This document shows, one piece after another, positions 1-64,000 of a stretch of 64,000 bases of DNA. Below the pieces are notes generated by a model that saw only the letters and a program-made list of their open reading frames with translations, did no database searches and had not been told where the DNA came from. The stretch comes from Salinicola peritrichatus. Lineage in GTDB: Bacteria; Pseudomonadota; Gammaproteobacteria; Pseudomonadales; Halomonadaceae. The translations under genes and the position numbers were made by a program. The stretch is taken from the NCBI RefSeq assembly GCF_003206715.1, contig NZ_PZJU01000006.1, positions 124,001 through 188,000 on the forward strand, given 5' to 3'. The number at the start of each line of letters is the position of its first letter. Position 1 is the stretch's first letter.

Positions 1-1
1 C

Positions 2-445
2 ACCAGTCCCTATTTCGTGCCCGATCACGGCGTCCAGGATGCCTTGATCCTGGCCGCGCTGCGCGGCGTCGACGTGCGTGTGCTGATCCCCGAGCGTCCG
101 GATCACTTGCTGGTCTTCCTGTCGGCGTTCGCTTTTCTGCCGGAAATGATTCGCAACGGCGTCAAGATCTATCGCTACCAGCCCGGTTTCCTGCATCAGA
201 AGACATTGTTGATCGACGACCACACGGCAATGGTGGGCACGGTCAATCTGGACAATCGTTCGTTCCGGCTCAACTTCGAAATGACCGCCTATGTACCGGA
301 CAAGCGCTTCGCGGCAGAGGTTCATGCCATGCTCGAGCGCGACTTCGCGGTCAGCCGCCAGGTCACCGAGCGCGAGCTCGCCGAACGGCCGCTTTGGCGC
401 AAGGTGGTTTCGCGGGCGACCTATTTGCTATCGCCGGTGCAATAA
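2..445 (+). CDS. cls: Cardiolipin synthase, C-terminal part (5' end outside window)
   Basis: The frame is open from the left edge and stops at 443-445, so only the last ~147 residues are present. It begins with TSPYFVPDHG, the usual lead-in to the second phospholipase-D half of bacterial cardiolipin synthases. The second HKD motif is intact (HQKTLLIDD, followed by GTVNLDNRS and FRLNFE). The family condenses two phosphatidylglycerols, or PG with PE, to cardiolipin at the inner membrane. The C-terminal tail (LWRKVVSRATYLLSPVQ) is typical of ClsA-like proteins. The ATG at 17 is an internal methionine and not a start. Which Cls subtype it is cannot be decided without the N-terminus. Confidence 0.9.
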   Translation, partial: TSPYFVPDHGVQDALILAALRGVDVRVLIPERPDHLLVFLSAFAFLPEMIRNGVKIYRYQPGFLHQKTLLIDDHTAMVGTVNLDNRSFRLNFEMTAYVPDKRFAAEVHAMLERDFAVSRQVTERELAERPLWRKVVSRATYLLSPVQ

Positions 446-480
446 CGACAATGCACATCGATAACCCGCTGAACGCGCGG

Positions 481-501
481 GCGACGCTTGAAGGGCGTCG
501 T
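481..501 (+). terminator. Weak stem-loop after the cls gene
   Basis: GCGACGC (481-487) pairs with GCGTCGT (495-501) around a 7-nt loop, 36 nt after the cls stop codon. Only a short TTG follows, not a real U-tract, so it is at best a weak terminator between cls and the lysR gene. Confidence 0.3.
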
Positions 502-538
502 TGAACGATGCAAGGGAAACGATCGCTAAGGAACTCCA

Positions 539-1456
539 TTGAACCTAGAAACGAAATGGCTGGAAGACTTCGTGGCGCTGGCCAATACCCGTAGCTTCTC
601 GGCATCGGCACGCCAGCGCCACGTCACCCAGCCGGCCTTCAGTCGCCGCATCCGGTCGCTGGAGCAGGCAATCGGTGCCACCTTGGTCGACCGTTCGACC
701 ACGCCGGTCAGTCTGACACCGGAAGGGCAGCTGTTCCTGGTCACCGCACGCAATATGGTCGAGCAGCTCAACGACAGCCTGGCGCACCTGCGCGGGCTGG
801 CGATGGACAACGAGGCGCTCGATATCGTCGCGGCGCACTCGCTGGCGCTGGCGTTCTATCCTCAGTGGATATCGCGGCTGCAGAAAGGCGTCGGCGAGCT
901 GCCGACCCGGTTGGTGGCGATGAACGTGGGCGATGCCATTCACGTGCTGCGGGAAGGCAACTGCGACCTGATGCTGGCCTATCACGATCCCTACGCCACC
1001 ATGCAGCTCGATGCCGAGATTTTTCCGTCGTTCTCGATCGGGCAGGTCAAGATGATCCCCGTCAGCGTGCCCAATACCCGGGGCGAGCCCAAGTTCTCGT
1101 TCGACGGCGAGGGCCCGATTCCTTTCCTGACCTACACTCAAGGCGCCTTTCTGGGTCGCAGCGTGAGGATGCTGCTGAAAAACGAGCCTGCGCGCATGCG
1201 CCTGAAGACGGTCTACGAAACCGCCATGGCCGAAGGCCTGAAAGGCATGGCACTGCAGGGCGTCGGGCTGGCCTGGATACCCGACTTCTGTATTCGTGAA
1301 GAATTGGCCAGTGGCAAACTGGTGCGCGCGGCAGGCGACAACTGGGATATTCCCCTGGAGATCCGGCTCTACCGTTGCTCGCTGGTACACAAGCCCGGGG
1401 TGGAAAAACTGTGGCGCCGCATGATGAAGTTGCCGAGCGATTTTCTGCGCGCCTGA
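539..1456 (+). CDS. LysR-family transcriptional regulator, HypT/YjiE-like
   Basis: A 305-residue LysR-type regulator. The N-terminal winged helix (about residues 5-65) contains WLEDFVALANTRSFSASA and TQPAFSRRIRSLE. The effector domain opens with DIVAAHSLAL, matching the HypT (YjiE) subgroup of hypochlorite-responsive LysR proteins better than metabolic LysR proteins. That assignment is from remembered family sequence, and the target genes are unknown. The start is a TTG at 539 behind a TAAGGA box near 527-532; no ATG lies at the right distance from the conserved WLEDF motif. It stands alone between cls and yihY. A second regulator of the same subgroup lies at 32936-33859. Confidence 0.88.
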   Translation: MNLETKWLEDFVALANTRSFSASARQRHVTQPAFSRRIRSLEQAIGATLVDRSTTPVSLTPEGQLFLVTARNMVEQLNDSLAHLRGLAMDNEALDIVAAHSLALAFYPQWISRLQKGVGELPTRLVAMNVGDAIHVLREGNCDLMLAYHDPYATMQLDAEIFPSFSIGQVKMIPVSVPNTRGEPKFSFDGEGPIPFLTYTQGAFLGRSVRMLLKNEPARMRLKTVYETAMAEGLKGMALQGVGLAWIPDFCIREELASGKLVRAAGDNWDIPLEIRLYRCSLVHKPGVEKLWRRMMKLPSDFLRA

Positions 1457-1511
1457 CCAGGGGGCTGTTGCCGTTTCATGCATGGCCGCGCCGAAACGGC
1501 AACAGCCCTGG
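1457..1511. repeat. 55-bp perfect-ended hairpin, probable deletion derivative of the 271-bp element at 55782
   Basis: Starts on the base after the lysR stop codon. GGGGCTGTTGCCGTTTC pairs with GAAACGGCAACAGCCC around a short loop. The left arm and loop (CATGCATGGCCGCGCC) are almost identical to the left end of the 271-bp inverted-repeat element at 55782-56052, and the right arm matches that element's right end. It therefore looks like the same element with its middle deleted. As RNA it would form a strong hairpin and could terminate lysR transcription, although no U-tract follows. Confidence 0.7.
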
Positions 1512-1646
1512 GAGTCGAGACGATTCTGGTCTCTCGTCTAGACTTCTCGTAACGCTTTAGAGACCGGCTCTTGGAGAGGTCGAGGCGAGATCTTCGTGAA
1601 AGCTGCCTCATGATGGCGGCAGAAAAACCAAAAGGATGCCGCGCTG

Positions 1647-2621
1647 ATGGTAAGTGTCGTCAAATACTGGTTTGCCGTAATCCGCGATTCGATCCAGCTG
1701 TGGCTCGACCGCAATGCTTTCAGCTATGCCGGTTCACTGGCGTTTTATACGCTTTTTTCCCTGGCGCCCACGGTCATCATCGCGGTCACGGTGGTCGGCT
1801 TATGGCTGGGCGAGGATGCTGCCCGCGGAGAAATCGTGACCCGTCTGCAGGACACCCTGGGGCCGGCGGCAGCCAGCGCGATCGAGGATGCAGTGGCGCA
1901 GTCGAGCATCCAGGCCTCCGGCATTCTGCCGACGCTGGCCGGTGTCGTCACACTGCTGATCGGGGCGACCACCGTCTTCGGCCAGATGCAGTTTTCCCTG
2001 AACACGATCTGGGGGGTGGCGCCGAACCCGGACCGCAGCAGCCTGTGGCTGTTCGCCAAGAAGCGCCTGCTGTCGCTGGCCGTGGTGCTGGCGATTGGTT
2101 TCGTGATGCTGGTGTCGCTGGTGCTCGGGGTGATCGTGCGTGCGACCTTCCGTTATGCCGGCGACTGGGTACCAGGCAGCGGGATGCTGCTGTCCGGCGC
2201 CGAGTTCGTGCTCTCCATCGTCGTCGTGGCGCTGTTCTTCGCCGCCATCTTCAAGGTGCTGCCGGACGTCGTGCTAAGCTACCGCGACGTCATTCTCGGC
2301 GCGCTGGTGACGGCGGTGCTTTTCGTTCTCGGTCGCAACGCGATTGCCACCTATCTGGCATACACCGCCACGGCGTCGACCTACGGTGCTGCGGGTTCGG
2401 TCGTCCTAGTGCTGCTGTGGGTCTACTACTCGTCACTGATATTGCTCTTCGGCGCGGCATTCACGCGAACCCATGTGGTGGCCAGAGGGCGACGAATCGT
2501 GCCACGCAATACGGCCGTTCTGGTGCGTCACGAAGTGATCAAGAAGGAGGAAACGTTACATGACCAACCGCACGATCAAGGCGTGGGTGAGCGGAAGCGT
2601 ACAGGGCGTGAATTACCGTGA
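1647..2621 (+). CDS. YihY/BrkB-family inner-membrane protein
   Basis: A 324-residue polytopic protein with about six hydrophobic segments. It opens with the family signature around FSYAGSLAFYTLFSLAPT, followed by a conserved YGAAGS segment near residue 250 and a last membrane helix LVLLWVYYSSLILLFGAAFT. The family (formerly mis-called ribonuclease BN, also BrkB) has no firmly established biochemical role; YihY-like proteins have been proposed to act as transporters or in envelope maintenance. The start ATG at 1647 follows an AAAAGGA box. The polar C-terminal tail runs 62 nt into the downstream acylphosphatase gene, an unusually long overlap that suggests translational coupling. Confidence 0.88.
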   Translation: MVSVVKYWFAVIRDSIQLWLDRNAFSYAGSLAFYTLFSLAPTVIIAVTVVGLWLGEDAARGEIVTRLQDTLGPAAASAIEDAVAQSSIQASGILPTLAGVVTLLIGATTVFGQMQFSLNTIWGVAPNPDRSSLWLFAKKRLLSLAVVLAIGFVMLVSLVLGVIVRATFRYAGDWVPGSGMLLSGAEFVLSIVVVALFFAAIFKVLPDVVLSYRDVILGALVTAVLFVLGRNAIATYLAYTATASTYGAAGSVVLVLLWVYYSSLILLFGAAFTRTHVVARGRRIVPRNTAVLVRHEVIKKEETLHDQPHDQGVGERKRTGRELP

Positions 2622-2832
2622 TTACGTGCGCCGTCATGCCGAACGTTGGGGAATCACCGGACACGCGCTCAATCTCGATGATGGCCGCGTCGAGGTCGTC
2701 GCCTGCGGCGAGGCGACGGCCATTGCCGAATTGATCGATAGGTTGTGGGAGGGCTCGCCGGCTTCCGACGTGACCGATGTCACGGTAGAGGAGGCCACGC
2801 TGGCCGCGCCGGCGGATTTCACCGTCGGATAG
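2560..2832 (+). CDS. acyP: Acylphosphatase
   Basis: A 90-residue protein that hydrolyses acyl phosphates such as 1,3-bisphosphoglycerate or carbamoyl phosphate in the cytoplasm. The active-site loop GSVQGVNYRDYVRRHA carries the phosphate-binding arginine, and the catalytic asparagine is in ALNLDDGRVEV. The length is normal for the family. It has a strong Shine-Dalgarno (AAGGAGG at 2544-2550) 9 nt before the ATG. The start lies within the 3' end of the yihY gene, so the two are probably expressed together. Confidence 0.93.
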   Translation: MTNRTIKAWVSGSVQGVNYRDYVRRHAERWGITGHALNLDDGRVEVVACGEATAIAELIDRLWEGSPASDVTDVTVEEATLAAPADFTVG

Positions 2833-2842
2833 CCGATGACAC

Positions 2843-3799
2843 TCAGAGAACGGGGTTGGCCGTCAGCGTTTCGACCATCCATTCGACCACGGCGGCACCG
2901 TCCGCGTTCATGCAGACATCGGCCGGCACGCCTTGTGACCAGCGCGAGTCGACGAATTCGCGCCGCTCGGGGGCCATCACGGTCTGGCCCTCGGCCAAGC
3001 CCTCGGTCACCACGCTCAAGTAACCTCGCTCGGTGGTAAACAGATCCGGGCGCAGCAGCCATACCAGCGCACAGCTGTCGTGCGGACAACAGCCATCGAT
3101 GCCCAGTGCCCGATGATAGAACGCGCGGTAGAACGTGTAGCTCTCGCCCAATATTTTTCCCAGCCCTCCCTGTGCCGCCACGATCCGCTCCATGCTTGCG
3201 GGATCGAGCACGCAGCGATGGGTGGCGTCCAGACCGACCAGCGTCAGTGGCCAGCCGGCCTGAAGGACCTTGGCCGCGGCGTGCGGGTCGTTGAAGATGT
3301 TGGCCTCGGCGACCGGCGTCACGTTGCCGCCTTCCCGAATCGATCCGCCCATCACCACGACGCGCTTGACCTTGTCGACCAGCGTCGGATCGAGCTGCAG
3401 GGCGGCGGCGAGGTTGCCGAGCGGCCCGACCGCCACCAGCACGATCTCGCCGGGGCGGGCGTTGACCTGCTCGACGATGAACTCGGGCGCGCTCTGCGTC
3501 AGTGCCTGGCTCGTGAACTCGGGAAGCTCGATATTGCCGAGGCCGTTGTCGCCATGGATATGTCCCGGCGGCGGGTTCTTGCGCTTGACCAGCGGTCCGG
3601 CGGCGCCTTGCGCGACGGGAATGGACTGGCCGGCGAGTTCCGCCAGCAGCAACGCATTGTGGGTGGCGATATCGACGGTGACGTTGCCGAAGGTGGTGGT
3701 CAGCCCGAGCAGCTCGATATCGGGATGGGCCAGGGCGATGGCGATGGCCTGGGCGTCGTCGACCCCGGGGTCGGTGTCGAAAATGATAGGGATCGGCAT
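2843..3799 (-). CDS. Inosine-uridine-preferring nucleoside hydrolase
   Basis: A 318-residue nucleoside N-ribohydrolase that would split nucleosides into ribose and free base. The calcium/ribose-binding N-terminus IIFDTDPGVDDAQAI is intact, followed by THNALLL, HIHGDNGLGN and VAVGPLGNLAAAL, all typical of the IunH/RihA-C family. The ATG at 3799 puts DTDPG at residue 8, as in relatives; the open frame upstream to 3955 lies inside the ribokinase gene. It is the last gene of a leftward set with ribokinase (56 nt upstream) and a 2-hydroxyacid dehydrogenase. The released ribose could go directly to the kinase. Base preference cannot be read from the sequence. Confidence 0.92.
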   Translation of the reverse strand: MPIPIIFDTDPGVDDAQAIAIALAHPDIELLGLTTTFGNVTVDIATHNALLLAELAGQSIPVAQGAAGPLVKRKNPPPGHIHGDNGLGNIELPEFTSQALTQSAPEFIVEQVNARPGEIVLVAVGPLGNLAAALQLDPTLVDKVKRVVVMGGSIREGGNVTPVAEANIFNDPHAAAKVLQAGWPLTLVGLDATHRCVLDPASMERIVAAQGGLGKILGESYTFYRAFYHRALGIDGCCPHDSCALVWLLRPDLFTTERGYLSVVTEGLAEGQTVMAPERREFVDSRWSQGVPADVCMNADGAAVVEWMVETLTANPVL

Positions 3800-3855
3800 G
3801 GCGGTCTCTTGCGAATGGAATGAATGGCCTCGTGGGGGTACAGGCGTTGGCAAAC

Positions 3856-4806
3856 TCAGCGTCGCTCGATCGCGAGCGCAGGCAAGCTGCCGAGCGCCGC
3901 ATCGACGGCATCGGCCGACGGAATGCTCGGCGCGGCTCCGGCCTGCTGCACGCACAGCGCCGCGGCGGCGCTGGCCAGGCGCAGCGCCCGTTCAATGTCG
4001 TCGCCACGTTGGCGCGCCGCCAGGAAGTAACCGATGAAAGTGTCACCGGCGGCGGTGGTGTCGACGGCCGTGACCTGGTGCGCCGAGGCGATCACGCGCT
4101 CGCTGCCATGCTGGTAGCAGACGCCTTCGCCACCAAGCGTCAGCACCACCTCGATACCCGGCAGGCGTGCTTCCAGGGCGTCGAGCAGCGCCTGCGTATC
4201 ACTCGATGCGTCATACCCGACCAGCGCCGCAGCCTCGCCACGATTGAGAAACAGTGTCCTGCACAGCTCCAGCGGCAGCGTGGCGACATCGGCCGAGAGC
4301 GGCGCGGGGTTGAAGGCGATCGTCAAGCCGCGCTCGGCGGCCAGGCGCATGATCCGCTCGGGTGCGTTGCACTCGTTCTGCATCAGTAGCCAGCTACCCT
4401 CGACGGCGGAATCGACCAGCGCCTGGAGATGCTTGTCGCTGAAGCCGTGATTGGCACCCGGATGGAGAATGATCGCGTTCTCGGCGTCATCGTCGACCTG
4501 AATCAGCGCGTGCCCGCTGGCCTCGGCGGTCAATTCGACGTGGGCCGTGTTGACGCCGGCCTTGTTGAGCGGCTCCAGCGCCCAGCGATCGATCTGGCCG
4601 AGACGCCCCCAGTGCGCGACCTGGCCGCCGGCGCGGGCCAGCGCCAGCGACTGATTGGCGCCCTTGCCGCCCAGTACCTGGCGAAAGCCGGTGCTGGCCA
4701 GGGTCTCGCCGGGCCTGACCAGATGCGGCACGCGGTAGACGTGATCGATGTTGATCGAGCCGTAGTTGTAGATCATCGGTCGCTCGTTTGGCGTGGTCAT
4801 CGTCAC
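3856..4806 (-). CDS. rbsK: Ribokinase (PfkB-family sugar kinase)
   Basis: A 316-residue PfkB-family kinase that would phosphorylate D-ribose to ribose 5-phosphate. It has both family signatures: GGKGANQSLALARAGG near residue 50, and the C-terminal ATP/anion-hole motif DTTAAGDTFIGYF with the catalytic Asp. Its ATG overlaps the stop codon of the upstream dehydrogenase gene in an ATGA arrangement (4803-4806), so the two are translationally coupled. Together with the downstream nucleoside hydrolase it forms a short nucleoside-to-ribose-phosphate pathway. No sugar transporter is linked. Another PfkB substrate is possible, but the hydrolase context favours ribose. Confidence 0.9.
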   Translation of the reverse strand: MTMTTPNERPMIYNYGSINIDHVYRVPHLVRPGETLASTGFRQVLGGKGANQSLALARAGGQVAHWGRLGQIDRWALEPLNKAGVNTAHVELTAEASGHALIQVDDDAENAIILHPGANHGFSDKHLQALVDSAVEGSWLLMQNECNAPERIMRLAAERGLTIAFNPAPLSADVATLPLELCRTLFLNRGEAAALVGYDASSDTQALLDALEARLPGIEVVLTLGGEGVCYQHGSERVIASAHQVTAVDTTAAGDTFIGYFLAARQRGDDIERALRLASAAAALCVQQAGAAPSIPSADAVDAALGSLPALAIERR

Positions 4807-5735
4807 TCCCGCCAGTCGCGCAGATTGTCGGCCGTCAGCGTGACCACGCGCTGGCGCGCTTCGGGCGTGATCCAGGCGTTGTGCGGCGTGACGATCAGGT
4901 TGAGCGGCTCGACCAGCGCGTCGAGCAACGGATGCCCGTCACGCGGCGGCTCGTCCGGCAGGGTATCGACGGCCAGTCCGCCGAGTCGCTGCTCGCGCAG
5001 TGCCAGCAATGCGGCCTGTTCGTCGATGATGCCGCCACGCGCGCAATTGATCAGCAGGGCGTCAGTCTTCATCGCCCGCAGCGCCTGCGCATCGATCAGG
5101 CCGCGGGTCTCCTCGGTCAGCGGGCAGTGCAGGCTGAGTACGTCGAGATCGCCCAGCAGCGAAGCGAGCGCGGGGCGTGAGTCGTTGGCTTCGTTGCCGG
5201 GGCGCGCGGCAAAGGTGACACGCATACCGAAGGCCTCGCCCAGCTTGGCCACGGCGGTGCCCAGCACGCCACTGCCAACGATCACCAGATGCTTGCCCGC
5301 CAGTTGCAGGGTGCGGTGCCCGAGCAGGCAGAAGATGTCGCTGCGCTGCCAGGCGCCGTCGCGAAGATCGTTCTGATACAGCGGCAGGCGCGCGGCCAGG
5401 GCCAGCATCAGCATCAGGGTATGCTGAGCCACGCTCGCGGTGCCGTAGGCGGCGACGTTGCGCACGGCGATGCCTCGACGCTCGGCGGCGGCGACGTCGA
5501 TGTTGTTGGTGCCGGTCGCCATCACGCAGATCAGCTTGAGATCGGGCAGGGCGTCGATCAGCTCGGCATCGATCACCACCTTGTTGGTCAGCGCGACGGT
5601 CGCGCCGGCGAGCCGGGCCCGGCGTTGCTCCGGCGCGGTCAGATCGAACACGTCGAGGTCATCGACGAGTTCATGAATCGGCGCGAGGTCGATATCCTCA
5701 CCCAGCGTGGCGGCGTCCAGAAGAACGGCTTTCAT
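4803..5735 (-). CDS. D-2-hydroxyacid dehydrogenase (glycerate dehydrogenase-like)
   Basis: A 310-residue NAD(P)-dependent D-2-hydroxyacid dehydrogenase. The Rossmann segment is LVIVGSGVLGTAVAKLGEAFG. The catalytic triad is visible: Arg in NCARGGIIDE, Glu in DTLPDEPP and His in TPHNAW. The overall pattern is like HprA-type glycerate/hydroxypyruvate reductases, but the substrate cannot be fixed from sequence. It is the promoter-proximal gene of the leftward ribokinase/nucleoside hydrolase operon, overlapping rbsK by 4 nt. A hydroxyacid dehydrogenase in a nucleoside-salvage operon is not standard. Confidence 0.88.
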   Translation of the reverse strand: MKAVLLDAATLGEDIDLAPIHELVDDLDVFDLTAPEQRRARLAGATVALTNKVVIDAELIDALPDLKLICVMATGTNNIDVAAAERRGIAVRNVAAYGTASVAQHTLMLMLALAARLPLYQNDLRDGAWQRSDIFCLLGHRTLQLAGKHLVIVGSGVLGTAVAKLGEAFGMRVTFAARPGNEANDSRPALASLLGDLDVLSLHCPLTEETRGLIDAQALRAMKTDALLINCARGGIIDEQAALLALREQRLGGLAVDTLPDEPPRDGHPLLDALVEPLNLIVTPHNAWITPEARQRVVTLTADNLRDWRE

Positions 5736-6104
5736 GCATTTTTCCTTATCCCTGGCGTCGTCGCCGGCGCATCACGCGAACCAGACGACGACAGCGGCGT
5801 TGTCAGCCGGTAATATTGCCCGCGACCGGCTGCTGCGCGCTATACTATGCGGCTTTCGAGCGTGGCTTGGAAAGGGCTCCAGCAGCGCTGTTTCCGAGGC
5901 AGCTTATCAAGCGAGGCTTGGAAAAGGCGGGGGTCGCCCCTATTTCGAAGGCGGTCTTTTCGAAGACAGGCTCGCGGCCGGCAACGGCAGCGATGAGGAA
6001 TGGCGCGAGCGCCCGGAGGCGCATCATCGCGCATCGACACTGGGAGGGCGCCCGCGTCCGGCATGGGCGGTAGTGGCACCATCCCGTTACAGAGTGATGA
6101 AACC
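5736..6104. other. Divergent intergenic region with leader sequence of fmdB-aspS
   Basis: A 369-bp region between the leftward dehydrogenase gene and the rightward fmdB gene. No convincing gene lies in it. It holds a promoter-like sequence at 5816-5846 and then about 250 bp of leader with short direct repeats: GGCTTGGAAA occurs twice near 5865 and 5915, and TTCGAAG twice near 5945-5965. A GGGG-GTCG-CCCC mini-hairpin lies close by. Confidence 0.5.
5816..5846 (+). promoter_or_regulatory. Candidate sigma-70 promoter for fmdB-aspS
   Basis: TTGCCC (5816-5821) and TATACT (5841-5846) are separated by 19 bp, slightly longer than ideal. The -10 is close to consensus. It would give a leader of about 250 nt before the fmdB ATG at 6105. 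Confidence 0.4.
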
Positions 6105-6377
6105 ATGCCCATCTACGAATACGAGTGCAAGGCCTGCGGCCATCGCCTGGAAAAACTTCAGAAAGTCAGCGCTGCACCATTGTCCGACTGCCCCGCCTGC
6201 GAGCAACCGGCGCTATCGCGCCTGGTGTCGGCCGCCGGCTTCCGCCTTGCCGGCGGCGGATGGTACGAGACCGACTTCAAGTCGGGCAGCAAGAAAAACC
6301 TTGTCGGCGACAGCGGCAACAAGCCGGCCGATAGCGGCGGCAGCAAGTCGACCGGCGAGAGCAAGGCTTCGGCCTGA
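6105..6377 (+). CDS. FmdB-type zinc-ribbon protein
   Basis: A 90-residue small protein with the FmdB/CxxC regulatory zinc-ribbon: [13 protein letters not shown], then a second CPAC knuckle about 20 residues later, giving a four-cysteine metal site. The C-terminal third is a low-complexity Ser/Gly/Lys tail ([13 protein letters not shown]). The molecular role of this family is not firmly known. Start at the ATG 6105 because every relative begins MPIYEY; the upstream open frame is not conserved. It sits 29 nt before aspS, an arrangement common in gammaproteobacteria, and the two are probably co-transcribed. Confidence 0.9.
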
Positions 6378-6406
6378 GCAACAGCATTCACAACACAGGA
6401 TCCAGC

Positions 6407-8188
<1,782 letters not shown>

Positions 8189-8234
8189 CGCTTGCGTCTC
8201 TTCGCGACGTTGCTTTGCAAGGCCGTTTTTCGCA

Positions 8235-8273
8235 AAACGATACCGGCGCCCTTCATGGGCGCCGGTGTCGTTT
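8235..8273 (+). terminator. Strong stem-loop terminator after aspS
   Basis: A 17-bp stem (AAACGATACCGGCGCCC with GGGCGCCGGTGTCGTTT, one wobble pair) with loop TTCAT. The right arm ends in GTTT. It lies 46 nt after the aspS stop and would separate aspS from the yebC-ruv-tol block. Confidence 0.75.
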
Positions 8274-8376
8274 GGGATGCCTCGGGCACAGTCGCTCGTC
8301 GGCTTCCCGATCGCGTTCCGCGTTAAGCTAGTTATTCTTCCCGAGGATCACCTCGAGCCGATTGGAGGTCATTGCT

Positions 8377-9132
8377 ATGGCAGGTCACAGCAAATGGGCC
8401 AATATCAAGCATCGCAAGGCCGCGCAGGATGCCAAGCGCGGCAAGATATTCACCAAGTTGATCCGCGAGCTGACCGTGGCCGCGCGCCAGGGCGGCGGTG
8501 AGCCGGCGGACAATCCGCGTCTGCGCGCCGCCGTCGACAAGGCACTCGCCAACAACATGACCAAGGACACCATCGCCCGGGCGATCGAGCGCGGTGCCGG
8601 CGGCGGCGACAACGACAACGTCGAGGAGATCGTCTACGAAGGTTACGGCCCCGAGGGCGTTGCGGTGCTGGTCGAGTGCATGACCGATAACCGCAACCGT
8701 ACCGTTTCCGACGTGCGGCACGCTTTTTCCAAGCACGGCGGGAATCTGGGCACGTCCGGCTCGGTGGCGTTTTTGTTCAACCCGCAGGGGCGCATCGATT
8801 TTCCCGCCGGCAGCGACGAGGCCACGATCATCGAAGCGGCGGTCGAAGCCGGGGCCGAGGATGTCGTCACCCAGGCCGATGGCAGTATCGAGGTCGTGAC
8901 CACGCCCAAGGCGTTCGGTGACGTTCAGGATGCACTGATCGCGGCGGGACTGACGCCCGAGCGTGCCGAGGTCGGCCGCTTCCCGGAGACCCATGCGACG
9001 ATCGACGATGTCGAGACCGCGCGCAAGGTGCTCAAGCTGTTCGATGCGCTGGAGGATCTCGACGACGTCCAGAACGTCTATTCCAACGCGGACTTTACCG
9101 ATGCCGTGATGGCTGAACTGGAGCGGGAGTGA
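8377..9132 (+). CDS. yebC: YebC/PmpR-family protein
   Basis: A 251-residue member of the YebC/TACO1 family, beginning with the invariant [14 protein letters not shown]. The ATG at 8377 is preceded by GGAGGT at a good distance, so the in-frame ATG at 8362 is not used. The family has been described as a DNA-binding regulator (PmpR) and, more recently, as a ribosome-associated factor that helps translation of proline-rich stretches. It leads directly into ruvC (16-nt gap), the conserved gammaproteobacterial order yebC-ruvC-ruvA-ruvB. Confidence 0.96.
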
Positions 9133-9148
9133 TGGCGGAGAAGGCCAG

Positions 9149-9685
9149 ATGATACTGCTGGGCATCGACCCGGGCTCCCGGGTGACCGGCTACGGCGTGA
9201 TCGACATCGCCGACAAGCCACGTTACGTCGCCAGCGGCTGCATTCGCATCGACGGCGACGATCTGGCCCAGAAGCTGGCTCGCGTGTACGCCGGCGTGAG
9301 CGAACTGATCGGGCTGTACCGGCCCGCCGAATTCGCCATCGAACGTGTATTCATGGCCAAGAACGCCGATTCGGCGTTGAAGCTCGGGCAGGCGCGAGGA
9401 ACGGCGATCGTCTGCGCCGCCAACCACGGCATCGCGGTGCATGAATATGCCGCCCGGCAGATCAAACAGGCGGTGACCGGCAACGGTGGCGCCGAAAAGG
9501 TGCAGGTCCAGCATATGGTCACCGCGCTGCTCTCCCTGGACGCACTGCCGCCGGCCGATGCCGCCGACGCGTTGGCCATCGCCTTGACTCATGGTTACGC
9601 ACGCCAGGGTCTGTTGGCCGTCGTCGGCAGACGCAGCGGCCGCTCGGGGCGCGGCAGCCGCTGGCGCGACTTCCGGCCAGAATGA
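9149..9685 (+). CDS. ruvC: Holliday junction resolvase RuvC
   Basis: A 178-residue endodeoxyribonuclease that cuts Holliday junctions together with RuvAB. The first catalytic Asp is in [16 protein letters not shown], the Glu in FAIERVFM, and the C-terminal acidic pair in [14 protein letters not shown]. The length is standard apart from a basic C-terminal tail ([16 protein letters not shown]). It is the second gene of yebC-ruvC-ruvA-ruvB. Confidence 0.97.
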
Positions 9686-9761
9686 TCGTGCCGGCAGGTA
9701 GCTAGTCAGTCGATTCGGTGGTGCGTATAGTGGGCTGCGTCAAGGTAAGGACACGGATGGC

Positions 9762-10364
9762 ATGATTGGACGCCTGCACGGCACCCTGTTGGAAAAGCTT
9801 CCCCCCTGGATCGTCATCGACGTCAATGGCGTCGGCTATGAGCTCGAAACGTCGATGACCACGCTGGTATCGCTGCCCAACCTGGGTGAACAAGTACGCC
9901 TCTACACCCACCTGAGCGTCAGGGAGGATGCTCATCTTCTCTACGGTTTCGGGCGTGACGAGGAGCGTCAGCTGTTCCGAGCCCTGATCAAGGTCAACGG
10001 CGTCGGCCCCAAGCTGGCATTGGCGATTCTGTCCGGCATGGATCGAGACGCTTTCGTCGGTTGCGTCATGGAAGGCGACAGCAAGGCGCTGACCAAGTTG
10101 CCCGGAGTGGGCAAGAAGACCGCCGAGCGCCTGATCGTCGAGATGCGTGATCGCTTTCCGCACTGGCAGCAGGAGCAGGGCACGCTGCCTGGCACCGAAA
10201 GCACCGGCGTGCCGGGCAGCGATCCACGGGCCGACGCCGAGGCGGCGCTGGTCGCGCTCGGTTACAAGCCGACCGAGGCATCGAGGATGCTTTCGGGGCT
10301 CGGCGACGAGCTGCCGACCGAGGCCCTGATCAAGGCGGCGCTGTCACGCCAGCTGGCCGGGTAA
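9762..10364 (+). CDS. ruvA: Holliday junction branch-migration subunit RuvA
   Basis: A 200-residue RuvA. The OB-fold N-terminus begins [12 protein letters not shown]. The tandem helix-hairpin-helix motifs that bind the junction are [12 protein letters not shown] and [20 protein letters not shown] flexible linker (residues ~140-155) leads to the C-terminal RuvB-binding domain, with [16 protein letters not shown]. Only 6 nt separate it from ruvB. Confidence 0.97.
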
Positions 10365-10370
10365 TGCTCC

Positions 10371-11405
10371 ATGATTGAACCCGACCGTCTGATCGCGGCC
10401 CAGCCGCAGCAGGGCGAACATCAGGTCGACCATGCCATTCGCCCGCGTCGTCTCGACGATTACATCGGCCAACCGCGCGTCCGCGAACAGCTGGACATCT
10501 TCATTTCCGCCGCGCGCCAGCGCGGCGACAGCCTCGACCATACGCTGGTCTTCGGCCCCCCGGGCCTGGGCAAGACGACGCTGGCCAATATCATCGCCGC
10601 GGAAATGAACGTCGACATCAAGTCGACTTCCGGCCCGGTGCTCGAGCGGGCCGGAGATCTGGCCGCGATGCTGACCAACCTGCAACCCGGCGACGTGCTG
10701 TTCATCGACGAGATCCATCGTCTTCCGGCGGCGGTCGAGGAGGTGCTCTATCCGGCGATGGAGGACTTCCAGCTCGACATCATGATCGGCGACGGGCCCG
10801 CGGCGCGCTCGATCAAGCTCGATCTGCCGCGCTTCACCCTGGTGGGCGCCACCACCCGCGCCGGTCTGCTGACTTCGCCGCTGCGCGATCGTTTCGGCAT
10901 CGTGCAGCGGCTCGAATTCTATGCCATCGATGAACTGAGCGAGATCGTCACGCGTTCCGCGCGCCTGCTGGGCGTGCCGGCGGATGCCGAAGGGGCGCGC
11001 GAGATCGCCCGCCGAGCCCGTGGCACGCCGCGTATCGCCAACCGCCTGCTGCGACGGGTACGTGACTTTGCCGAGGTGCGCGGTGATGGCGCGTTGAACG
11101 CCGCGATGGCCGATCAGGCGCTCAACATGCTCAACGTCGACAGCTACGGCCTCGATCACATGGATCGGCGCCTGCTGCTGGCGATGATCGAGAAATTCGA
11201 CGGCGGCCCGGTCGGCGTCGACAGTCTCGCCGCGGCGATCAGCGAAGAGCGCGACACCATCGAGGACGTCATCGAACCCTATCTGATCCAGCAAGGTTTC
11301 ATGATGCGCACGGCGCGGGGACGCGTGGTGACCCGCTCGGCCTATGCGCATTTCGGCATCGCGCCCCACGATCAGGCTCCGGACGGGAATGGGAGCGGGC
11401 GATGA
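10371..11405 (+). CDS. ruvB: Holliday junction DNA helicase RuvB
   Basis: A 344-residue AAA+ motor that drives branch migration. It has Walker [13 protein letters not shown] (near residue 62), Walker [10 protein letters not shown], sensor/arginine-finger segment [18 protein letters not shown], and the C-terminal winged helix ending in [14 protein letters not shown]. Length and motif spacing are normal. Its stop codon overlaps the ybgC start in an ATGA arrangement (11402-11405), linking recombination genes to the tol operon. Confidence 0.98.
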
Positions 11406-11812
11406 GCGAATTCGTCCTGCCGATCAGGGTCTATATCGAAGACACCGATGCCGGCGGCATCGTATATTACGTTAACTATCTGAAATACATGGAGCGTGCG
11501 CGTAGCGAGTGGCTCAACGAGCTGGGATTTGGCCAGCGTGAGCTGCTCGAGCAGGGCGTGCAGCTGGTGGTTCACTCCCTCAGCTGCCGCTACGCACGCC
11601 CGGCGCGACTCGACGACCGCTTGGAAGTGACGGCCGGCGTCGGTCGACTCGCCGCCTGTTCGCTGCGCTTCGAGCAGGCGGTACGGTATCGCGGGGATAC
11701 ATTATGCGAAGCGGCGGTCGATATAGCATGCATCGACACCGAACGCTTGAAACCGATGCGTTGGCCCAGCGCGCTCCGCGCGGCGCTGACGCCAGACATT
11801 CAAAGCCAGTGA
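11402..11812 (+). CDS. ybgC: Tol-Pal system-associated acyl-CoA thioesterase
   Basis: A 136-residue hotdog-fold thioesterase of the 4-hydroxybenzoyl-CoA type. The catalytic aspartate lies in [21 protein letters not shown], of which [15 protein letters not shown] is the diagnostic part. It hydrolyses acyl-CoA and is linked to phospholipid metabolism at the Tol-Pal site. First gene of the canonical ybgC-tolQRAB-pal-cpoB operon; it overlaps ruvB by 4 nt. Confidence 0.95.
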
Positions 11813-11825
11813 TTCGAGGATTCAC

Positions 11826-12515
11826 GTGAACGACTCCATGTCCATCCCCCATCTGATCATGAACGCCAGCCTGGTGGTCCAACTGGTCATGCTCTTGCTA
11901 TTGGCGGCGTCGATCGCTTCCTGGGTCGTGATTTTTCAGCGCAGCTTTGCGCTGGCGCGGGCCAAGAAAGCGCAGAAAGCCTTCGACGAGCGTTTCTGGT
12001 CGGGCATCGATCTCAACGAGCTCTACCAGGATGTGCCGGAGGGTTACGAGGCGGAAGGCGCCGAGCATGTGTTCCGTGCCGGTTTTCGCGAATTCAATCG
12101 TCTGGTGCCCAAGACCCGTAGTAGTGAAGCGGTGCTGGACGGCGTGCAGCGTTCCCAGCGCGTGGCGCTGTCGCGCGAGGAGGATCGTCTCAACTCGCAC
12201 CTGACGTTGCTGGCGACCGTGGCTTCGGCCAGCCCCTATATCGGCCTGTTCGGTACGGTGTGGGGCATCATGGGCTCGTTCCAGAGTCTTTCCATGGCCC
12301 AGCAGGCTACGCTCTCCACCGTGGCACCCTGGATCGCGGAGGCTCTCGTCGCCACCGCGATGGGGCTGTTCGCGGCGATTCCCGCGGTGATCTTCTACAA
12401 CCGGCTGTCTTCGATCGCCAGCCGTCTGCTCGGCGAATACGAGGATTTCGCCGAAGAGTTCCATTCGATCCTGCATCGCAACCTGCAGGGTCGCGGCGGC
12501 AACCAAGCGGCCTGA
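11826..12515 (+). CDS. tolQ: Tol-Pal proton channel subunit TolQ
   Basis: A 229-residue inner-membrane protein of the MotA/ExbB/TolQ family with three transmembrane helices: about residues 15-37, 135-157 (SASPYIGLFGTVWGIMGSF) and 168-190 (EALVATAMGLFAAIPAVIF). With TolR it forms the proton-driven motor that energises TolA during cell-envelope constriction. The start is a GTG at 11826 with a CGAGGA box just upstream; an ATG 12 nt further in is the alternative. Confidence 0.96.
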   Translation: MNDSMSIPHLIMNASLVVQLVMLLLLAASIASWVVIFQRSFALARAKKAQKAFDERFWSGIDLNELYQDVPEGYEAEGAEHVFRAGFREFNRLVPKTRSSEAVLDGVQRSQRVALSREEDRLNSHLTLLATVASASPYIGLFGTVWGIMGSFQSLSMAQQATLSTVAPWIAEALVATAMGLFAAIPAVIFYNRLSSIASRLLGEYEDFAEEFHSILHRNLQGRGGNQAA

Positions 12516-12528
12516 GCGGAGATTCGAC

Positions 12529-12969
12529 ATGGGTGGACCCTATAGCCGACATCACCGCCGCAAGCCGATGGGCGAGATCAATGTGGTTCCGTTCATCGAC
12601 GTCATGCTGGTGCTGCTGGTCATTTTCATGATCACGGCGCCGATGCTGACCCAGGGCGTGCAGGTCGATCTGCCACAGGTCACCTCGGAGCCGATCGATA
12701 CCGACGAACAGGAGCCGATCATCGTCTCGGTCGACAGCCAGGGCGAGTATTACATCTCCCTGGGCGAGCAGGACAAACCGGTGACGTTGCAAACCGTCGG
12801 CGATCAAGTGGTGGCGATTCTCGAACGCAAGCCGAATACACCGGTGATGGTCCGCGGTGACAAGAACGCTACCTATGGCCAGATCGTGACGCTGATGAGT
12901 ACGCTGCAGATGGCGGGCGTGGCGAACGTCGGATTGATCTCCGAGCCGCCTTCGAGCGACAACGGGTAA
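12529..12969 (+). CDS. tolR: Tol-Pal subunit TolR
   Basis: A 146-residue ExbD/TolR protein with a single N-terminal membrane helix, EINVVPFIDVMLVLLVIFM. This includes the proton-relay aspartate (Asp24 here). A periplasmic domain rich in Gln/Asp follows, ending with TLQMAGVANVGLI. It pairs with TolQ 13 nt upstream. Confidence 0.95.
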   Translation: MGGPYSRHHRRKPMGEINVVPFIDVMLVLLVIFMITAPMLTQGVQVDLPQVTSEPIDTDEQEPIIVSVDSQGEYYISLGEQDKPVTLQTVGDQVVAILERKPNTPVMVRGDKNATYGQIVTLMSTLQMAGVANVGLISEPPSSDNG

Positions 12970-12978
12970 GGAGTCAGC

Positions 12979-14040
12979 ATGGCGAAGCGAACGCGCCGTG
13001 TCGGCTACGGCTTGCCCGTCGTGCTGGCGATCGGCGTCCATATTCTGGCGCTGCTGCTGACGCTGTTGCGTCTGCCGGAGAGTGAGCCGACACCGAGTTC
13101 CTCTTCCGTGGTTCAGGCCACGCTGATCAGCGACGTCACGGCGACCGATCAGGCGCAGTATGCCGAGGAAGCCCGCGCCCGGGCCGCACAACGCCAGGCC
13201 GAGGAGGAAGCGCAGCAACAGGCACAGCAAGCGGCCGAACAACAGGCGCAAGAACAAGCCCGGCAGCAGGCAGCCGAGCAACAGGCAGAGGAGGAAGCCG
13301 CGCGACAGGCGGCTGCCGAACAGGCGGAGGCGGAAGCGCAACGCCGCGAGCAGGCCGCACAGCAAGCGGCGGCTGAACGTGCCGAAGCCGAACGCCGGCA
13401 ACAGGCGGCCGAAGCCGAGCGTCAGGCCGAGATAAAACGTCAACAGGCCGAAGAGGCCAAACGCCAGGCCGAGGCGGAGAAAAAGCGCCAGGAAGAGGAG
13501 GCCGAAAAACAGCGTCAGGCCGAGGCGGAGAAGAAACGTCAGGAGGAAGAGGCCGAGAAGCAGCGTCAGGCCGAGGCGGAGAAGAAACGCCAGCAAGAAG
13601 AGGCCGAGAAGCGGCGCCAGGCCGAGGCGGAGAAAAAACGCCAACAGGAAGCGGCCGAGGCCGCAGCCAAGGCGGCAGCGCAGGAGGCGCTCAATGATTC
13701 GATCGCCAACGAGCAGGAGCGAATTGCCAATGCTCAACAGTCGGACCAGGCTTCGAACAATTTCATCAATCTGGTCAAACGCGCCGTTGAGGATCAGTGG
13801 CACTTGCCGGCCAGCGCCGACAATGGTTTGGTTGCACAAGTGCGGGTCAGACTGGGGCCGTCCGGAGAGCTGCTGGCTGCCAGCCTTACCCGCAGCAGCG
13901 GCAATCCCAGCTTCGACCGTTCAGCGATACAGGCGGTAGAAGCAGCGGCACCGTTTCGTGAACTGCAGCAGCTGGATGCGGGGCTGCAGCGACGGTTTCG
14001 CGATTTCAATCTCAGATTCACACCCGGGGATATACAGTGA
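12979..14040 (+). CDS. tolA: Tol-Pal periplasm-spanning protein TolA
   Basis: A 353-residue TolA. Domain I is one N-terminal membrane helix (about residues 8-28) with the conserved His in [13 protein letters not shown]. Domain II (about 50-240) is a long Ala/Gln/Glu/Lys/Arg-rich helix that includes a near-perfect 17-residue repeat (13465-13659). Domain III (about 255-353) carries the TonB-like C-terminus, with [14 protein letters not shown] and the final [13 protein letters not shown]. It connects TolQR with TolB/Pal across the periplasm. The stop codon overlaps the tolB ATG by one base. Confidence 0.96.
13465..13659 (+). repeat. 51-bp in-frame tandem repeat inside tolA
   Basis: Three full copies and a partial fourth begin at 13465, 13516, 13567 and 13618, each opening CAGGCCGAGGCGGAGAA. 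The copies encode QAEAEKKRQ(E/Q)EEAEKQR. Differences are mostly third-position, which points to recent slippage/duplication under protein selection. Copy number may vary between strains. Confidence 0.9.
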
Positions 14041-15365
14041 TGAAACGATGGCTATTTCAAGGATGGAAAACCCTGGCTGCCGGCTGGCTGGTATCGCTGA
14101 TTGCCTGGATATGCATCGCGACGACCGCACAGGCGCAGGACTTGACCATCGAGATCACGCGCGGCAGCGATCAGGCGATTCCGATTGCCGTCGTGCCGTT
14201 CGAATTCAGCGGGCAGGGCGGCTTGCCGCAGGACGTGGCCCAGATCGTCAGCGACGATCTGGAGCACAGTGGCCAGTTCTCACCGCTTAGCCGCAGCGCA
14301 CTGATCTCGCTGCCGAGCAGTAGTCAGGACGTGTTCTACGATGACTGGAAACGTGTCGATGCACGCTATCTGGTAGTCGGCAAGGTCGAGCCGCAGGGCG
14401 ACCAGTACCGTATCCAGTACGAGCTGATGGACATTGCCGGCAGTAAGCGCATGCTCGGCGAGACGCTGACTTCCTCGGATGGCAATCTACGCGCCAGCGC
14501 TCATTACATCAGTGATCAGATCTTCGAGGCGATCACCGGTATACGCGGCGCTTTCTCGACCCGTATCGCCTACGTGGCCGCGAGTGGCACCGGCGATAAC
14601 GCGCGCTACGCGCTCTACGTGGCCGATGCCGATGGACACAACGGCCAGCAGATTCTCTCCTCGGACGATCCGATCCTGTCACCGGCCTGGTCGCCGGACG
14701 GGCAAAAGCTCGCCTATGTTTCATTCGAGTCCGGTAACTCCGCCATCTACGTGCAGAATGCGGCCACCGGCGAACGTCTGCGCCTGACCTCGTTCCCGGG
14801 TATCAATGGGGCGCCCGCCTGGTCGCCGGATGGGCGCAAGCTGGCCATGTCGCTATCGAAGGATGGTCAGCCGGAAATCTATGTAATGGATCTGGCTTCA
14901 CGCCAACTGACACGGCTGACCAACAATCGCGCTATCGAGACCGAGCCGGCATGGTCGCCGGATGGCCAGTCGCTGATCTTTACTTCGGACCGCAGTGGCG
15001 CGCCCCAGATCTATCGTATGTCGGCGGGTGGCGGCCAGGCCGAGCGTATCACGTTTACTGGCAGCTACAATTCCAACGGCCGTTTTTCTCCCGACGGTAA
15101 AGCCGTCTTCATGGTGACACGTGACGACAGCGGGTATCACGTTGCGAAGCAGGATCTGGATACAGGTCGTGTTACAGTCTTGACTGATACGCAATGGGAT
15201 GAATCGCCTAGTGTCGCGCCAAATGGCACCATGGTAATCTTCGCTACCCAGCAAGGGTCGCAAGGGGTGTTGGGGGCAGTATCTTCGGATGGACGCGCGT
15301 CCTTCCGTCTGCCTTCACCACAAGGCGACGTACGCGAACCCGCGTGGTCGCCGTTTTTGGACTAA
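14040..15365 (+). CDS. tolB: Tol-Pal periplasmic beta-propeller TolB
   Basis: A 441-residue periplasmic protein. The signal peptide ends ...IATTAQA before [10 protein letters not shown]. An N-terminal domain is followed by six-bladed propeller repeats, recognisable by AWSPDG motifs ([56 protein letters not shown]). TolB shuttles between Pal and TolA. The ATG at 14040 overlaps the tolA stop (TGATG); a GTG one codon earlier is possible but less likely. Confidence 0.96.
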
Positions 15366-15412
15366 ATGACAGAAAAATCTGTGTCATTCGATATCCGAGC
15401 AAGGAGATGACA

Positions 15413-15919
15413 ATGCAATTCAAGACCTACGCCAAGACGTTAGCAGTCGCGCTGTCCCTGGCAGTCGTGGCCGGCTGTTCTAGCAGCGGCGGTACCCAGG
15501 AAGGGAACATGGATGGCACGGCGGGCACCACCTCCGGCCAGGGTATGACCACCGGCCAGGGCACCTCCGGCGCCGAGATGGGCGAGCAGATGCCTAGCGT
15601 CAACACCATCTATTTCGCATTCGACAGTGAAGAAATTCGCCCCGAGTTCGAATCGGTCCTGGACGGCCACGCTCAGTACCTGATGGCCAATCCGAACACC
15701 AACGTCACGCTGGAAGGCTATGCCGACGAGCGTGGCACCCGCGAATACAACCTGGGTCTCGGCGAGCGTCGCGCGCAGGCGGTCGAGCAGTATCTGACCG
15801 TTCAGGGCGTTTCTCCGTCGCAGATCTCGATCGTCAGCTACGGTGAAGAGCGTCCTGCGGTAGAAGGCCATACCGAAGAAGCTTACGCCAAGAACCGTCG
15901 CGTCGTATTCTCGTACTAA
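15413..15919 (+). CDS. pal: Peptidoglycan-associated lipoprotein Pal
   Basis: A 168-residue outer-membrane lipoprotein. The signal peptide ends in the lipobox LAVVAGC, with the lipidated Cys followed by SSSGG. A low-complexity Gly/Thr/Gln linker comes next. The C-terminal OmpA-like domain contains YFAFDSEEIRPEFE, LEGYADERGTREYN and NRRVVFSY for diaminopimelate binding. The ATG at 15413 has AAGGAG 6 nt upstream; the in-frame ATG at 15407 abuts that box and is too close. Confidence 0.97.
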   Translation: MQFKTYAKTLAVALSLAVVAGCSSSGGTQEGNMDGTAGTTSGQGMTTGQGTSGAEMGEQMPSVNTIYFAFDSEEIRPEFESVLDGHAQYLMANPNTNVTLEGYADERGTREYNLGLGERRAQAVEQYLTVQGVSPSQISIVSYGEERPAVEGHTEEAYAKNRRVVFSY

Positions 15920-15937
15920 ACGGCGTCGGAGATAGGC

Positions 15938-16783
15938 ATGAAACACGGTCTGAAAAGACTGTGCGGCGCGGGAGCCCTGGTGCTCCCGCTGTCCGTATGG
16001 GCTCAACAACCGATCGTCGACGATCTCACCGGTCAGTCGAACGGCTTCTACAATCAGACGGAAGCCCGTCAGAGTGGCGGCGGCACGCTGACGCTTCTCA
16101 ATCAGCTGCAGGACAACCGTCAGCAGATTCAACAACTGCGAGGCCAGGTCGAGGAGTTGCGTTACCAGCTGGAGCAGCTCAAGCAGCAGACGCAGCAGCA
16201 ATATCTCGATCTCGACGACCGGATTTCCGGTGGCGGAAGCGGTAGTGATGGCAGGAACGCCAATAGCGGCATGGATAGCATGGATGTTGACAGCAACACG
16301 GCCAGCGAGGTCGCCGGCGGCTCGATGGATTCGTCTGCTGCCAGCGCTGGAAACAGCGCATCCTCCAACACTGCAAGCAGCGCCTCAAGCACCTCGAACA
16401 CGGGAGGAGACGAAGGGCGCGAAGCCTATCAGGCGGCTTTCCAACAGGTCCAGTCACGCCAATTCGATTCAGCGATCGACGCTTTCAATCGTTTCATCAC
16501 GGATTATCCGCAGTCCAGCCTGTTGCCGAATGCCCACTATTGGCTGGGTGAACTCTATTCCGCGCAGTCCCAGCTCGACGCGGCGGCCGACGCCTTCGAT
16601 ACGGTGATCAATGATTACCCGCAGAGCAACAAGGTGCCCGATGCTCTCTACAAGCTGGGATTGCTCAAGGCACGCCAGGGCGATACTGCCGGCAGCCGTG
16701 AACTGCTGGAACGCGTGCGCAGCGACTATCCGGACAGCAACGCCGCGCAAATGGCGGGCGACTTTCTCAATCAGTTGGGCTGA
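15938..16783 (+). CDS. cpoB: Cell division coordinator CpoB (YbgF)
   Basis: A 281-residue periplasmic protein and the last gene of the tol-pal operon. The signal peptide ends ...SVWAQQ. It has a coiled-coil trimerisation segment (about 45-90, QLQDNRQQIQQLRGQVEEL), an unusually long Ser/Ala/Asn/Gly-rich linker (about 95-155), and C-terminal TPR units with YPQSSLLPNAHYWLGELY and YPQSNKVPDALYKLG. The family coordinates PBP1B activity with Tol-driven outer-membrane constriction. Confidence 0.95.
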   Translation: MKHGLKRLCGAGALVLPLSVWAQQPIVDDLTGQSNGFYNQTEARQSGGGTLTLLNQLQDNRQQIQQLRGQVEELRYQLEQLKQQTQQQYLDLDDRISGGGSGSDGRNANSGMDSMDVDSNTASEVAGGSMDSSAASAGNSASSNTASSASSTSNTGGDEGREAYQAAFQQVQSRQFDSAIDAFNRFITDYPQSSLLPNAHYWLGELYSAQSQLDAAADAFDTVINDYPQSNKVPDALYKLGLLKARQGDTAGSRELLERVRSDYPDSNAAQMAGDFLNQLG

Positions 16784-16864
16784 ATCGGGCGGTTGAATCG
16801 GTGCCACCTGGCGTCGTCGGCCCGGTACCACCGGCATGGCGAGGTGAAACGAGGCGAGGTCAAC

Positions 16865-17620
16865 ATGATCTGTCACATCGACTATGAAGCGCCTGATGAT
16901 CTTCTCGACGGCAAGATCGTCCTGGTTACCGGAGCCAGCTCCGGCATCGGCCGCGCGGCGGCGATGAGCTACGCGCGCCATGGCGCCACCGTCATCCTGC
17001 TCGGTCGCAGCGTAAGCCGGCTGGAGGTGGTCTACGATGCCATCGAGGCCATGGGGGCGCCACAGCCCGCCATCTTTCCGCTCAACCTGGAAAGTGCGAC
17101 CTCGCAGGATTACGCCACTGTCGCCACAAAGCTGGAGAAAGAGTTCGGCCGCCTCGACGGCCTGCTCCACAACGCCAGCATCCTGGGAGAACGGGTTACG
17201 GTAGCGGACGCCGATCCCGCCATCTGGGCCCAGGTCATGCAGGTCAATTTCACCGCGACGCTGGGCCTGACGCAGGCCTTGCTGCCGCTGCTGCAGGTCT
17301 CCGGCGACGCCTCGGTGATCTTCACATCGTCCAGTGTCGGGCGGCAGGGGCGAGCCAGGTGGGGTGCCTATTCCACCTCGAAGTTCGCCACCGAAGGGCT
17401 GATGCAGATCCTGGCCGATGAGCATCGCGATTCAAACCTGCGCTTCAATTCGCTCAATCCCGGCGCGACGCGTACCGCCATGCGCAAGGCTGCCTACCCG
17501 GACGAGGATCCTCAGGTACTACGCACCCCGGAGGAGATCATGCCGACCTATCTCTGGCTGATGGGGCCGGAAAGTCTCGGTACCAGCGGTCGGGCATTCG
17601 ACGCTCAGCCGCCCAAGTGA
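16865..17620 (+). CDS. yciK: YciK-family short-chain dehydrogenase/reductase
   Basis: A 251-residue SDR oxidoreductase. The cofactor motif is LVTGASSGIGRAAA, and the catalytic Ser and Tyr/Lys are in SSSVGRQGRARWGAYSTSK. The family is widely conserved in gammaproteobacteria but its substrate is not established. The ATG at 16865 follows CGAGGTC and gives the usual MICHIDYEAPDDLL start. Here it converges with the mupP-ubiG pair, as in Pseudomonas. A repeat element begins on the base after its stop codon. Confidence 0.9.
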   Translation: MICHIDYEAPDDLLDGKIVLVTGASSGIGRAAAMSYARHGATVILLGRSVSRLEVVYDAIEAMGAPQPAIFPLNLESATSQDYATVATKLEKEFGRLDGLLHNASILGERVTVADADPAIWAQVMQVNFTATLGLTQALLPLLQVSGDASVIFTSSSVGRQGRARWGAYSTSKFATEGLMQILADEHRDSNLRFNSLNPGATRTAMRKAAYPDEDPQVLRTPEEIMPTYLWLMGPESLGTSGRAFDAQPPK

Positions 17621-17785
17621 CAAACTACTGCGCTCGGCCATACGGCGTTAAAAATCGGCTCACTGAACTTCAGTTCAGAACGTCCGAAGGACGGCCCGAA
17701 GGGCGAGCGGAGCGAGTAACATACTCATTTACAATACGTAAACTCCGTTCTTTCGCCGATTTTTGCCTTGTCTGACCTTCGCTCG
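17621..17785. repeat. Decayed copy A of the tamA-type inverted-repeat element, carrying three extra hairpins
   Basis: On the minus strand, 17785 to 17621 matches the interior of the element at 23682-23826 (shared GGCAAAAATCGGCGAAAGAA, GGAGTTTAC, AATGAGTAT, GAGCCGATTTTTAACGCCG and TATGGCCGAGCGCA). The terminal TACGAAAA arms are missing. Between AATGAGTAT and GAGCCGATT it has about 60 bp absent from the other copy (17663-17722). That stretch is a run of mini-hairpins: CTGAAC-TTCA-GTTCAG, CGTCC-GAA-GGACG and GCCC-GAA-GGGC. It fills the gap between convergent yciK and mupP. Confidence 0.75.
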
Positions 17786-17815
17786 TGGCGTTTGTCAGCA
17801 GTCTCGCTGATGGCT

Positions 17816-18484
17816 TCAAAGCCCCTTGAGCAGTGACTCGGCAAGCGCCTGTGGCGTCTCGAACCAGTGGTCCGCTGACCACTGGTCGACTTCCTCCGTC
17901 TCGGGGATGTAACCGTAATGTACCGCAATGGCGGTCATGCCGGCGCTTCTTGCCGCCTCCATGTCCCGCCGATGGTCACCGATGTACCAGCAGGCTTCGG
18001 GCGCGACGCCGATCCGGAGAGCCGCTGTCAGCAGGGGCTCCGGATCGGGCTTCTTGACCGGCAGATCGTCGGCGCAGAGCATCACTTGCGGCGTCAGCCC
18101 GAGGGACTCGATCAGCGGTTGTGCGTAGAGCCTGGGCTTGTTGGTGACGATCCCCCAGGGTCTGCCAGCCCTTTCCCAGCTTTCGATCAACGATTCCAGG
18201 CCCGGAAAGACTCGGCTCCTGTCGGCCACGACTTCGGCATAGCGTTCCAGAAGAAACTGCCTGGCCAATCCATGATCGGGGTGATCGGCGGTCAACTCGA
18301 GTGCCAGCGTGACCAGCGCGCTGCCACCATTGGAGACCTGGGCGCGGATCACTGGGTACGGCAATCGCGGCAGGCCATGGTGCTCGCGCAAGCGATTGGT
18401 GGCTTCCGCCAGGTCGGGCGCGGTATCGATCAACGTGCCGTCGAGATCGAACAGCAGGGCTTTGGGCAGACCGTGCTGGCTCAT
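17816..18484 (-). CDS. mupP: HAD phosphatase, probable N-acetylmuramic acid 6-phosphate phosphatase MupP
   Basis: A 222-residue HAD-superfamily phosphatase with all four motifs: [16 protein letters not shown], a Thr in [17 protein letters not shown] and [14 protein letters not shown]. By homology alone it would be called phosphoglycolate phosphatase. The location directly after ubiG, opposite yciK, is that of Pseudomonas MupP, which dephosphorylates MurNAc 6-P in the fosfomycin-bypassing cell-wall recycling route. The MupP call is therefore context-based. The ATG overlaps the ubiG stop codon (18481-18484). Confidence 0.8.
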
Positions 18485-19254
18485 GATGCGGCGTCGCCGT
18501 CGTCGCCGCTCCGCTCTTCTCCGACCCATTCGGGGCTCGCGTGCACCATGTAGTTGACCGACACATCCTGCGCGGTCAGGCGATAGCGTCGTGTCACCGG
18601 GTTGTAGGTCAGGCCGGTCTGGTCGCGCAGACGCAGGCCGTATTGACGACACCAGGCAGAGAGCTCGGAAGGGCGGATGAACTTGCGGTATTCATGAGTC
18701 CCGCGCGGCAGCAGACCCAGCACGTATTCGGCGCCGAGTATCGCGAAGGCGTAGGACTTGGGGTTGCGGTTGATGGTGGAGAAAAACAGGTGGCCGCCGG
18801 GCTTGACCAGCTTGGCGCAGGCCTGAACCACCGAGCCGGGATCGGGCACATGCTCGAGCAACTCCAGGCAGGTGACGACATCGAACTCGCCGGGATGCGC
18901 CTCGGCCATCGCCTCGACGCTGATGCGCCGGTAATCGATCTCGATACCACTCTCCAGAAGATGCAGTTTCGCCACGGAAAGTGGCGCCTCGCCCATGTCG
19001 ATTCCCGTGACCTCGGCACCACGTTGCGCCATTGCCTCGCTCAGGATGCCGCCACCGCAACCGACGTCGATGACCTTCTTGCCCGCCAGCGATACATGCC
19101 GATCGATGAAGCCCAGGCGTAGCGGGTTGATGTCGTGCAGCGGCTTGAATTCGCCTTCACGATCCCACCAACGACTGGCGAGCGCATCGAACTTGGCGAT
19201 TTCGGCGTGATCGACATTGTCGTGGAGCGCGTCGTTACGATGCGGTTGTGTCAT
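18481..19254 (-). CDS. ubiG: Ubiquinone biosynthesis O-methyltransferase UbiG
   Basis: A 257-residue SAM-dependent methyltransferase that performs both O-methylations of ubiquinone synthesis. It opens with the typical [19 protein letters not shown]. The SAM site is [18 protein letters not shown], with [10 protein letters not shown] and [12 protein letters not shown] further on. The start ATG at 19254 has GGAAGGAAAC upstream; the frame continues upstream but is not conserved. It overlaps mupP by 4 nt, so the two form one transcription unit. Confidence 0.96.
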
Positions 19255-19527
19255 GAATGCGTTTCCTTCCCGGATATCGACAGGTGATGTCGCGCTGATC
19301 GCTCCCGGGAATATCTCGTATTCCACGGAATGAGCAACGTCTCTTGGCTTTGCGATATTCTACTATGGACGGTAGCTTGGCTGGATGCCACGTTGGCGAA
19401 AAAGCGACACTTGGCGTCGGCGTCCTGCGACTGTGCTTTCGGCCGTTCGCCCGTTAAGCTAACCGGGGGGTGTTCGACACGACGCCGACACAGATGGCTT
19501 TCACCCAGGAAGGGAAGGACTAAAAAG

Positions 19528-20415
19528 ATGATTCGCAAGGCTGTACTGCCCGTTGCCGGTTTCGGCACCCGTTGCTTGCCCGCTTCCAAGGCGATCCCCA
19601 AGGAGATGATCACCATCGTCGACAAGCCGGTGATCCAATACGTGGTGACCGAGGCGGTGAAGGCGGGTATCAAGGAGATCATCCTGGTCACTCATTCATC
19701 GAAGAGCGCCATCGAAAACCACTTCGACAAGCACTTCGAACTCGAAAATCAGCTCGAGGCCAAGGGCAAGGACGAGTTGCTGGACGAGTTGCGCAACATC
19801 ATTCCCGACGACGTCAATATCATCAGCGTACGCCAGCCGGAAGCGCTCGGCCTGGGGCACGCCATCCTGTGCGCGCGGCCGATCGTCGGCAACGATCCGT
19901 TCGCCGTGCTGCTGCCGGATGTCTTGATCGATGACGACGGCCTCGAAACCAACGACCTGGCCGGCATGATCGAGGCGTACGAAAAGTCCGGCCTGGCACA
20001 GATCATGGTCGAAACCGTTCCCCACGAGCTGACCTACAAGTACGGCATCGTGGCACTCGAGGGCGACGAGCCGGCGGCGGGACAGAGTGCACCGCTGACC
20101 GGCATGGTCGAAAAGCCGAAGGTCGAAGAAGCTCCGTCGACGCTGGCCGTCATCGGCCGCTATCTGTTGCCGGGCGAGATATTTCCGATCCTTGCCGAGA
20201 CCAAACCCGGTGCGGGCAACGAAATTCAATTGACCGATGCGATCGAAACACTGCGTCAGAAGCGTGGGGCCGCCGCCTACCGAATGAAGGGGCAGACCTA
20301 CGACTGCGGCAGCCAGCTCGGTTATCTCGAGGCGACTCTGGCCCTGGGACGCAAGCATCCGAAACTGGGCGAGGGTTTCCGTCAACTGATCCAGCAATAC
20401 GCGGCCGAGGACTGA
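19528..20415 (+). CDS. galU: UTP-glucose-1-phosphate uridylyltransferase
   Basis: A 295-residue nucleotidyltransferase that makes UDP-glucose from UTP and glucose 1-phosphate. It begins with the signature MIRKAVLPVAGFGTRCLPAS and has KEMITIVDKPVIQYVV, SVRQPEALGLGHAILCA and the C-terminal QTYDCGSQLGYLEATLA. The length is typical of GalU. It lies 4 nt before a UDP-glucose-dehydrogenase-like gene, suggesting a two-gene unit for nucleotide-sugar supply to surface polysaccharide. Confidence 0.96.
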   Translation: MIRKAVLPVAGFGTRCLPASKAIPKEMITIVDKPVIQYVVTEAVKAGIKEIILVTHSSKSAIENHFDKHFELENQLEAKGKDELLDELRNIIPDDVNIISVRQPEALGLGHAILCARPIVGNDPFAVLLPDVLIDDDGLETNDLAGMIEAYEKSGLAQIMVETVPHELTYKYGIVALEGDEPAAGQSAPLTGMVEKPKVEEAPSTLAVIGRYLLPGEIFPILAETKPGAGNEIQLTDAIETLRQKRGAAAYRMKGQTYDCGSQLGYLEATLALGRKHPKLGEGFRQLIQQYAAED

Positions 20416-20419
20416 AGCC

Positions 20420-21700
20420 ATGCGGGTGGTCGTACACGGTAGCGAACTGGCAGCGGCCACCGCCGCTGCCGCGTTGTGCTGGGTGGGGCATCAGGTAACC
20501 TGGTTGCCCCATGCCGATTTCCCCTGGTCGAGCCTGAAGCACGCGGACTGGCTGTCCAGCGAGCCGGGCCTCAAGGCGCAGATTCAGGCCGGGGAGGCCT
20601 CCGGCCAGTTATCGCTGGTCGAGGAAGTCCCCGCGGGCCTCGATGCCGACGTTCACTGGCTGGCGCTGTCTCCGGATCAGCGTGAAGCGGCCGAGCGCTA
20701 CGTCGAGCGCGTGCCGGGGCGTCAGACTTCGCCGCTGGTGATCGTCAACAACTCGACTTTCCCGGTCGGTCAGACCGAAAAGCTGGAAGGCCTGCTGGGG
20801 CATACCAGTCAGGTTGCGGTGGCGCTGCCGGACCGTCTCGAAGAAGGGCGGGCCTGGGATACCTTTACCCGGCCGGCGCACTGGCTGCTGGGCAGCGAGG
20901 ACGAATGGGCCACGCAACAGATCCGCGAATTGCTGCGCGCCTTCAATCGCCGCCATGAAGTCTTCCAACTGATGCCGCGGCGTGCCGCCGAGCTGACCAA
21001 GCTGGCGATCAACGGCATGCTCGCCACCCGCATCAGCTTCATGAACGAACTCGCGGGACTCGCCGACTCCCTGGGCGTCGATGTGGAGTACGTACGCCAG
21101 GGGATGGGGGCGGATACCCGTATCGGTTTCGAATATCTCTATCCGGGTTGTGGTTTCGGCGGTCCCAACTTCTCCCGCGACCTGATGCGTCTGGCCGATG
21201 TCCAGCACTCCACCGGGCGCGAATCCCACCTGCTCGAGCATGTGCTCGATATCAACGAGAGCAAGAAGGAAACCTTGTTCCGCAAATTGTGGCACCACTT
21301 CCATGGCGAGCTGGAAGGGCGCACGATTGCCATCTGGGGAGCGGCCTTCAAGCCGGGTACCGCCCGCATCGACCACGCTCCGGTATTGACGATCCTGGAA
21401 GCGCTCTGGGCCCAGGGCGTCACGGTCAAGGTTCACGATCCCGCCGCGCTGCATGCACTGGGCGAGCTCTATCCGAACCATCCCCAACTGGAACTGTGCG
21501 AGGGCGACTTCTATGCCGCCTGCGAAGGCGCCGACGCGCTGATGCTGGTGACCGAGTGGAAGTGCTATTGGAATCCGGACTGGCGCCGCCTGCTGCAGGC
21601 ACTCAAGACGCCACTGATTCTCGACGGGCGCAATATCTACGATCCCGCTTACGTCGCCTCGCGAGGCTTCGTCTATCGCGGCATCGGACGACGCGCGTAA
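20420..21700 (+). CDS. UDP-glucose/GDP-mannose dehydrogenase-family protein with catalytic Cys replaced
   Basis: A 426-residue protein with the three-domain layout of UDP-glucose 6-dehydrogenase. Recognisable elements are NNSTFPVGQTEKLEGLL, the central helix motif TKLAINGMLATRISFMNELA (catalytic-type Lys194 and Asn198) and GRTIAIWGAAFKPGT in the C-terminal domain. The active-site loop, normally GxGGSCFPKD, reads GFGGPNFSRD here, so the nucleophilic Cys is Asn250. The only nearby Cys is at 244, and the later Asp is kept. The N-terminal cofactor loop is also atypical (VVHGSELAAATAAAAL). It may be a non-oxidising or altered enzyme. It directly follows galU. Confidence 0.85.
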   Translation: MRVVVHGSELAAATAAAALCWVGHQVTWLPHADFPWSSLKHADWLSSEPGLKAQIQAGEASGQLSLVEEVPAGLDADVHWLALSPDQREAAERYVERVPGRQTSPLVIVNNSTFPVGQTEKLEGLLGHTSQVAVALPDRLEEGRAWDTFTRPAHWLLGSEDEWATQQIRELLRAFNRRHEVFQLMPRRAAELTKLAINGMLATRISFMNELAGLADSLGVDVEYVRQGMGADTRIGFEYLYPGCGFGGPNFSRDLMRLADVQHSTGRESHLLEHVLDINESKKETLFRKLWHHFHGELEGRTIAIWGAAFKPGTARIDHAPVLTILEALWAQGVTVKVHDPAALHALGELYPNHPQLELCEGDFYAACEGADALMLVTEWKCYWNPDWRRLLQALKTPLILDGRNIYDPAYVASRGFVYRGIGRRA

Positions 21701-21713
21701 CGGGCAGCCTGTG

Positions 21714-21742
21714 ACATGTCGGCGATTCAATCGCCGACATGT
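21714..21742. terminator. Bidirectional hairpin between convergent genes
   Basis: A 13-bp perfect stem, ACATGTCGGCGAT with ATCGCCGACATGT, and loop TCA. It sits between the stop codons of the UGD-like gene (21700) and the leftward SOD-fold gene (21744), and probably terminates both. There is no long U-tract on either side. Confidence 0.7.
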
Positions 21743-21743
21743 T

Positions 21744-22352
21744 TCATTGGCTGGGGTCCGTTCGTTCGTTGCCGAGTTCGAGATGCAGCGCCGCATACTC
21801 CCAGTTGAGATGCGGCCATAGCGCCTCGAACCAGGCGCCGCGGTTCTGTCCGAAATCGATCCGGTAAGCCTCGTGGGCAAGCGTGATCGACAGCAATGGA
21901 ACATGGGCGCTCGGCGACTGCCCGGCCGGTGTCGTCACCAGCTCTAGTATCCCGTCCCGGCCGGCGACGAGCCAGCTCCAGCCGGCATCTTCGGCGGCCA
22001 TGATCTGCTTTCGCCACCGCGCTTCCAGGGCTCCAAGACTGCCAAAATCGCGCTTCACCCGACCGAGCAGTGGCTCGGGGACCGGCATCGCGCGCACCAC
22101 GAGCCCGTGCCAGAAAAAGACCAGATTCCACGCTTCGGCCGCAGGCTGACGTATTGCCGCATCATCACTCTGCGCCAGGGCCGGCAGGGAGCGTGGGTCG
22201 CGATGGGGCAGGCAACGATTGAGCGCTTCGAGCTGACGACGGTGATAATGGCTGTAGAGCAGGTCGATCTGCGCCCGCGAGATGGCTGGTTCCAGCGAAT
22301 GACGCTCGAAAGGCGGTGCCGGCAGTTCGAATCTGGAGCCTTGGTTCGACAT
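21744..22352 (-). CDS. Superoxide-dismutase-fold protein lacking all four metal ligands
   Basis: A 202-residue protein that aligns along its full length with Fe/Mn superoxide dismutase: FELPAPPFERHSLEPAIS, EAWNLVFFW, DFGSLGALEARW, AGWSWLV, LNWEYAALHL. By alignment to remembered E. coli SodB, every metal ligand is changed: His26 is Leu32, His73 is Leu77, Asp156 is Thr157 and His160 is Glu161. Gateway residues Tyr34 and His30 become Gln and Tyr. The frame is intact, so this is a maintained non-enzymatic or re-purposed homologue rather than a pseudogene. Function unknown. The ATG at 22352 follows AAGGGA. Confidence 0.85.
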   Translation of the reverse strand: MSNQGSRFELPAPPFERHSLEPAISRAQIDLLYSHYHRRQLEALNRCLPHRDPRSLPALAQSDDAAIRQPAAEAWNLVFFWHGLVVRAMPVPEPLLGRVKRDFGSLGALEARWRKQIMAAEDAGWSWLVAGRDGILELVTTPAGQSPSAHVPLLSITLAHEAYRIDFGQNRGAWFEALWPHLNWEYAALHLELGNERTDPSQ

Positions 22353-22662
22353 CGGTTCCCTTGGCGGTTGGCGAGATCCAGGCATGCTATCGTGAGTGCC
22401 CGACCTTCGCCATCCAGATATGCCGATTTGCCGGGCCGGTTGATACTATTGGCATTGTGGGGTGCGTCGCACCGTGGACCACGTGAATGACTCAGCAGGC
22501 CGTAGCATGCGAAGCGCGTGCTGCCGAGCCTGGGCTTCACCAGCGCTTTCACGTAACGTGATAATGGAGCCAATGAATCCACTCGTGACATTGGCCTGAG
22601 GCGCTGAGGTCCAGCATCCATTACCATTCACGCCTGCATCATCAGTAAGGTAAGTAACGGCA
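22353..22662. promoter_or_regulatory. Divergent intergenic region with two inverted repeats
   Basis: A 310-bp region between the leftward SOD-fold gene and the rightward coiled-coil gene; no gene is apparent. It contains the 13-bp palindrome TCACGTAACGTGA (22549-22561), running into a -10-like GATAAT. Further on is the interrupted repeat GCCAATG...CATTGGC (22569-22595, 13-bp spacer). Either could be an operator; no regulator can be named. Confidence 0.4.
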
Positions 22663-23658
22663 ATGCCACCACAGTTCGACGACCAGCGCGCCTCTCCAAC
22701 GCCGACGATCGTCCCCGATCGCAATGACATGACGGTATCGCGCGGCGCTACGCGCCGCCGCCATGACCACGGCATGATGGGACGTCGCCGCCCCAGAGTC
22801 TGGCCGCTATGGGGGTTGTGTCTCTTCCTGATCGCGGCACTGGCCGTCGGTGCCTGGCAGTATCGGCAGGACAGGGACGCACTCGAAGCGCAAATCGACA
22901 GACTCAATCATCGGCTCGATACCACCGGCTCGACTCTGGACGCCTCGGGAGAAAGCCTGCGCGCCGAATTCGATCGCCTGCGCGACCAACTCGAAGCGAC
23001 ACGGGCCGCGGTAGGCAGTCTCGAAACCCGCGTCGATGATCGACGCGACGGTGATCTGGCGCAGCAGGTCGAATCGCTCCAGCAAGCCGACGAGAATCAG
23101 CGGGCACTGATCGGCGCGCTGCAGTCCTCTTTTGCCTCGCTCGAAAGCACGGGGCAGGATGAGCGCGGTGTGTTGAATGCACGGCTGGAAACGCTCGAAG
23201 AGGCTCAGCAGCAACAGGGCGAGCGGCTCGATTCACTAGCGCAGCAGTCCGATGACCGCAGCGCCTCGATCGAGGCACTGCAGCAGAGTCAAAAGACGCT
23301 TGTCCAGCGCTTGGACGATGCCGACGATCAACAGGCGGCGATCGATGAACTGCATGCCTCGGTAACCGCGCTCCAGCAACGCGTCGAGGCTGTGGCGCAG
23401 CAGGATACGCCCTCTTCCGAGACGATCGAGCAATTGCAGAGTGCCGTCACGGAACTTCGCCAGGGCCAGACGGCTCTCAATGCAGGACTCGAATCGCTGC
23501 AATCCCGCCTCGACGGTCTGCCCAGCGGCGTCAGTGCCTCTGAGGTCAGAGAGTTGGGCGAGCGCATCAGTTCACTCGAGGCCAGTCGCGCTCAGCTGAC
23601 ACGCCGCGTGACATCTCTCATTACTGACGTATCCAACTTGCAGCGCGGCGGAGGTTGA
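22663..23658 (+). CDS. Membrane-anchored coiled-coil protein of unknown function
   Basis: A 331-residue protein with a basic cytoplasmic N-terminus (about 1-46, GMMGRRRPRVW), one transmembrane helix (about 47-66, LWGLCLFLIAALAVGAW), and then some 250 residues of almost continuous heptad coiled coil rich in Glu, Gln, Leu and Ser, predicted to be periplasmic. No catalytic motif is visible. The topology resembles HemX/YhcB-like or ATPase-associated envelope coiled coils, but I cannot assign a family. It lies immediately before tamA-tamB; whether it belongs to that operon is uncertain because a mobile repeat separates them. An internal ATG at 22729 is an alternative start. Confidence 0.8.
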   Translation: MPPQFDDQRASPTPTIVPDRNDMTVSRGATRRRHDHGMMGRRRPRVWPLWGLCLFLIAALAVGAWQYRQDRDALEAQIDRLNHRLDTTGSTLDASGESLRAEFDRLRDQLEATRAAVGSLETRVDDRRDGDLAQQVESLQQADENQRALIGALQSSFASLESTGQDERGVLNARLETLEEAQQQQGERLDSLAQQSDDRSASIEALQQSQKTLVQRLDDADDQQAAIDELHASVTALQQRVEAVAQQDTPSSETIEQLQSAVTELRQGQTALNAGLESLQSRLDGLPSGVSASEVRELGERISSLEASRAQLTRRVTSLITDVSNLQRGGG

Positions 23659-23681
23659 GGCAATGCCTGACGTCAAGGTCC

Positions 23682-23826
23682 TAGGGCGTGTACGAAAAGT
23701 CGGCGAGCGAAGGTTAGACAAGGCAAAAATCGGCGAAAGAACGGAGTTTACACGCAGTAAATGAGTATCTTGAGCCGATTTTTAACGCCGTATGGCCGAG
23801 CGCAGGTAGTTTTCGTACATGGCCTA
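23682..23826. mobile_element. 145-bp miniature inverted-repeat element (copy B) at the tamA start
   Basis: The ends TAGGGCGTGTACGAAAA (23682) and TTTTCGTACATGGCCTA (to 23826) are inverted repeats with two mismatches, and TA flanks each side, as expected for a TA target duplication. No coding capacity of its own. The interior matches copy A at 17621-17785. Removing the element and one TA joins CAAGGTCCTA to AAGATGGGG, which puts AAGG 8 nt before the ATG at 23830. This is the basis for inferring insertion between the tamA ribosome-binding site and start codon. Confidence 0.75.
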
Positions 23827-25647
23827 AAGATGGGGCTGGTCTGTCTGGCCCTCCCCATCGCCGGACATGCTTGGGCGCTGGATGTCGAGGTTCGGGGGCT
23901 GTCGGGGCCGGCGGCCGAGAACGTCGTCAATATCCTTTCCGAACTCGATGCCGCCAGCCAGGCGACGCGTGAACGGCTCGACGGCGTGGTCCGGGACCGC
24001 GCCCAGCAGGCGCTGCAAGCCTACGGCTATTACAATGCCGCTCTCGCCACGAGTTTTCCCGATGAAGACAACGAGCGGGTCGTCATCGATGTCAAGCCGG
24101 GAGAGCGCACGCACATTACCCAGCTCAACGTGGCTGTCGAGGGGGAGGCCAAGCAGGACGAGGCCTTCGACGAGTCGATGCAAGCGATCCCGCTCAAGGT
24201 CGGCGATCCGCTGGTTCATTCGCGCTACGAAGGCTTCAAGAGCCGGTTGTCGACCCTAGCGTTGGAGCGGGGATATTTCAGTTCTCGTTTTCGACAGCAG
24301 CGGATCGAAGTGCGTCCCTGGGAAAACAGCGCCCGGATCTTTCTCGATCTCGACAGCGGACCACGCTATCGCTTTGGCCGGGTGCGCTTCGAGGGTAGCC
24401 AGATCGAGCCCCACCGCCTGCAAAACATGATTCCGTTCGAGCCCGGCGATCCCTATCTCGCCGGAGACCTGGCCGTACTGAGTCAGAATCTCGGGCAGAC
24501 CGACTGGTTCCGGGGAGTCGCTGTCAGGCCTCGGGTCAACGAGGATGCGCCGCCGGCCACGCCGAGCCCGTGGTGGCGCGAAGCCACTGGCCGCGAGACG
24601 ACGCTCGACACCACCAAAATCCTGGGCGGGCCCGGGCTGCAAGTCGCACGGCAGTTGACCGGCAGTCAGCCGACGAGCGTACCGGTGAACGTGGAACTGA
24701 CGCCGGCGGATCGCCATCAGTTCGAAGTTGGCGTCGGCTATGCCACTGACGTCGGACCGCGTACCCAGTTTTCCTGGACCATGCCCTGGCTCAATCGCTA
24801 TGGACACAGTCTGACCAACTCGCTCTATCTCTCCGCGCCGGAGCAGCGCTTTTCCGGTGAATACGCCATCCCGCTGGAGAACCCGCTGCGCGATAGCTAT
24901 CGGGTCCGCTACGGGTTGGAGCGCGTCGACAACGAAGACACCAAGAGCTTCGAAAGCTCGGTGCAGCTGGCGCGTCATTGGGTATTCTCCAACGGCTGGG
25001 TCCAGGATCTCTACTGGCAGACCACCTACGAGGACTTCACCCAGGCCGATCAGGACGATGCCGTGCTGTTGCTGTATCCCGGCATCAGCTGGTCACGCAC
25101 GCGCAAGCGCAACCCGATCTTCCCGAGTTGGGGCGACAAGCAGCAGTTGACGCTGGAGTGGTCGGAACCCGCCTGGGGGTCGGATGCGCGCTTCGTGCGC
25201 ACCACGTTCAGCACCCAGTGGATACGCATGCTGGGCAGCGAGAACCGGTTCCTGTGGCGACTCGGCGGTGGCGCCATGGCGACCGACACCTTCGACAAGA
25301 TTCCTCCATCGCTGCGCTTCTTCGCCGGGGGCGACCAGAGCATTCGCGGCTACTCCTACGAGAGCCTGTCGCCGGAGAACGAGGATGGCGAACTGCTGGG
25401 TGGCCAGCACATGTTGACCAGCAGCCTCGAATATCAGCGCCACCTGACCGGCAATTTCTGGGGCGCGACCTTCGTCGACACCGGTAACGCTTTCGACGAG
25501 TGGTGGCCGGAGGAACTCAAGACCGGCGCCGGGGTGGGCGTGCGCTGGATTTCTCCAGTCGGGCCGATCCGTTTCGATATCGCCCATCCGTTTGACGACG
25601 AGGAGGACTCTTGGCGTCTCCATTTCTCCATCGGACCGGAGTTCTGA
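23761..25647 (+). CDS. tamA: Translocation and assembly module outer-membrane protein TamA
   Basis: A 628-residue Omp85-family protein from ATG 23761, or 605 residues from ATG 23830. It has POTRA domains (about residues 40-280; VKPGERTHITQLNV, SGPRYRFGRVRFEGSQIE), then a 16-strand barrel with the Omp85 loop-6 motif FFAGGDQSIRGYSYES and a C-terminal aromatic residue (HFSIGPEF). With TamB it inserts autotransporters and helps lipid traffic to the outer membrane. The first 22 residues (MSILSRFLTPYGRA...) are encoded by the mobile repeat. The native start is probably ATG 23830, with signal MGLVCLALPIAGHAWA. Which start is used now is open. Confidence 0.92.
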   Translation: MSILSRFLTPYGRAQVVFVHGLKMGLVCLALPIAGHAWALDVEVRGLSGPAAENVVNILSELDAASQATRERLDGVVRDRAQQALQAYGYYNAALATSFPDEDNERVVIDVKPGERTHITQLNVAVEGEAKQDEAFDESMQAIPLKVGDPLVHSRYEGFKSRLSTLALERGYFSSRFRQQRIEVRPWENSARIFLDLDSGPRYRFGRVRFEGSQIEPHRLQNMIPFEPGDPYLAGDLAVLSQNLGQTDWFRGVAVRPRVNEDAPPATPSPWWREATGRETTLDTTKILGGPGLQVARQLTGSQPTSVPVNVELTPADRHQFEVGVGYATDVGPRTQFSWTMPWLNRYGHSLTNSLYLSAPEQRFSGEYAIPLENPLRDSYRVRYGLERVDNEDTKSFESSVQLARHWVFSNGWVQDLYWQTTYEDFTQADQDDAVLLLYPGISWSRTRKRNPIFPSWGDKQQLTLEWSEPAWGSDARFVRTTFSTQWIRMLGSENRFLWRLGGGAMATDTFDKIPPSLRFFAGGDQSIRGYSYESLSPENEDGELLGGQHMLTSSLEYQRHLTGNFWGATFVDTGNAFDEWWPEELKTGAGVGVRWISPVGPIRFDIAHPFDDEEDSWRLHFSIGPEF

Positions 25648-28600
25648 TTCGGCTACTGCTATGGCTGATTCTTTGGCTGATCGGACTAATACTGTTCCTG
25701 GCCGGGCTGGGATTGTCCCCCTGGGGTACGCAGTGGCTGTTCGAGCAGGCGCAGTCGCGTGGCTGGGTGCAGGCCGAGCGATTCGAAGGCGCGCCGCTCG
25801 ATGAGCTGACGATCGAAGGCTTGCAACTCACCGTTGGCACGCTCGATCTCTCCGTGGATCGTTTCCATCTGGCCTGGGCGGACGATTGCCTGCTCAAGGG
25901 GCGGGTATGCCTCGACGATCTGAGTGTTTCCGGCGCCCGCATCCAGATGGGGGAAAGCGATGCTGCGCCGGCGCCGGAAGCGGCCGAAGAGCCGGGCGAC
26001 GGCATGCCGTCGATCGCCGTGCCGTTGCCGATCGAGGTCCGCCAGTTGCGCCTGGACGATGTCGGCATCCAGCTCGCCGACGACACCGATATCCACTGGC
26101 GACACTTCGCAACCGGCGCTCGCATGAGCGGCAATCACCTGACCCTGTTGCCGACGACGCTCGAGCAGACGCGCATCCAGTTACCGCAACCTCGAAGCCC
26201 GGGCCAGGCGCTCGCCGATGCCGAGCTCGGCGCCGGGATCGTCAGCCCGGCGGCCATCGATGCCGCCATTGCGGTGAATCGACCGGCAGATGCGACAACG
26301 CCCGCGGGCCCTTCAGCAGTATCCGACTCGACGCAGATCGCGGCCGTGCCGGAAAACCCCGTCGTTCCGGTGCTGAGCCCATTGACGCTGGCAGCCGCGG
26401 CGAATGTCGCCGACATGCAGCAATCAGCAGACGATACCGATCCCGTGGTCGATCAGATCGAGCAGCGCCTGCGCGACGTTCGCCAACAGTTACCCGACTT
26501 CCAGCTGCCATTGCAGATCGACGTTCCCAGTCTGGTCATAAGCGATCTCGCCCTCGCAGGGCCGGCTCCGCAGCAGTTGAACCGTCTCGAACTGTCGTTC
26601 TCCGCGGTCGAGCGCCATGTCGAGATTCAGCGCCTGATGCTGGATGCGCCGGATGGCCGCGCCGAACTCCAGGCCAGCGCCGAGCTCAGCGGCGATATAC
26701 CCGTTGCCGTCTCGCTGCGCAGCCGCATCACCCGCGCGCCGGTCTACGGTCAGAACCTGGCCCTGGAGGCCGATGGCTCGCTGGCGAACCTGAACGTCAG
26801 GTTGCGGACCGATGGCAACGCCGAGGCAACGATTCGCGCCAATGTCCAGGCGTTCGAACCTGGCGTACCGTTCGAACTGCACGTCAACGCCGATGATCTG
26901 CGCTGGCCGTTGGCGAACCGGCCTTTCGCGCCGTTCAGCGATCTGCAGGGCGGCATCGATGAATCGGCCATTCTCGCTGCCAGAGCGTTGAGAGGCGTGC
27001 CGGCGAGCGAGCAGACACCGGCCCGGTATCGACTCGAGCATCTGGCGCTGGATGTCGACGGCAGCCTCGAAGGCTACCGTGCCAATATCGACGCGGCCGG
27101 TCAGGGTGCCGGACTGCCGCCGGTGACGTTGGCCCTCGCAGGCGAGGGCGATCTTCGCCGGTTCCGGTGGCAGCCGATACGCGTGGCCAGCCAGGGCGGC
27201 GAGCTCCAAAGCCAGGGCTTGGTGCGCTGGATGCCGACGCTGTCCGCCAGCGTGAGTCTGAACTTCAAGCAACTCCCGCTGGATGCTTTCACCCGGGCGG
27301 TGACCGGACAGCTCGACGGCCAGGCACGGGCGGCTTTCGCCATGCGCGACGATGGCGGATGGCAACTGGCACTGCCCGAGCTTTCGGTCGACGGTCGCCT
27401 GCAGCAGCGTGCGCTGCGCCTCGATGCGCAACTCGACGGCAACAGCGACATGCAGTGGAACATCCATGAGTTGGATTTTCGCCAGGGCGACAATCGGCTG
27501 ACCGCCAGCGGTCGCGTCGACGACCGTCTCGATATCGACGGTCGTATCGATGCGCCGGCGCTGGGTAGCATTCTGCCGGATTTGTCGGGCACGCTGCGTG
27601 GTCGGTTCCAGGGACGAGGCACGCTGGAACGCCCGCAAATCGCGCTCGATCTGCAAGGAGCCGACGTCGGCTACGCCGAGAACCATCTGCAGCAGATAGC
27701 GCTGAAGGCGAACTCCGCCGGTACCCAGGATCCACAATTCGACGTCGAATTGAGCGCCAGCGGTATCGAGGCCGCCAATCAGCGGATCCGTAGTGTGGCC
27801 CTGGACCTTGCGGGGCGTCTCTCTCAACATCGGCTGTCGCTCGACGTGGACGGTGGTGAAGGCTTGCCGGTATCGCAGGCATCGCTGCGTCTACAGGGCG
27901 GTCTCGGGGCTCAATATCAGCGCTATCAGGGATCGCTGTCGACGCTCTCCGTGGCCACCGATTACGGCGATATCGCTCTACGCGACTCGCTCGATTTCAG
28001 CGCCAACCTGGCCAACGCCAGCGCCACGCTGTCGCCGTTCTGCCTGGACCGTCGGCAGGGCGGCGCGCTCTGTCTGACCGAGCGCATGAACGCATCCAAG
28101 GCCCAGGGGCGCGCTGCGCTGTCGATCGACGAGTTGCCCATGGCACTGCTTAACGACTTCATGCCCGAGGAGTGGCAGGTCGACGGGCAGACCGGCGGCA
28201 ATGTCATCGCCAGTTGGTCGCAGGGTGGACGCGCCTGGTCGGCCAAGGCCGACATCGATAGCCAGGCAGCGGTCAGCGGGGTCGATGCGCGTGGCGCGTC
28301 CTGGCAGGTGCCCGCGGCATCGCTGTCGCTGTCGTTGGATGCCAACCAACAGCGCGCGCGGACGCAGGTCGATCTACGGCTCGAGGATGCCGGTCGCGTG
28401 CAGTTGCAGGCCCAGATCGATGATCCGGCCGGCGATGGTACGCTGCAGGGGCGTCTGCAACTCGGGGATCTGCGCTTTGCGCCGTACCGGCCGCTGGTGG
28501 CGGGCATCGATCAGCTCGAAGGCGCGATCAACGGCGACGTGACGCTCGGCGGCACGCTTGCCATGCCGGCGCTCGACGGTAACGTGAGCATCGCTGACGT

Positions 28601-29789
28601 CAAGGTGCGCGGCGGGGTATCCCCCGTTGCGGTCACCGACGCCCGGCTCGACCTGGCTCTGCAGGGGCAATCCTCGACGCTCCAGGGGTTTGTCCAGAGC
28701 GACGATGGCCGGCTGGACCTTGCCGGAGATGCCGATTGGCAGGACCCGGCCAACTGGCGCGTCAATGTCAATATCGACGGCACCGAGTCGCCGCTGCTGG
28801 TAGCCATGCCGGCCTATGGCCGCTTGCGGATCTCGCCGGATCTTCAGATTCATGCCATGCCCCAGCGGCTTCAGGTTCGCGGGGATGTCAGCGTGCCTTG
28901 GGCGCGCCTGGAGATCGGTCAGATTCCCGCATCGGCGCAAGCGCCCAGCAGCGACACCGTGATCATCTCCGAAGAGGAAGATAAACAGATGCAAGCCGCC
29001 CAGGCGGCCGAGGCCAACGACGAGGGTGCCGGAACCGCGCAAGCGCTCGCCGACGCCGGCATGCAACTCGACATGCGGGTCAACCTGCATCTGGGACCGG
29101 ACATGCAACTCGAGGCCTACGGTCTGGAGGCCGGATTGCGTGGCGAACTCGAAGTCCGTCAGGGCACCGGGCCGGTCCAGTTGTACGGCGATGTCAATCT
29201 GATCGACGGAACCTACACCTCCTTCGGTCAGGACCTGATCATCCGCCAGGGACAGGTGTTGTTCAGCGGTCCGGCTTCCCAGCCGAGCTTGCAGTTCGAG
29301 GCGATTCGCAATCCGGACACCACCGAAGACGACGTGGTTGCCGGCCTGCGCGTTACCGGCCCGGCCTCGGCGCCACGCTTGACGATTTTCTCCGAGCCGG
29401 CGATGACGGAAAGCCGCGCGCTCTCCTATATCCTGCGTGGCCGGGCGCCGGAAGATGGCGGTAGTGGCGACGACGCGCTGACCTCGGCACTGATCGGACT
29501 GTCGCTGTCGCAGACCGGCAGTGCCGTGGGCAAGGTCGGCGAAGCCTTCGGCGTACAGGATCTCAGCCTGGATGCGTCCGGTTCGGGCGACGATAGCCAG
29601 GTCGTGGTCAGCGGTTATGTCTTCGATGACTTGAAGGTGAGCTATGGCGTCGGCATATTCTCTCCCATCGCCGAGCTCACGCTGCGCTATCGCCTGATCC
29701 AGAACCTTTATCTGCAGGCGGTCTCCGGCGCGGCTCAGGCGCTGGACCTCATCTACACCTTCAGCTTGGGTCGCACCGGCGGCCCTTGA
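25611..29789 (+). CDS. tamB: Translocation and assembly module inner-membrane protein TamB
   Basis: A 1392-residue AsmA/TamB-type protein: an N-terminal signal anchor (residues ~11-35, LIRLLLWLILWLIGLILFLA), a very long beta-rich region spanning the periplasm, and the C-terminal DUF490 domain with QLYGDVNLIDGTYTSFGQDL and ESRALSYILRGR. It pairs with TamA, possibly as a lipid bridge. It starts at a TTG (25611) with AGGAGGA just upstream, overlapping tamA by 37 nt. It is somewhat longer than E. coli TamB (about 1260), because of an Ala/Pro/Asp-rich insertion at about residues 195-285. Confidence 0.94.
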   Translation: MASPFLHRTGVLIRLLLWLILWLIGLILFLAGLGLSPWGTQWLFEQAQSRGWVQAERFEGAPLDELTIEGLQLTVGTLDLSVDRFHLAWADDCLLKGRVCLDDLSVSGARIQMGESDAAPAPEAAEEPGDGMPSIAVPLPIEVRQLRLDDVGIQLADDTDIHWRHFATGARMSGNHLTLLPTTLEQTRIQLPQPRSPGQALADAELGAGIVSPAAIDAAIAVNRPADATTPAGPSAVSDSTQIAAVPENPVVPVLSPLTLAAAANVADMQQSADDTDPVVDQIEQRLRDVRQQLPDFQLPLQIDVPSLVISDLALAGPAPQQLNRLELSFSAVERHVEIQRLMLDAPDGRAELQASAELSGDIPVAVSLRSRITRAPVYGQNLALEADGSLANLNVRLRTDGNAEATIRANVQAFEPGVPFELHVNADDLRWPLANRPFAPFSDLQGGIDESAILAARALRGVPASEQTPARYRLEHLALDVDGSLEGYRANIDAAGQGAGLPPVTLALAGEGDLRRFRWQPIRVASQGGELQSQGLVRWMPTLSASVSLNFKQLPLDAFTRAVTGQLDGQARAAFAMRDDGGWQLALPELSVDGRLQQRALRLDAQLDGNSDMQWNIHELDFRQGDNRLTASGRVDDRLDIDGRIDAPALGSILPDLSGTLRGRFQGRGTLERPQIALDLQGADVGYAENHLQQIALKANSAGTQDPQFDVELSASGIEAANQRIRSVALDLAGRLSQHRLSLDVDGGEGLPVSQASLRLQGGLGAQYQRYQGSLSTLSVATDYGDIALRDSLDFSANLANASATLSPFCLDRRQGGALCLTERMNASKAQGRAALSIDELPMALLNDFMPEEWQVDGQTGGNVIASWSQGGRAWSAKADIDSQAAVSGVDARGASWQVPAASLSLSLDANQQRARTQVDLRLEDAGRVQLQAQIDDPAGDGTLQGRLQLGDLRFAPYRPLVAGIDQLEGAINGDVTLGGTLAMPALDGNVSIADVKVRGGVSPVAVTDARLDLALQGQSSTLQGFVQSDDGRLDLAGDADWQDPANWRVNVNIDGTESPLLVAMPAYGRLRISPDLQIHAMPQRLQVRGDVSVPWARLEIGQIPASAQAPSSDTVIISEEEDKQMQAAQAAEANDEGAGTAQALADAGMQLDMRVNLHLGPDMQLEAYGLEAGLRGELEVRQGTGPVQLYGDVNLIDGTYTSFGQDLIIRQGQVLFSGPASQPSLQFEAIRNPDTTEDDVVAGLRVTGPASAPRLTIFSEPAMTESRALSYILRGRAPEDGGSGDDALTSALIGLSLSQTGSAVGKVGEAFGVQDLSLDASGSGDDSQVVVSGYVFDDLKVSYGVGIFSPIAELTLRYRLIQNLYLQAVSGAAQALDLIYTFSLGRTGGP

Positions 29790-29867
29790 GAGGGCATTGG
29801 CAAAAGGGCTGCGCGCGGCGGCGGGGGACGCTTCCGGCCGCCGGCTCCGCTCATCAGGAGGTATCAC

Positions 29868-30506
29868 ATGTTCAAGCGACGTCCCGACTCTCTACCCGAT
29901 GCCAGCACTGCGCTGCCGGGACGTGAGACGCCGATCGCCATCAGCGGCGAGCACCTGGTCAACGGTGCCGCGATGAAACCGCCGTTTCCGGTCGGTACCG
30001 AGCAGATCGTACTCGGCGCCGGCTGCTTCTGGGGGGCCGAGCGCCTGTTCTGGGAGCTCGAGGGCGTGGTGGTCACGGCAGTGGGTTATGCCGGCGGCAT
30101 CACGCCGAATCCGACCTATGAAGAGACCTGCTCGGGGATGACGGGGCACGCCGAGGTGGTGCTGGTGGTATTCGACCCGCAGCGCCTGCCGTTGACGCAA
30201 CTGCTGGCGACGTTCTGGGAAGCCCACGACCCGACGCAGGGGATGCGCCAGGGCAACGACCAGGGTACGCAGTACCGCTCGGCGATCTATGTCACCGACG
30301 AGACTCAGCGGGCCATCGCCGAGCGCAGCCGCGATGAATACGCGCAGGCGTTGCGCGAGCGCGGCCTGGGACCGATCACTACCGAGATCAAGCCACTGGA
30401 GACGTTCTACTACGCCGAGGAGTACCACCAGCAGTACCTGGCCAAGAACCCGAATGGCTACTGCGGATTGAAAGGCACCGGCGTCAGCTGTCCGATTTCG
30501 GTCTAG
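29868..30506 (+). CDS. msrA: Peptide methionine sulfoxide reductase MsrA
   Basis: A 212-residue MsrA that reduces methionine-S-sulfoxide. The catalytic motif is [19 protein letters not shown], then [18 protein letters not shown]. Resolving cysteines are in [16 protein letters not shown] at the C-terminus. The N-terminal ~45-residue extension ([20 protein letters not shown]) is typical of the E. coli-like long form. It has a good AGGAGG box before the ATG. It stands alone downstream of tamB. Confidence 0.96.
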
Positions 30507-30583
30507 CGTCCGGTTTTCCATCCCTGCCGCTCGAAGGTGCTTGCCGTCGCCTCATCGAGCGCTCGGCGTCGAGCCGGACGCGG

Positions 30584-31603
30584 TCAGGGCAGGGTGGGCG
30601 CCAGTTGCCTGAGGTTCTGTGGCGCCCACTGCATCAACTGCGCCTCGATCCGTCGCGCCAGCCAGGAGCGCAACCGTCCCCGACAGGCTTCGATGTAGCC
30701 CACGTGTCCGCCATTGGCGGCCACTTCCACCCGTACCGAGGGCGAGGGCGCCGGTAGCCGAGTGAACAGATCTCCAGGCATGAACGGGTCGTCGTTGGCG
30801 TGGAGAATCAGCATCGGAATCTCGATTTCTCCCAGCAACGGACCCGCCGAGGCGCGCTGATAGTAATCGCTGGCCGAGTGAAATCCATGCAGGGGCGCCG
30901 TGACTTCGTTGTCGTAGGCCCAGAAGCTATCCAGTTTCTGCAGTTGCAGCGGGGTGAGGCGCAAGGGTAACGACGAGGTTGTCAAGCGCTCGGCCAGCTT
31001 GCGTTTGAGTTGGGCCAGCAGGTAGCGCTGGTAGAAGCGGCCACGGCCGCGATTGAGCGCGTCGGCGCTCGCGGCGAGATCCAGTGGCGCATTGATCGCG
31101 ATCGCACCGGCCAGTGGCAGGCCATCGCCTCCTTGCTCGGCGACGAGCTTGACCAGCATGTTGGCGCCGAGCGAAACACCCGCCGCGACGATCAGCGACT
31201 GGGGAAAGCGCTGGGCCACCTGGCCGACGATCCAGTAGGCGTCGGCGGTATCGCCGGAGTGGTAGGCGCGAGGCAAGCGATTCGGTGCCTGGCCACAGCC
31301 GCGGAAATGCATCAACACCGCGCGCCAACCCAAACGACTGGCCACATACAGCAGTTCGCGCGCGTAGGGCGAGTCGAAAGACCCTTCCAAGCCATGGAAA
31401 AGCAGGAATATCGGCGCGTTCGCCTGCCGCGGCGCCGGACGCGCCCACGCCAGTTCGACGAAATCGCCATCCGGCAGATTGATGATCTCGGTATCTCGAA
31501 CCACTTGGCGCAGCGGCAGTAATCTCGGCAACAGCGTTTGCACGTGGCAATTGCGTAACCCCGGTGCGGCGCGAAAATCGGCCGATACGATCATGCTCGC
31601 CAT
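30584..31603 (-). CDS. yheT: YheT-family alpha/beta hydrolase
   Basis: A 339-residue alpha/beta hydrolase of the YheT/ABHD1-3 family. It has RNCHVQTLLPRLL at the N-terminus, the oxyanion strand FLLFHGLEGSFDSPYA, the nucleophile elbow AAGVSLGANML (Ser), and late Asp/His in LHANDDPFMPGD and NGGHVGYIE. Substrate unknown; probably an ester or lipid. It follows pepQ with an 11-nt gap in a leftward lysR-pepQ-yheT unit. Confidence 0.9.
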   Translation of the reverse strand: MASMIVSADFRAAPGLRNCHVQTLLPRLLPLRQVVRDTEIINLPDGDFVELAWARPAPRQANAPIFLLFHGLEGSFDSPYARELLYVASRLGWRAVLMHFRGCGQAPNRLPRAYHSGDTADAYWIVGQVAQRFPQSLIVAAGVSLGANMLVKLVAEQGGDGLPLAGAIAINAPLDLAASADALNRGRGRFYQRYLLAQLKRKLAERLTTSSLPLRLTPLQLQKLDSFWAYDNEVTAPLHGFHSASDYYQRASAGPLLGEIEIPMLILHANDDPFMPGDLFTRLPAPSPSVRVEVAANGGHVGYIEACRGRLRSWLARRIEAQLMQWAPQNLRQLAPTLP

Positions 31604-31614
31604 GTCATGCGACC

Positions 31615-32952
31615 TCAGCCGTCGGCGATCGGCCGTCCCTGAGTGAGGTTGTCGTGGCCGTTCGCGGTGATGATGACGTTGTCCTCGATGCGAATGCCGC
31701 CGTGATCCTCGAGCCTGTCGACGGCCGACCAGTCGACGGCATCGCGCATGGCACCGTGTCGCAAGGATTCGAGCAGCATAGGAATAATGTAGAGTCCCGG
31801 CTCGATCGTCACCACCATGCCAACGTCCAGGCGCCGGGTGAGGCGCAACGCGGGATCCGCCGCCGGCGGTGGCAATGGCGTGCCTTGCGCATCGCCCTGG
31901 CGCCCACCGACATCATGAACCTGGATACCGAGGCTGTGGCCCAGTCCGTGGGGGCAGAAGGCGCGGGTCAGCCCACTCTCGATCGCCGCTTCGGCGCTAC
32001 AGGAAATCAACCCGGTTTCACCCAGCAGCTCCGCCAGATGGACATGCATCTCCCGGTGCAGCTCGACGAAATCGAGCCCGGGGGCGAGCCGTGCGATCAA
32101 GCGCTGCTGATAGTGGGTGACACCCTTGATCAGCCGCTCGAACAGCGGATCGGCCTGCTTGGCGGCCCAGGTTCGGGTAATGTCGGCACAGTAACCGGCG
32201 TGGCGATGCCCCGCGTCCACCAGCAAGGAGCGTGGCGCCGTCGGGGCAGTGATGTCGTAGTGCTGATAGTGCAGGGTACCGGCATGGGCGTTGATGCCAA
32301 CGATGTTCTGGTACGGCACCTGGAGCTCGCGCTGCCGACTGGCCGCCAGATAGGCGAGCTGGGCATCGAGTTCGCTGGCGCCGGCCGCGAACGCTTCACA
32401 TGCCGCTGCGTGACCGGCCAGTGCCCATTGATTGGCTTCGAACAGACAGTGACGTTCGTAATCGTCCTTGCGCATGCGCAGCTCGTCCAAGGCGCTCACC
32501 AGCGCCGGTGGGTTGGCTTCCGCACCGGCGGGCAGGGCATCCGGGGCGATATCGCCGAGCACCGCGAAACGCGCGTTCGCCGTCGATGCCTCCGGCGGTA
32601 ACGCCGGTTCACGCAGCGGCGTCAGCGTCATCACCTCGGCCAAGGTGCCAGTCGGCGCCGGGGTTGGCAGATACCAGAAATCCGCCGGCGCGTAGTAGTA
32701 CCAGTGCGGCGGCTTGCCGGGCTCGATCCATAGCCAGTCATGCTGGTTGTAGCTCGCCCCGGTCCAGTGGACGAAGTGTCCATAGGCTGCAAAAGACGCT
32801 TCCTGATCGTCGCCGAAATGGGCTCTGGCGTGTCCGCTGTGGATCAACACGGCATCGAAGCCGAGTGCGGCGAGGATCTCGGCGTAGGCCGTTTGCAGGC
32901 GGCCGAGGTGGGCACGCTGCAGCGTATCCAGCATGTCATCGGGTGGGGGCAT
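31615..32952 (-). CDS. pepQ: Xaa-Pro dipeptidase PepQ
   Basis: A 445-residue dinuclear metal aminopeptidase-fold dipeptidase that cleaves Xaa-Pro dipeptides; E. coli PepQ has 443. All five metal ligands are visible: Asp in LLVDAGHRHAGY, Asp in CADITRTW, His in HGLGHSLGIQVHDVGG, Glu in VVTIEPGLYIIP and Glu in GIRIEDNV. The ATG at 32952 has AGGAG 8 nt upstream. It overlaps the end of the upstream lysR gene by 17 nt. Confidence 0.95.
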   Translation of the reverse strand: MPPPDDMLDTLQRAHLGRLQTAYAEILAALGFDAVLIHSGHARAHFGDDQEASFAAYGHFVHWTGASYNQHDWLWIEPGKPPHWYYYAPADFWYLPTPAPTGTLAEVMTLTPLREPALPPEASTANARFAVLGDIAPDALPAGAEANPPALVSALDELRMRKDDYERHCLFEANQWALAGHAAACEAFAAGASELDAQLAYLAASRQRELQVPYQNIVGINAHAGTLHYQHYDITAPTAPRSLLVDAGHRHAGYCADITRTWAAKQADPLFERLIKGVTHYQQRLIARLAPGLDFVELHREMHVHLAELLGETGLISCSAEAAIESGLTRAFCPHGLGHSLGIQVHDVGGRQGDAQGTPLPPPAADPALRLTRRLDVGMVVTIEPGLYIIPMLLESLRHGAMRDAVDWSAVDRLEDHGGIRIEDNVIITANGHDNLTQGRPIADG

Positions 32953-33859
32953 GAGAGCGCTCCTGAAGTTGGGCGAGCAGACCATGCAAACTCGGATGGC
33001 GGCTGTCCTGACGAAAATAGAGCCTCAGCGACAGCGGCACATCCCAGCGCTGGTCGCCCGCACGGGTGAGTTCACCGCGTTCGAGAGCCTGGCGTACCGT
33101 ACGCCAGGGTAGCCAGCCAAGGCCATAGCCCTGCTGGACCAGTTCACGGATATTGGAAGTCTGAACGTTTTCGTTGAGTGTGGTGAGATGGACTTCCTGG
33201 CGCGATCTGGCCCAGTGGGCCTGCAGCGTGGCGGCGATCAGTCCACTGGGATGGTAGGCGATATGCGGCAGCGGCTGACGTTTCTGACCGGGCAGGGCGA
33301 AGCGCGCTTTGCCGGCGTCATCCACGGCACTGACCGGGATCAGCCGCTCCTCGCCGATCAGGACATAGCGCAGGCCGCTCATGTCGAGTTCCAGTGTCGT
33401 GCGGCTCTCTGGCCAGTAACACAGCGCGAGGTCGACCTCGCCACGCTCGAGTCCCTGGAAATAGTCCTCGATCAGCCAACTGGTGGCGCGCAGATAGGGT
33501 TCGACCTGTTGCTGCCATCCATGCGCGGCCAACCACCCGGGTACGAAATAGGTCATCAGGCTCTGGGGAGCGGCCAGGCGTACGCGTTGGGTATTCTCCT
33601 GGGCCAGGTTCTGCAGGCGTTCGCGTGTCAGACGGACACGTTCGGTGACCTGTTTGCACAGAATCAGGAATTCCTCGCCGGCAGGCGTCAGGCTGAGCGG
33701 CAGCGTCTGGCGGTTGATCAACGTGGTTCCCATCGATTCTTCGAGCAGCTTGATGCGCCGCGAGAAGGTCGGTTGGGTGACGTTCTGTAGATCCGCAGCA
33801 CGAGAAAAATGACGCGTTTCGGCCAAGACGATAAAGTCTTCGAGCCAACGAAGTTCCAT
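32936..33859 (-). CDS. LysR-family regulator, second HypT-like member
   Basis: A 307-residue LysR-type regulator. The helix-turn-helix region reads MELRWLEDFIVLAETRHFSRAA and TQPTFSRRIKLLEESMG. The effector domain starts VRLAAPQSLMTYFVPGW. It is the same subgroup as the regulator at 539-1456 (shared WLEDF, RxFSxxA, TQPxFSRRI). It is first in the leftward lysR-pepQ-yheT set, with pepQ starting inside it, so it may control or simply be co-transcribed with pepQ. The start at 33859 places WLEDF as in relatives; ATG 33874 is an alternative. Confidence 0.88.
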   Translation of the reverse strand: MELRWLEDFIVLAETRHFSRAADLQNVTQPTFSRRIKLLEESMGTTLINRQTLPLSLTPAGEEFLILCKQVTERVRLTRERLQNLAQENTQRVRLAAPQSLMTYFVPGWLAAHGWQQQVEPYLRATSWLIEDYFQGLERGEVDLALCYWPESRTTLELDMSGLRYVLIGEERLIPVSAVDDAGKARFALPGQKRQPLPHIAYHPSGLIAATLQAHWARSRQEVHLTTLNENVQTSNIRELVQQGYGLGWLPWRTVRQALERGELTRAGDQRWDVPLSLRLYFRQDSRHPSLHGLLAQLQERSHAPTR

Positions 33860-33988
33860 GGCGCTCTCTATCATGAATCACGTGGATGCCGGCTTCCGCG
33901 ACTGCCACCGCAACGACGCCCCCTCGGCTTCACAGCCTAAGCGACACGACTTCGGGAACCATTGGGACGCGCGCACGGCGGCCGAACG

Positions 33989-34624
33989 TCAGGACTCAGC
34001 CGGCAGGATCCGAATGGAAGCGGTCTGGTCGGGGCGTGACACGGTACAGCCCAGGTTGTTGACCCGGCCGTCCTTGAGACCATAAACCCAGCCATGAACC
34101 GAGAGCGGTTGTTCGCGTTCCCAGGCGCGCTGGATGATCTTGGTGCGGCACAGGTTGGCGACCTGCAGGCGGACGTTGTGCTCGCACATGCGGTCGATCT
34201 GCTCATCCAGCGGCAGCGCTTCAAGCTCGGCACGATACTGCTGGTAGAGCTCGCTGATGCTGTGCAGCCAGTAGTCGACGATACCGTGCTCGCCGCCGGT
34301 GATCGCGGCCCTGACCCCACCGCAGCCGTAATGGCCGACGACCATGATGTGCTTGACCTTGAGCACGTCGACGGCGAACTGCACCACCGACAGGGCATTC
34401 ATGTCATTGTGATAGATCAGGTTGGCGACATTGCGGTGAACGAAAACCTCACCGGGCGGCAGATCGACGATCTGGTTGGCGGGGACGCGACTATCGGAGC
34501 AGCCAATCCAGAGAAAGTCGGGATTCTGCTGCTGCGACAGACGGGGAAAGAATTCAGGATCGCGCTGCTGGATGCTGTCGGCCCATAGCCGATTCTGGTC
34601 GAGAAGAGTCTGGATATCGCTCAT
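33989..34624 (-). CDS. can: Beta-class carbonic anhydrase
   Basis: A 211-residue zinc enzyme that interconverts CO2 and bicarbonate. Zinc ligands and catalytic dyad are in FLWIGCSDSRVPANQI (Cys, Asp-Arg) and VVGHYGCGGVRAAI (His, Cys). It is the E. coli Can type (220 residues), cytoplasmic. The ATG at 34624 follows a GGAATGTGCAACCCTC leader with no strong Shine-Dalgarno. It is divergent from gor. Confidence 0.96.
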   Translation of the reverse strand: MSDIQTLLDQNRLWADSIQQRDPEFFPRLSQQQNPDFLWIGCSDSRVPANQIVDLPPGEVFVHRNVANLIYHNDMNALSVVQFAVDVLKVKHIMVVGHYGCGGVRAAITGGEHGIVDYWLHSISELYQQYRAELEALPLDEQIDRMCEHNVRLQVANLCRTKIIQRAWEREQPLSVHGWVYGLKDGRVNNLGCTVSRPDQTASIRILPAES

Positions 34625-34807
34625 GAGGGTTGCACATTCCATTGCCGGGTTCGCTGTCGCACCCGTGCTTCCGCGCCGGGCGCGCCGGAAATCATCATAA
34701 CTCCGAAGGCCGATTTTGGACAGGCGACCCGGCCGTGGCACCACGCCCCTCCCGAGGGCGGGGCGTGGCTGGTATCATCGCGGCATCATGTCTCAAGGAG
34801 CTTCGAT

Positions 34808-36169
34808 GTGGCGAGTTACGATTATGATCTGTTCGTGATAGGGGCCGGTTCCGGCGGCGTGCGTGCCGCACGGACGGCTGCAGCGACGGGCGTCAAAGTG
34901 GCCGTTGCCGAAGATCGCTATCTGGGCGGTACCTGTGTCAACGTCGGCTGCGTGCCGAAGAAGCTGTACTCCTACGCGGCACATTTTCACGATGCCTTCG
35001 AAGACAGCAGCGGTTTCGGCTGGACGATACCGCAGGCGCCGAGTTTCGATTGGGCCACGCTGCGTGACAACAAGATCGAGGAGATCAAGCGTCTCAACGG
35101 CATCTACAACCGCCTGCTGGAAGGGGCCGGCGTCACGCTGATCAATGGCCGGGCCAAAGTCGTCGATGCCCACGCGGTCGAGGTCAATGGCGAGCGCATC
35201 ACCGCGGAGAAGATTCTGGTCGCGGTCGGCGGCTGGCCCTGGACGCCGGAATTCGAGGGCAACGAATACACCGTCAACTCCAACCAGGTCTTCGATCTGG
35301 ACGAGTTTCCCAAGCGTTTCCTGGTTCTCGGCGGCGGCTATATCGCGGTCGAGTTCGCCAGTATCTTCAACGGGCTCGGCGCCGAGGCCCACCTGGTCTA
35401 TCGTGGCGCACTGTTCCTGCGCGGGTTCGATCACGAGGTGCGGGAATTCACGCGTGACGAGATGGCCAAGAAAGGCGTCAATCTCCACTTCGAGACCAAC
35501 ATCGAACGCATCCGCAAGGTCGAGGGCGGCCTCGAGGTCACGCTGACCAACGGTGAGCAGCTCGAAGTGGATGCCGTTCTCGCGGCCACCGGGCGGCGGC
35601 CGCACCTGGAGGGCCTGGGACTCGACACGCTCGGTGTCGAGCTCAATACCGACAACACCATCAGGGTCAATGAGCGCTACGAGTCCTCGGTGCCGTCGAT
35701 CCTGGCACTCGGTGACGTCATTGGCGGCCCGGAGCTGACGCCGGTGGCCCTGGCCGAAGCGATGCATCTGGTCCAGCACCACTATGGCGACAAGACCCCG
35801 GGACCGCTCGACTACCAGAACATCGCCACGGCCGTGTTCTGCCATCCCAATATCGGCACCGTGGGTCTTTCCGAAGAAGAAGCGCGCGAGCGCTTCGGCG
35901 CAGTGCGCATCTACAGCGCGGATTTCCGTCCGATGAAGCACACGCTGTCCGGCAGTGACGAGCGCTGCCTGATGAAGCTGGTGGTCGATGATGCCAGCGA
36001 CCGCGTCGTCGGCGCCCATATGGTTGGTGACGAAGCGGGGGAAACCATTCAAGGCATCGCGATCGCCGTGCGCGCCCAACTGACCAAGACGGATTTCGAC
36101 GCCACGGTGGGTATCCACCCGACGGCAGCGGAAGAGTTCGTTACCATGCGCAGCCTCACTCGCCGCTGA
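34808..36169 (+). CDS. gor: Glutathione-disulfide reductase
   Basis: A 453-residue FAD-dependent disulfide reductase. It has the FAD motif YDLFVIGAGSGGVRAAR, the redox pair GGTCVNVGCVPKKL, a second Rossmann fold FLVLGGGYIAVEFASIFNG followed by two arginines (YRGALFLRGFD) that indicate NADPH preference, and the C-terminal active-site motif VGIHPTAAEEFVTMR. It reduces oxidised glutathione in the cytoplasm. The start is a GTG at 34808 with AAGGAG 7 nt upstream; the ATG at 34806 is in another frame. Confidence 0.95.
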   Translation: MASYDYDLFVIGAGSGGVRAARTAAATGVKVAVAEDRYLGGTCVNVGCVPKKLYSYAAHFHDAFEDSSGFGWTIPQAPSFDWATLRDNKIEEIKRLNGIYNRLLEGAGVTLINGRAKVVDAHAVEVNGERITAEKILVAVGGWPWTPEFEGNEYTVNSNQVFDLDEFPKRFLVLGGGYIAVEFASIFNGLGAEAHLVYRGALFLRGFDHEVREFTRDEMAKKGVNLHFETNIERIRKVEGGLEVTLTNGEQLEVDAVLAATGRRPHLEGLGLDTLGVELNTDNTIRVNERYESSVPSILALGDVIGGPELTPVALAEAMHLVQHHYGDKTPGPLDYQNIATAVFCHPNIGTVGLSEEEARERFGAVRIYSADFRPMKHTLSGSDERCLMKLVVDDASDRVVGAHMVGDEAGETIQGIAIAVRAQLTKTDFDATVGIHPTAAEEFVTMRSLTRR

Positions 36170-36190
36170 TCACGGCTCCGCTGCTACGTT

Positions 36191-36217
36191 CAATGGCCGC
36201 CCTCGAGGCGGCCATTG
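36191..36217 (+). terminator. Hairpin after gor
   Basis: An 11-bp perfect stem (CAATGGCCGCC with GGCGGCCATTG) and loop CTCGA, 21 nt after the gor stop. Only TCGTC follows, so termination may be partial. Confidence 0.65.
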
Positions 36218-36457
36218 TCGTCATGCCCGATGTCCGGCCTTCGTGACTCTCATCGGCGCGCCCCGAATTCGCCATCAGAGAAAGTTCTTCAGAACGATGC
36301 GAGCATCGGGCCTCAAAGACTTCGCCTATTTCCTCCAATACATCTTCCTTCAATATATCGCCAGCCTTCGTCTAGACTGGAATTGCCGGAATTTCCGGAT
36401 GCTCACCCAGCATATAAATATTCATTATTGAACTGGTTGAGTAAAATAACCTGCGGT

Positions 36458-36486
36458 TTGAAGCTTGCTTCACTCGCTGTTATCCT
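36458..36486 (+). promoter_or_regulatory. Candidate sigma-70 promoter of ectABC
   Basis: TTGAAG (36458-36463), a 17-bp spacer and TATCCT (36481-36486), about 25 bp before the ectA ATG. Directly upstream is an AT-rich stretch (36414-36437, TATAAATATTCATTATTG) that could act as an UP element or a second stress-sigma promoter; ectA in Halomonas elongata is reported to have both sigma-70 and sigma-38 type promoters. The rest of the 342-bp gor-ectA interval shows no gene. Confidence 0.55.
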
Positions 36487-36511
36487 TGAATTCAAATTCG
36501 CCATAGCGACG

Positions 36512-38454
<1,943 letters not shown>

Positions 38455-38470
38455 GGCGGAAATGACGCTG

Positions 38471-38496
38471 AAAGGCGGCCTTCGATGGCCGTCTTT
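38471..38496 (+). promoter_or_regulatory. Hairpin between ectB and ectC
   Basis: AAAGGCGGCC pairs with GGCCGTCTTT (one wobble), loop TTCGAT, 17 nt after the ectB stop. No U-tract follows, so it looks more like an RNA-stability or partial attenuation hairpin than a full terminator. It could set the EctC:EctB ratio. Confidence 0.55.
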
Positions 38497-38539
38497 CATA
38501 CCGCCTTTTCACGTAGTCACCCACCAGGAGTTGTAATCG

Positions 38540-38932
38540 ATGATCGTACGTAATCTTGCAGAGTGTATGAAAACCGATCGTTTTGTCGAAGCCGAGAACG
38601 GTAACTGGGACAGCACTCGCTTGATGCTGGCTGAAGACGGCTGTGGGTTTTCATTCAACATCACGCGTATTCATCCGGGTACGGAAACCCACATTCACTA
38701 CAAGAACCACATCGAAGCGGTGTTCTGCTACGAAGGTGAGGGTGAAGTGGAAACCATCGCCGATGGCAAGATCCATACCATCAAGGCCGGCGACATGTAT
38801 TTGCTCGACCAGCACGATGAGCATTGGCTGCGTGGCAAGGAAAAGGGCATGACCGTGGCCTGTGTCTTCAGCCCTGCGCTAACTGGCCGTGAAATTCACC
38901 GCGAAGACGGCTCCTACGCACCGGCCGAGTAA
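38540..38932 (+). CDS. ectC: L-ectoine synthase EctC
   Basis: A 130-residue cupin-fold ectoine synthase that cyclises N-gamma-acetyl-diaminobutyrate to ectoine. It starts [20 protein letters not shown], then [36 protein letters not shown] and the metal/substrate segment [12 protein letters not shown]. Length and start are typical. AGGAG at 38526-38530. Last gene of ectABC, followed by a strong terminator. No ectoine hydroxylase (ectD) or aspartokinase gene is linked here. Confidence 0.97.
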
Positions 38933-38962
38933 ATCTCAACGCGCCATCGTTCATTCAGGCAC

Positions 38963-38992
38963 AAAAAAAGACCGCTTATGCGGTCTTTTTTT
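38963..38992. terminator. Intrinsic terminator of ectABC
   Basis: A GACCGC-TTAT-GCGGTC stem flanked by seven A and seven T residues (AAAAAAAGACCGC / GCGGTCTTTTTTT). A textbook Rho-independent terminator, active in principle in both directions, 30 nt after the ectC stop. Confidence 0.93.
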
Positions 38993-39088
38993 GATCCTGA
39001 CCTCCTCCCAGAAACCGGATCCACCGGCAATGTGAAATTCCCGCTACGTTTATTCTGATAGCACGAGATCTCGCGATGGAGCCTCGAC

Positions 39089-39273
39089 TTGGTGCCGTGA
39101 AAACAGAATACCAACGGACTAATTCGCCAGTAATTTTGAAGGGTACGGCCTTTCGAGAAGTCATCGACGCTGAGCTGCGGTAGGTCGTAGAGAGGCTCAA
39201 CAACCTGCCCGCAGCGTCTGGGTTATCAGACTCCGGTCCAAGTATTTTGAGTGGATACTCAGGCTCATTGGAA
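39089..39273 (+). pseudogene. Decayed C-terminal fragment of an IS30-family transposase
   Basis: Reading the plus strand across frames gives, in order, NTNGLIRQ (39107-39130), FREVIDAELR-stop-VVERLNN (39150-39202), then RLGYQTPVQVF and SGYSGSLE (to 39273). This is the C-terminal order of IS30-type transposases (ENTNGLIRQYFPKGT, DAELRxVVERLNNRPRKRLGYxTP), with several stops and frameshifts. The N-terminal two-thirds is absent. It marks the left edge of the AT-richer segment that begins with the M23 peptidase gene. Confidence 0.72.
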
Positions 39274-39283
39274 ATGCGTTTTT

Positions 39284-40990
39284 CTAAGGTAATTTCGATT
39301 GGCTAGCAATCATAGATAAAGTTGTGTCGTGATCAATCTGAGCTAAGAACTGCTTGGCCTCCTTTTGAAAGGCTGCTAATGCTTGTCCAGATAGCTGCTT
39401 GCCTTCCGGCAATTTGACGCGCATGGCGTCGACTTGATTATTGTTAACCATTAATTCGTAATGAAGATGAGGTCCCGTGCTACGGCCTGTGTTTCCGGAT
39501 AGTGCAATCTTCTGGCCTATGGAAACGCGCTCGCCCTCAGATACCAAGCGTTTGGATAGGTGCATATAGCGAGTCTTGTAGCCGTTGTCATGGCGGATCA
39601 CAACGTAGTTTCCAGCCCCATTTGCTTGATAGGCTGATTTGACAACACGTCCATTCGCTGGAGATTGAATTGAAGTACCAGTGATTACTGCAAAGTCAGT
39701 GCCTCGGTGCGGGCTAACTCGGCCAGTGATTGGGTGCTTCCTCTGCAAGTTAAAGGGCGAGCTTATTCTGTAGTTGCCTTTAAATGGCTTGCGGTTAAAT
39801 GCTGGGGAAAGACTGTAGCCTTCAGGGGTGTAAAAATTGTCATCAGTAGGATTTCTAACGACAGCTAGGTCTATTTTATTGCCTTTGTAGTGAGCGGCAA
39901 GGATACGCGAATCAGCAGCCTGACCCTCAATCACATCGGTTTCTACTAGAACTTGGAACTGGTCCCCTCGCCGGGCAGCGCGGCGAAAATTTATCTTTTT
40001 TGAAAGAAGGTTGCTCAGTTCCGATACTTCTGAGTAGGATAGGCCAGTGGCGCTGGCTGACTGCGCAAAACTGCCATTGACTGTTCCTGCAAACAATCGC
40101 TCCGTTTTCTGAGCCGTTTTTTCAAAACGAGTAACCTCAAAGCTCTTGCTGTCGTGGCCGCGTTCAATCAGGAGGCCGGAACGTGTGTCTTCCATGATTC
40201 GCAGTGCTAATAATTCACCGGTTTCATTAATCTTAAAGTCAAAGCTATCACCGACACGCCAGCGAGTGAACGTCCTTTCGTCCGGGATTTCTTCGAGAAG
40301 CTGTATAACTTCACTATAGCCTAGCCCCAGAGCGCGTTCTGCCATGTCCGCGAAGGTATCGCCGGCTTGAATGGTATAAGTTTCCCATGATGGAACGTAC
40401 CTTTCATTGGCTACCAGTTCTTCTTCCAGATCTACTTCTTCATCATTATGTATTAGGTCGACAGATAAACCATCATCGGAAGTGCCGTCAACTTCGCGAT
40501 TGTTGGTTCCAGTTGCCGAGCCGGTAAGTCGAATCGCCATGTGCAGCGCCTGGCTATCCAGTTCGCTAGCGTCTTTAGTACTTTCCGGCTTGGTTGTAGG
40601 AACGCTGGGGTTTAATGGTGTAGCCGCACGAACAACGCTGTCTTGGACAGTTGTTTCAGAAACGCGAGTAGTTTCAACTTCGTCTGTTACCAATAGGAGG
40701 CTTTGCGGCGAGCCTGCCGTGGGCTTGGTAAGTCCGGTGGAAGCCTGAGCGGGGCCCGTATATTTGTAGTTGGTGCTGACTTTAACAGCTGTCATGGTGT
40801 CAGCTTGAGCTTGGAAGCGAGTAGATAACTCAATGCTTGGCGAACTAGCCTCGTTAAGGGGCGCATCATCTCCATTAGAAGCTTTTAACACAGAGAAGAT
40901 TTCCTGCGCTCCTAGTAACGTGACTAGCGTAGCTATAGGTAAAATCAGTAATTTTCGGCTGCGAGGCAGGAAGCGAAGGATTCTTAGCAT
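39284..40990 (-). CDS. M23-family murein endopeptidase (MepM-like) with LysM/OapA-like domain
   Basis: A 568-residue protein. An N-terminal membrane anchor/signal (residues ~13-32) is followed by a Ser/Thr-rich stretch, a LysM-like segment YTIQAGDTFADMAERALGLG near residue 215, and the C-terminal LytM domain with zinc ligands in SPHRGTDFAVITGTSI and TGPHLHYELMV. By homology it cleaves peptidoglycan cross-links during wall growth. Base composition and codon use (frequent TTA, ATA, AGA) are clearly more AT-rich than flanking genes, suggesting transfer. It lies upstream of, and in the same direction as, no obvious operon partner except lnt 138 nt away. Confidence 0.9.
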   Translation of the reverse strand: MLRILRFLPRSRKLLILPIATLVTLLGAQEIFSVLKASNGDDAPLNEASSPSIELSTRFQAQADTMTAVKVSTNYKYTGPAQASTGLTKPTAGSPQSLLLVTDEVETTRVSETTVQDSVVRAATPLNPSVPTTKPESTKDASELDSQALHMAIRLTGSATGTNNREVDGTSDDGLSVDLIHNDEEVDLEEELVANERYVPSWETYTIQAGDTFADMAERALGLGYSEVIQLLEEIPDERTFTRWRVGDSFDFKINETGELLALRIMEDTRSGLLIERGHDSKSFEVTRFEKTAQKTERLFAGTVNGSFAQSASATGLSYSEVSELSNLLSKKINFRRAARRGDQFQVLVETDVIEGQAADSRILAAHYKGNKIDLAVVRNPTDDNFYTPEGYSLSPAFNRKPFKGNYRISSPFNLQRKHPITGRVSPHRGTDFAVITGTSIQSPANGRVVKSAYQANGAGNYVVIRHDNGYKTRYMHLSKRLVSEGERVSIGQKIALSGNTGRSTGPHLHYELMVNNNQVDAMRVKLPEGKQLSGQALAAFQKEAKQFLAQIDHDTTLSMIASQSKLP

Positions 40991-41128
40991 GAGAGCTTAT
41001 GATAGACCAAGTGAAGTGAAATGGCGGCACTTTACCCCAAACAACACGATGTGCCTACCCTACAGGGCAAGCCTCTGCGCATAATGACATTTTGTAGTGG
41101 CTTGCCTAACTGTCGATAACGGTGTCTT

Positions 41129-42589
41129 TTAGCTATTTCGCCTGCGTACCCCGGATATAACCAGCGCTGCTGACAATAGCCAGGTTGGCCAGCTTCCGGT
41201 GCGTGTGAATGGCGTTTCTCCCCGCATGGCCCGGATTTCTCCGTTGAGGGTGGTCATCCTGAATTGAGTCGCGCGATCGATAATGCGACCTTGCGGGTCG
41301 ATGATGGCCGTCACCCCATTGTTCGTTGCCCGCATAACATAGCGACCATTTTCAAGGGCGCGTAGCCGGGCCATTTGCAGATGCTGAAGCGGCCCGATGG
41401 AGTCACCGAACCAGGTGTCGTTGGACACCGTGAGCAACACCTCAGCGTTATCGGCGCGTTGTGCCACTAAGTCCGGGAAAATAATTTCGTAACAGATCGC
41501 CGTGCCGATGCGCAGTCCAGCGGCTCGGATCGGGCCTTGTTCGGAATTGCCTGCCGTGAAGTCTGACATCGGCAGATCAAAGAAAGCGATAATGCCACGT
41601 AGCTGTTTTTCCATCGGGATGTATTCACCGAACGGTACCAGATGCGACTTGCGGTACACATCCGTAACCTCGCCGGCACCGACTACGGCATTGTAATAGC
41701 GGCCCGAGTCGTCGCGCTGCACGATACCGGTGAGTAGTTCGGCTCCTGATGGCAAAGTAGCCTTAACCCGCTCCAACAGCGGCTCGGCTTGACGCTGATA
41801 CATAGGAATCGCCGTTTCCGGCCAGATAACCAGATCTATGTCTTCAGCAATGTTGCGGGTCAATCGGGCATAGGTGCTGACTGCGTTACGCTGCCCCTCG
41901 TTTGTCCATTTGCTTAGCTGGGGTAGATTGCCCTGTAACAGGCTCACTTGTACGGGCTCCTTGCTGGGTATGGTCCACTGAGTAGGAAGCATCAAGGGGA
42001 ACAGCCATAGAGCGGCGATCGTGCCCCCTGCCCACCAGCGTCGACGCAGGAACTCCACCCCCAGCGTGCCCGTCAGGGCGGTAACCAATGTCAACAGCAG
42101 CACCCCGCCAACCGGGGCCAATGGTGCTAAAGGAGAATCGACGTGCGCGCTCCCCAGCAATAGCCAAGGGAAACCGGTGAAAAGGTATGTCCGTAGCACT
42201 TCAATCAACACCCACGCGCCGGCGAAGGAGAGAAAGGCTAGACGCGAGCCAGTAAAGCGCCGATAGAACCAGAAGGGAATGGCATAGAAAAGCGCCAAGG
42301 TGGCGGCAAACAGGGCTGTAAGGAAAACCGATAGCGGCACCCCCGTGTAACCGTACTCATGGATCGACACGTAGACCCATGAGGTTCCCGTGGCGAACAG
42401 CGCGATGCCATAACACCAGCCTCGCAGGGCTGCCTGACCCGGTGTCAGGTCATCCAGGCCTGAGTAAATGAGGCCGACGGCGACCGGCCCCAGCCACCAA
42501 AGCTCGAAGGGAGAGAAGGTTAGCGTCGTTAGAGCCCCTGCGAAGACCGCTAACACGCATCCCATCCAGGGGCGACAGGAAAATCGCAT
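41129..42589 (-). CDS. lnt: Apolipoprotein N-acyltransferase Lnt (island copy)
   Basis: A 486-residue inner-membrane enzyme that adds the third acyl chain to lipoproteins. It has about six N-terminal membrane helices and then a nitrilase-like catalytic domain with the Glu-Lys-Cys triad: VIWPETAIPMY, VYRKSHLVPFGEYIP and GTAICYEIIFPD. The ATG at 42589 has AAGGAG 7 nt upstream. Lnt is normally encoded with ybeX/corC, not with metal exporters, so this is likely a second copy carried by the metal-resistance segment. It is divergent from the P-type ATPase gene. Confidence 0.92.
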   Translation of the reverse strand: MRFSCRPWMGCVLAVFAGALTTLTFSPFELWWLGPVAVGLIYSGLDDLTPGQAALRGWCYGIALFATGTSWVYVSIHEYGYTGVPLSVFLTALFAATLALFYAIPFWFYRRFTGSRLAFLSFAGAWVLIEVLRTYLFTGFPWLLLGSAHVDSPLAPLAPVGGVLLLTLVTALTGTLGVEFLRRRWWAGGTIAALWLFPLMLPTQWTIPSKEPVQVSLLQGNLPQLSKWTNEGQRNAVSTYARLTRNIAEDIDLVIWPETAIPMYQRQAEPLLERVKATLPSGAELLTGIVQRDDSGRYYNAVVGAGEVTDVYRKSHLVPFGEYIPMEKQLRGIIAFFDLPMSDFTAGNSEQGPIRAAGLRIGTAICYEIIFPDLVAQRADNAEVLLTVSNDTWFGDSIGPLQHLQMARLRALENGRYVMRATNNGVTAIIDPQGRIIDRATQFRMTTLNGEIRAMRGETPFTRTGSWPTWLLSAALVISGVRRRNS

Positions 42590-42746
42590 GGGTTGCTCCT
42601 TAACGTGACGGGCCACTTTTATCAAAAACGCCTCGGAAAAACATTATGGCCATTCTCAAAAGTCATGCTTCTATTGGCCGTCGCAGTCGTTCGCAAGTCG
42701 TTTTCTACCCGCCTCGCATGCTTCACTACCAGTAAGACGATGCGGC

Positions 42747-42777
42747 TTGACTCTATAGCCACTAGAAGGTTTAGAGT
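42747..42777 (+). promoter_or_regulatory. MerR-type (CadR/PbrR/ZntR-like) metal-responsive promoter
   Basis: TTGACT (42747-42752), a 19-bp spacer and TAGAGT (42772-42777). The 19-bp spacer and the imperfect dyad CTCTATAG-CC-ACTAGAAGG inside it are hallmarks of promoters untwisted by MerR-family activators; the sequence is close to remembered CadR/PbrR operators. It drives the P-type ATPase gene (ATG 42810). No merR/cadR-like gene is found in the window. Confidence 0.75.
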
Positions 42778-42809
42778 TTAAACACAGAAATTGAACGAGG
42801 TAACTTTTC

Positions 42810-45449
42810 ATGCCAGCTACAAATCCCGAAGTATCCGATAACCCATACCAGTGGACCGTTCAAGGCATGGACTGTCCAAGCTGCGCCGGCAAGATCCGTG
42901 GTGCGGTGGAACGCCTGAAAGGCGTTTCCGACGTTCAGGTTTCGGTGATGAAGGAGACGCTGAGGCTTGGGCTGGACACGCGACAAACCTCGATGGAGCA
43001 AGTCGAGAAGACCGTCAAGCGGCTTGGCTATGGCGTCCAGTTCAAGCCCGCTGCCGCTGGACAGGATAGTGATCCGGACGAGAGCCATTCACACGGCGGC
43101 TGTGACGGTAGCCAGGCTCACGACCACGACCACTGTCACGGACATGACTATGACCATGACCATGACCGCGACGTGACGATGGCGACAGCCGAAGAGGCCG
43201 ATACCGAGGGCACGCTCAGTTGGAAGGTCGGCGGCATGGACTGTGCCAGTTGCGCGGCGAAAATTCGTGGCGGTGTAGAGAACCTGCCGGGAGTCTCCGA
43301 CGTCAAAGTGTCGGTCATGAACGAGACGCTCACGCTGAAGCTCGACGAACAGCAAACCTCGCCGGACAGCGTCGAGAAATCGATCAAGCGGCTCGGTTAC
43401 AGTGTAACGCCGCGCACCGCCATAACCGGTAATGGCTCCAATGGCGCCAGCTCCACAGCTGACGAAGGCGTCGCCGAGGCAGTGTCGGCCTCACCGAAAC
43501 GCTGGTTTCTGCATGGCAAGGGCCGGCTGGTGGTCATGACCGGGGCTGTCCTGCTGGCCGCCGTGGCGGTGCGCCTGGTGGCCTCGGAGTCTCTGGCTTA
43601 TTGGGGCTTCATCCTGGCGTGTCTGGTCGGGCTGGTTCCCGTAGCGAAACGTGCTTTTTCCGCTGCACGAGCGGGCATGCCATTCACGATAGAAATGCTG
43701 ATGACCATCGCTGCCGGTGGCGCGCTGATCATCGGTGCCGCCGAGGAGGCGGCGCTGGTGGTCTTCCTGTTCGCCGTCGGCGAAGTGCTTGAAGGGGTGG
43801 CCGCGGATCGTGCCCGCTCGAGTATTCGCGCGCTGGGTGATCTAGTGCCCAAGAGCGCGCTGGTCGAAGACGCACAGAGGGCGACTCGCAAGGTCAATGC
43901 CGCGAATCTGAAGATTGGTCAGATCGTCGTCGCGCGACCCGGCGACCGGATTCCTGCCGATGGGCAGATCGTTGAAGGAACGTCTTCTATCGATGAATCG
44001 CCGGTGACCGGTGAATCGGTGCCCAAGAGCAAGACCCTCGACGAGTCGGTCTTCGCCGGGTCCATCAATAATGATGCCGTGCTGCGTATTCGCGTCACCA
44101 AGGCGCCCGAAGACAATGCTATCGCGCGGATCATCCGCTTGGTGGAAGAAGCACAGGAAGCCCGTGCGCCCACCGAGCGTTTCATTGATCGCTTCAGCCG
44201 TGTCTATATGCCCGCTGTGGTCGGTACCGCGCTACTCGTTGCGATCATTCCTCCGCTACTTTTCGGCGGCGCTTGGGGTGAATGGACTTATCGAGCCCTG
44301 GCGCTGCTGTTGATTGGCTGCCCGTGTGCGCTGGTAATTTCGGTACCGGCTTCGATCGCCTCGTCGCTGTCTACCGGGGCACGCCGCGGGCTATTGTTGA
44401 AGGGGGGCGCGGTGATCGAGTCCACCGCCAAGGCTAGCCTCGTGACCTTCGACAAGACCGGCACCCTGACCGCCGGGAAACCAGTCGTTACCGACGTGCA
44501 AGCGGCTGCCGATGACCACGATGAGGCTGATGTCGTTGCCTTAGCCGCCAGTGTCGAGGCCGGCTCCAGCCACCCGCTCGCCGAGGCGGTGTTGAATCAT
44601 GCCGAATCGCGTCATATCGCGTTTTCTCAAGGGTCGGACGCACGCGTCATCGCCGGCCATGGTGTCGAGGCAAGCGTGGACGGTCATCGTAGCTATGTCG
44701 GTTCGCCACGCTACGCTGAAGACCAGGGCGTACTGACAGAGGCTCTGAAGACGCGGATCGCTGCGCTGGAGGAGCAGGGCAAGACGGCCGTCGTGGTGTT
44801 TAGGGACGGCGCGATCGTCGGACTGATTGCCATGCGTGACGAGCCGCGCACGGACGCCATCGACGGCATCAAGGATCTCCAGGCACTGGGCATCCGCTCG
44901 GTGATGCTGACCGGTGACAACCCCCGTACCGCGAAAGCGATTGCCGATCCGCTGGGCATCGAGTTCCAGGCAGGCTTGCTGCCTGACGACAAGGTCACGG
45001 CAATCAAGGGAATGGTCGCCAAGGACCGGGTGATCATGGTGGGCGACGGGATCAACGACGCGCCTGCACTCGCCACCGCCGACGTCGGCGTGGCCATGGG
45101 CTCGGGCACCGATGTCGCCCTGGAAACGGCCGATGGCGCCTTGCTGCGTAATCGCGTGACCGACATAGCGACTATGATTCGTCTGGCTCGCGCCACCATG
45201 AACAATATTCGCCAGAACATCACCATCGCGCTGGGCCTGAAGGCGGTATTCCTGTTGACGACCATGTTTGGTCTGACCGGGTTGTGGGTGGCTATCATGG
45301 CTGATACCGGCGCCACCGTACTAGTGACGCTGAATGCGCTGCGTCTGTTACGGTTCGAGAATCGACAGGGCCCGACACGCGGCGGTGGAGCCTCCGTCAA
45401 TGTGCCGCCGGAAAGCTCGGGCCAGGCCGCTTCGCCGGCGAGTGCTTGA
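42810..45449 (+). CDS. Zn/Cd/Pb-exporting P1B-type ATPase (ZntA/CadA-like)
   Basis: An 879-residue P1B-type ATPase with two N-terminal heavy-metal-associated domains (GMDCPSCAGK near residue 19 and GMDCASCAAK near 143), separated by a His/Asp-rich linker (HDHDHCHGHDYDHDHD). It has the membrane metal site CPC in IGCPCALVISVP, phosphatase motif TGES, phosphorylation motif DKTGTLT, SHPLAEA, and hinge GDGINDAPAL. The motifs fit group P1B-2, which pumps Zn2+, Cd2+ and Pb2+ out of the cytoplasm. It lies behind a MerR-type promoter and is larger than E. coli ZntA because of the second metal-binding domain and linker. Confidence 0.94.
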   Translation: MPATNPEVSDNPYQWTVQGMDCPSCAGKIRGAVERLKGVSDVQVSVMKETLRLGLDTRQTSMEQVEKTVKRLGYGVQFKPAAAGQDSDPDESHSHGGCDGSQAHDHDHCHGHDYDHDHDRDVTMATAEEADTEGTLSWKVGGMDCASCAAKIRGGVENLPGVSDVKVSVMNETLTLKLDEQQTSPDSVEKSIKRLGYSVTPRTAITGNGSNGASSTADEGVAEAVSASPKRWFLHGKGRLVVMTGAVLLAAVAVRLVASESLAYWGFILACLVGLVPVAKRAFSAARAGMPFTIEMLMTIAAGGALIIGAAEEAALVVFLFAVGEVLEGVAADRARSSIRALGDLVPKSALVEDAQRATRKVNAANLKIGQIVVARPGDRIPADGQIVEGTSSIDESPVTGESVPKSKTLDESVFAGSINNDAVLRIRVTKAPEDNAIARIIRLVEEAQEARAPTERFIDRFSRVYMPAVVGTALLVAIIPPLLFGGAWGEWTYRALALLLIGCPCALVISVPASIASSLSTGARRGLLLKGGAVIESTAKASLVTFDKTGTLTAGKPVVTDVQAAADDHDEADVVALAASVEAGSSHPLAEAVLNHAESRHIAFSQGSDARVIAGHGVEASVDGHRSYVGSPRYAEDQGVLTEALKTRIAALEEQGKTAVVVFRDGAIVGLIAMRDEPRTDAIDGIKDLQALGIRSVMLTGDNPRTAKAIADPLGIEFQAGLLPDDKVTAIKGMVAKDRVIMVGDGINDAPALATADVGVAMGSGTDVALETADGALLRNRVTDIATMIRLARATMNNIRQNITIALGLKAVFLLTTMFGLTGLWVAIMADTGATVLVTLNALRLLRFENRQGPTRGGGASVNVPPESSGQAASPASA

Positions 45450-45490
45450 AGGCGAGTGCTAGAGCTAGACATCGACCAGGGAAGGTGATC

Positions 45491-45607
45491 ATGGATAGCA
45501 TTTGGATGGTGTTCGGCCTGGCATTGCTTCCCGCGTTGGGAAACTTCGGTGGCGGGCTGGTTGCGGAGGTCTCGCGGACGCGTGGCATGTCGCATACACA
45601 GAAATAA
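45491..45607 (+). pseudogene. Truncated N-terminus of a ZIP-family metal transporter
   Basis: A 38-codon open frame, MDSIWMVFGLALLPALGNFG, then GGLVAEVSRTRGMSHTQK and a stop. The first ~30 residues form one membrane helix and resemble the start of ZIP-family transporters (GNFGGGLxAE). The remaining six or seven helices are gone. A GGAAGGTG box precedes the ATG. It lies 41 nt after the P-type ATPase gene, so it is probably the relic of a metal-uptake/efflux partner in the same operon. Confidence 0.55.
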
Positions 45608-45970
45608 CGGATTATTGACATTGAGGACGACGGCGTGGGTATGGAAGCGTCCGCATTGTCGCAACTTGGTCAGCAAGAGAAACGCCTCAATGAAAGCAGC
45701 ACGGTTCATGCTGTCCTATTGGCAGAACGCCGAGAGTCACATGGTCATCGTAGCGAGAATGGATTCATAAACACTTCCAGCCAGGCATAGAGCCCATGAC
45801 ATCTCCACACCCCCGATCTTGGCGTGGATATGCCGCTGGTCTCGTCAACCGAAAGGTGTCCGCACGACGGCAGGAGCGGTTCAGAAGCAGGCAAGCCCCC
45901 TAGGGGGCTTGCTATTCTTTATTGACGCTGTTACATGCAGCCTAGACGGGGCTCTGCTGCCTGTGGTCTC
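45608..45970. other. Intergenic remnant region before the CDF gene
   Basis: A 363-bp region with no intact gene. An open stretch at about 45610-45790 contains IIDIEDDGVGMEAS, superficially like a kinase G1 box, but the rest matches nothing I recognise. It probably represents deletion-junction DNA between the ZIP stub and the CDF exporter gene. A strong terminator lies at 45891-45912. Confidence 0.35.
45891..45912. terminator. Palindromic terminator between the ATPase and CDF genes
   Basis: GCAAGCCCCC-TA-GGGGGCTTGC is a perfect 22-bp palindrome followed by TATTCTTTATT on the plus strand. It would terminate rightward transcription from the ATPase/ZIP unit and possibly leftward transcription of the CDF gene, which ends at 45971. 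Confidence 0.8.
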
Positions 45971-46876
45971 CTAATTCACATCACCAGCCCCGCAATCAGG
46001 ATCGGCATCACAAACGTGACGGATAGCGGCATCCTCGGGTTGTAAGGTGGTGTGCTCAATACCGAAGCGCCCCCGCAATATCGTTTGCAACTGCGGCAGT
46101 ATCTCTTCCCATCGTCCCATCGCTTCCACATCAATATGCGCCGCTAGAGCTTGACTGTTTGATGATAGGCTCCAGATATGCATGTCATGGATAGCAAAAA
46201 CGCCGTCGACCCGGACAAGGGCGCAGCCGACTTCATGTGCATCGATTCCTTCTGGCACGCCTTCCATCAACACTTGCGTCACCTCACGCAGTAGTCGAAC
46301 GGCGGATACCAGAATCAATAGGCTGACGAAAAGAGACAGGATCGGGTCCGCAATGGGCGGCCCGCCCAGATAAATGACCGCCCCGGCAACCAGCGCAGCG
46401 ACCGAGCCCAGCAAGTCTCCCATTACGTGCAGGAGCGCTCCGCGAACGTTTATAGTCTGCTCTCCACGCATCAGCGCCCAAGCCACTGCGATATTCACCA
46501 GCAAACCGAGCCCGCCGATCGCCAAAACCATGCCACCGGCAACAGCGGGGGTGTCTGCCATGCGGCGGATCGCTTCATAGGCGATAAATACAATCACTCC
46601 GAACATAAACAGCACGTTAAACAGGGCTCCGAGAATTTCGGCGCGCTTGAGTCCAAAGGAATGCTGACGCGATGCCGGCTTCTTGGCCAGCCAAGCGGCG
46701 AAGGCACCAATCCCTAACGACAATGAATCGGTAAGCATGTGGCCTGCGTCCGATAACAGGGCAAGCGAATCAGCTATCAGGCCGCCGAATACTTCGACAG
46801 CTGCAAAACCTGTAGTGAAGACCAGTGCAAACAACAAGGTCTTGCCGCCACTATGGCTATGATTGTGGTCTGACAT
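45971..46876 (-). CDS. czcD: Cation diffusion facilitator (CzcD/ZitB-like) metal exporter
   Basis: A 301-residue CDF antiporter with six membrane helices. The His-rich N-terminus is MSDHNHSHSGGK. Metal-site motifs are LLSDAGHMLTDSLSLG in TM2 and HVMGDLLGSVAALVAG in TM5. A C-terminal cytoplasmic domain contains VFAIHDMHIWSLSS. It exports Zn2+ (often also Cd2+/Co2+) from the cytoplasm against protons. GAAGGAGG precedes ATG 46876. It is encoded toward the ATPase gene within the metal-resistance segment. Confidence 0.92.
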   Translation of the reverse strand: MSDHNHSHSGGKTLLFALVFTTGFAAVEVFGGLIADSLALLSDAGHMLTDSLSLGIGAFAAWLAKKPASRQHSFGLKRAEILGALFNVLFMFGVIVFIAYEAIRRMADTPAVAGGMVLAIGGLGLLVNIAVAWALMRGEQTINVRGALLHVMGDLLGSVAALVAGAVIYLGGPPIADPILSLFVSLLILVSAVRLLREVTQVLMEGVPEGIDAHEVGCALVRVDGVFAIHDMHIWSLSSNSQALAAHIDVEAMGRWEEILPQLQTILRGRFGIEHTTLQPEDAAIRHVCDADPDCGAGDVN

Positions 46877-47189
46877 TGATGCCTCCTTCGTATATTGGCC
46901 ATCGAGATTCCCCGCGAGCCGCTCTCACTCTCTATCAGGCCATTGGGTCGATATGTTTTTCCGCGCTAATGAAAGGCAGTTTGCACCTGCCACATTACGA
47001 TTGGATATATTCACAAAGGAAGCCGTGGCTCGCCACGGCTGTCGTCCCGTAGCAGAAGTCATCCTAGTCGCTGGTGATCGTCGTACCGGCGCCAGTGCCT
47101 TTGAGCCTTTTCTTCGAGCGGGTGGTGGTGGTCTTGCTTTTTTACTCTCATTCATTTTGAGTCTTCCGTGTGCCAGGCTTTTATCTGCC
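46877..47189. other. Gene-free stretch upstream of czcD
   Basis: A 313-bp region. It contains the czcD leader and an open frame on the plus strand (46863-47219) with no recognisable protein family. A CCGTGG-CTCG-CCACGG mini-hairpin lies near 47025. I see no MerR-type promoter here, unlike in front of the ATPase gene. It is probably rearranged island DNA. Confidence 0.35.
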
Positions 47190-47351
47190 TTACTTGAGGT
47201 AGGACTTAATGACCTGTAGTACCGCGTCCAAGTCTTGTTGCCGCTGCGCCAGTTCGGGCTCCCTGACGACGTGATCAGTCAGGTGCCCCTCCATGACGGC
47301 GGCCATCAACCCATTCACCGCCCCGCGAATCGCGGCGATCTGTTGCAGCAC
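47190..47351 (-). pseudogene. 3' half of an FrmR/RcnR/DmeR-family metal-sensing repressor gene
   Basis: Reading leftward from 47351, 53 residues match the C-terminal part of the FrmR/RcnR family: [27 protein letters not shown], and the ending [13 protein letters not shown]. Directly upstream in the same frame is a TGA (47352-47354). The N-terminal helix with the metal-binding His/Cys is not found in any frame beyond a few residues, so the gene is truncated or frameshifted. The family represses Ni/Co exporters or formaldehyde-detoxification genes. Next to a CDF gene it recalls dmeR-dmeF pairs. Confidence 0.65.
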
Positions 47352-47427
47352 TCATCGGCACGCTTTTGTGATCGATAGCCATCACACGAAATGGCCATCG
47401 TGAAATAACGAAGAGGCACAAGGAACG

Positions 47428-47635
47428 TCATGCATGCATGTAGGGGCGCTGCTGGTTGTAGCGCAGCATCAGGTAGAAGCCGATATCCCGTAAAGCCTAA
47501 CGCACCGATAAGTAACCGGTCGCGGACATCCATTCGCTCTTGTAGCTTCGAAATAACCGCTCCATGGACAAATTGGCCCCGCTTGGAGCGGCGGCTTCTC
47601 ACATTGTGGGCGGACTTAAACCAGGGGGAAGGTCA
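47428..47635 (-). pseudogene. Decayed IS3-family transposase fragment with an IS-end-like sequence
   Basis: On the minus strand, 47574 to 47428 reads MERLFRSYKSEWMSATGYLS, then VR-stop-ALRDIGFYLM and LRYNQQRPYMHA. This is the C-terminal order of IS3-group OrfB transposases (MERFFRSLKSEW...DIGxYLMxYYNxxRPH), with one internal stop. Just upstream on that strand, TGACCTTCCCCCTGG (47635-47621) resembles an IS3-group end. The DDE core is missing, so this is an internally deleted relic. It marks the right edge of the metal-resistance segment, directly before cyoE. Confidence 0.65.
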
Positions 47636-47655
47636 ATCCGTCAATCTCGATCCGA

Positions 47656-48549
47656 TCATCCTGATGCAAGCGACAGCAGCGATTCGGCTATCGGCATTCG
47701 GCTATCCAGTGACATCATGACACTCAATGCAGTTACCACCACGATCGAGATACCGAAGACCTTGCGAGCCCAGGCTTGATCATTGGTGGTTCGGAAGCCT
47801 CTGAGCGTAATACTGAGCCAGTAACCGCCCACGGCAACGGCAACGATGGCGTAGGCCCATCCGGTATAGCCGGCAACCGATAGCATGACCGAGGCGATCA
47901 CGAACAGCACCGTGTAGATCACGATATGTCGCTTGGCCACCGCGATGCCGTGCTTCACCGGTAGAACGGGTATCGATGCCGAGGCGTAGTCGTCGAAGCG
48001 AAAGATGGCAATCGCATAGGAGTGCGGCATCTGCCACATGCTGAAAATGATCAGCAATAGCAGGGCACCCAGATCGAACGTGCCCGTCACCGCACAGTAT
48101 CCGATCACCGGTGGCGATGCGCCGGATAAACTTCCGATCAGCGTGCTGTAGACCGAGTGACGCTTGAGATAGAGACTATAAGCGCCAACGTAGATAGCGA
48201 AACCAAATGCCGCGAATCCGGTAGCCAACGGCGTCGTCATCCACGCCAGCAGGCCAAAACCGACGATACCCAGCAAGCACCCGAACAGCAGGGCGATCGG
48301 AATCGAAATCTCGCCGGTCACCATGGCTCGAGACTGAGTGCGTGCCATATGGCCGTCGATATCGCGATCGATAATGTTATTGAAAACACAGCCGGACGCG
48401 ACGACCAACGAGGTGCCCAGTACCACTGCCAGAAATAACCACGGTTCGAAACGGCCACCGGCGGCCAGGAAATAGCCGCCGATGACTGTGACGAGATTGC
48501 CGAAGATAATACCGGGCTTGGTCAACGAACTGTAAGCCTTGTATGTCAC
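47656..48549 (-). CDS. cyoE: Protoheme IX farnesyltransferase (heme O synthase)
   Basis: A 297-residue polytopic prenyltransferase of the UbiA superfamily that converts heme B to heme O for the bo3 oxidase. It has the first Asp-rich motif [18 protein letters not shown] and the second region in [19 protein letters not shown]. It starts [18 protein letters not shown], as usual. The start is a GTG at 48549. Last gene of the leftward cyoABCDE operon, 7 nt after cyoD. Confidence 0.95.
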
Positions 48550-48556
48550 TTGGCTA

Positions 48557-48886
48557 TCACATCAAATTCAGACGGAGGTGGTGCATGATCCATAGTGATC
48601 CCCCGACAATCAGTCCTATGATCACCGCCGTAAATACAAAAAATCCACCAGATTCACGACCCTGCTGAGTTCTAAATTCGAGATGCATGAAAAGAATTAA
48701 CTGCACCAGGACCTGAACTACCGCCGTGACAATCACCGTAATGGCAGTTGCCAGGATACTGAATTTCCCCAGCATGACTACGCCAAAAGCCGCCAGCGTT
48801 AGCGCAATCGATAGAATCAATCCAACAGTATAAGATTTATGGCTACCGTGGCTGGTGCCATCGTGAGAAGTGTGACTATCGTTCAT
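48557..48886 (-). CDS. cyoD: Cytochrome o ubiquinol oxidase subunit IV
   Basis: A 109-residue subunit with three membrane helices and a His-rich start ([22 protein letters not shown]). The segment [12 protein letters not shown] is characteristic of the CyoD/COX4-like family. It assists CuB/assembly stability of subunit I. Its start lies 1 nt after the cyoC stop. Confidence 0.93.
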
Positions 48887-48887
48887 G

Positions 48888-49505
48888 TCACATCGCTCCT
48901 ATCAGGTAGACGAAGGAGAAGACGCAGATCCAGACAATGTCCAGGAAATGCCAGAACAGGCTCAGGCACAGCATTCGGGGTTTGGTCACACTGTCCAGCC
49001 CGCGTTTGGATATCTGGAAGAACATGATCGCGATCCAGATCAGGCCAAAGGTCACGTGCAGACCATGGGTCCCCACCAGGGTGAAGAAGGCTGACAGGAA
49101 GGCGCTACGGTCCGGACCGTAGCCTTCGGCGATGAGGTTATGGAATTCGTACACCTCCATCGCGACGAAGCCAAAGCCCAGCAGGAACGTTACCGCCAAC
49201 CACTTGAGGACGGCGCCGCGGTCGCCAGCATTCTGCGCCAAGACCGCCAGACCGAAGGTGAAACTACTGATCAACAGCAGAAAGGTTTCGACCAGCACGA
49301 AAGGTAGCTCGAAGATCTCCTGCGAGGTCGGACCACCCGCAGTGGCGTTGGCCAGCACCCCAAAAGTGGCGAACAGCGTCCCGAAGATCACCAGATCGCT
49401 CATCAGGTAGATCCAGAACCCGAAGATCTTCATTGCGCCTGCGTCGTGGTGCTCATGCCCGTCGTGGGCATGAGCGTCATGTTGCTTGATTGTGTCGGTT
49501 GCCAT
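48888..49505 (-). CDS. cyoC: Cytochrome o ubiquinol oxidase subunit III
   Basis: A 205-residue heme-copper oxidase subunit III with five membrane helices. It has [35 protein letters not shown] and [14 protein letters not shown]. The His-rich N-terminus is [13 protein letters not shown]. It lies 2 nt after the cyoB stop. Confidence 0.95.
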
Positions 49506-49507
49506 GA

Positions 49508-51490
49508 TTAAGCCTGTATCTCCAACCGTTTGTGGTATTCACGTTCGGTCTTTTCGACCTCCGCGGCGCTGACGTGGTAGTCGGTATCGTTATTGAAGAT
49601 ACGGAACATGAACGTCACGAACATGCCGATGGCCCCCAGACCCGCCAGCCACCAGATGTGCCAGATCAACGCAAAGCCGAACAACAAGGCAAACAGCGAC
49701 AGGATCGGGCCTTCCGCCGTGTTCCTGGGCATGTGAATGTCCTCGAACTTGGTCGCCAGCTCGCGCTTGAAGCCACCCGGCTGCTGCTTCATCTCCCAGT
49801 AGCTATCGATGGACGCGACATCTGGCAGGTAAGCGAAGTTGTAGTTCGGGGGCGGAGAGGAGGTAGACCACTCCAGCGTACGCCCATCCCACGGATCGCC
49901 TGTCAGATCACGGTTCTTCTCGCGATCGCGAATACTGACGACAAGCTGGATCACGATGCAGGCAATGCCGCAGGCGATGATCACGGCGCCAAACCAGGCC
50001 ACGATCATCAGCGGCTGCCACTCGGTCTGTTCGTAGGACTGCATCCGGCGCATGGCACCGAAGAAGCTCAGCGCATACAGCGGCATGAACGCGACGTAGA
50101 AGCCGATCAGCCAGCACCAGAAGGAGCGCTTGCCCCATTTTTCACTCAGCGTGAAGCCGAAGGCTTTCGGGAACCAGTACGTGAAGCCGGCCATCATCCC
50201 GAACACCACGCCGCCGATGATGACGTTATGGAAGTGAGCGATGACGAAGAGCGTGTTGTGTAGCACAAAGTTCGCCCCCGGCACGGCCAGCATGACACCG
50301 GTCATACCGCCCAGGGTAAAGGTGATGATGAAACCGATCGTCCAGAGTACCGGCGTCGTGAACTGGATGCGCCCGCGATACATGGTGAACAGCCAGTTGA
50401 AGATCTTCACGCCCGTGGGTATGGCGATGATCATCGTTGCAATGCCAAAGAAGGAATTTACATCAGCACCCGCGCCCATGGTGAAGAAGTGGTGCAGCCA
50501 GACGGTGAACGACAAAAATGCGATCACGACGGTGGCCCAGACCATGGTCTTGTAGCCGAACAGACGCTTCTTGGTAAAGGTCGCGATGACCTCGGAGAAG
50601 ACACCGAACGCCGGCAAGATCAAGATGTAGACTTCCGGGTGGCCCCAGGCCCAGATGAGGTTGACGTACATCATCTGGCTGCCGCCCATATCATTGGTGA
50701 AGAAGTGCATGCCCAGATAGCGATCCAGAGTCAGCAGGGCAATGGTCACGGTCAGGATCGGGAACGACAAAATGATCAGCACGTTGGTGCAGAGCGCCGT
50801 CCAGGTGAAGATCGGCATGCGAAACAGGGACATGCCCTTGGTGCGCATTTTCAGGATGGTGACGAAGAAGTTGATCCCCGTCAGCGTGGTCCCGATCCCC
50901 GATATCTGCAATGCCCAGATCCAATAGTCGACCCCAACGCCTGGACTGTATTTCAACTCCGATAGCGGCGCGTAGGCCAGCCAGCCGGTCTTGGCGAACT
51001 CGCCGATAACCAGAGACATGTTCACCAGAATCACGCCCACCGCGAACAGCCAGAAACTCAGGTTGTTCATGAACGGGAAGGCCACGTCGCGAGCGCCGAT
51101 CTGCAGCGGCACGACCAGATTCATCAAACCGATGACCATGGGCATGGCGACGAAGAAGATCATGATGACACCGTGGGCGGTGAAGATCTGATCGTAGTGT
51201 TCGGGAGGCAGATAGCCCTCGGCGCCACCGGCAGCAATGGCTTGCTGCGTTCGCATCATGATCGCATCGGCGAAGCCGCGAATCAGCATGACCAATGCCA
51301 CCAGGAAGTACATGACGCCGATTTTCTTGTGGTCAATCGACGTGATCCACTCGCTCCACAGGTAGCCCCATTTGCGATAGTAGGTAATGAGCCCGACGAT
51401 CAGGGCACCGACGATCCCGATGACCGCCGCCGTAACCATGATGATCGGCTCATGATAGGGAATCGAATCTAAACTGAGTTTTCCGAACAT
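49508..51490 (-). CDS. cyoB: Cytochrome o ubiquinol oxidase subunit I
   Basis: A 660-residue catalytic subunit of the bo3-type quinol oxidase. It has the low-spin heme/ubiquinone N-terminal region ([15 protein letters not shown]), [12 protein letters not shown], the CuB/cross-linked site [22 protein letters not shown], and the heme ligands in [15 protein letters not shown]. It reduces O2 to water and pumps protons at the inner membrane. The ATG at 51490 ([16 protein letters not shown]) matches relatives; upstream in-frame codons lie in the cyoA end. 4 nt after cyoA. Confidence 0.97.
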
Positions 51491-51494
51491 GACG

Positions 51495-52421
51495 TTACTC
51501 CGCTGCCTGCGCACTCATGGGCATGGAAGGCTCCTGTGATTCATTATGCTCGCCATGGCTGTCTGAACCTTGGCCAGCTTTGTAGCTTCTAATCAGGTCG
51601 CCGTAGAAATCGGGCGATACCTGCGAGAAGTATTCAACGGGATTGGCGATCGAAGGTTCGGCCAGATCGTTGTAGTCATCCGGGAACGTCATGGTCTTGG
51701 GTGACTGTTTGACCTTGTCGACCCAGGCCTGGAAGTCGGCGTCCGAAGTGACATGGGCGTCGAACAGCATCTCGGAGAAACCTGCGCCGCTGTAGTGGGT
51801 CGAACGACCACGGAAGGTGCCGATTTCGTTACCCTCGAGGTAGACGTCGTTGTTCATGCCGGCCATGGCATAAATCTGGCTACCCAGGTTGGGGATCATG
51901 AACGAGTTCATGACGGTGCCGGAGGTGACGCGGAAATGAACCGGCGTATCGACTGGCATGGCCAATTCATTGACTGCCGCGATGCCCTGATCGGGATAGA
52001 TGAACAGCCATTTCCAGTCAAGCGCGATCGCATCGATGGTCAGGGTTTCATCTTCGCTGGCGATCGGCTTGTGCGGGTCGTAGGAGTGCGACGTCTGCCA
52101 GGTCAGAATGGCCAGGAAGAGAATGATGACGCAGGGGATCGCCCATACGAAGACTTCGATGATGTTCGAGTGTTCCCAGTTCGGCGTGTACTTGGCCGCG
52201 AGATTGGTTTCGCGGTATTTCCAGGCGAACAGGATGGTCATCACGATGACCGGAATAACCACGATCAGCATCAAGCCAAAGGCTGTAATGATCAGTGACT
52301 TCAGACCCTGGCCGATCTGGCCGGACGGATCCATCAGCGCTGAACCACAGCCGCTCAACAACAATGGCACGGTCAGCCACGTCATCACACTCAAATACTT
52401 GAGGGAGTTCCTTTTTCTCAT
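51495..52421 (-). CDS. cyoA: Cytochrome o ubiquinol oxidase subunit II (lipoprotein)
   Basis: A 308-residue subunit II: lipoprotein signal with lipobox LLLSGC, two membrane helices ([18 protein letters not shown] and [17 protein letters not shown]), and a periplasmic cupredoxin-like domain without a CuA site, as in quinol oxidases ([31 protein letters not shown]). First gene of cyoABCDE. The ATG at 52421 gives [11 protein letters not shown] before the signal core; the ribosome-binding site is weak. The C-terminus has a short Ser/His/Glu-rich tail. Confidence 0.95.
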
Positions 52422-52835
52422 CTCACGACCCCAGTGGAGGAAAGCTTTTCGGCCCTGCAACATCGGCCAGCGGCCTGCATCATACGCCGCTCGCCAGGGC
52501 TGACAACTCTGATACGACGCCAATTGCGTGACGGGCGCCGGACGTCGCCAACGAAGTAGGGTTTTCGCGGGCGGCATTGTACCGAAAAAAACGCTTCCAA
52601 GCAGGCTAACGAAGGGAAAGACACCATCTATGTGGCGATTTGTCGCAGCGTGTCGCGCGGTCACGATGCACCAGCGTTATTCATCCTAGCTTGGCTGCGG
52701 CATAACGCGAGTTCCGATACCGGGACGTCGGTCAAACGGCGAAACTGCCTTTGAGAGTCATCTACAGGACATACCATGCGAGATATCCACGGGGATGAGC
52801 GAAAACGCTCCCAAGCATAGAGATTCATTGTTGCG

Positions 52836-52851
52836 CATAATATATATTATG
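52836..52851. promoter_or_regulatory. 16-bp AT-rich palindrome, candidate operator upstream of zur
   Basis: CATAATATATATTATG is a perfect palindrome in the 549-bp gap between divergent cyoA and zur. For zur it overlaps the spacer between TTGCGC (52831-52836) and AAATAT (near 52854). It resembles the AT-rich core of Zur/Fur-type boxes, so Zur autoregulation is possible. It could equally control cyoA on the other strand. The rest of the gap shows no gene. Confidence 0.5.
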
Positions 52852-52970
52852 TTAAATATGCGATTTCAAGATCGTTCCTGACCATGTCATGCCAGCCCGG
52901 TTCTGTTTGGTGGCCCTGATCCGAGCAAGTGCGTAGAATAATTGGTCCCCCATCGGTTTCAGGAATTTCG

Positions 52971-53414
52971 ATGCTCGATTCGGATGCCCTGCTCAAACAG
53001 GCAGACCAGCAATGTCAGGAACGTGGCGTTCGCTTCACACCCATTCGCCGGCGTGTGTTGGAGATGATTTCCAGCACGCCTGGTGGGCTCAAGGCGTACG
53101 ATCTGCTCGATAGACTCTCCGACGAGCATGCCGCAGCCAGACCGCCCACGGTCTATCGGGCGCTGGACTTCCTGATCGAGCAAGGACTGGTTCATCGCAT
53201 CGAGTCGCTCAATGCTTATATTGCCTGTCCGTGTCCCGAGCATGTCCACCGGTTCCAGTTGCTGATCTGCCGCCACTGCGGTCGCGTCGAAGAACTGCAC
53301 CTGGAAGCCGTCGAGGAGCTGCTGTCGCGCACAGCACGTGAACGCGGATTCACGATACAGCGCCAGACCATCGAACTCTTGGGCGCCTGCGACGCCTGTC
53401 TAGAGCAATCCTGA
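52971..53414 (+). CDS. zur: Zinc uptake regulator Zur (Fur family)
   Basis: A 147-residue Fur-family repressor. By comparison with remembered E. coli Zur, it keeps FTPIRRRVLEMI, AYDLLDRLSDEHAAARPPTVY, RALDFLIEQGLVHRIESLNAY and the structural zinc knuckles ICRHCGRVEEL and GACDACLE. These fit Zur better than Fur or PerR. It represses zinc-uptake and zinc-sparing genes when zinc is sufficient. ATG 52971 with AGGA upstream. It lies 35 nt before hisI in the same direction. Confidence 0.9.
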   Translation: MLDSDALLKQADQQCQERGVRFTPIRRRVLEMISSTPGGLKAYDLLDRLSDEHAAARPPTVYRALDFLIEQGLVHRIESLNAYIACPCPEHVHRFQLLICRHCGRVEELHLEAVEELLSRTARERGFTIQRQTIELLGACDACLEQS

Positions 53415-53449
53415 ATCTCCTGTTTCGATTGCCGTTTGCGGAAAATGCC

Positions 53450-53893
53450 ATGTCCCATCTTTTTCACGATCTCGAACGCTCGCCGGCAGGCTCAAAGGTC
53501 GCCCTCGACGATCTTCTGGCCGCCGCCAAGTGGAACGACGACGGCCTGCTTCCCGCCATCGCGCAACAGCACGACAGCGGCGAAGTGCTGATGATGGCTT
53601 GGATGAACCGAGAGGCACTGCAGGAAACACTCGCCACCGGCCGCGTGTGCTATTGGTCGCGCTCACGCCAGACCTTCTGGCGCAAAGGTGAAACCTCCGG
53701 GCAGCAGCAACATCTGATCGAAGCCCGCTTCGACTGTGATGGCGATACGCTCTTGCTGAAGGTCGATCAGTCCGGTCCGGCATGCCATACCGGTCGTCGC
53801 CACTGTTTCTATCTCCGACTGACGTCGACGCTGGGAGAAATCGACAGCGAACCGCTGATTTCTCCGGATACGCTCTATGGCGGGAAGCGCTGA
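53450..53893 (+). CDS. hisI: Phosphoribosyl-AMP cyclohydrolase HisI
   Basis: A 147-residue enzyme of step 3 of histidine synthesis. It has [54 protein letters not shown], and the metal region [20 protein letters not shown] and RRHCFY. The three zinc-ligand cysteines and the Asp triplet are all present. HisE is not attached or adjacent. Position behind zur suggests possible zinc-linked regulation. The ATG at 53450 gives MSHLFHDL; a TTG at 53429 would add 7 residues. Confidence 0.93.
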
Positions 53894-53901
53894 GACCGAC
53901 C

Positions 53902-54177
53902 ATGCTTGCCAGGATAGCCACTTGGCTGTTTACCGGACTGATCCAGCTTTACCGATACGGCATCAGCCCCCTGCTCGGCCCGCGCTGCCGTTTTTGGCCA
54001 ACCTGCTCCAGCTATGCGCTCGAAGCGATCCGGCTGCACGGACCCTGGCGTGGTGCCTGGTTGGCCGCGTGCCGGATTCTCAAATGTCACCCCTGGCATC
54101 CGGGCGGTGTCGATCCCGTTCCTGAATCGCCGCACGCAAGCTGCCGTTGTCGAAAACCTCGGCGCAGGCAGGATTGA
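53902..54177 (+). CDS. yidD: Membrane protein insertion efficiency factor YidD
   Basis: A 91-residue YidD protein with the signature [20 protein letters not shown], then SYALEAI and the conserved [15 protein letters not shown]. It is a small membrane-associated protein that helps YidC/Sec insertion. It is usually encoded in rpmH-rnpA-yidD-yidC; here it is 8 nt behind hisI, which is unusual. The C-terminal tail is rich in Cys and Arg ([12 protein letters not shown]). Confidence 0.92.
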
Positions 54178-54203
54178 AGCATCGTTGGCGTGAAATCGAT
54201 GAG

Positions 54204-54632
54204 TCAGTGCAAAGGCTGATGTTCCCGAGCCTCGCGAGCGATGGCGTAAATGCGCTCGATCATGGCATGCAGGCCATTGCTGCGGGTCGGCGACAGATGC
54301 TTGTCGAGGCCGAGCTGGGCGAGAAACGCCGGTTCGCTATCGAGAATTTCCTGAGGCTCGCGGTCATTGTAGATGCGCAGCAGAATCGCGATCAGGCCAC
54401 GAACGATCGCGGCGTCCGAAGTGGCGTGGAACTGCAGCCGCCCTGTCTCTTGCGTGGGCCGCAGCCAGACATTGGACTGACAGCCTTCGATCTTGTAATC
54501 GGCCACCTTGTCGGCATCGGGGTATTCCGGCAACTGGCGTCCCATATCGATGATGTACTGGTAGCGATCCATCCAGTTATCGAACATAGAAAATTCATCG
54601 AGTAGTTCGGCTTGGGCCTGTGCGGTGCTCAT
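54204..54632 (-). CDS. sufE: Cysteine desulfuration protein SufE
   Basis: A 142-residue SufE-family sulfur acceptor. The active Cys is in DYKIEGCQSNVWLRP, preceded by DRYQYIIDMGRQLPEYP. It accepts persulfide sulfur from a cysteine desulfurase (SufS or CsdA) for Fe-S cluster assembly. ATG 54632 with GGAG upstream. No desulfurase gene is adjacent; it is convergent with yidD. NfuA, another Fe-S factor, lies 3 kb away. Confidence 0.93.
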   Translation of the reverse strand: MSTAQAQAELLDEFSMFDNWMDRYQYIIDMGRQLPEYPDADKVADYKIEGCQSNVWLRPTQETGRLQFHATSDAAIVRGLIAILLRIYNDREPQEILDSEPAFLAQLGLDKHLSPTRSNGLHAMIERIYAIAREAREHQPLH

Positions 54633-54704
54633 GTTGTCTCCTATTTGGTGTCGCTTCATTATAAAGCCTGTCGTCAATCACCCCCATAGCGATGGTTTTG
54701 CTGA

Positions 54705-54737
54705 TTACGTACATATATTTACGTATTATCTTACGTA
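54705..54737. promoter_or_regulatory. Three TTACGTA repeats upstream of the kfrA-like gene
   Basis: TTACGTA occurs at 54705-54711, 54719-54725 and 54731-54737 (start-to-start 14 and 12 bp), within an AT-rich stretch; the third is the palindrome ATTACGTAAT shifted by one. A -10-like TATTAT (54724-54729) overlaps the second copy. The array would suit cooperative autorepression by the encoded DNA-binding coiled-coil protein. Confidence 0.55.
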
Positions 54738-54813
54738 ATGGCCTATGCTGATCGTCAGGAGCCGCCTGAAAAAGAAACCGCGGCCATATTCAGCAGCGCA
54801 AGGGAACTTCCAC

Positions 54814-55785
54814 ATGGCACGTAATGGGATTCGTTACGACGATGTCTGCCGCGCTATCGATACTTTAAGACAGCGCGGAGAAGCCGTCAGCGTTCAAAAG
54901 GTACGCGAACTTCTCGGTACCGGCAGCTATACCACCATCAGCGATCATCTGCGTGAATGGCGTCTGCGTCAGGATGGCGACTCCGTCCAGGCGATTCCGC
55001 GCAACCTGGAGCGCCCCGAAGCGCTCGAGGGCTGGATCGCCGATATCTGGGACAAGGCCCAGCAAGCCGCCTACGAAAAGCTGGCCATCTATCGCCAACA
55101 AGCGGACGATCAGATCCGCGAGGCCGACGAGTCACGCCATCGGGCTCAGCGCCAGTGCGAGGATGCCGAACAGCGCCTCGAAGCCTTGAACGAACACATG
55201 TTGCGCGTTCAGGAAAGACTGGAGGCCAAGACCACGGAAGCCGCCCATCTGCAGGCAGAGCTGCAGTCATTCAAGTCCAGCCAGGCCCAACAGCAGAAGC
55301 GCGTCGCTCAACTCGAACAGACCTGTCAGCGCCATCAGCAGAGCCTCGAACAGGCCGAGAAGCAGCACCGCGAGGCCATGGCCAAGCAGCAGCAGGCTCA
55401 TCAGGCCAAGCTGGCACAGGAAGAGAAACGTCACGAGTCGGCCGAATCGCGCCTGATGGAACTGCTGGACGACGCCCGTCAGGAACGTCTGAAGCAGGAA
55501 AAACAGTACGAGCAGCGTCTGAGCTCCCTGGACCAACGCTGCGAGCGGTTGCAGTTGGATCTCTCCGAGCAACGCCGCCAATACGGCCAGCTGCAGGAGT
55601 CCCAGCGTGCCGACAAGATTCACATGGAGAAGCTCGAAAGCGAAAAACGGGTCAGCGACGATCGCTTGCGTGCCATCCAGCAGGAAAAACAGCGTCTGGA
55701 AGCCGAGTTGAAGAACCTCCGCGCTGCCAATCGTGAACTGCATGACCGGCTGTCACGCGCCGCCCTGCCCCCGACCGCCGTCTAG
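54814..55785 (+). CDS. KfrA-like DNA-binding coiled-coil protein
   Basis: A 323-residue protein. The N-terminal KfrA-type helix-turn-helix domain (about 1-60) contains GIRYDDVCRAIDTLRQRGEA and GTGSYTTISDHLREWR. From about residue 95 to 310 it is continuous coiled coil rich in Gln, Glu, Arg and Leu. KfrA is known from IncP/IncU plasmids as an autorepressor and partition accessory; chromosomal copies are of unknown function, possibly nucleoid structuring. ATG 54814 follows AAGGGA. Its TAG stop is formed by the TA of an inserted mobile repeat plus the next G. Confidence 0.85.
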   Translation: MARNGIRYDDVCRAIDTLRQRGEAVSVQKVRELLGTGSYTTISDHLREWRLRQDGDSVQAIPRNLERPEALEGWIADIWDKAQQAAYEKLAIYRQQADDQIREADESRHRAQRQCEDAEQRLEALNEHMLRVQERLEAKTTEAAHLQAELQSFKSSQAQQQKRVAQLEQTCQRHQQSLEQAEKQHREAMAKQQQAHQAKLAQEEKRHESAESRLMELLDDARQERLKQEKQYEQRLSSLDQRCERLQLDLSEQRRQYGQLQESQRADKIHMEKLESEKRVSDDRLRAIQQEKQRLEAELKNLRAANRELHDRLSRAALPPTAV

Positions 55786-56052
55786 GGGCTGTTGACGTTC
55801 CATGCACGGCCGCGCCGGCGCCAGTTTTTGTGCGGGGCAAGGCGTGAGGAGCGTGATTTGGTCGTTCCAAATCAACGACGAATAACGCAGCACCGTGCGA
55901 AAACTGGCCCGGCCCTTCGGGTTGCGCGGCAAATGGCGCCATGCGGCGTTGCGGGATTGGAAAAGGGAACCACCCTTCCCTGCATCCCGCGCCTGGCCTG
56001 GCACCATTTGGCGCAGCAACGCGGTTCGCGCCGAAACGTCAACAGCCCCTAG
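55782..56052. mobile_element. 271-bp inverted-repeat element (MITE-like)
   Basis: Perfect 18-bp terminal inverted repeats: CTAGGGGCTGTTGACGTT (55782-55799) and AACGTCAACAGCCCCTAG (56035-56052). TA occurs at both outer ends, consistent with a TA target duplication. There is no coding capacity. The interior has further hairpins (TTTGGTCGTTCCAAA; AGTTTT...AAAACT; GGCCC-TTCG-GGTT; AGGGAACCACCCTTCCCT). A 55-bp hairpin at 1457-1511 shares both ends. The terminal GGGGCTGTTG type is reminiscent of IS5-family ends, so a trans-mobilised derivative is likely. Confidence 0.8.
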
Positions 56053-56065
56053 GCAGCAACCGTAG

Positions 56066-57076
56066 TTAGCGACCCTGACCGGACGGCGGCAACAGGCCGA
56101 CTTCCTCGTAGTAGCGTCGCGCCCCCGCGTGCAGGGGCGCCGTCAGGCCCGACTCGATCATATGCTGCGGCGAAAGCGTGGACAGCGAAGGATGAGCGCG
56201 GCGAAACGTATCGAAACGTTCGAACACGGCCTTGACCAGATCGTAGACCGTCTGCTCATCGACATCGGCGCGCGTCATCAAGGTGGCACGAACGCCGAAA
56301 GTCGTCGTGTCGAACGGGGTATTGGCGTACGTGCCTCCGGGAATGACCGTGACGCTGTAATACGGGTCCCGCTCTAGCAGAGCGTCGACGTCCGGCCCGG
56401 TAACATTCACCAGATGCGCCCCGCAACGGCGGGTTGCATCCTCGATCGCCTGCGAGGGATGACCCACGACATAAAAGAACGCGTCCAGGCGATCGTTGCA
56501 CATGACCCGCGTCATGTCCTCGGGCTTTAGCTCGCCGGCCAGGGCGAAAATGTCTTCCGTCTCCCCCCGCATGTCCAGCAACGCGTCGAGCGTGGCGCGA
56601 TGCCCCGAACCGGGGTTGCCGACGTTCACCCGTTTACCGATCATGTCATCGAATTGCTGAATTCCGGGTGATTTCGCGACCACGGTAAAGGCCTCGGCGT
56701 GCAGCGAGAACACGGCTCGCAGCTCTGGGTCGGGGCCGCTGTCGTAGAAAGCATCGCGACCGTGTAGCGCGGCATATTGAATATCGGACTGGACGATACC
56801 GAAATCGAGATCTCCATTACGCACGCCATTGGCGTTGTAGAGAGAGCCGCCAGTCGGTATGGCTTCGCACTCGAAACCGGTCGCTTGACGATACAGTTCG
56901 CAGATCTCGCGACCGACCGGCAGGTAGACTCCGGTGACACCTCCCGTTCCCAGCGTGACCGGCTGCGACGTCTCTGCCCTACCCGGCATGGCTGGTAGCA
57001 TCAGGAAGATCACTATCAGACTGACACAACGGCGCCGAATTTTCGCGTTCACCTGTATCCCCTGCGTAGTGGCCAT
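56066..57076 (-). CDS. TAXI-family TRAP transporter solute-binding protein
   Basis: A 336-residue periplasmic binding protein with a signal peptide (MLPAMPGRAE...). It has the TAXI signature TLGTGGVTGVYLPVGREICE, PTGGSLYNANGVRNGDLDFG, VQSDIQYAALHG, and GKRVNVGNPGSGHRATLDAL. TAXI proteins deliver substrates (glutamate/2-oxoglutarate types are known) to fused TRAP membrane subunits. No membrane subunit is encoded next to it, so it is an orphan here. The gene is convergent with the kfrA-like gene across the mobile element. Confidence 0.9.
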   Translation of the reverse strand: MATTQGIQVNAKIRRRCVSLIVIFLMLPAMPGRAETSQPVTLGTGGVTGVYLPVGREICELYRQATGFECEAIPTGGSLYNANGVRNGDLDFGIVQSDIQYAALHGRDAFYDSGPDPELRAVFSLHAEAFTVVAKSPGIQQFDDMIGKRVNVGNPGSGHRATLDALLDMRGETEDIFALAGELKPEDMTRVMCNDRLDAFFYVVGHPSQAIEDATRRCGAHLVNVTGPDVDALLERDPYYSVTVIPGGTYANTPFDTTTFGVRATLMTRADVDEQTVYDLVKAVFERFDTFRRAHPSLSTLSPQHMIESGLTAPLHAGARRYYEEVGLLPPSGQGR

Positions 57077-57213
57077 GACTCGGGTACTACCGTGACTATC
57101 GGCCGTTGTCGGTCAAGCTGAAGCGCTGACGCCTCTGGCCTCGCCCATACAAGCAATGCCTCGCGCCACGTGAGCGCAACCGTTACCGGTTATGGAGATG
57201 ACAGCAAATAAAA

Positions 57214-57237
57214 AGGAGCGCTCGTGGGAGCGCTCCT
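57214..57237 (-). terminator. Intrinsic terminator of nfuA
   Basis: AGGAGCGCTC / GAGCGCTCCT is a perfect 10-bp stem with a 4-nt loop. Read on the minus strand it is followed by TTTTTATTTG, a proper U-tract, 43 nt after the nfuA stop. Confidence 0.9.
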
Positions 57238-57279
57238 CGGGATACGATAGCCGGCAAGGCCGAAGGAGAGTCGAATCAA

Positions 57280-57867
57280 TCAATAGTAGGCGTTGGTCGT
57301 ATCGGTATGGTCGGTGACGTCACGGATGCCGGCCAGTTCGGGAATGCGCTCCATCAGCGTACGCTCCACGCCTTCCTTCAGCGTCAGATCGACCGCCGCG
57401 CAGCCCTGACATCCCCCACCGAACTGCAGCACCGCGACCTGGTCGTCGGTGAGCTGGATCAGGCGAATCTCGCCGCCATGCGAGGCCAGCCCCGGGTTGA
57501 TCTCGCTATAAAGGATGTAGTTGACGCGATCTTCCAGGGGACTATCGGCATTGACCTTGGGCATCTTGGCATTCGGTGCCTTGATCGTCAGCTGGCCGCC
57601 CATGCGGTCGGGATTGAAATCGACCACGGCCTCTTCCAGGAAAGGCACGCTGTTCTTGTCGAGGAAGACATTGAATTTCTCCAGCTCGATTCGCTCATCG
57701 CTGGGTTCCTCCTCGCCAGGACGGCAATAAGCCAGACAGGTTTCGGCATAGGGCGTGCCCGGCTGGGTGATGAAGACGCGAACGGCGATGCCATCGACGT
57801 TCTGCTTGGCCAGCAATTCGGCCAGATATTCCTGCCCGCTTTCGGTGATCTGAATCGGTTGGCTCAT
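57280..57867 (-). CDS. nfuA: Fe-S biogenesis protein NfuA
   Basis: A 195-residue NfuA: an N-terminal degenerate A-type domain ([20 protein letters not shown]) and a C-terminal Nfu domain with the cluster-binding CxxC in [20 protein letters not shown]. It carries and delivers [4Fe-4S] clusters to apo-proteins, notably under oxidative stress. Length and start match the family. It is divergent from metH, whose product is cobalamin-dependent and not an Fe-S enzyme. Confidence 0.96.
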
Positions 57868-58100
57868 GTCACTGCGAACTCTGCTTGAGATGTCACGTTA
57901 TGGTAGGAAAAAGCTGGCCTCAAAACAATCCCGAGTGATTTGGTCAAGATAATCCCACCCCGTCGATGTGCTTTCCGCCAAGCGCTGGGGCATCTCGCCA
58001 GGCAACGCTTTCTGATACCATGCTTGCCCCGCGTGACGGCGATCGCACGCCCTTTGTCATTCAACGTCATGTCACCCAACGCCGCCGGAGACTTTCTGCC

Positions 58101-61847
<3,747 letters not shown>

Positions 61848-61887
61848 TGGCCCGGCGTAATAACGATAAGGCAATAAACTATGAGTA

Positions 61888-61908
61888 TTTATTCTTTTGT
61901 AGAATAAA
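61888..61908. promoter_or_regulatory. Inverted repeat upstream of the sulfite reductase gene
   Basis: TTTATTC and GAATAAA flank TTTTGTA, with a -10-like TAGAAT (61900-61905) overlapping the right arm and no -35 box. It lies 56 bp before the ATG at 61964 in an AT-rich pocket. Position and AT-rich dyad would suit a LysR-type activator such as CysB; as RNA it is too weak to be a convincing metH terminator. Confidence 0.4.
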
Positions 61909-61963
61909 ACATGCGCGTTAAGGTGCATTCATTGGCAGTCCATGACTAGCAGGATCAGGCCCG

Positions 61964-63616
61964 ATGTATCGTTACGATTCCTATGACCAGACGCTCGTCG
62001 ACGAGCGCGTGAACCAGTTCCGCGATCAGATGGATCGCTACCTCGCCGGCAAGCTCGGCGAGGAGGAGTTCCGTCCGGTTCGCCTCCAGAATGGCCTTTA
62101 TATCCAGCGTCACGCCCCGATGCTGCGTATCGCCATTCCCTACGGCATGCTGAGCAGCCACCAACTGCGCGCACTGGCCGCGATCACCCGCCGTTACGAT
62201 CGCGGTTACGGCCACTTCACCACGCGCCAGAACCTGCAGCTCAACTGGCCCGCGCTGGAAGATGTACCCGATATCCTGGCCGATCTGGCCAAGGTCCAGA
62301 TGCACGCGATCCAGACCAGCGGCAACTGCATTCGCAACACCACCAGCGATCAGTTCGCCGGTATCGCCAAGGACGAAGTGGTCGATCCGCGCCCTTGGTG
62401 CGAACTGATTCGCCAGTGGTCGACGCTGCATCCGGAGTTCGCCTACCTGCCGCGCAAGTTCAAGATCGCAGTGACCGGCGCCACCGAGGATCGCGCCGCG
62501 ATCCACGTCCACGACATCGGCCTGCGTCTATGGCTGAATGATTCGGGGGAGCTGCGTTTCCGCGTGCTGGCCGGCGGCGGCATGGGCCGCACGCCGATGA
62601 TCGGCGAGGTCGTGCGCGAAGACCTGCCCTGGCAGCATCTGCTGACCTACCTCGAAGCGATCGTGCGGGTCTATAACCAGTTCGGCCGGCGCGACAACAA
62701 GTTCAAGGCGCGCATCAAGATTCTGGTCAAGGCACTGGGCGTTGAGGAATTCACCCGCCGCGTCGAAGCCGAGTGGGCGCACCTCAAGGATGGCTCGCAA
62801 ACGCTCACCCAGGAAGTGGTCGACGCCGCACGTGCCCATTTTCCCGAACCCGAGCGCCGTCCGGTGGCCGACTCCGCCATCGTGGCCTACGAGCAGTTGC
62901 GCAAGGAAAACCGTGCCTTCGCGCGCTTCGTGACCAACAACGTCATGGATCACAAGGTGCCCGGCTACAAGGCCGTCACCCTGTCGCTCAAACGTCGCGA
63001 ACACGCCCCCGGCGATGTCACTGCCGATCAGATGGAAGCGGTGGCGAACCTTGCCGAGACCTTCGGTTTCGGCGAGCTGCGTGTCACCCATGAGCAGAAC
63101 CTGGTGCTGTCCGACGTGCCGGTGGACGAGATCGAGGCCCTCTGGCACCAACTCGAGGCGCTCGGCATGGCCAATCCGACAGTGGGGACGCTCAACGATA
63201 TCGTCTGCTGCCCGGGGGGCGACTACTGCTCGCTGGCCAACGCAGTTTCGATCCCTATCGCCCAGGCGATCCAGGAGCGCTTCGATGATCTCGACTACCT
63301 CTACGACCTGGGGCCGATCGATCTCAACATCTCAGGCTGCATGAACGCCTGCGGGCATCACCACGTCGGCAACATCGGCATTCTCGGCGTCGACAAGAAA
63401 GGCGAGGAGTATTACCAGATCTCGCTGGGCGGCAACGCCGACGACGACGTCTCGCTGGGCAAGATCCTGGGCCCTTCCTTCTATCGCGAAGACGTTCCCG
63501 GGGTGATCGACAAGGTCCTGCAAGTCTACGTCGAAAAGCGCCTCGCGGATGAACGCTTCCTCGACACCTATCGCCGCATTGGTCATCAGCCGTTCAAGGA
63601 GCGTGTCTATGCCTGA
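61964..63616 (+). CDS. cysI: Siroheme-dependent sulfite reductase (hemoprotein, CysI/SirA-like)
   Basis: A 550-residue nitrite/sulfite reductase hemoprotein with two ferredoxin-like domains and two siroheme/4Fe-4S domains. It has GYGHFTTRQNLQLNWPAL, QTSGNCIRNTTSDQFAG, and the cluster cysteines in IVCCPGGDYCSLA and ISGCMNACGHHHVG. It reduces sulfite to sulfide for cysteine synthesis. This is the version found in pseudomonads and halomonads next to a DUF934 gene. Its stop overlaps the next gene by 8 nt. Confidence 0.93.
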   Translation: MYRYDSYDQTLVDERVNQFRDQMDRYLAGKLGEEEFRPVRLQNGLYIQRHAPMLRIAIPYGMLSSHQLRALAAITRRYDRGYGHFTTRQNLQLNWPALEDVPDILADLAKVQMHAIQTSGNCIRNTTSDQFAGIAKDEVVDPRPWCELIRQWSTLHPEFAYLPRKFKIAVTGATEDRAAIHVHDIGLRLWLNDSGELRFRVLAGGGMGRTPMIGEVVREDLPWQHLLTYLEAIVRVYNQFGRRDNKFKARIKILVKALGVEEFTRRVEAEWAHLKDGSQTLTQEVVDAARAHFPEPERRPVADSAIVAYEQLRKENRAFARFVTNNVMDHKVPGYKAVTLSLKRREHAPGDVTADQMEAVANLAETFGFGELRVTHEQNLVLSDVPVDEIEALWHQLEALGMANPTVGTLNDIVCCPGGDYCSLANAVSIPIAQAIQERFDDLDYLYDLGPIDLNISGCMNACGHHHVGNIGILGVDKKGEEYYQISLGGNADDDVSLGKILGPSFYREDVPGVIDKVLQVYVEKRLADERFLDTYRRIGHQPFKERVYA

Positions 63617-64000
63617 ATCGGAATCTCAAGTCGCCGCGCAGGAGGTCGTGACCTCCACTGCCGCGTTGATCAAGCTGGGGCAGCACGTTACCGATACGTG
63701 GGTGCTGTCACGCGATGAAGACATGCTGCCGGAGAGCCGTCCCGCCATCGTGCCTCTGGCGCTGTGGCTATCGCATGCCGATCAGAGCGACCTGGCTCCC
63801 TGGCTGCCGAGCGATACCGAGCTGACGCCGGCGTTGGCCGGCGAGCTGGAAAAGGCGGCACTGGTGGCGATCGACTTCCCCGCCTTCACCGACGGTCGCG
63901 GCTATACGCTGGCCCGTCTGCTGCGCGAACGCTTCGGCTATGCCGGCGAGGTTCGGGCGATCGGGGATGTGTTGGTCGATCAGCTCTACTACATGAGCCG
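63609..64000 (+). CDS. DUF934 family protein (sulfite-reduction accessory), 3' end outside window
   Basis: Begins MPESESQVAAQEVVTS at ATG 63609, inside the 3' end of cysI, and is open to the window edge (130 codons seen). The visible part includes VPLALWLSHADQSDLAPWL and VAIDFPAFTDGRGYTLARLL, which leads into RERFGYAGEVRAIGDVL and DQLYYMSR. These are typical of DUF934 proteins that accompany CysI in pseudomonads. The exact role is unknown; proposed to assist sulfite reduction. Confidence 0.9.
   Translation, partial: MPESESQVAAQEVVTSTAALIKLGQHVTDTWVLSRDEDMLPESRPAIVPLALWLSHADQSDLAPWLPSDTELTPALAGELEKAALVAIDFPAFTDGRGYTLARLLRERFGYAGEVRAIGDVLVDQLYYMS

Follow-up and report, generated by a model that had tools for sequence, protein, structure and literature searches.

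The window, by which we mean the whole 64,000-nucleotide stretch analysed, carries tamA on the forward strand, after a gene for a coiled-coil protein (22663-23658, forward strand; an ORF whose Pfam matches are of coiled-coil type and all fall below the curated cut-offs) and ahead of a large ORF at 25611-29789 that we take to be tamB. As it stands, tamA runs from 23761 to 25647 and reads as 628 amino acids: 22 residues borne by a mobile element, followed by K-MGLVCLALPIAGHAWA. The product contains the Pfam domains POTRA_TamA_1, POTRA and Omp85 and is 82-86% identical over nearly its full length to 16 of its 17 same-genus counterparts; the remaining one matches at 79% over residues 1-428, where it is interrupted by a scaffold gap. 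In G001, what looks like a 6.6-kb break in tamA was likewise rejected as a scaffold gap, its X residues arising from a run of N, and a seemingly fused and scrambled tamA and tamB in the same genome (L267, 814-5871) is an assembly artefact at a run of N.

We compared the start region of tamA across 41 loci from two overlapping collections that include this locus and loci from other genera; seven of the 41 lacked the anchor, among them G010, which was read from a separate comparison. The tamA ATG of every one of the 17 same-genus relatives lies 3-4 nt past a TGA aligned with the stop codon of the preceding gene, and these starts are preceded by GGAGG or GGGGG. The equivalent start in the window is ATG 23663 (MPDVKVL...). 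Here the preceding gene ends at TGA 23656-23658, just 3' of a putative tamA Shine-Dalgarno sequence, GGAGG, at 23650-23654 on the forward strand (CGGAGGTT, 6 nt before ATG 23663), which occupies the same place in relatives. Frame, Shine-Dalgarno sequence and conservation point to ATG 23663 as the native start. The start aligns as M-x-x-x-(K/R/Q)-V-L-(R/G)-(M/T/K)-G-L in 15 of the 17 same-genus proteins, one of which (G001) has an 18-bp in-frame insert nearby, and the signal sequences of G014 and G010 diverge from those of the other same-genus relatives. GTCCTA occupies codons 6-7 in 14 of the 15 alignable relatives. The window reads ATG 23663 CCT GAC GTC AAG GTC CTA, then the element, then AAG ATG GGG CTG; with the element removed, the tamA frame is MPDVKVLKMGLVCLALPIAGHAWA. 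Because the native frame appears to open at ATG 23663, as it does in every same-genus relative, the insertion is inside the coding sequence and, on this assignment, splits codon 7, in the predicted n-region of the signal peptide. The initial annotation had placed the element between the ribosome-binding site and the start codon of tamA; it lies instead within tamA, after codon 7. At roughly the same place, across tamA codons 7-12 of the n-region, L080 and L183 carry an 18-bp in-frame insert (PSHINV).

The same annotation took an internal ATG at 23830-23832 (forward strand) for the original start, restored to an ideal form when the element is deleted. Deletion does bring AAGG (23675-23678) to 8 nt before ATG 23830, but the start is not ideal: its pairing with the anti-Shine-Dalgarno sequence is -1.5 kcal/mol, and the codon at this position is ATG in seven of the 15 alignable relatives and ACG or AAG in the other eight. 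On this pairing and this comparison ATG 23830 is not the ancestral start, and the AAGG before it is a coincidence.

The inserted element and its relatives

The element occupies 23684-23824 (141 bp, forward strand) between two copies of TA, the left at 23682-23683, within codon 7 (CTA), and the right at 23825-23826; the 143 bp added to tamA are the element and one duplicated TA. Its 17-nt inverted ends (23682-23698 against 23810-23826) are imperfect, at 88% complementarity, and the pattern TGTACGAAAA-N90-120-TTTTCGTACA matched once in the window and in none of 100 shuffles. The tamA copy is short and multi-copy, lacks a transposase, has terminal inverted repeats and a target duplication, and is absent from tamA of all 17 same-genus relatives, as expected of a miniature inverted-repeat transposable element (MITE). 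Thus the 17-nt ends and a family of genomic copies bear out the earlier identification of a miniature inverted-repeat element, and the TA flanks are where a duplicated target should be; the stretch does not, however, extend to 23830, which is already the first base of the downstream ATG, since the duplicated TA ends at 23826. An Rfam scan of 23000-24500 returned a single match, far under the gathering score and outside the element. No sigma-70-like promoter was found in 23550-23950, and the sole terminator-like site in a scan of that interval falls outside the element.

The 4.6-Mb genome of the window contains 45 listed matches to the element, some of them two pieces of one copy, the closest 96% identical (40 of 74 candidates scored), and matches occur in 26 of the 38 genomes searched, this one included. 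Membership of such a multi-copy family indicates that the element is not a chance pattern. We fitted 178 loci to the element, in a sample weighted to the best matches, of which 169 are distinct by their flanks. Complete copies, defined by TA at both fitted ends and a length of 135-170 bp, number 71 of the 169, and the remaining 98 lack TA at a fitted end or fall outside that range. Forty-seven of the 71 are exactly 141 bp long. The tamA copy has five changes absent from its three closest relatives in its own genome.

Several other forms were seen. Core-less forms of about 51 bp consist of the two terminal repeats alone (L089 2041-2092, L090 2064-2115, L110, L112, L115 and L123), and variants of 196-197 bp (L022, L028 and L029) carry an insert of about 55 bp with GGGCCGTCCTTCGGACGTTC near the hairpin tip. 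The element core is also paired elsewhere with quite different terminal repeats, such as CCTCTGATTAAC (L023, L025 and L027), and is present in 42 of 194 genomes of an order-level sample (E 1e-8) and on eight plasmid records (Pseudomonas and Halomonas plasmids). Given these differing repeats and this spread across the order and plasmids, several IS types may have mobilised the core.

Among the 71 TA-flanked copies the target is CTAG in 31, CTAA in 21, TTAG in 13 and another sequence in six. Because G follows the left TA in 68 of the 71 and the right TA is followed by a mixture (G 46, A 24, C 1), the duplication is 2 bp (TA), and a 4-bp (YTAR) duplication was ruled out. IS5-family elements of 904-918 bp carry terminal repeats like those of the MITE: a 914-bp copy with GGTTCTGTACGAAAAGTC ends (L144), a 912-bp copy (L149) and a frame-disrupted 904-bp copy (L143), the last two with ends similar to those of the first, all have TA on both sides. 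The ends at L145 and L146 are of the TGTCTGAAAA type, as are those of the IS copies seen in the genome of the window (L146 and L156), and a protein search of that genome found no autonomous copy with the exact end type of the tamA element. The 904-bp copy matches PF13340 (DUF4096, E 1.2e-27) and PF01609 (DDE_Tnp_1, E 2.8e-10), and the other IS copies match it by protein search. Two-frame transposase matches were found at G000:C24 and G001:C106. In the IS427 group, 10 of the 11 members among those listed in a Paracoccus study make a 2-bp duplication, and some members have two overlapping transposase frames (PMC3281130). On these grounds the most fitting name for the tamA copy is a MITE whose ends are IS427-group-like, and it would have been mobilised in trans.

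IS630 elements duplicate TA in CTAG. We rejected mobilisation of this type, as none of the five DDE_3 loci checked in this genome and G021 carries these ends around its own transposase, with the three G021 loci cut by contig ends so that one side is visible in each. DDE_3 transposases occur in four of the 38 genomes, and an IS5-family parent adjoins one DDE_3 locus (L135). Among single-end matches in G000 and G005 we recognised MITE forms, core-less forms of about 51 bp and lone ends, and no autonomous copy.

Translation across the insertion

Read from ATG 23663, the native frame is truncated to 33 amino acids (23663-23764, forward strand), MPDVKVL and 26 element codons, with the product MPDVKVLGRVRKVGERRLDKAKIGERTEFTRSK; within the element, frame 1 continues from native codon 7 without a stop until TGA 23762-23764. 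Frame 3 has TAA at 23758-23760 and, from ATG 23761 just after it, runs uninterrupted through tamA. The two frames meet in an ATGA at 23761-23764 (forward strand), in which TGA 23762 closes the native frame and ATG 23761 opens the tamA frame. It is this overlap of truncated and new frames, absent from the initial annotation, that matters. One of the six combinations of orientation and phase yields an ATG overlapping the entry stop together with an open, in-frame exit, a chance of about one in six that is weak evidence alone. The 605 codons downstream of the insertion are intact and conserved. Comparison of tamA with 16 relatives gives dN/dS values of 0.087-0.150 on a long branch where dS (0.75-1.2) is close to saturation. 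The gene thus appears intact and conserved, and the ratio, averaged over that long branch, is no proof of function after the insertion. By hydropathy, the element lengthens the n-region alone and leaves the hydrophobic core and the putative HAWA cleavage region unaltered.

The element RNA is predicted to fold into one hairpin (-58.4 kcal/mol, z-score -6.6), with the AUG of 23761 in its apical arm. Across 60 distinct 141-bp copies, 95.1% of cells pair, a figure that falls to 30-46% if partners are slid, and 17 pairs are changed on both sides, compared with a shuffled mean of 11.3 and a count reached in 0 of 500 shuffles; the test leans to structure, as the fold was derived from one of the 60 copies and the copies are related. 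Since the AUG would lie in a stable, co-varying hairpin, unaided ribosome entry should be poor and translation from upstream should help.

From what is read directly in the sequence (the insertion, its place in the gene, both open frames, their overlap and the predicted hairpin), we consider it probable that termination-reinitiation at the ATGA yields TamA from ATG 23761. A non-autonomous 141-bp element would have inserted at the TA of tamA codon 7 (CTA), in the n-region, and the added 143 bp would have shifted the native frame. Ribosomes would still load at the strong native Shine-Dalgarno sequence (-10.7 kcal/mol) and initiate at ATG 23663, open the hairpin, translate 33 codons and terminate at TGA 23762. 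A share of them would then reinitiate at the overlapping ATG 23761, in frame with tamA. TamA would gain 22 residues ahead of the hydrophobic signal core, and the mature protein should stay the same. Both reinitiation, with its efficiency, and signal-peptide cleavage are what we infer here. In published accounts of E. coli and Haloferax, 4-nt ATGA overlaps couple genes (PMC6728339, PMC10666635). On this proposal ATG 23761 inside the element is the most plausible start of tamA, as had been suggested together with its 22 foreign residues; the resulting N-terminus MSILSRF, which the annotation would not expect of relatives, was looked for and is in none of those read. Against reinitiation, the ribosomes would have to melt a predicted hairpin of great stability, and the family sample holds no second confirmed case.

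Alternatively, ribosomes may enter de novo at ATG 23761, independently of the native start, by way of the element's own CGGAG at 23742-23746 (forward strand), a possible weak Shine-Dalgarno sequence whose effective distance from the ATG would be reduced by the apical hairpin. The conservation of this site, as GGAGTTTA in 58 of 60 aligned copies, and its pairing of -6.1 kcal/mol give this account some weight. We nevertheless think it unlikely, as the site lies 13-14 nt before the ATG, an unfavourable spacing (13 nt in the pairing calculation) far from the usual 5-9 nt, and both the AUG and part of the CGGAG would be held in the stable predicted stem.

A frame-shifting insert with so stable a predicted hairpin after codon 7 could instead have abolished tamA or strongly reduced its expression, through scant reinitiation or a poorly used signal peptide, and E. 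coli can do without TamA in laboratory culture. The intact, conserved downstream codons and an orientation and phase that happen to permit rescue argue against such a loss and make it, to our minds, distinctly unlikely, although both are also compatible with a recent one.

Translation from ATG 23830 is very improbable. The codon is ATG here and in the seven relatives noted above, and a start there would still leave a short signal sequence, but the ACG or AAG of the other eight and the weak pairing already described speak against it. Moreover, this ATG sits 65 nt past the stop of the leader, and reinitiation there should, by analogy, be rare because a stop-start separation of about 20 nt is described as nearly abolishing the process (PMC10666635). 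Finally, recoding, either by hairpin bypass from CTA (23681-23683) to CTA (23824-23826) or by a frameshift near AAA TGA, is hardly credible: the duplicated target and a terminal C do provide identical CTA codons on either side of a hairpin predicted to be strong, and AAG ATG then resumes the native frame, but a bypass of 143 nt would be long, the take-off codon is not followed by a stop, we saw by eye no slippery sequence fitting a shift, and the matching codons are its sole support.

Family copies at and within genes

The stop/start core is nearly invariant in the family, with AAATGAG present in 58 of 60 aligned copies and GTAAATG kept in 140 of 144 sampled copies of at least 75% identity. 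Of the 71 complete copies, 23 preserve the whole layout, with an entry frame that reaches the overlap and an open exit in the restored frame. No second gene that is both interrupted and rescued was confirmed among the sampled copies, and tamA is the sole interrupted gene confirmed against relatives. In five copies (L013, L058, L106, L200 and L253) the start reads into a Pfam-supported gene, and by eye these seem to lie ahead of the gene's own start. The long frames in L041, L227, L232 and L237 gave no Pfam match. We also found 53 frames spanning the empty site in 40 copies, with at least 8 codons required on each side, a threshold that leaves out the tamA copy with its 7. A Pfam scan of the longer halves of 30 of the 53 gave matches in six (L213, L242, L251, L265, L214 and L032), which are candidate interrupted genes.

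A different placement is common. Twenty-six of the 71 complete copies, which come from Salinicola and related genomes, lie precisely at the stop codon that ends an upstream frame at least 150 codons long (for example L005, L035, L040, L043 and L215), where the stop is rebuilt from the duplicated TA and the first base of the element's end. Such sites account for 28 of 141 site-orientations, compared with 14 of 270 control YTAR flank sites and 17 of 230 window sites; the binomial p of 1.4e-6 against the window rate ignores relatedness, and L041 and L257 seem to be the same insertion shared by two species. Pfam matches (1e-5) were found for 24 of the 28 stop-codon frames, in 23 copies, and the element end facing the gene is the right one in 22 and the left in six. 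A position inside a gene, like that of the tamA copy, is unusual within the sample.

We also considered whether the family core, GGAGTTTAC-loop-GTAAATGAG, which forms the tip of a co-varying hairpin and is joined to several terminal repeats across the order, could be a mobile stop/start adaptor of which tamA is a natural example. We regard this generalisation as a long shot. If it were true, insertion on the right strand and in the right phase would turn one cistron into two coupled ones, and the gene would survive.

Comparison with known systems

The corrected picture, drawn from sequence comparison, may be somewhat more interesting mechanistically than that of the initial annotation. The case illustrates how, in principle, a conserved gene can take a frame-shifting insertion close to its start without harm, since the inserted element supplies a stop and a start that overlap in the correct frames. 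Gene-calling software is expected to put the tamA start at ATG 23761, which would hide the truncated native frame. The tamA case is a small, natural and testable system for termination-reinitiation made by a mobile element, and in our search of the open-access literature we came across no MITE described as dividing one gene into a pair coupled by stop and start.

Several known elements resemble the tamA copy in part. MITEAba12 of Acinetobacter is likewise non-autonomous, is moved by a co-resident IS and, according to its description, could in some copies supply the first residues (MQQS, four) of neighbouring coding sequences (PMC6382973). Unlike the tamA copy, it is 111-114 bp long, with 9-bp duplications and ISAba12 ends; its 5' fusions read outward from the terminal repeat, and the account of them reports no interrupted native start or ATGA overlap (PMC6382973). 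MITEPsy1 of Pseudomonas syringae is also a small MITE, described as probably IS5-like with a preference for CTAG/YTAA targets, and its authors state that an insertion within a coding sequence shifts the frame (PMC3189936). In contrast to the tamA copy, it is 100 bp long and has a 4-nt duplication and other terminal repeats (PMC3189936). As for the parents, IS427-group members are given as 832-865 bp (PMC3281130), close to the 904-918 bp of those found here; the tamA element itself has no transposase. The palindromic elements of Rickettsia, described as palindromes of about 150 bp inside protein-coding genes, are similar in size and setting, but they are read through in frame, whereas the tamA frame is broken and would be restarted (PMC10969869). 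Lastly, the ATGA-coupled pairs described in the E. coli and Haloferax studies are native genes, whereas at tamA the overlap has been made within a single gene by a mobile element (PMC6728339, PMC10666635).
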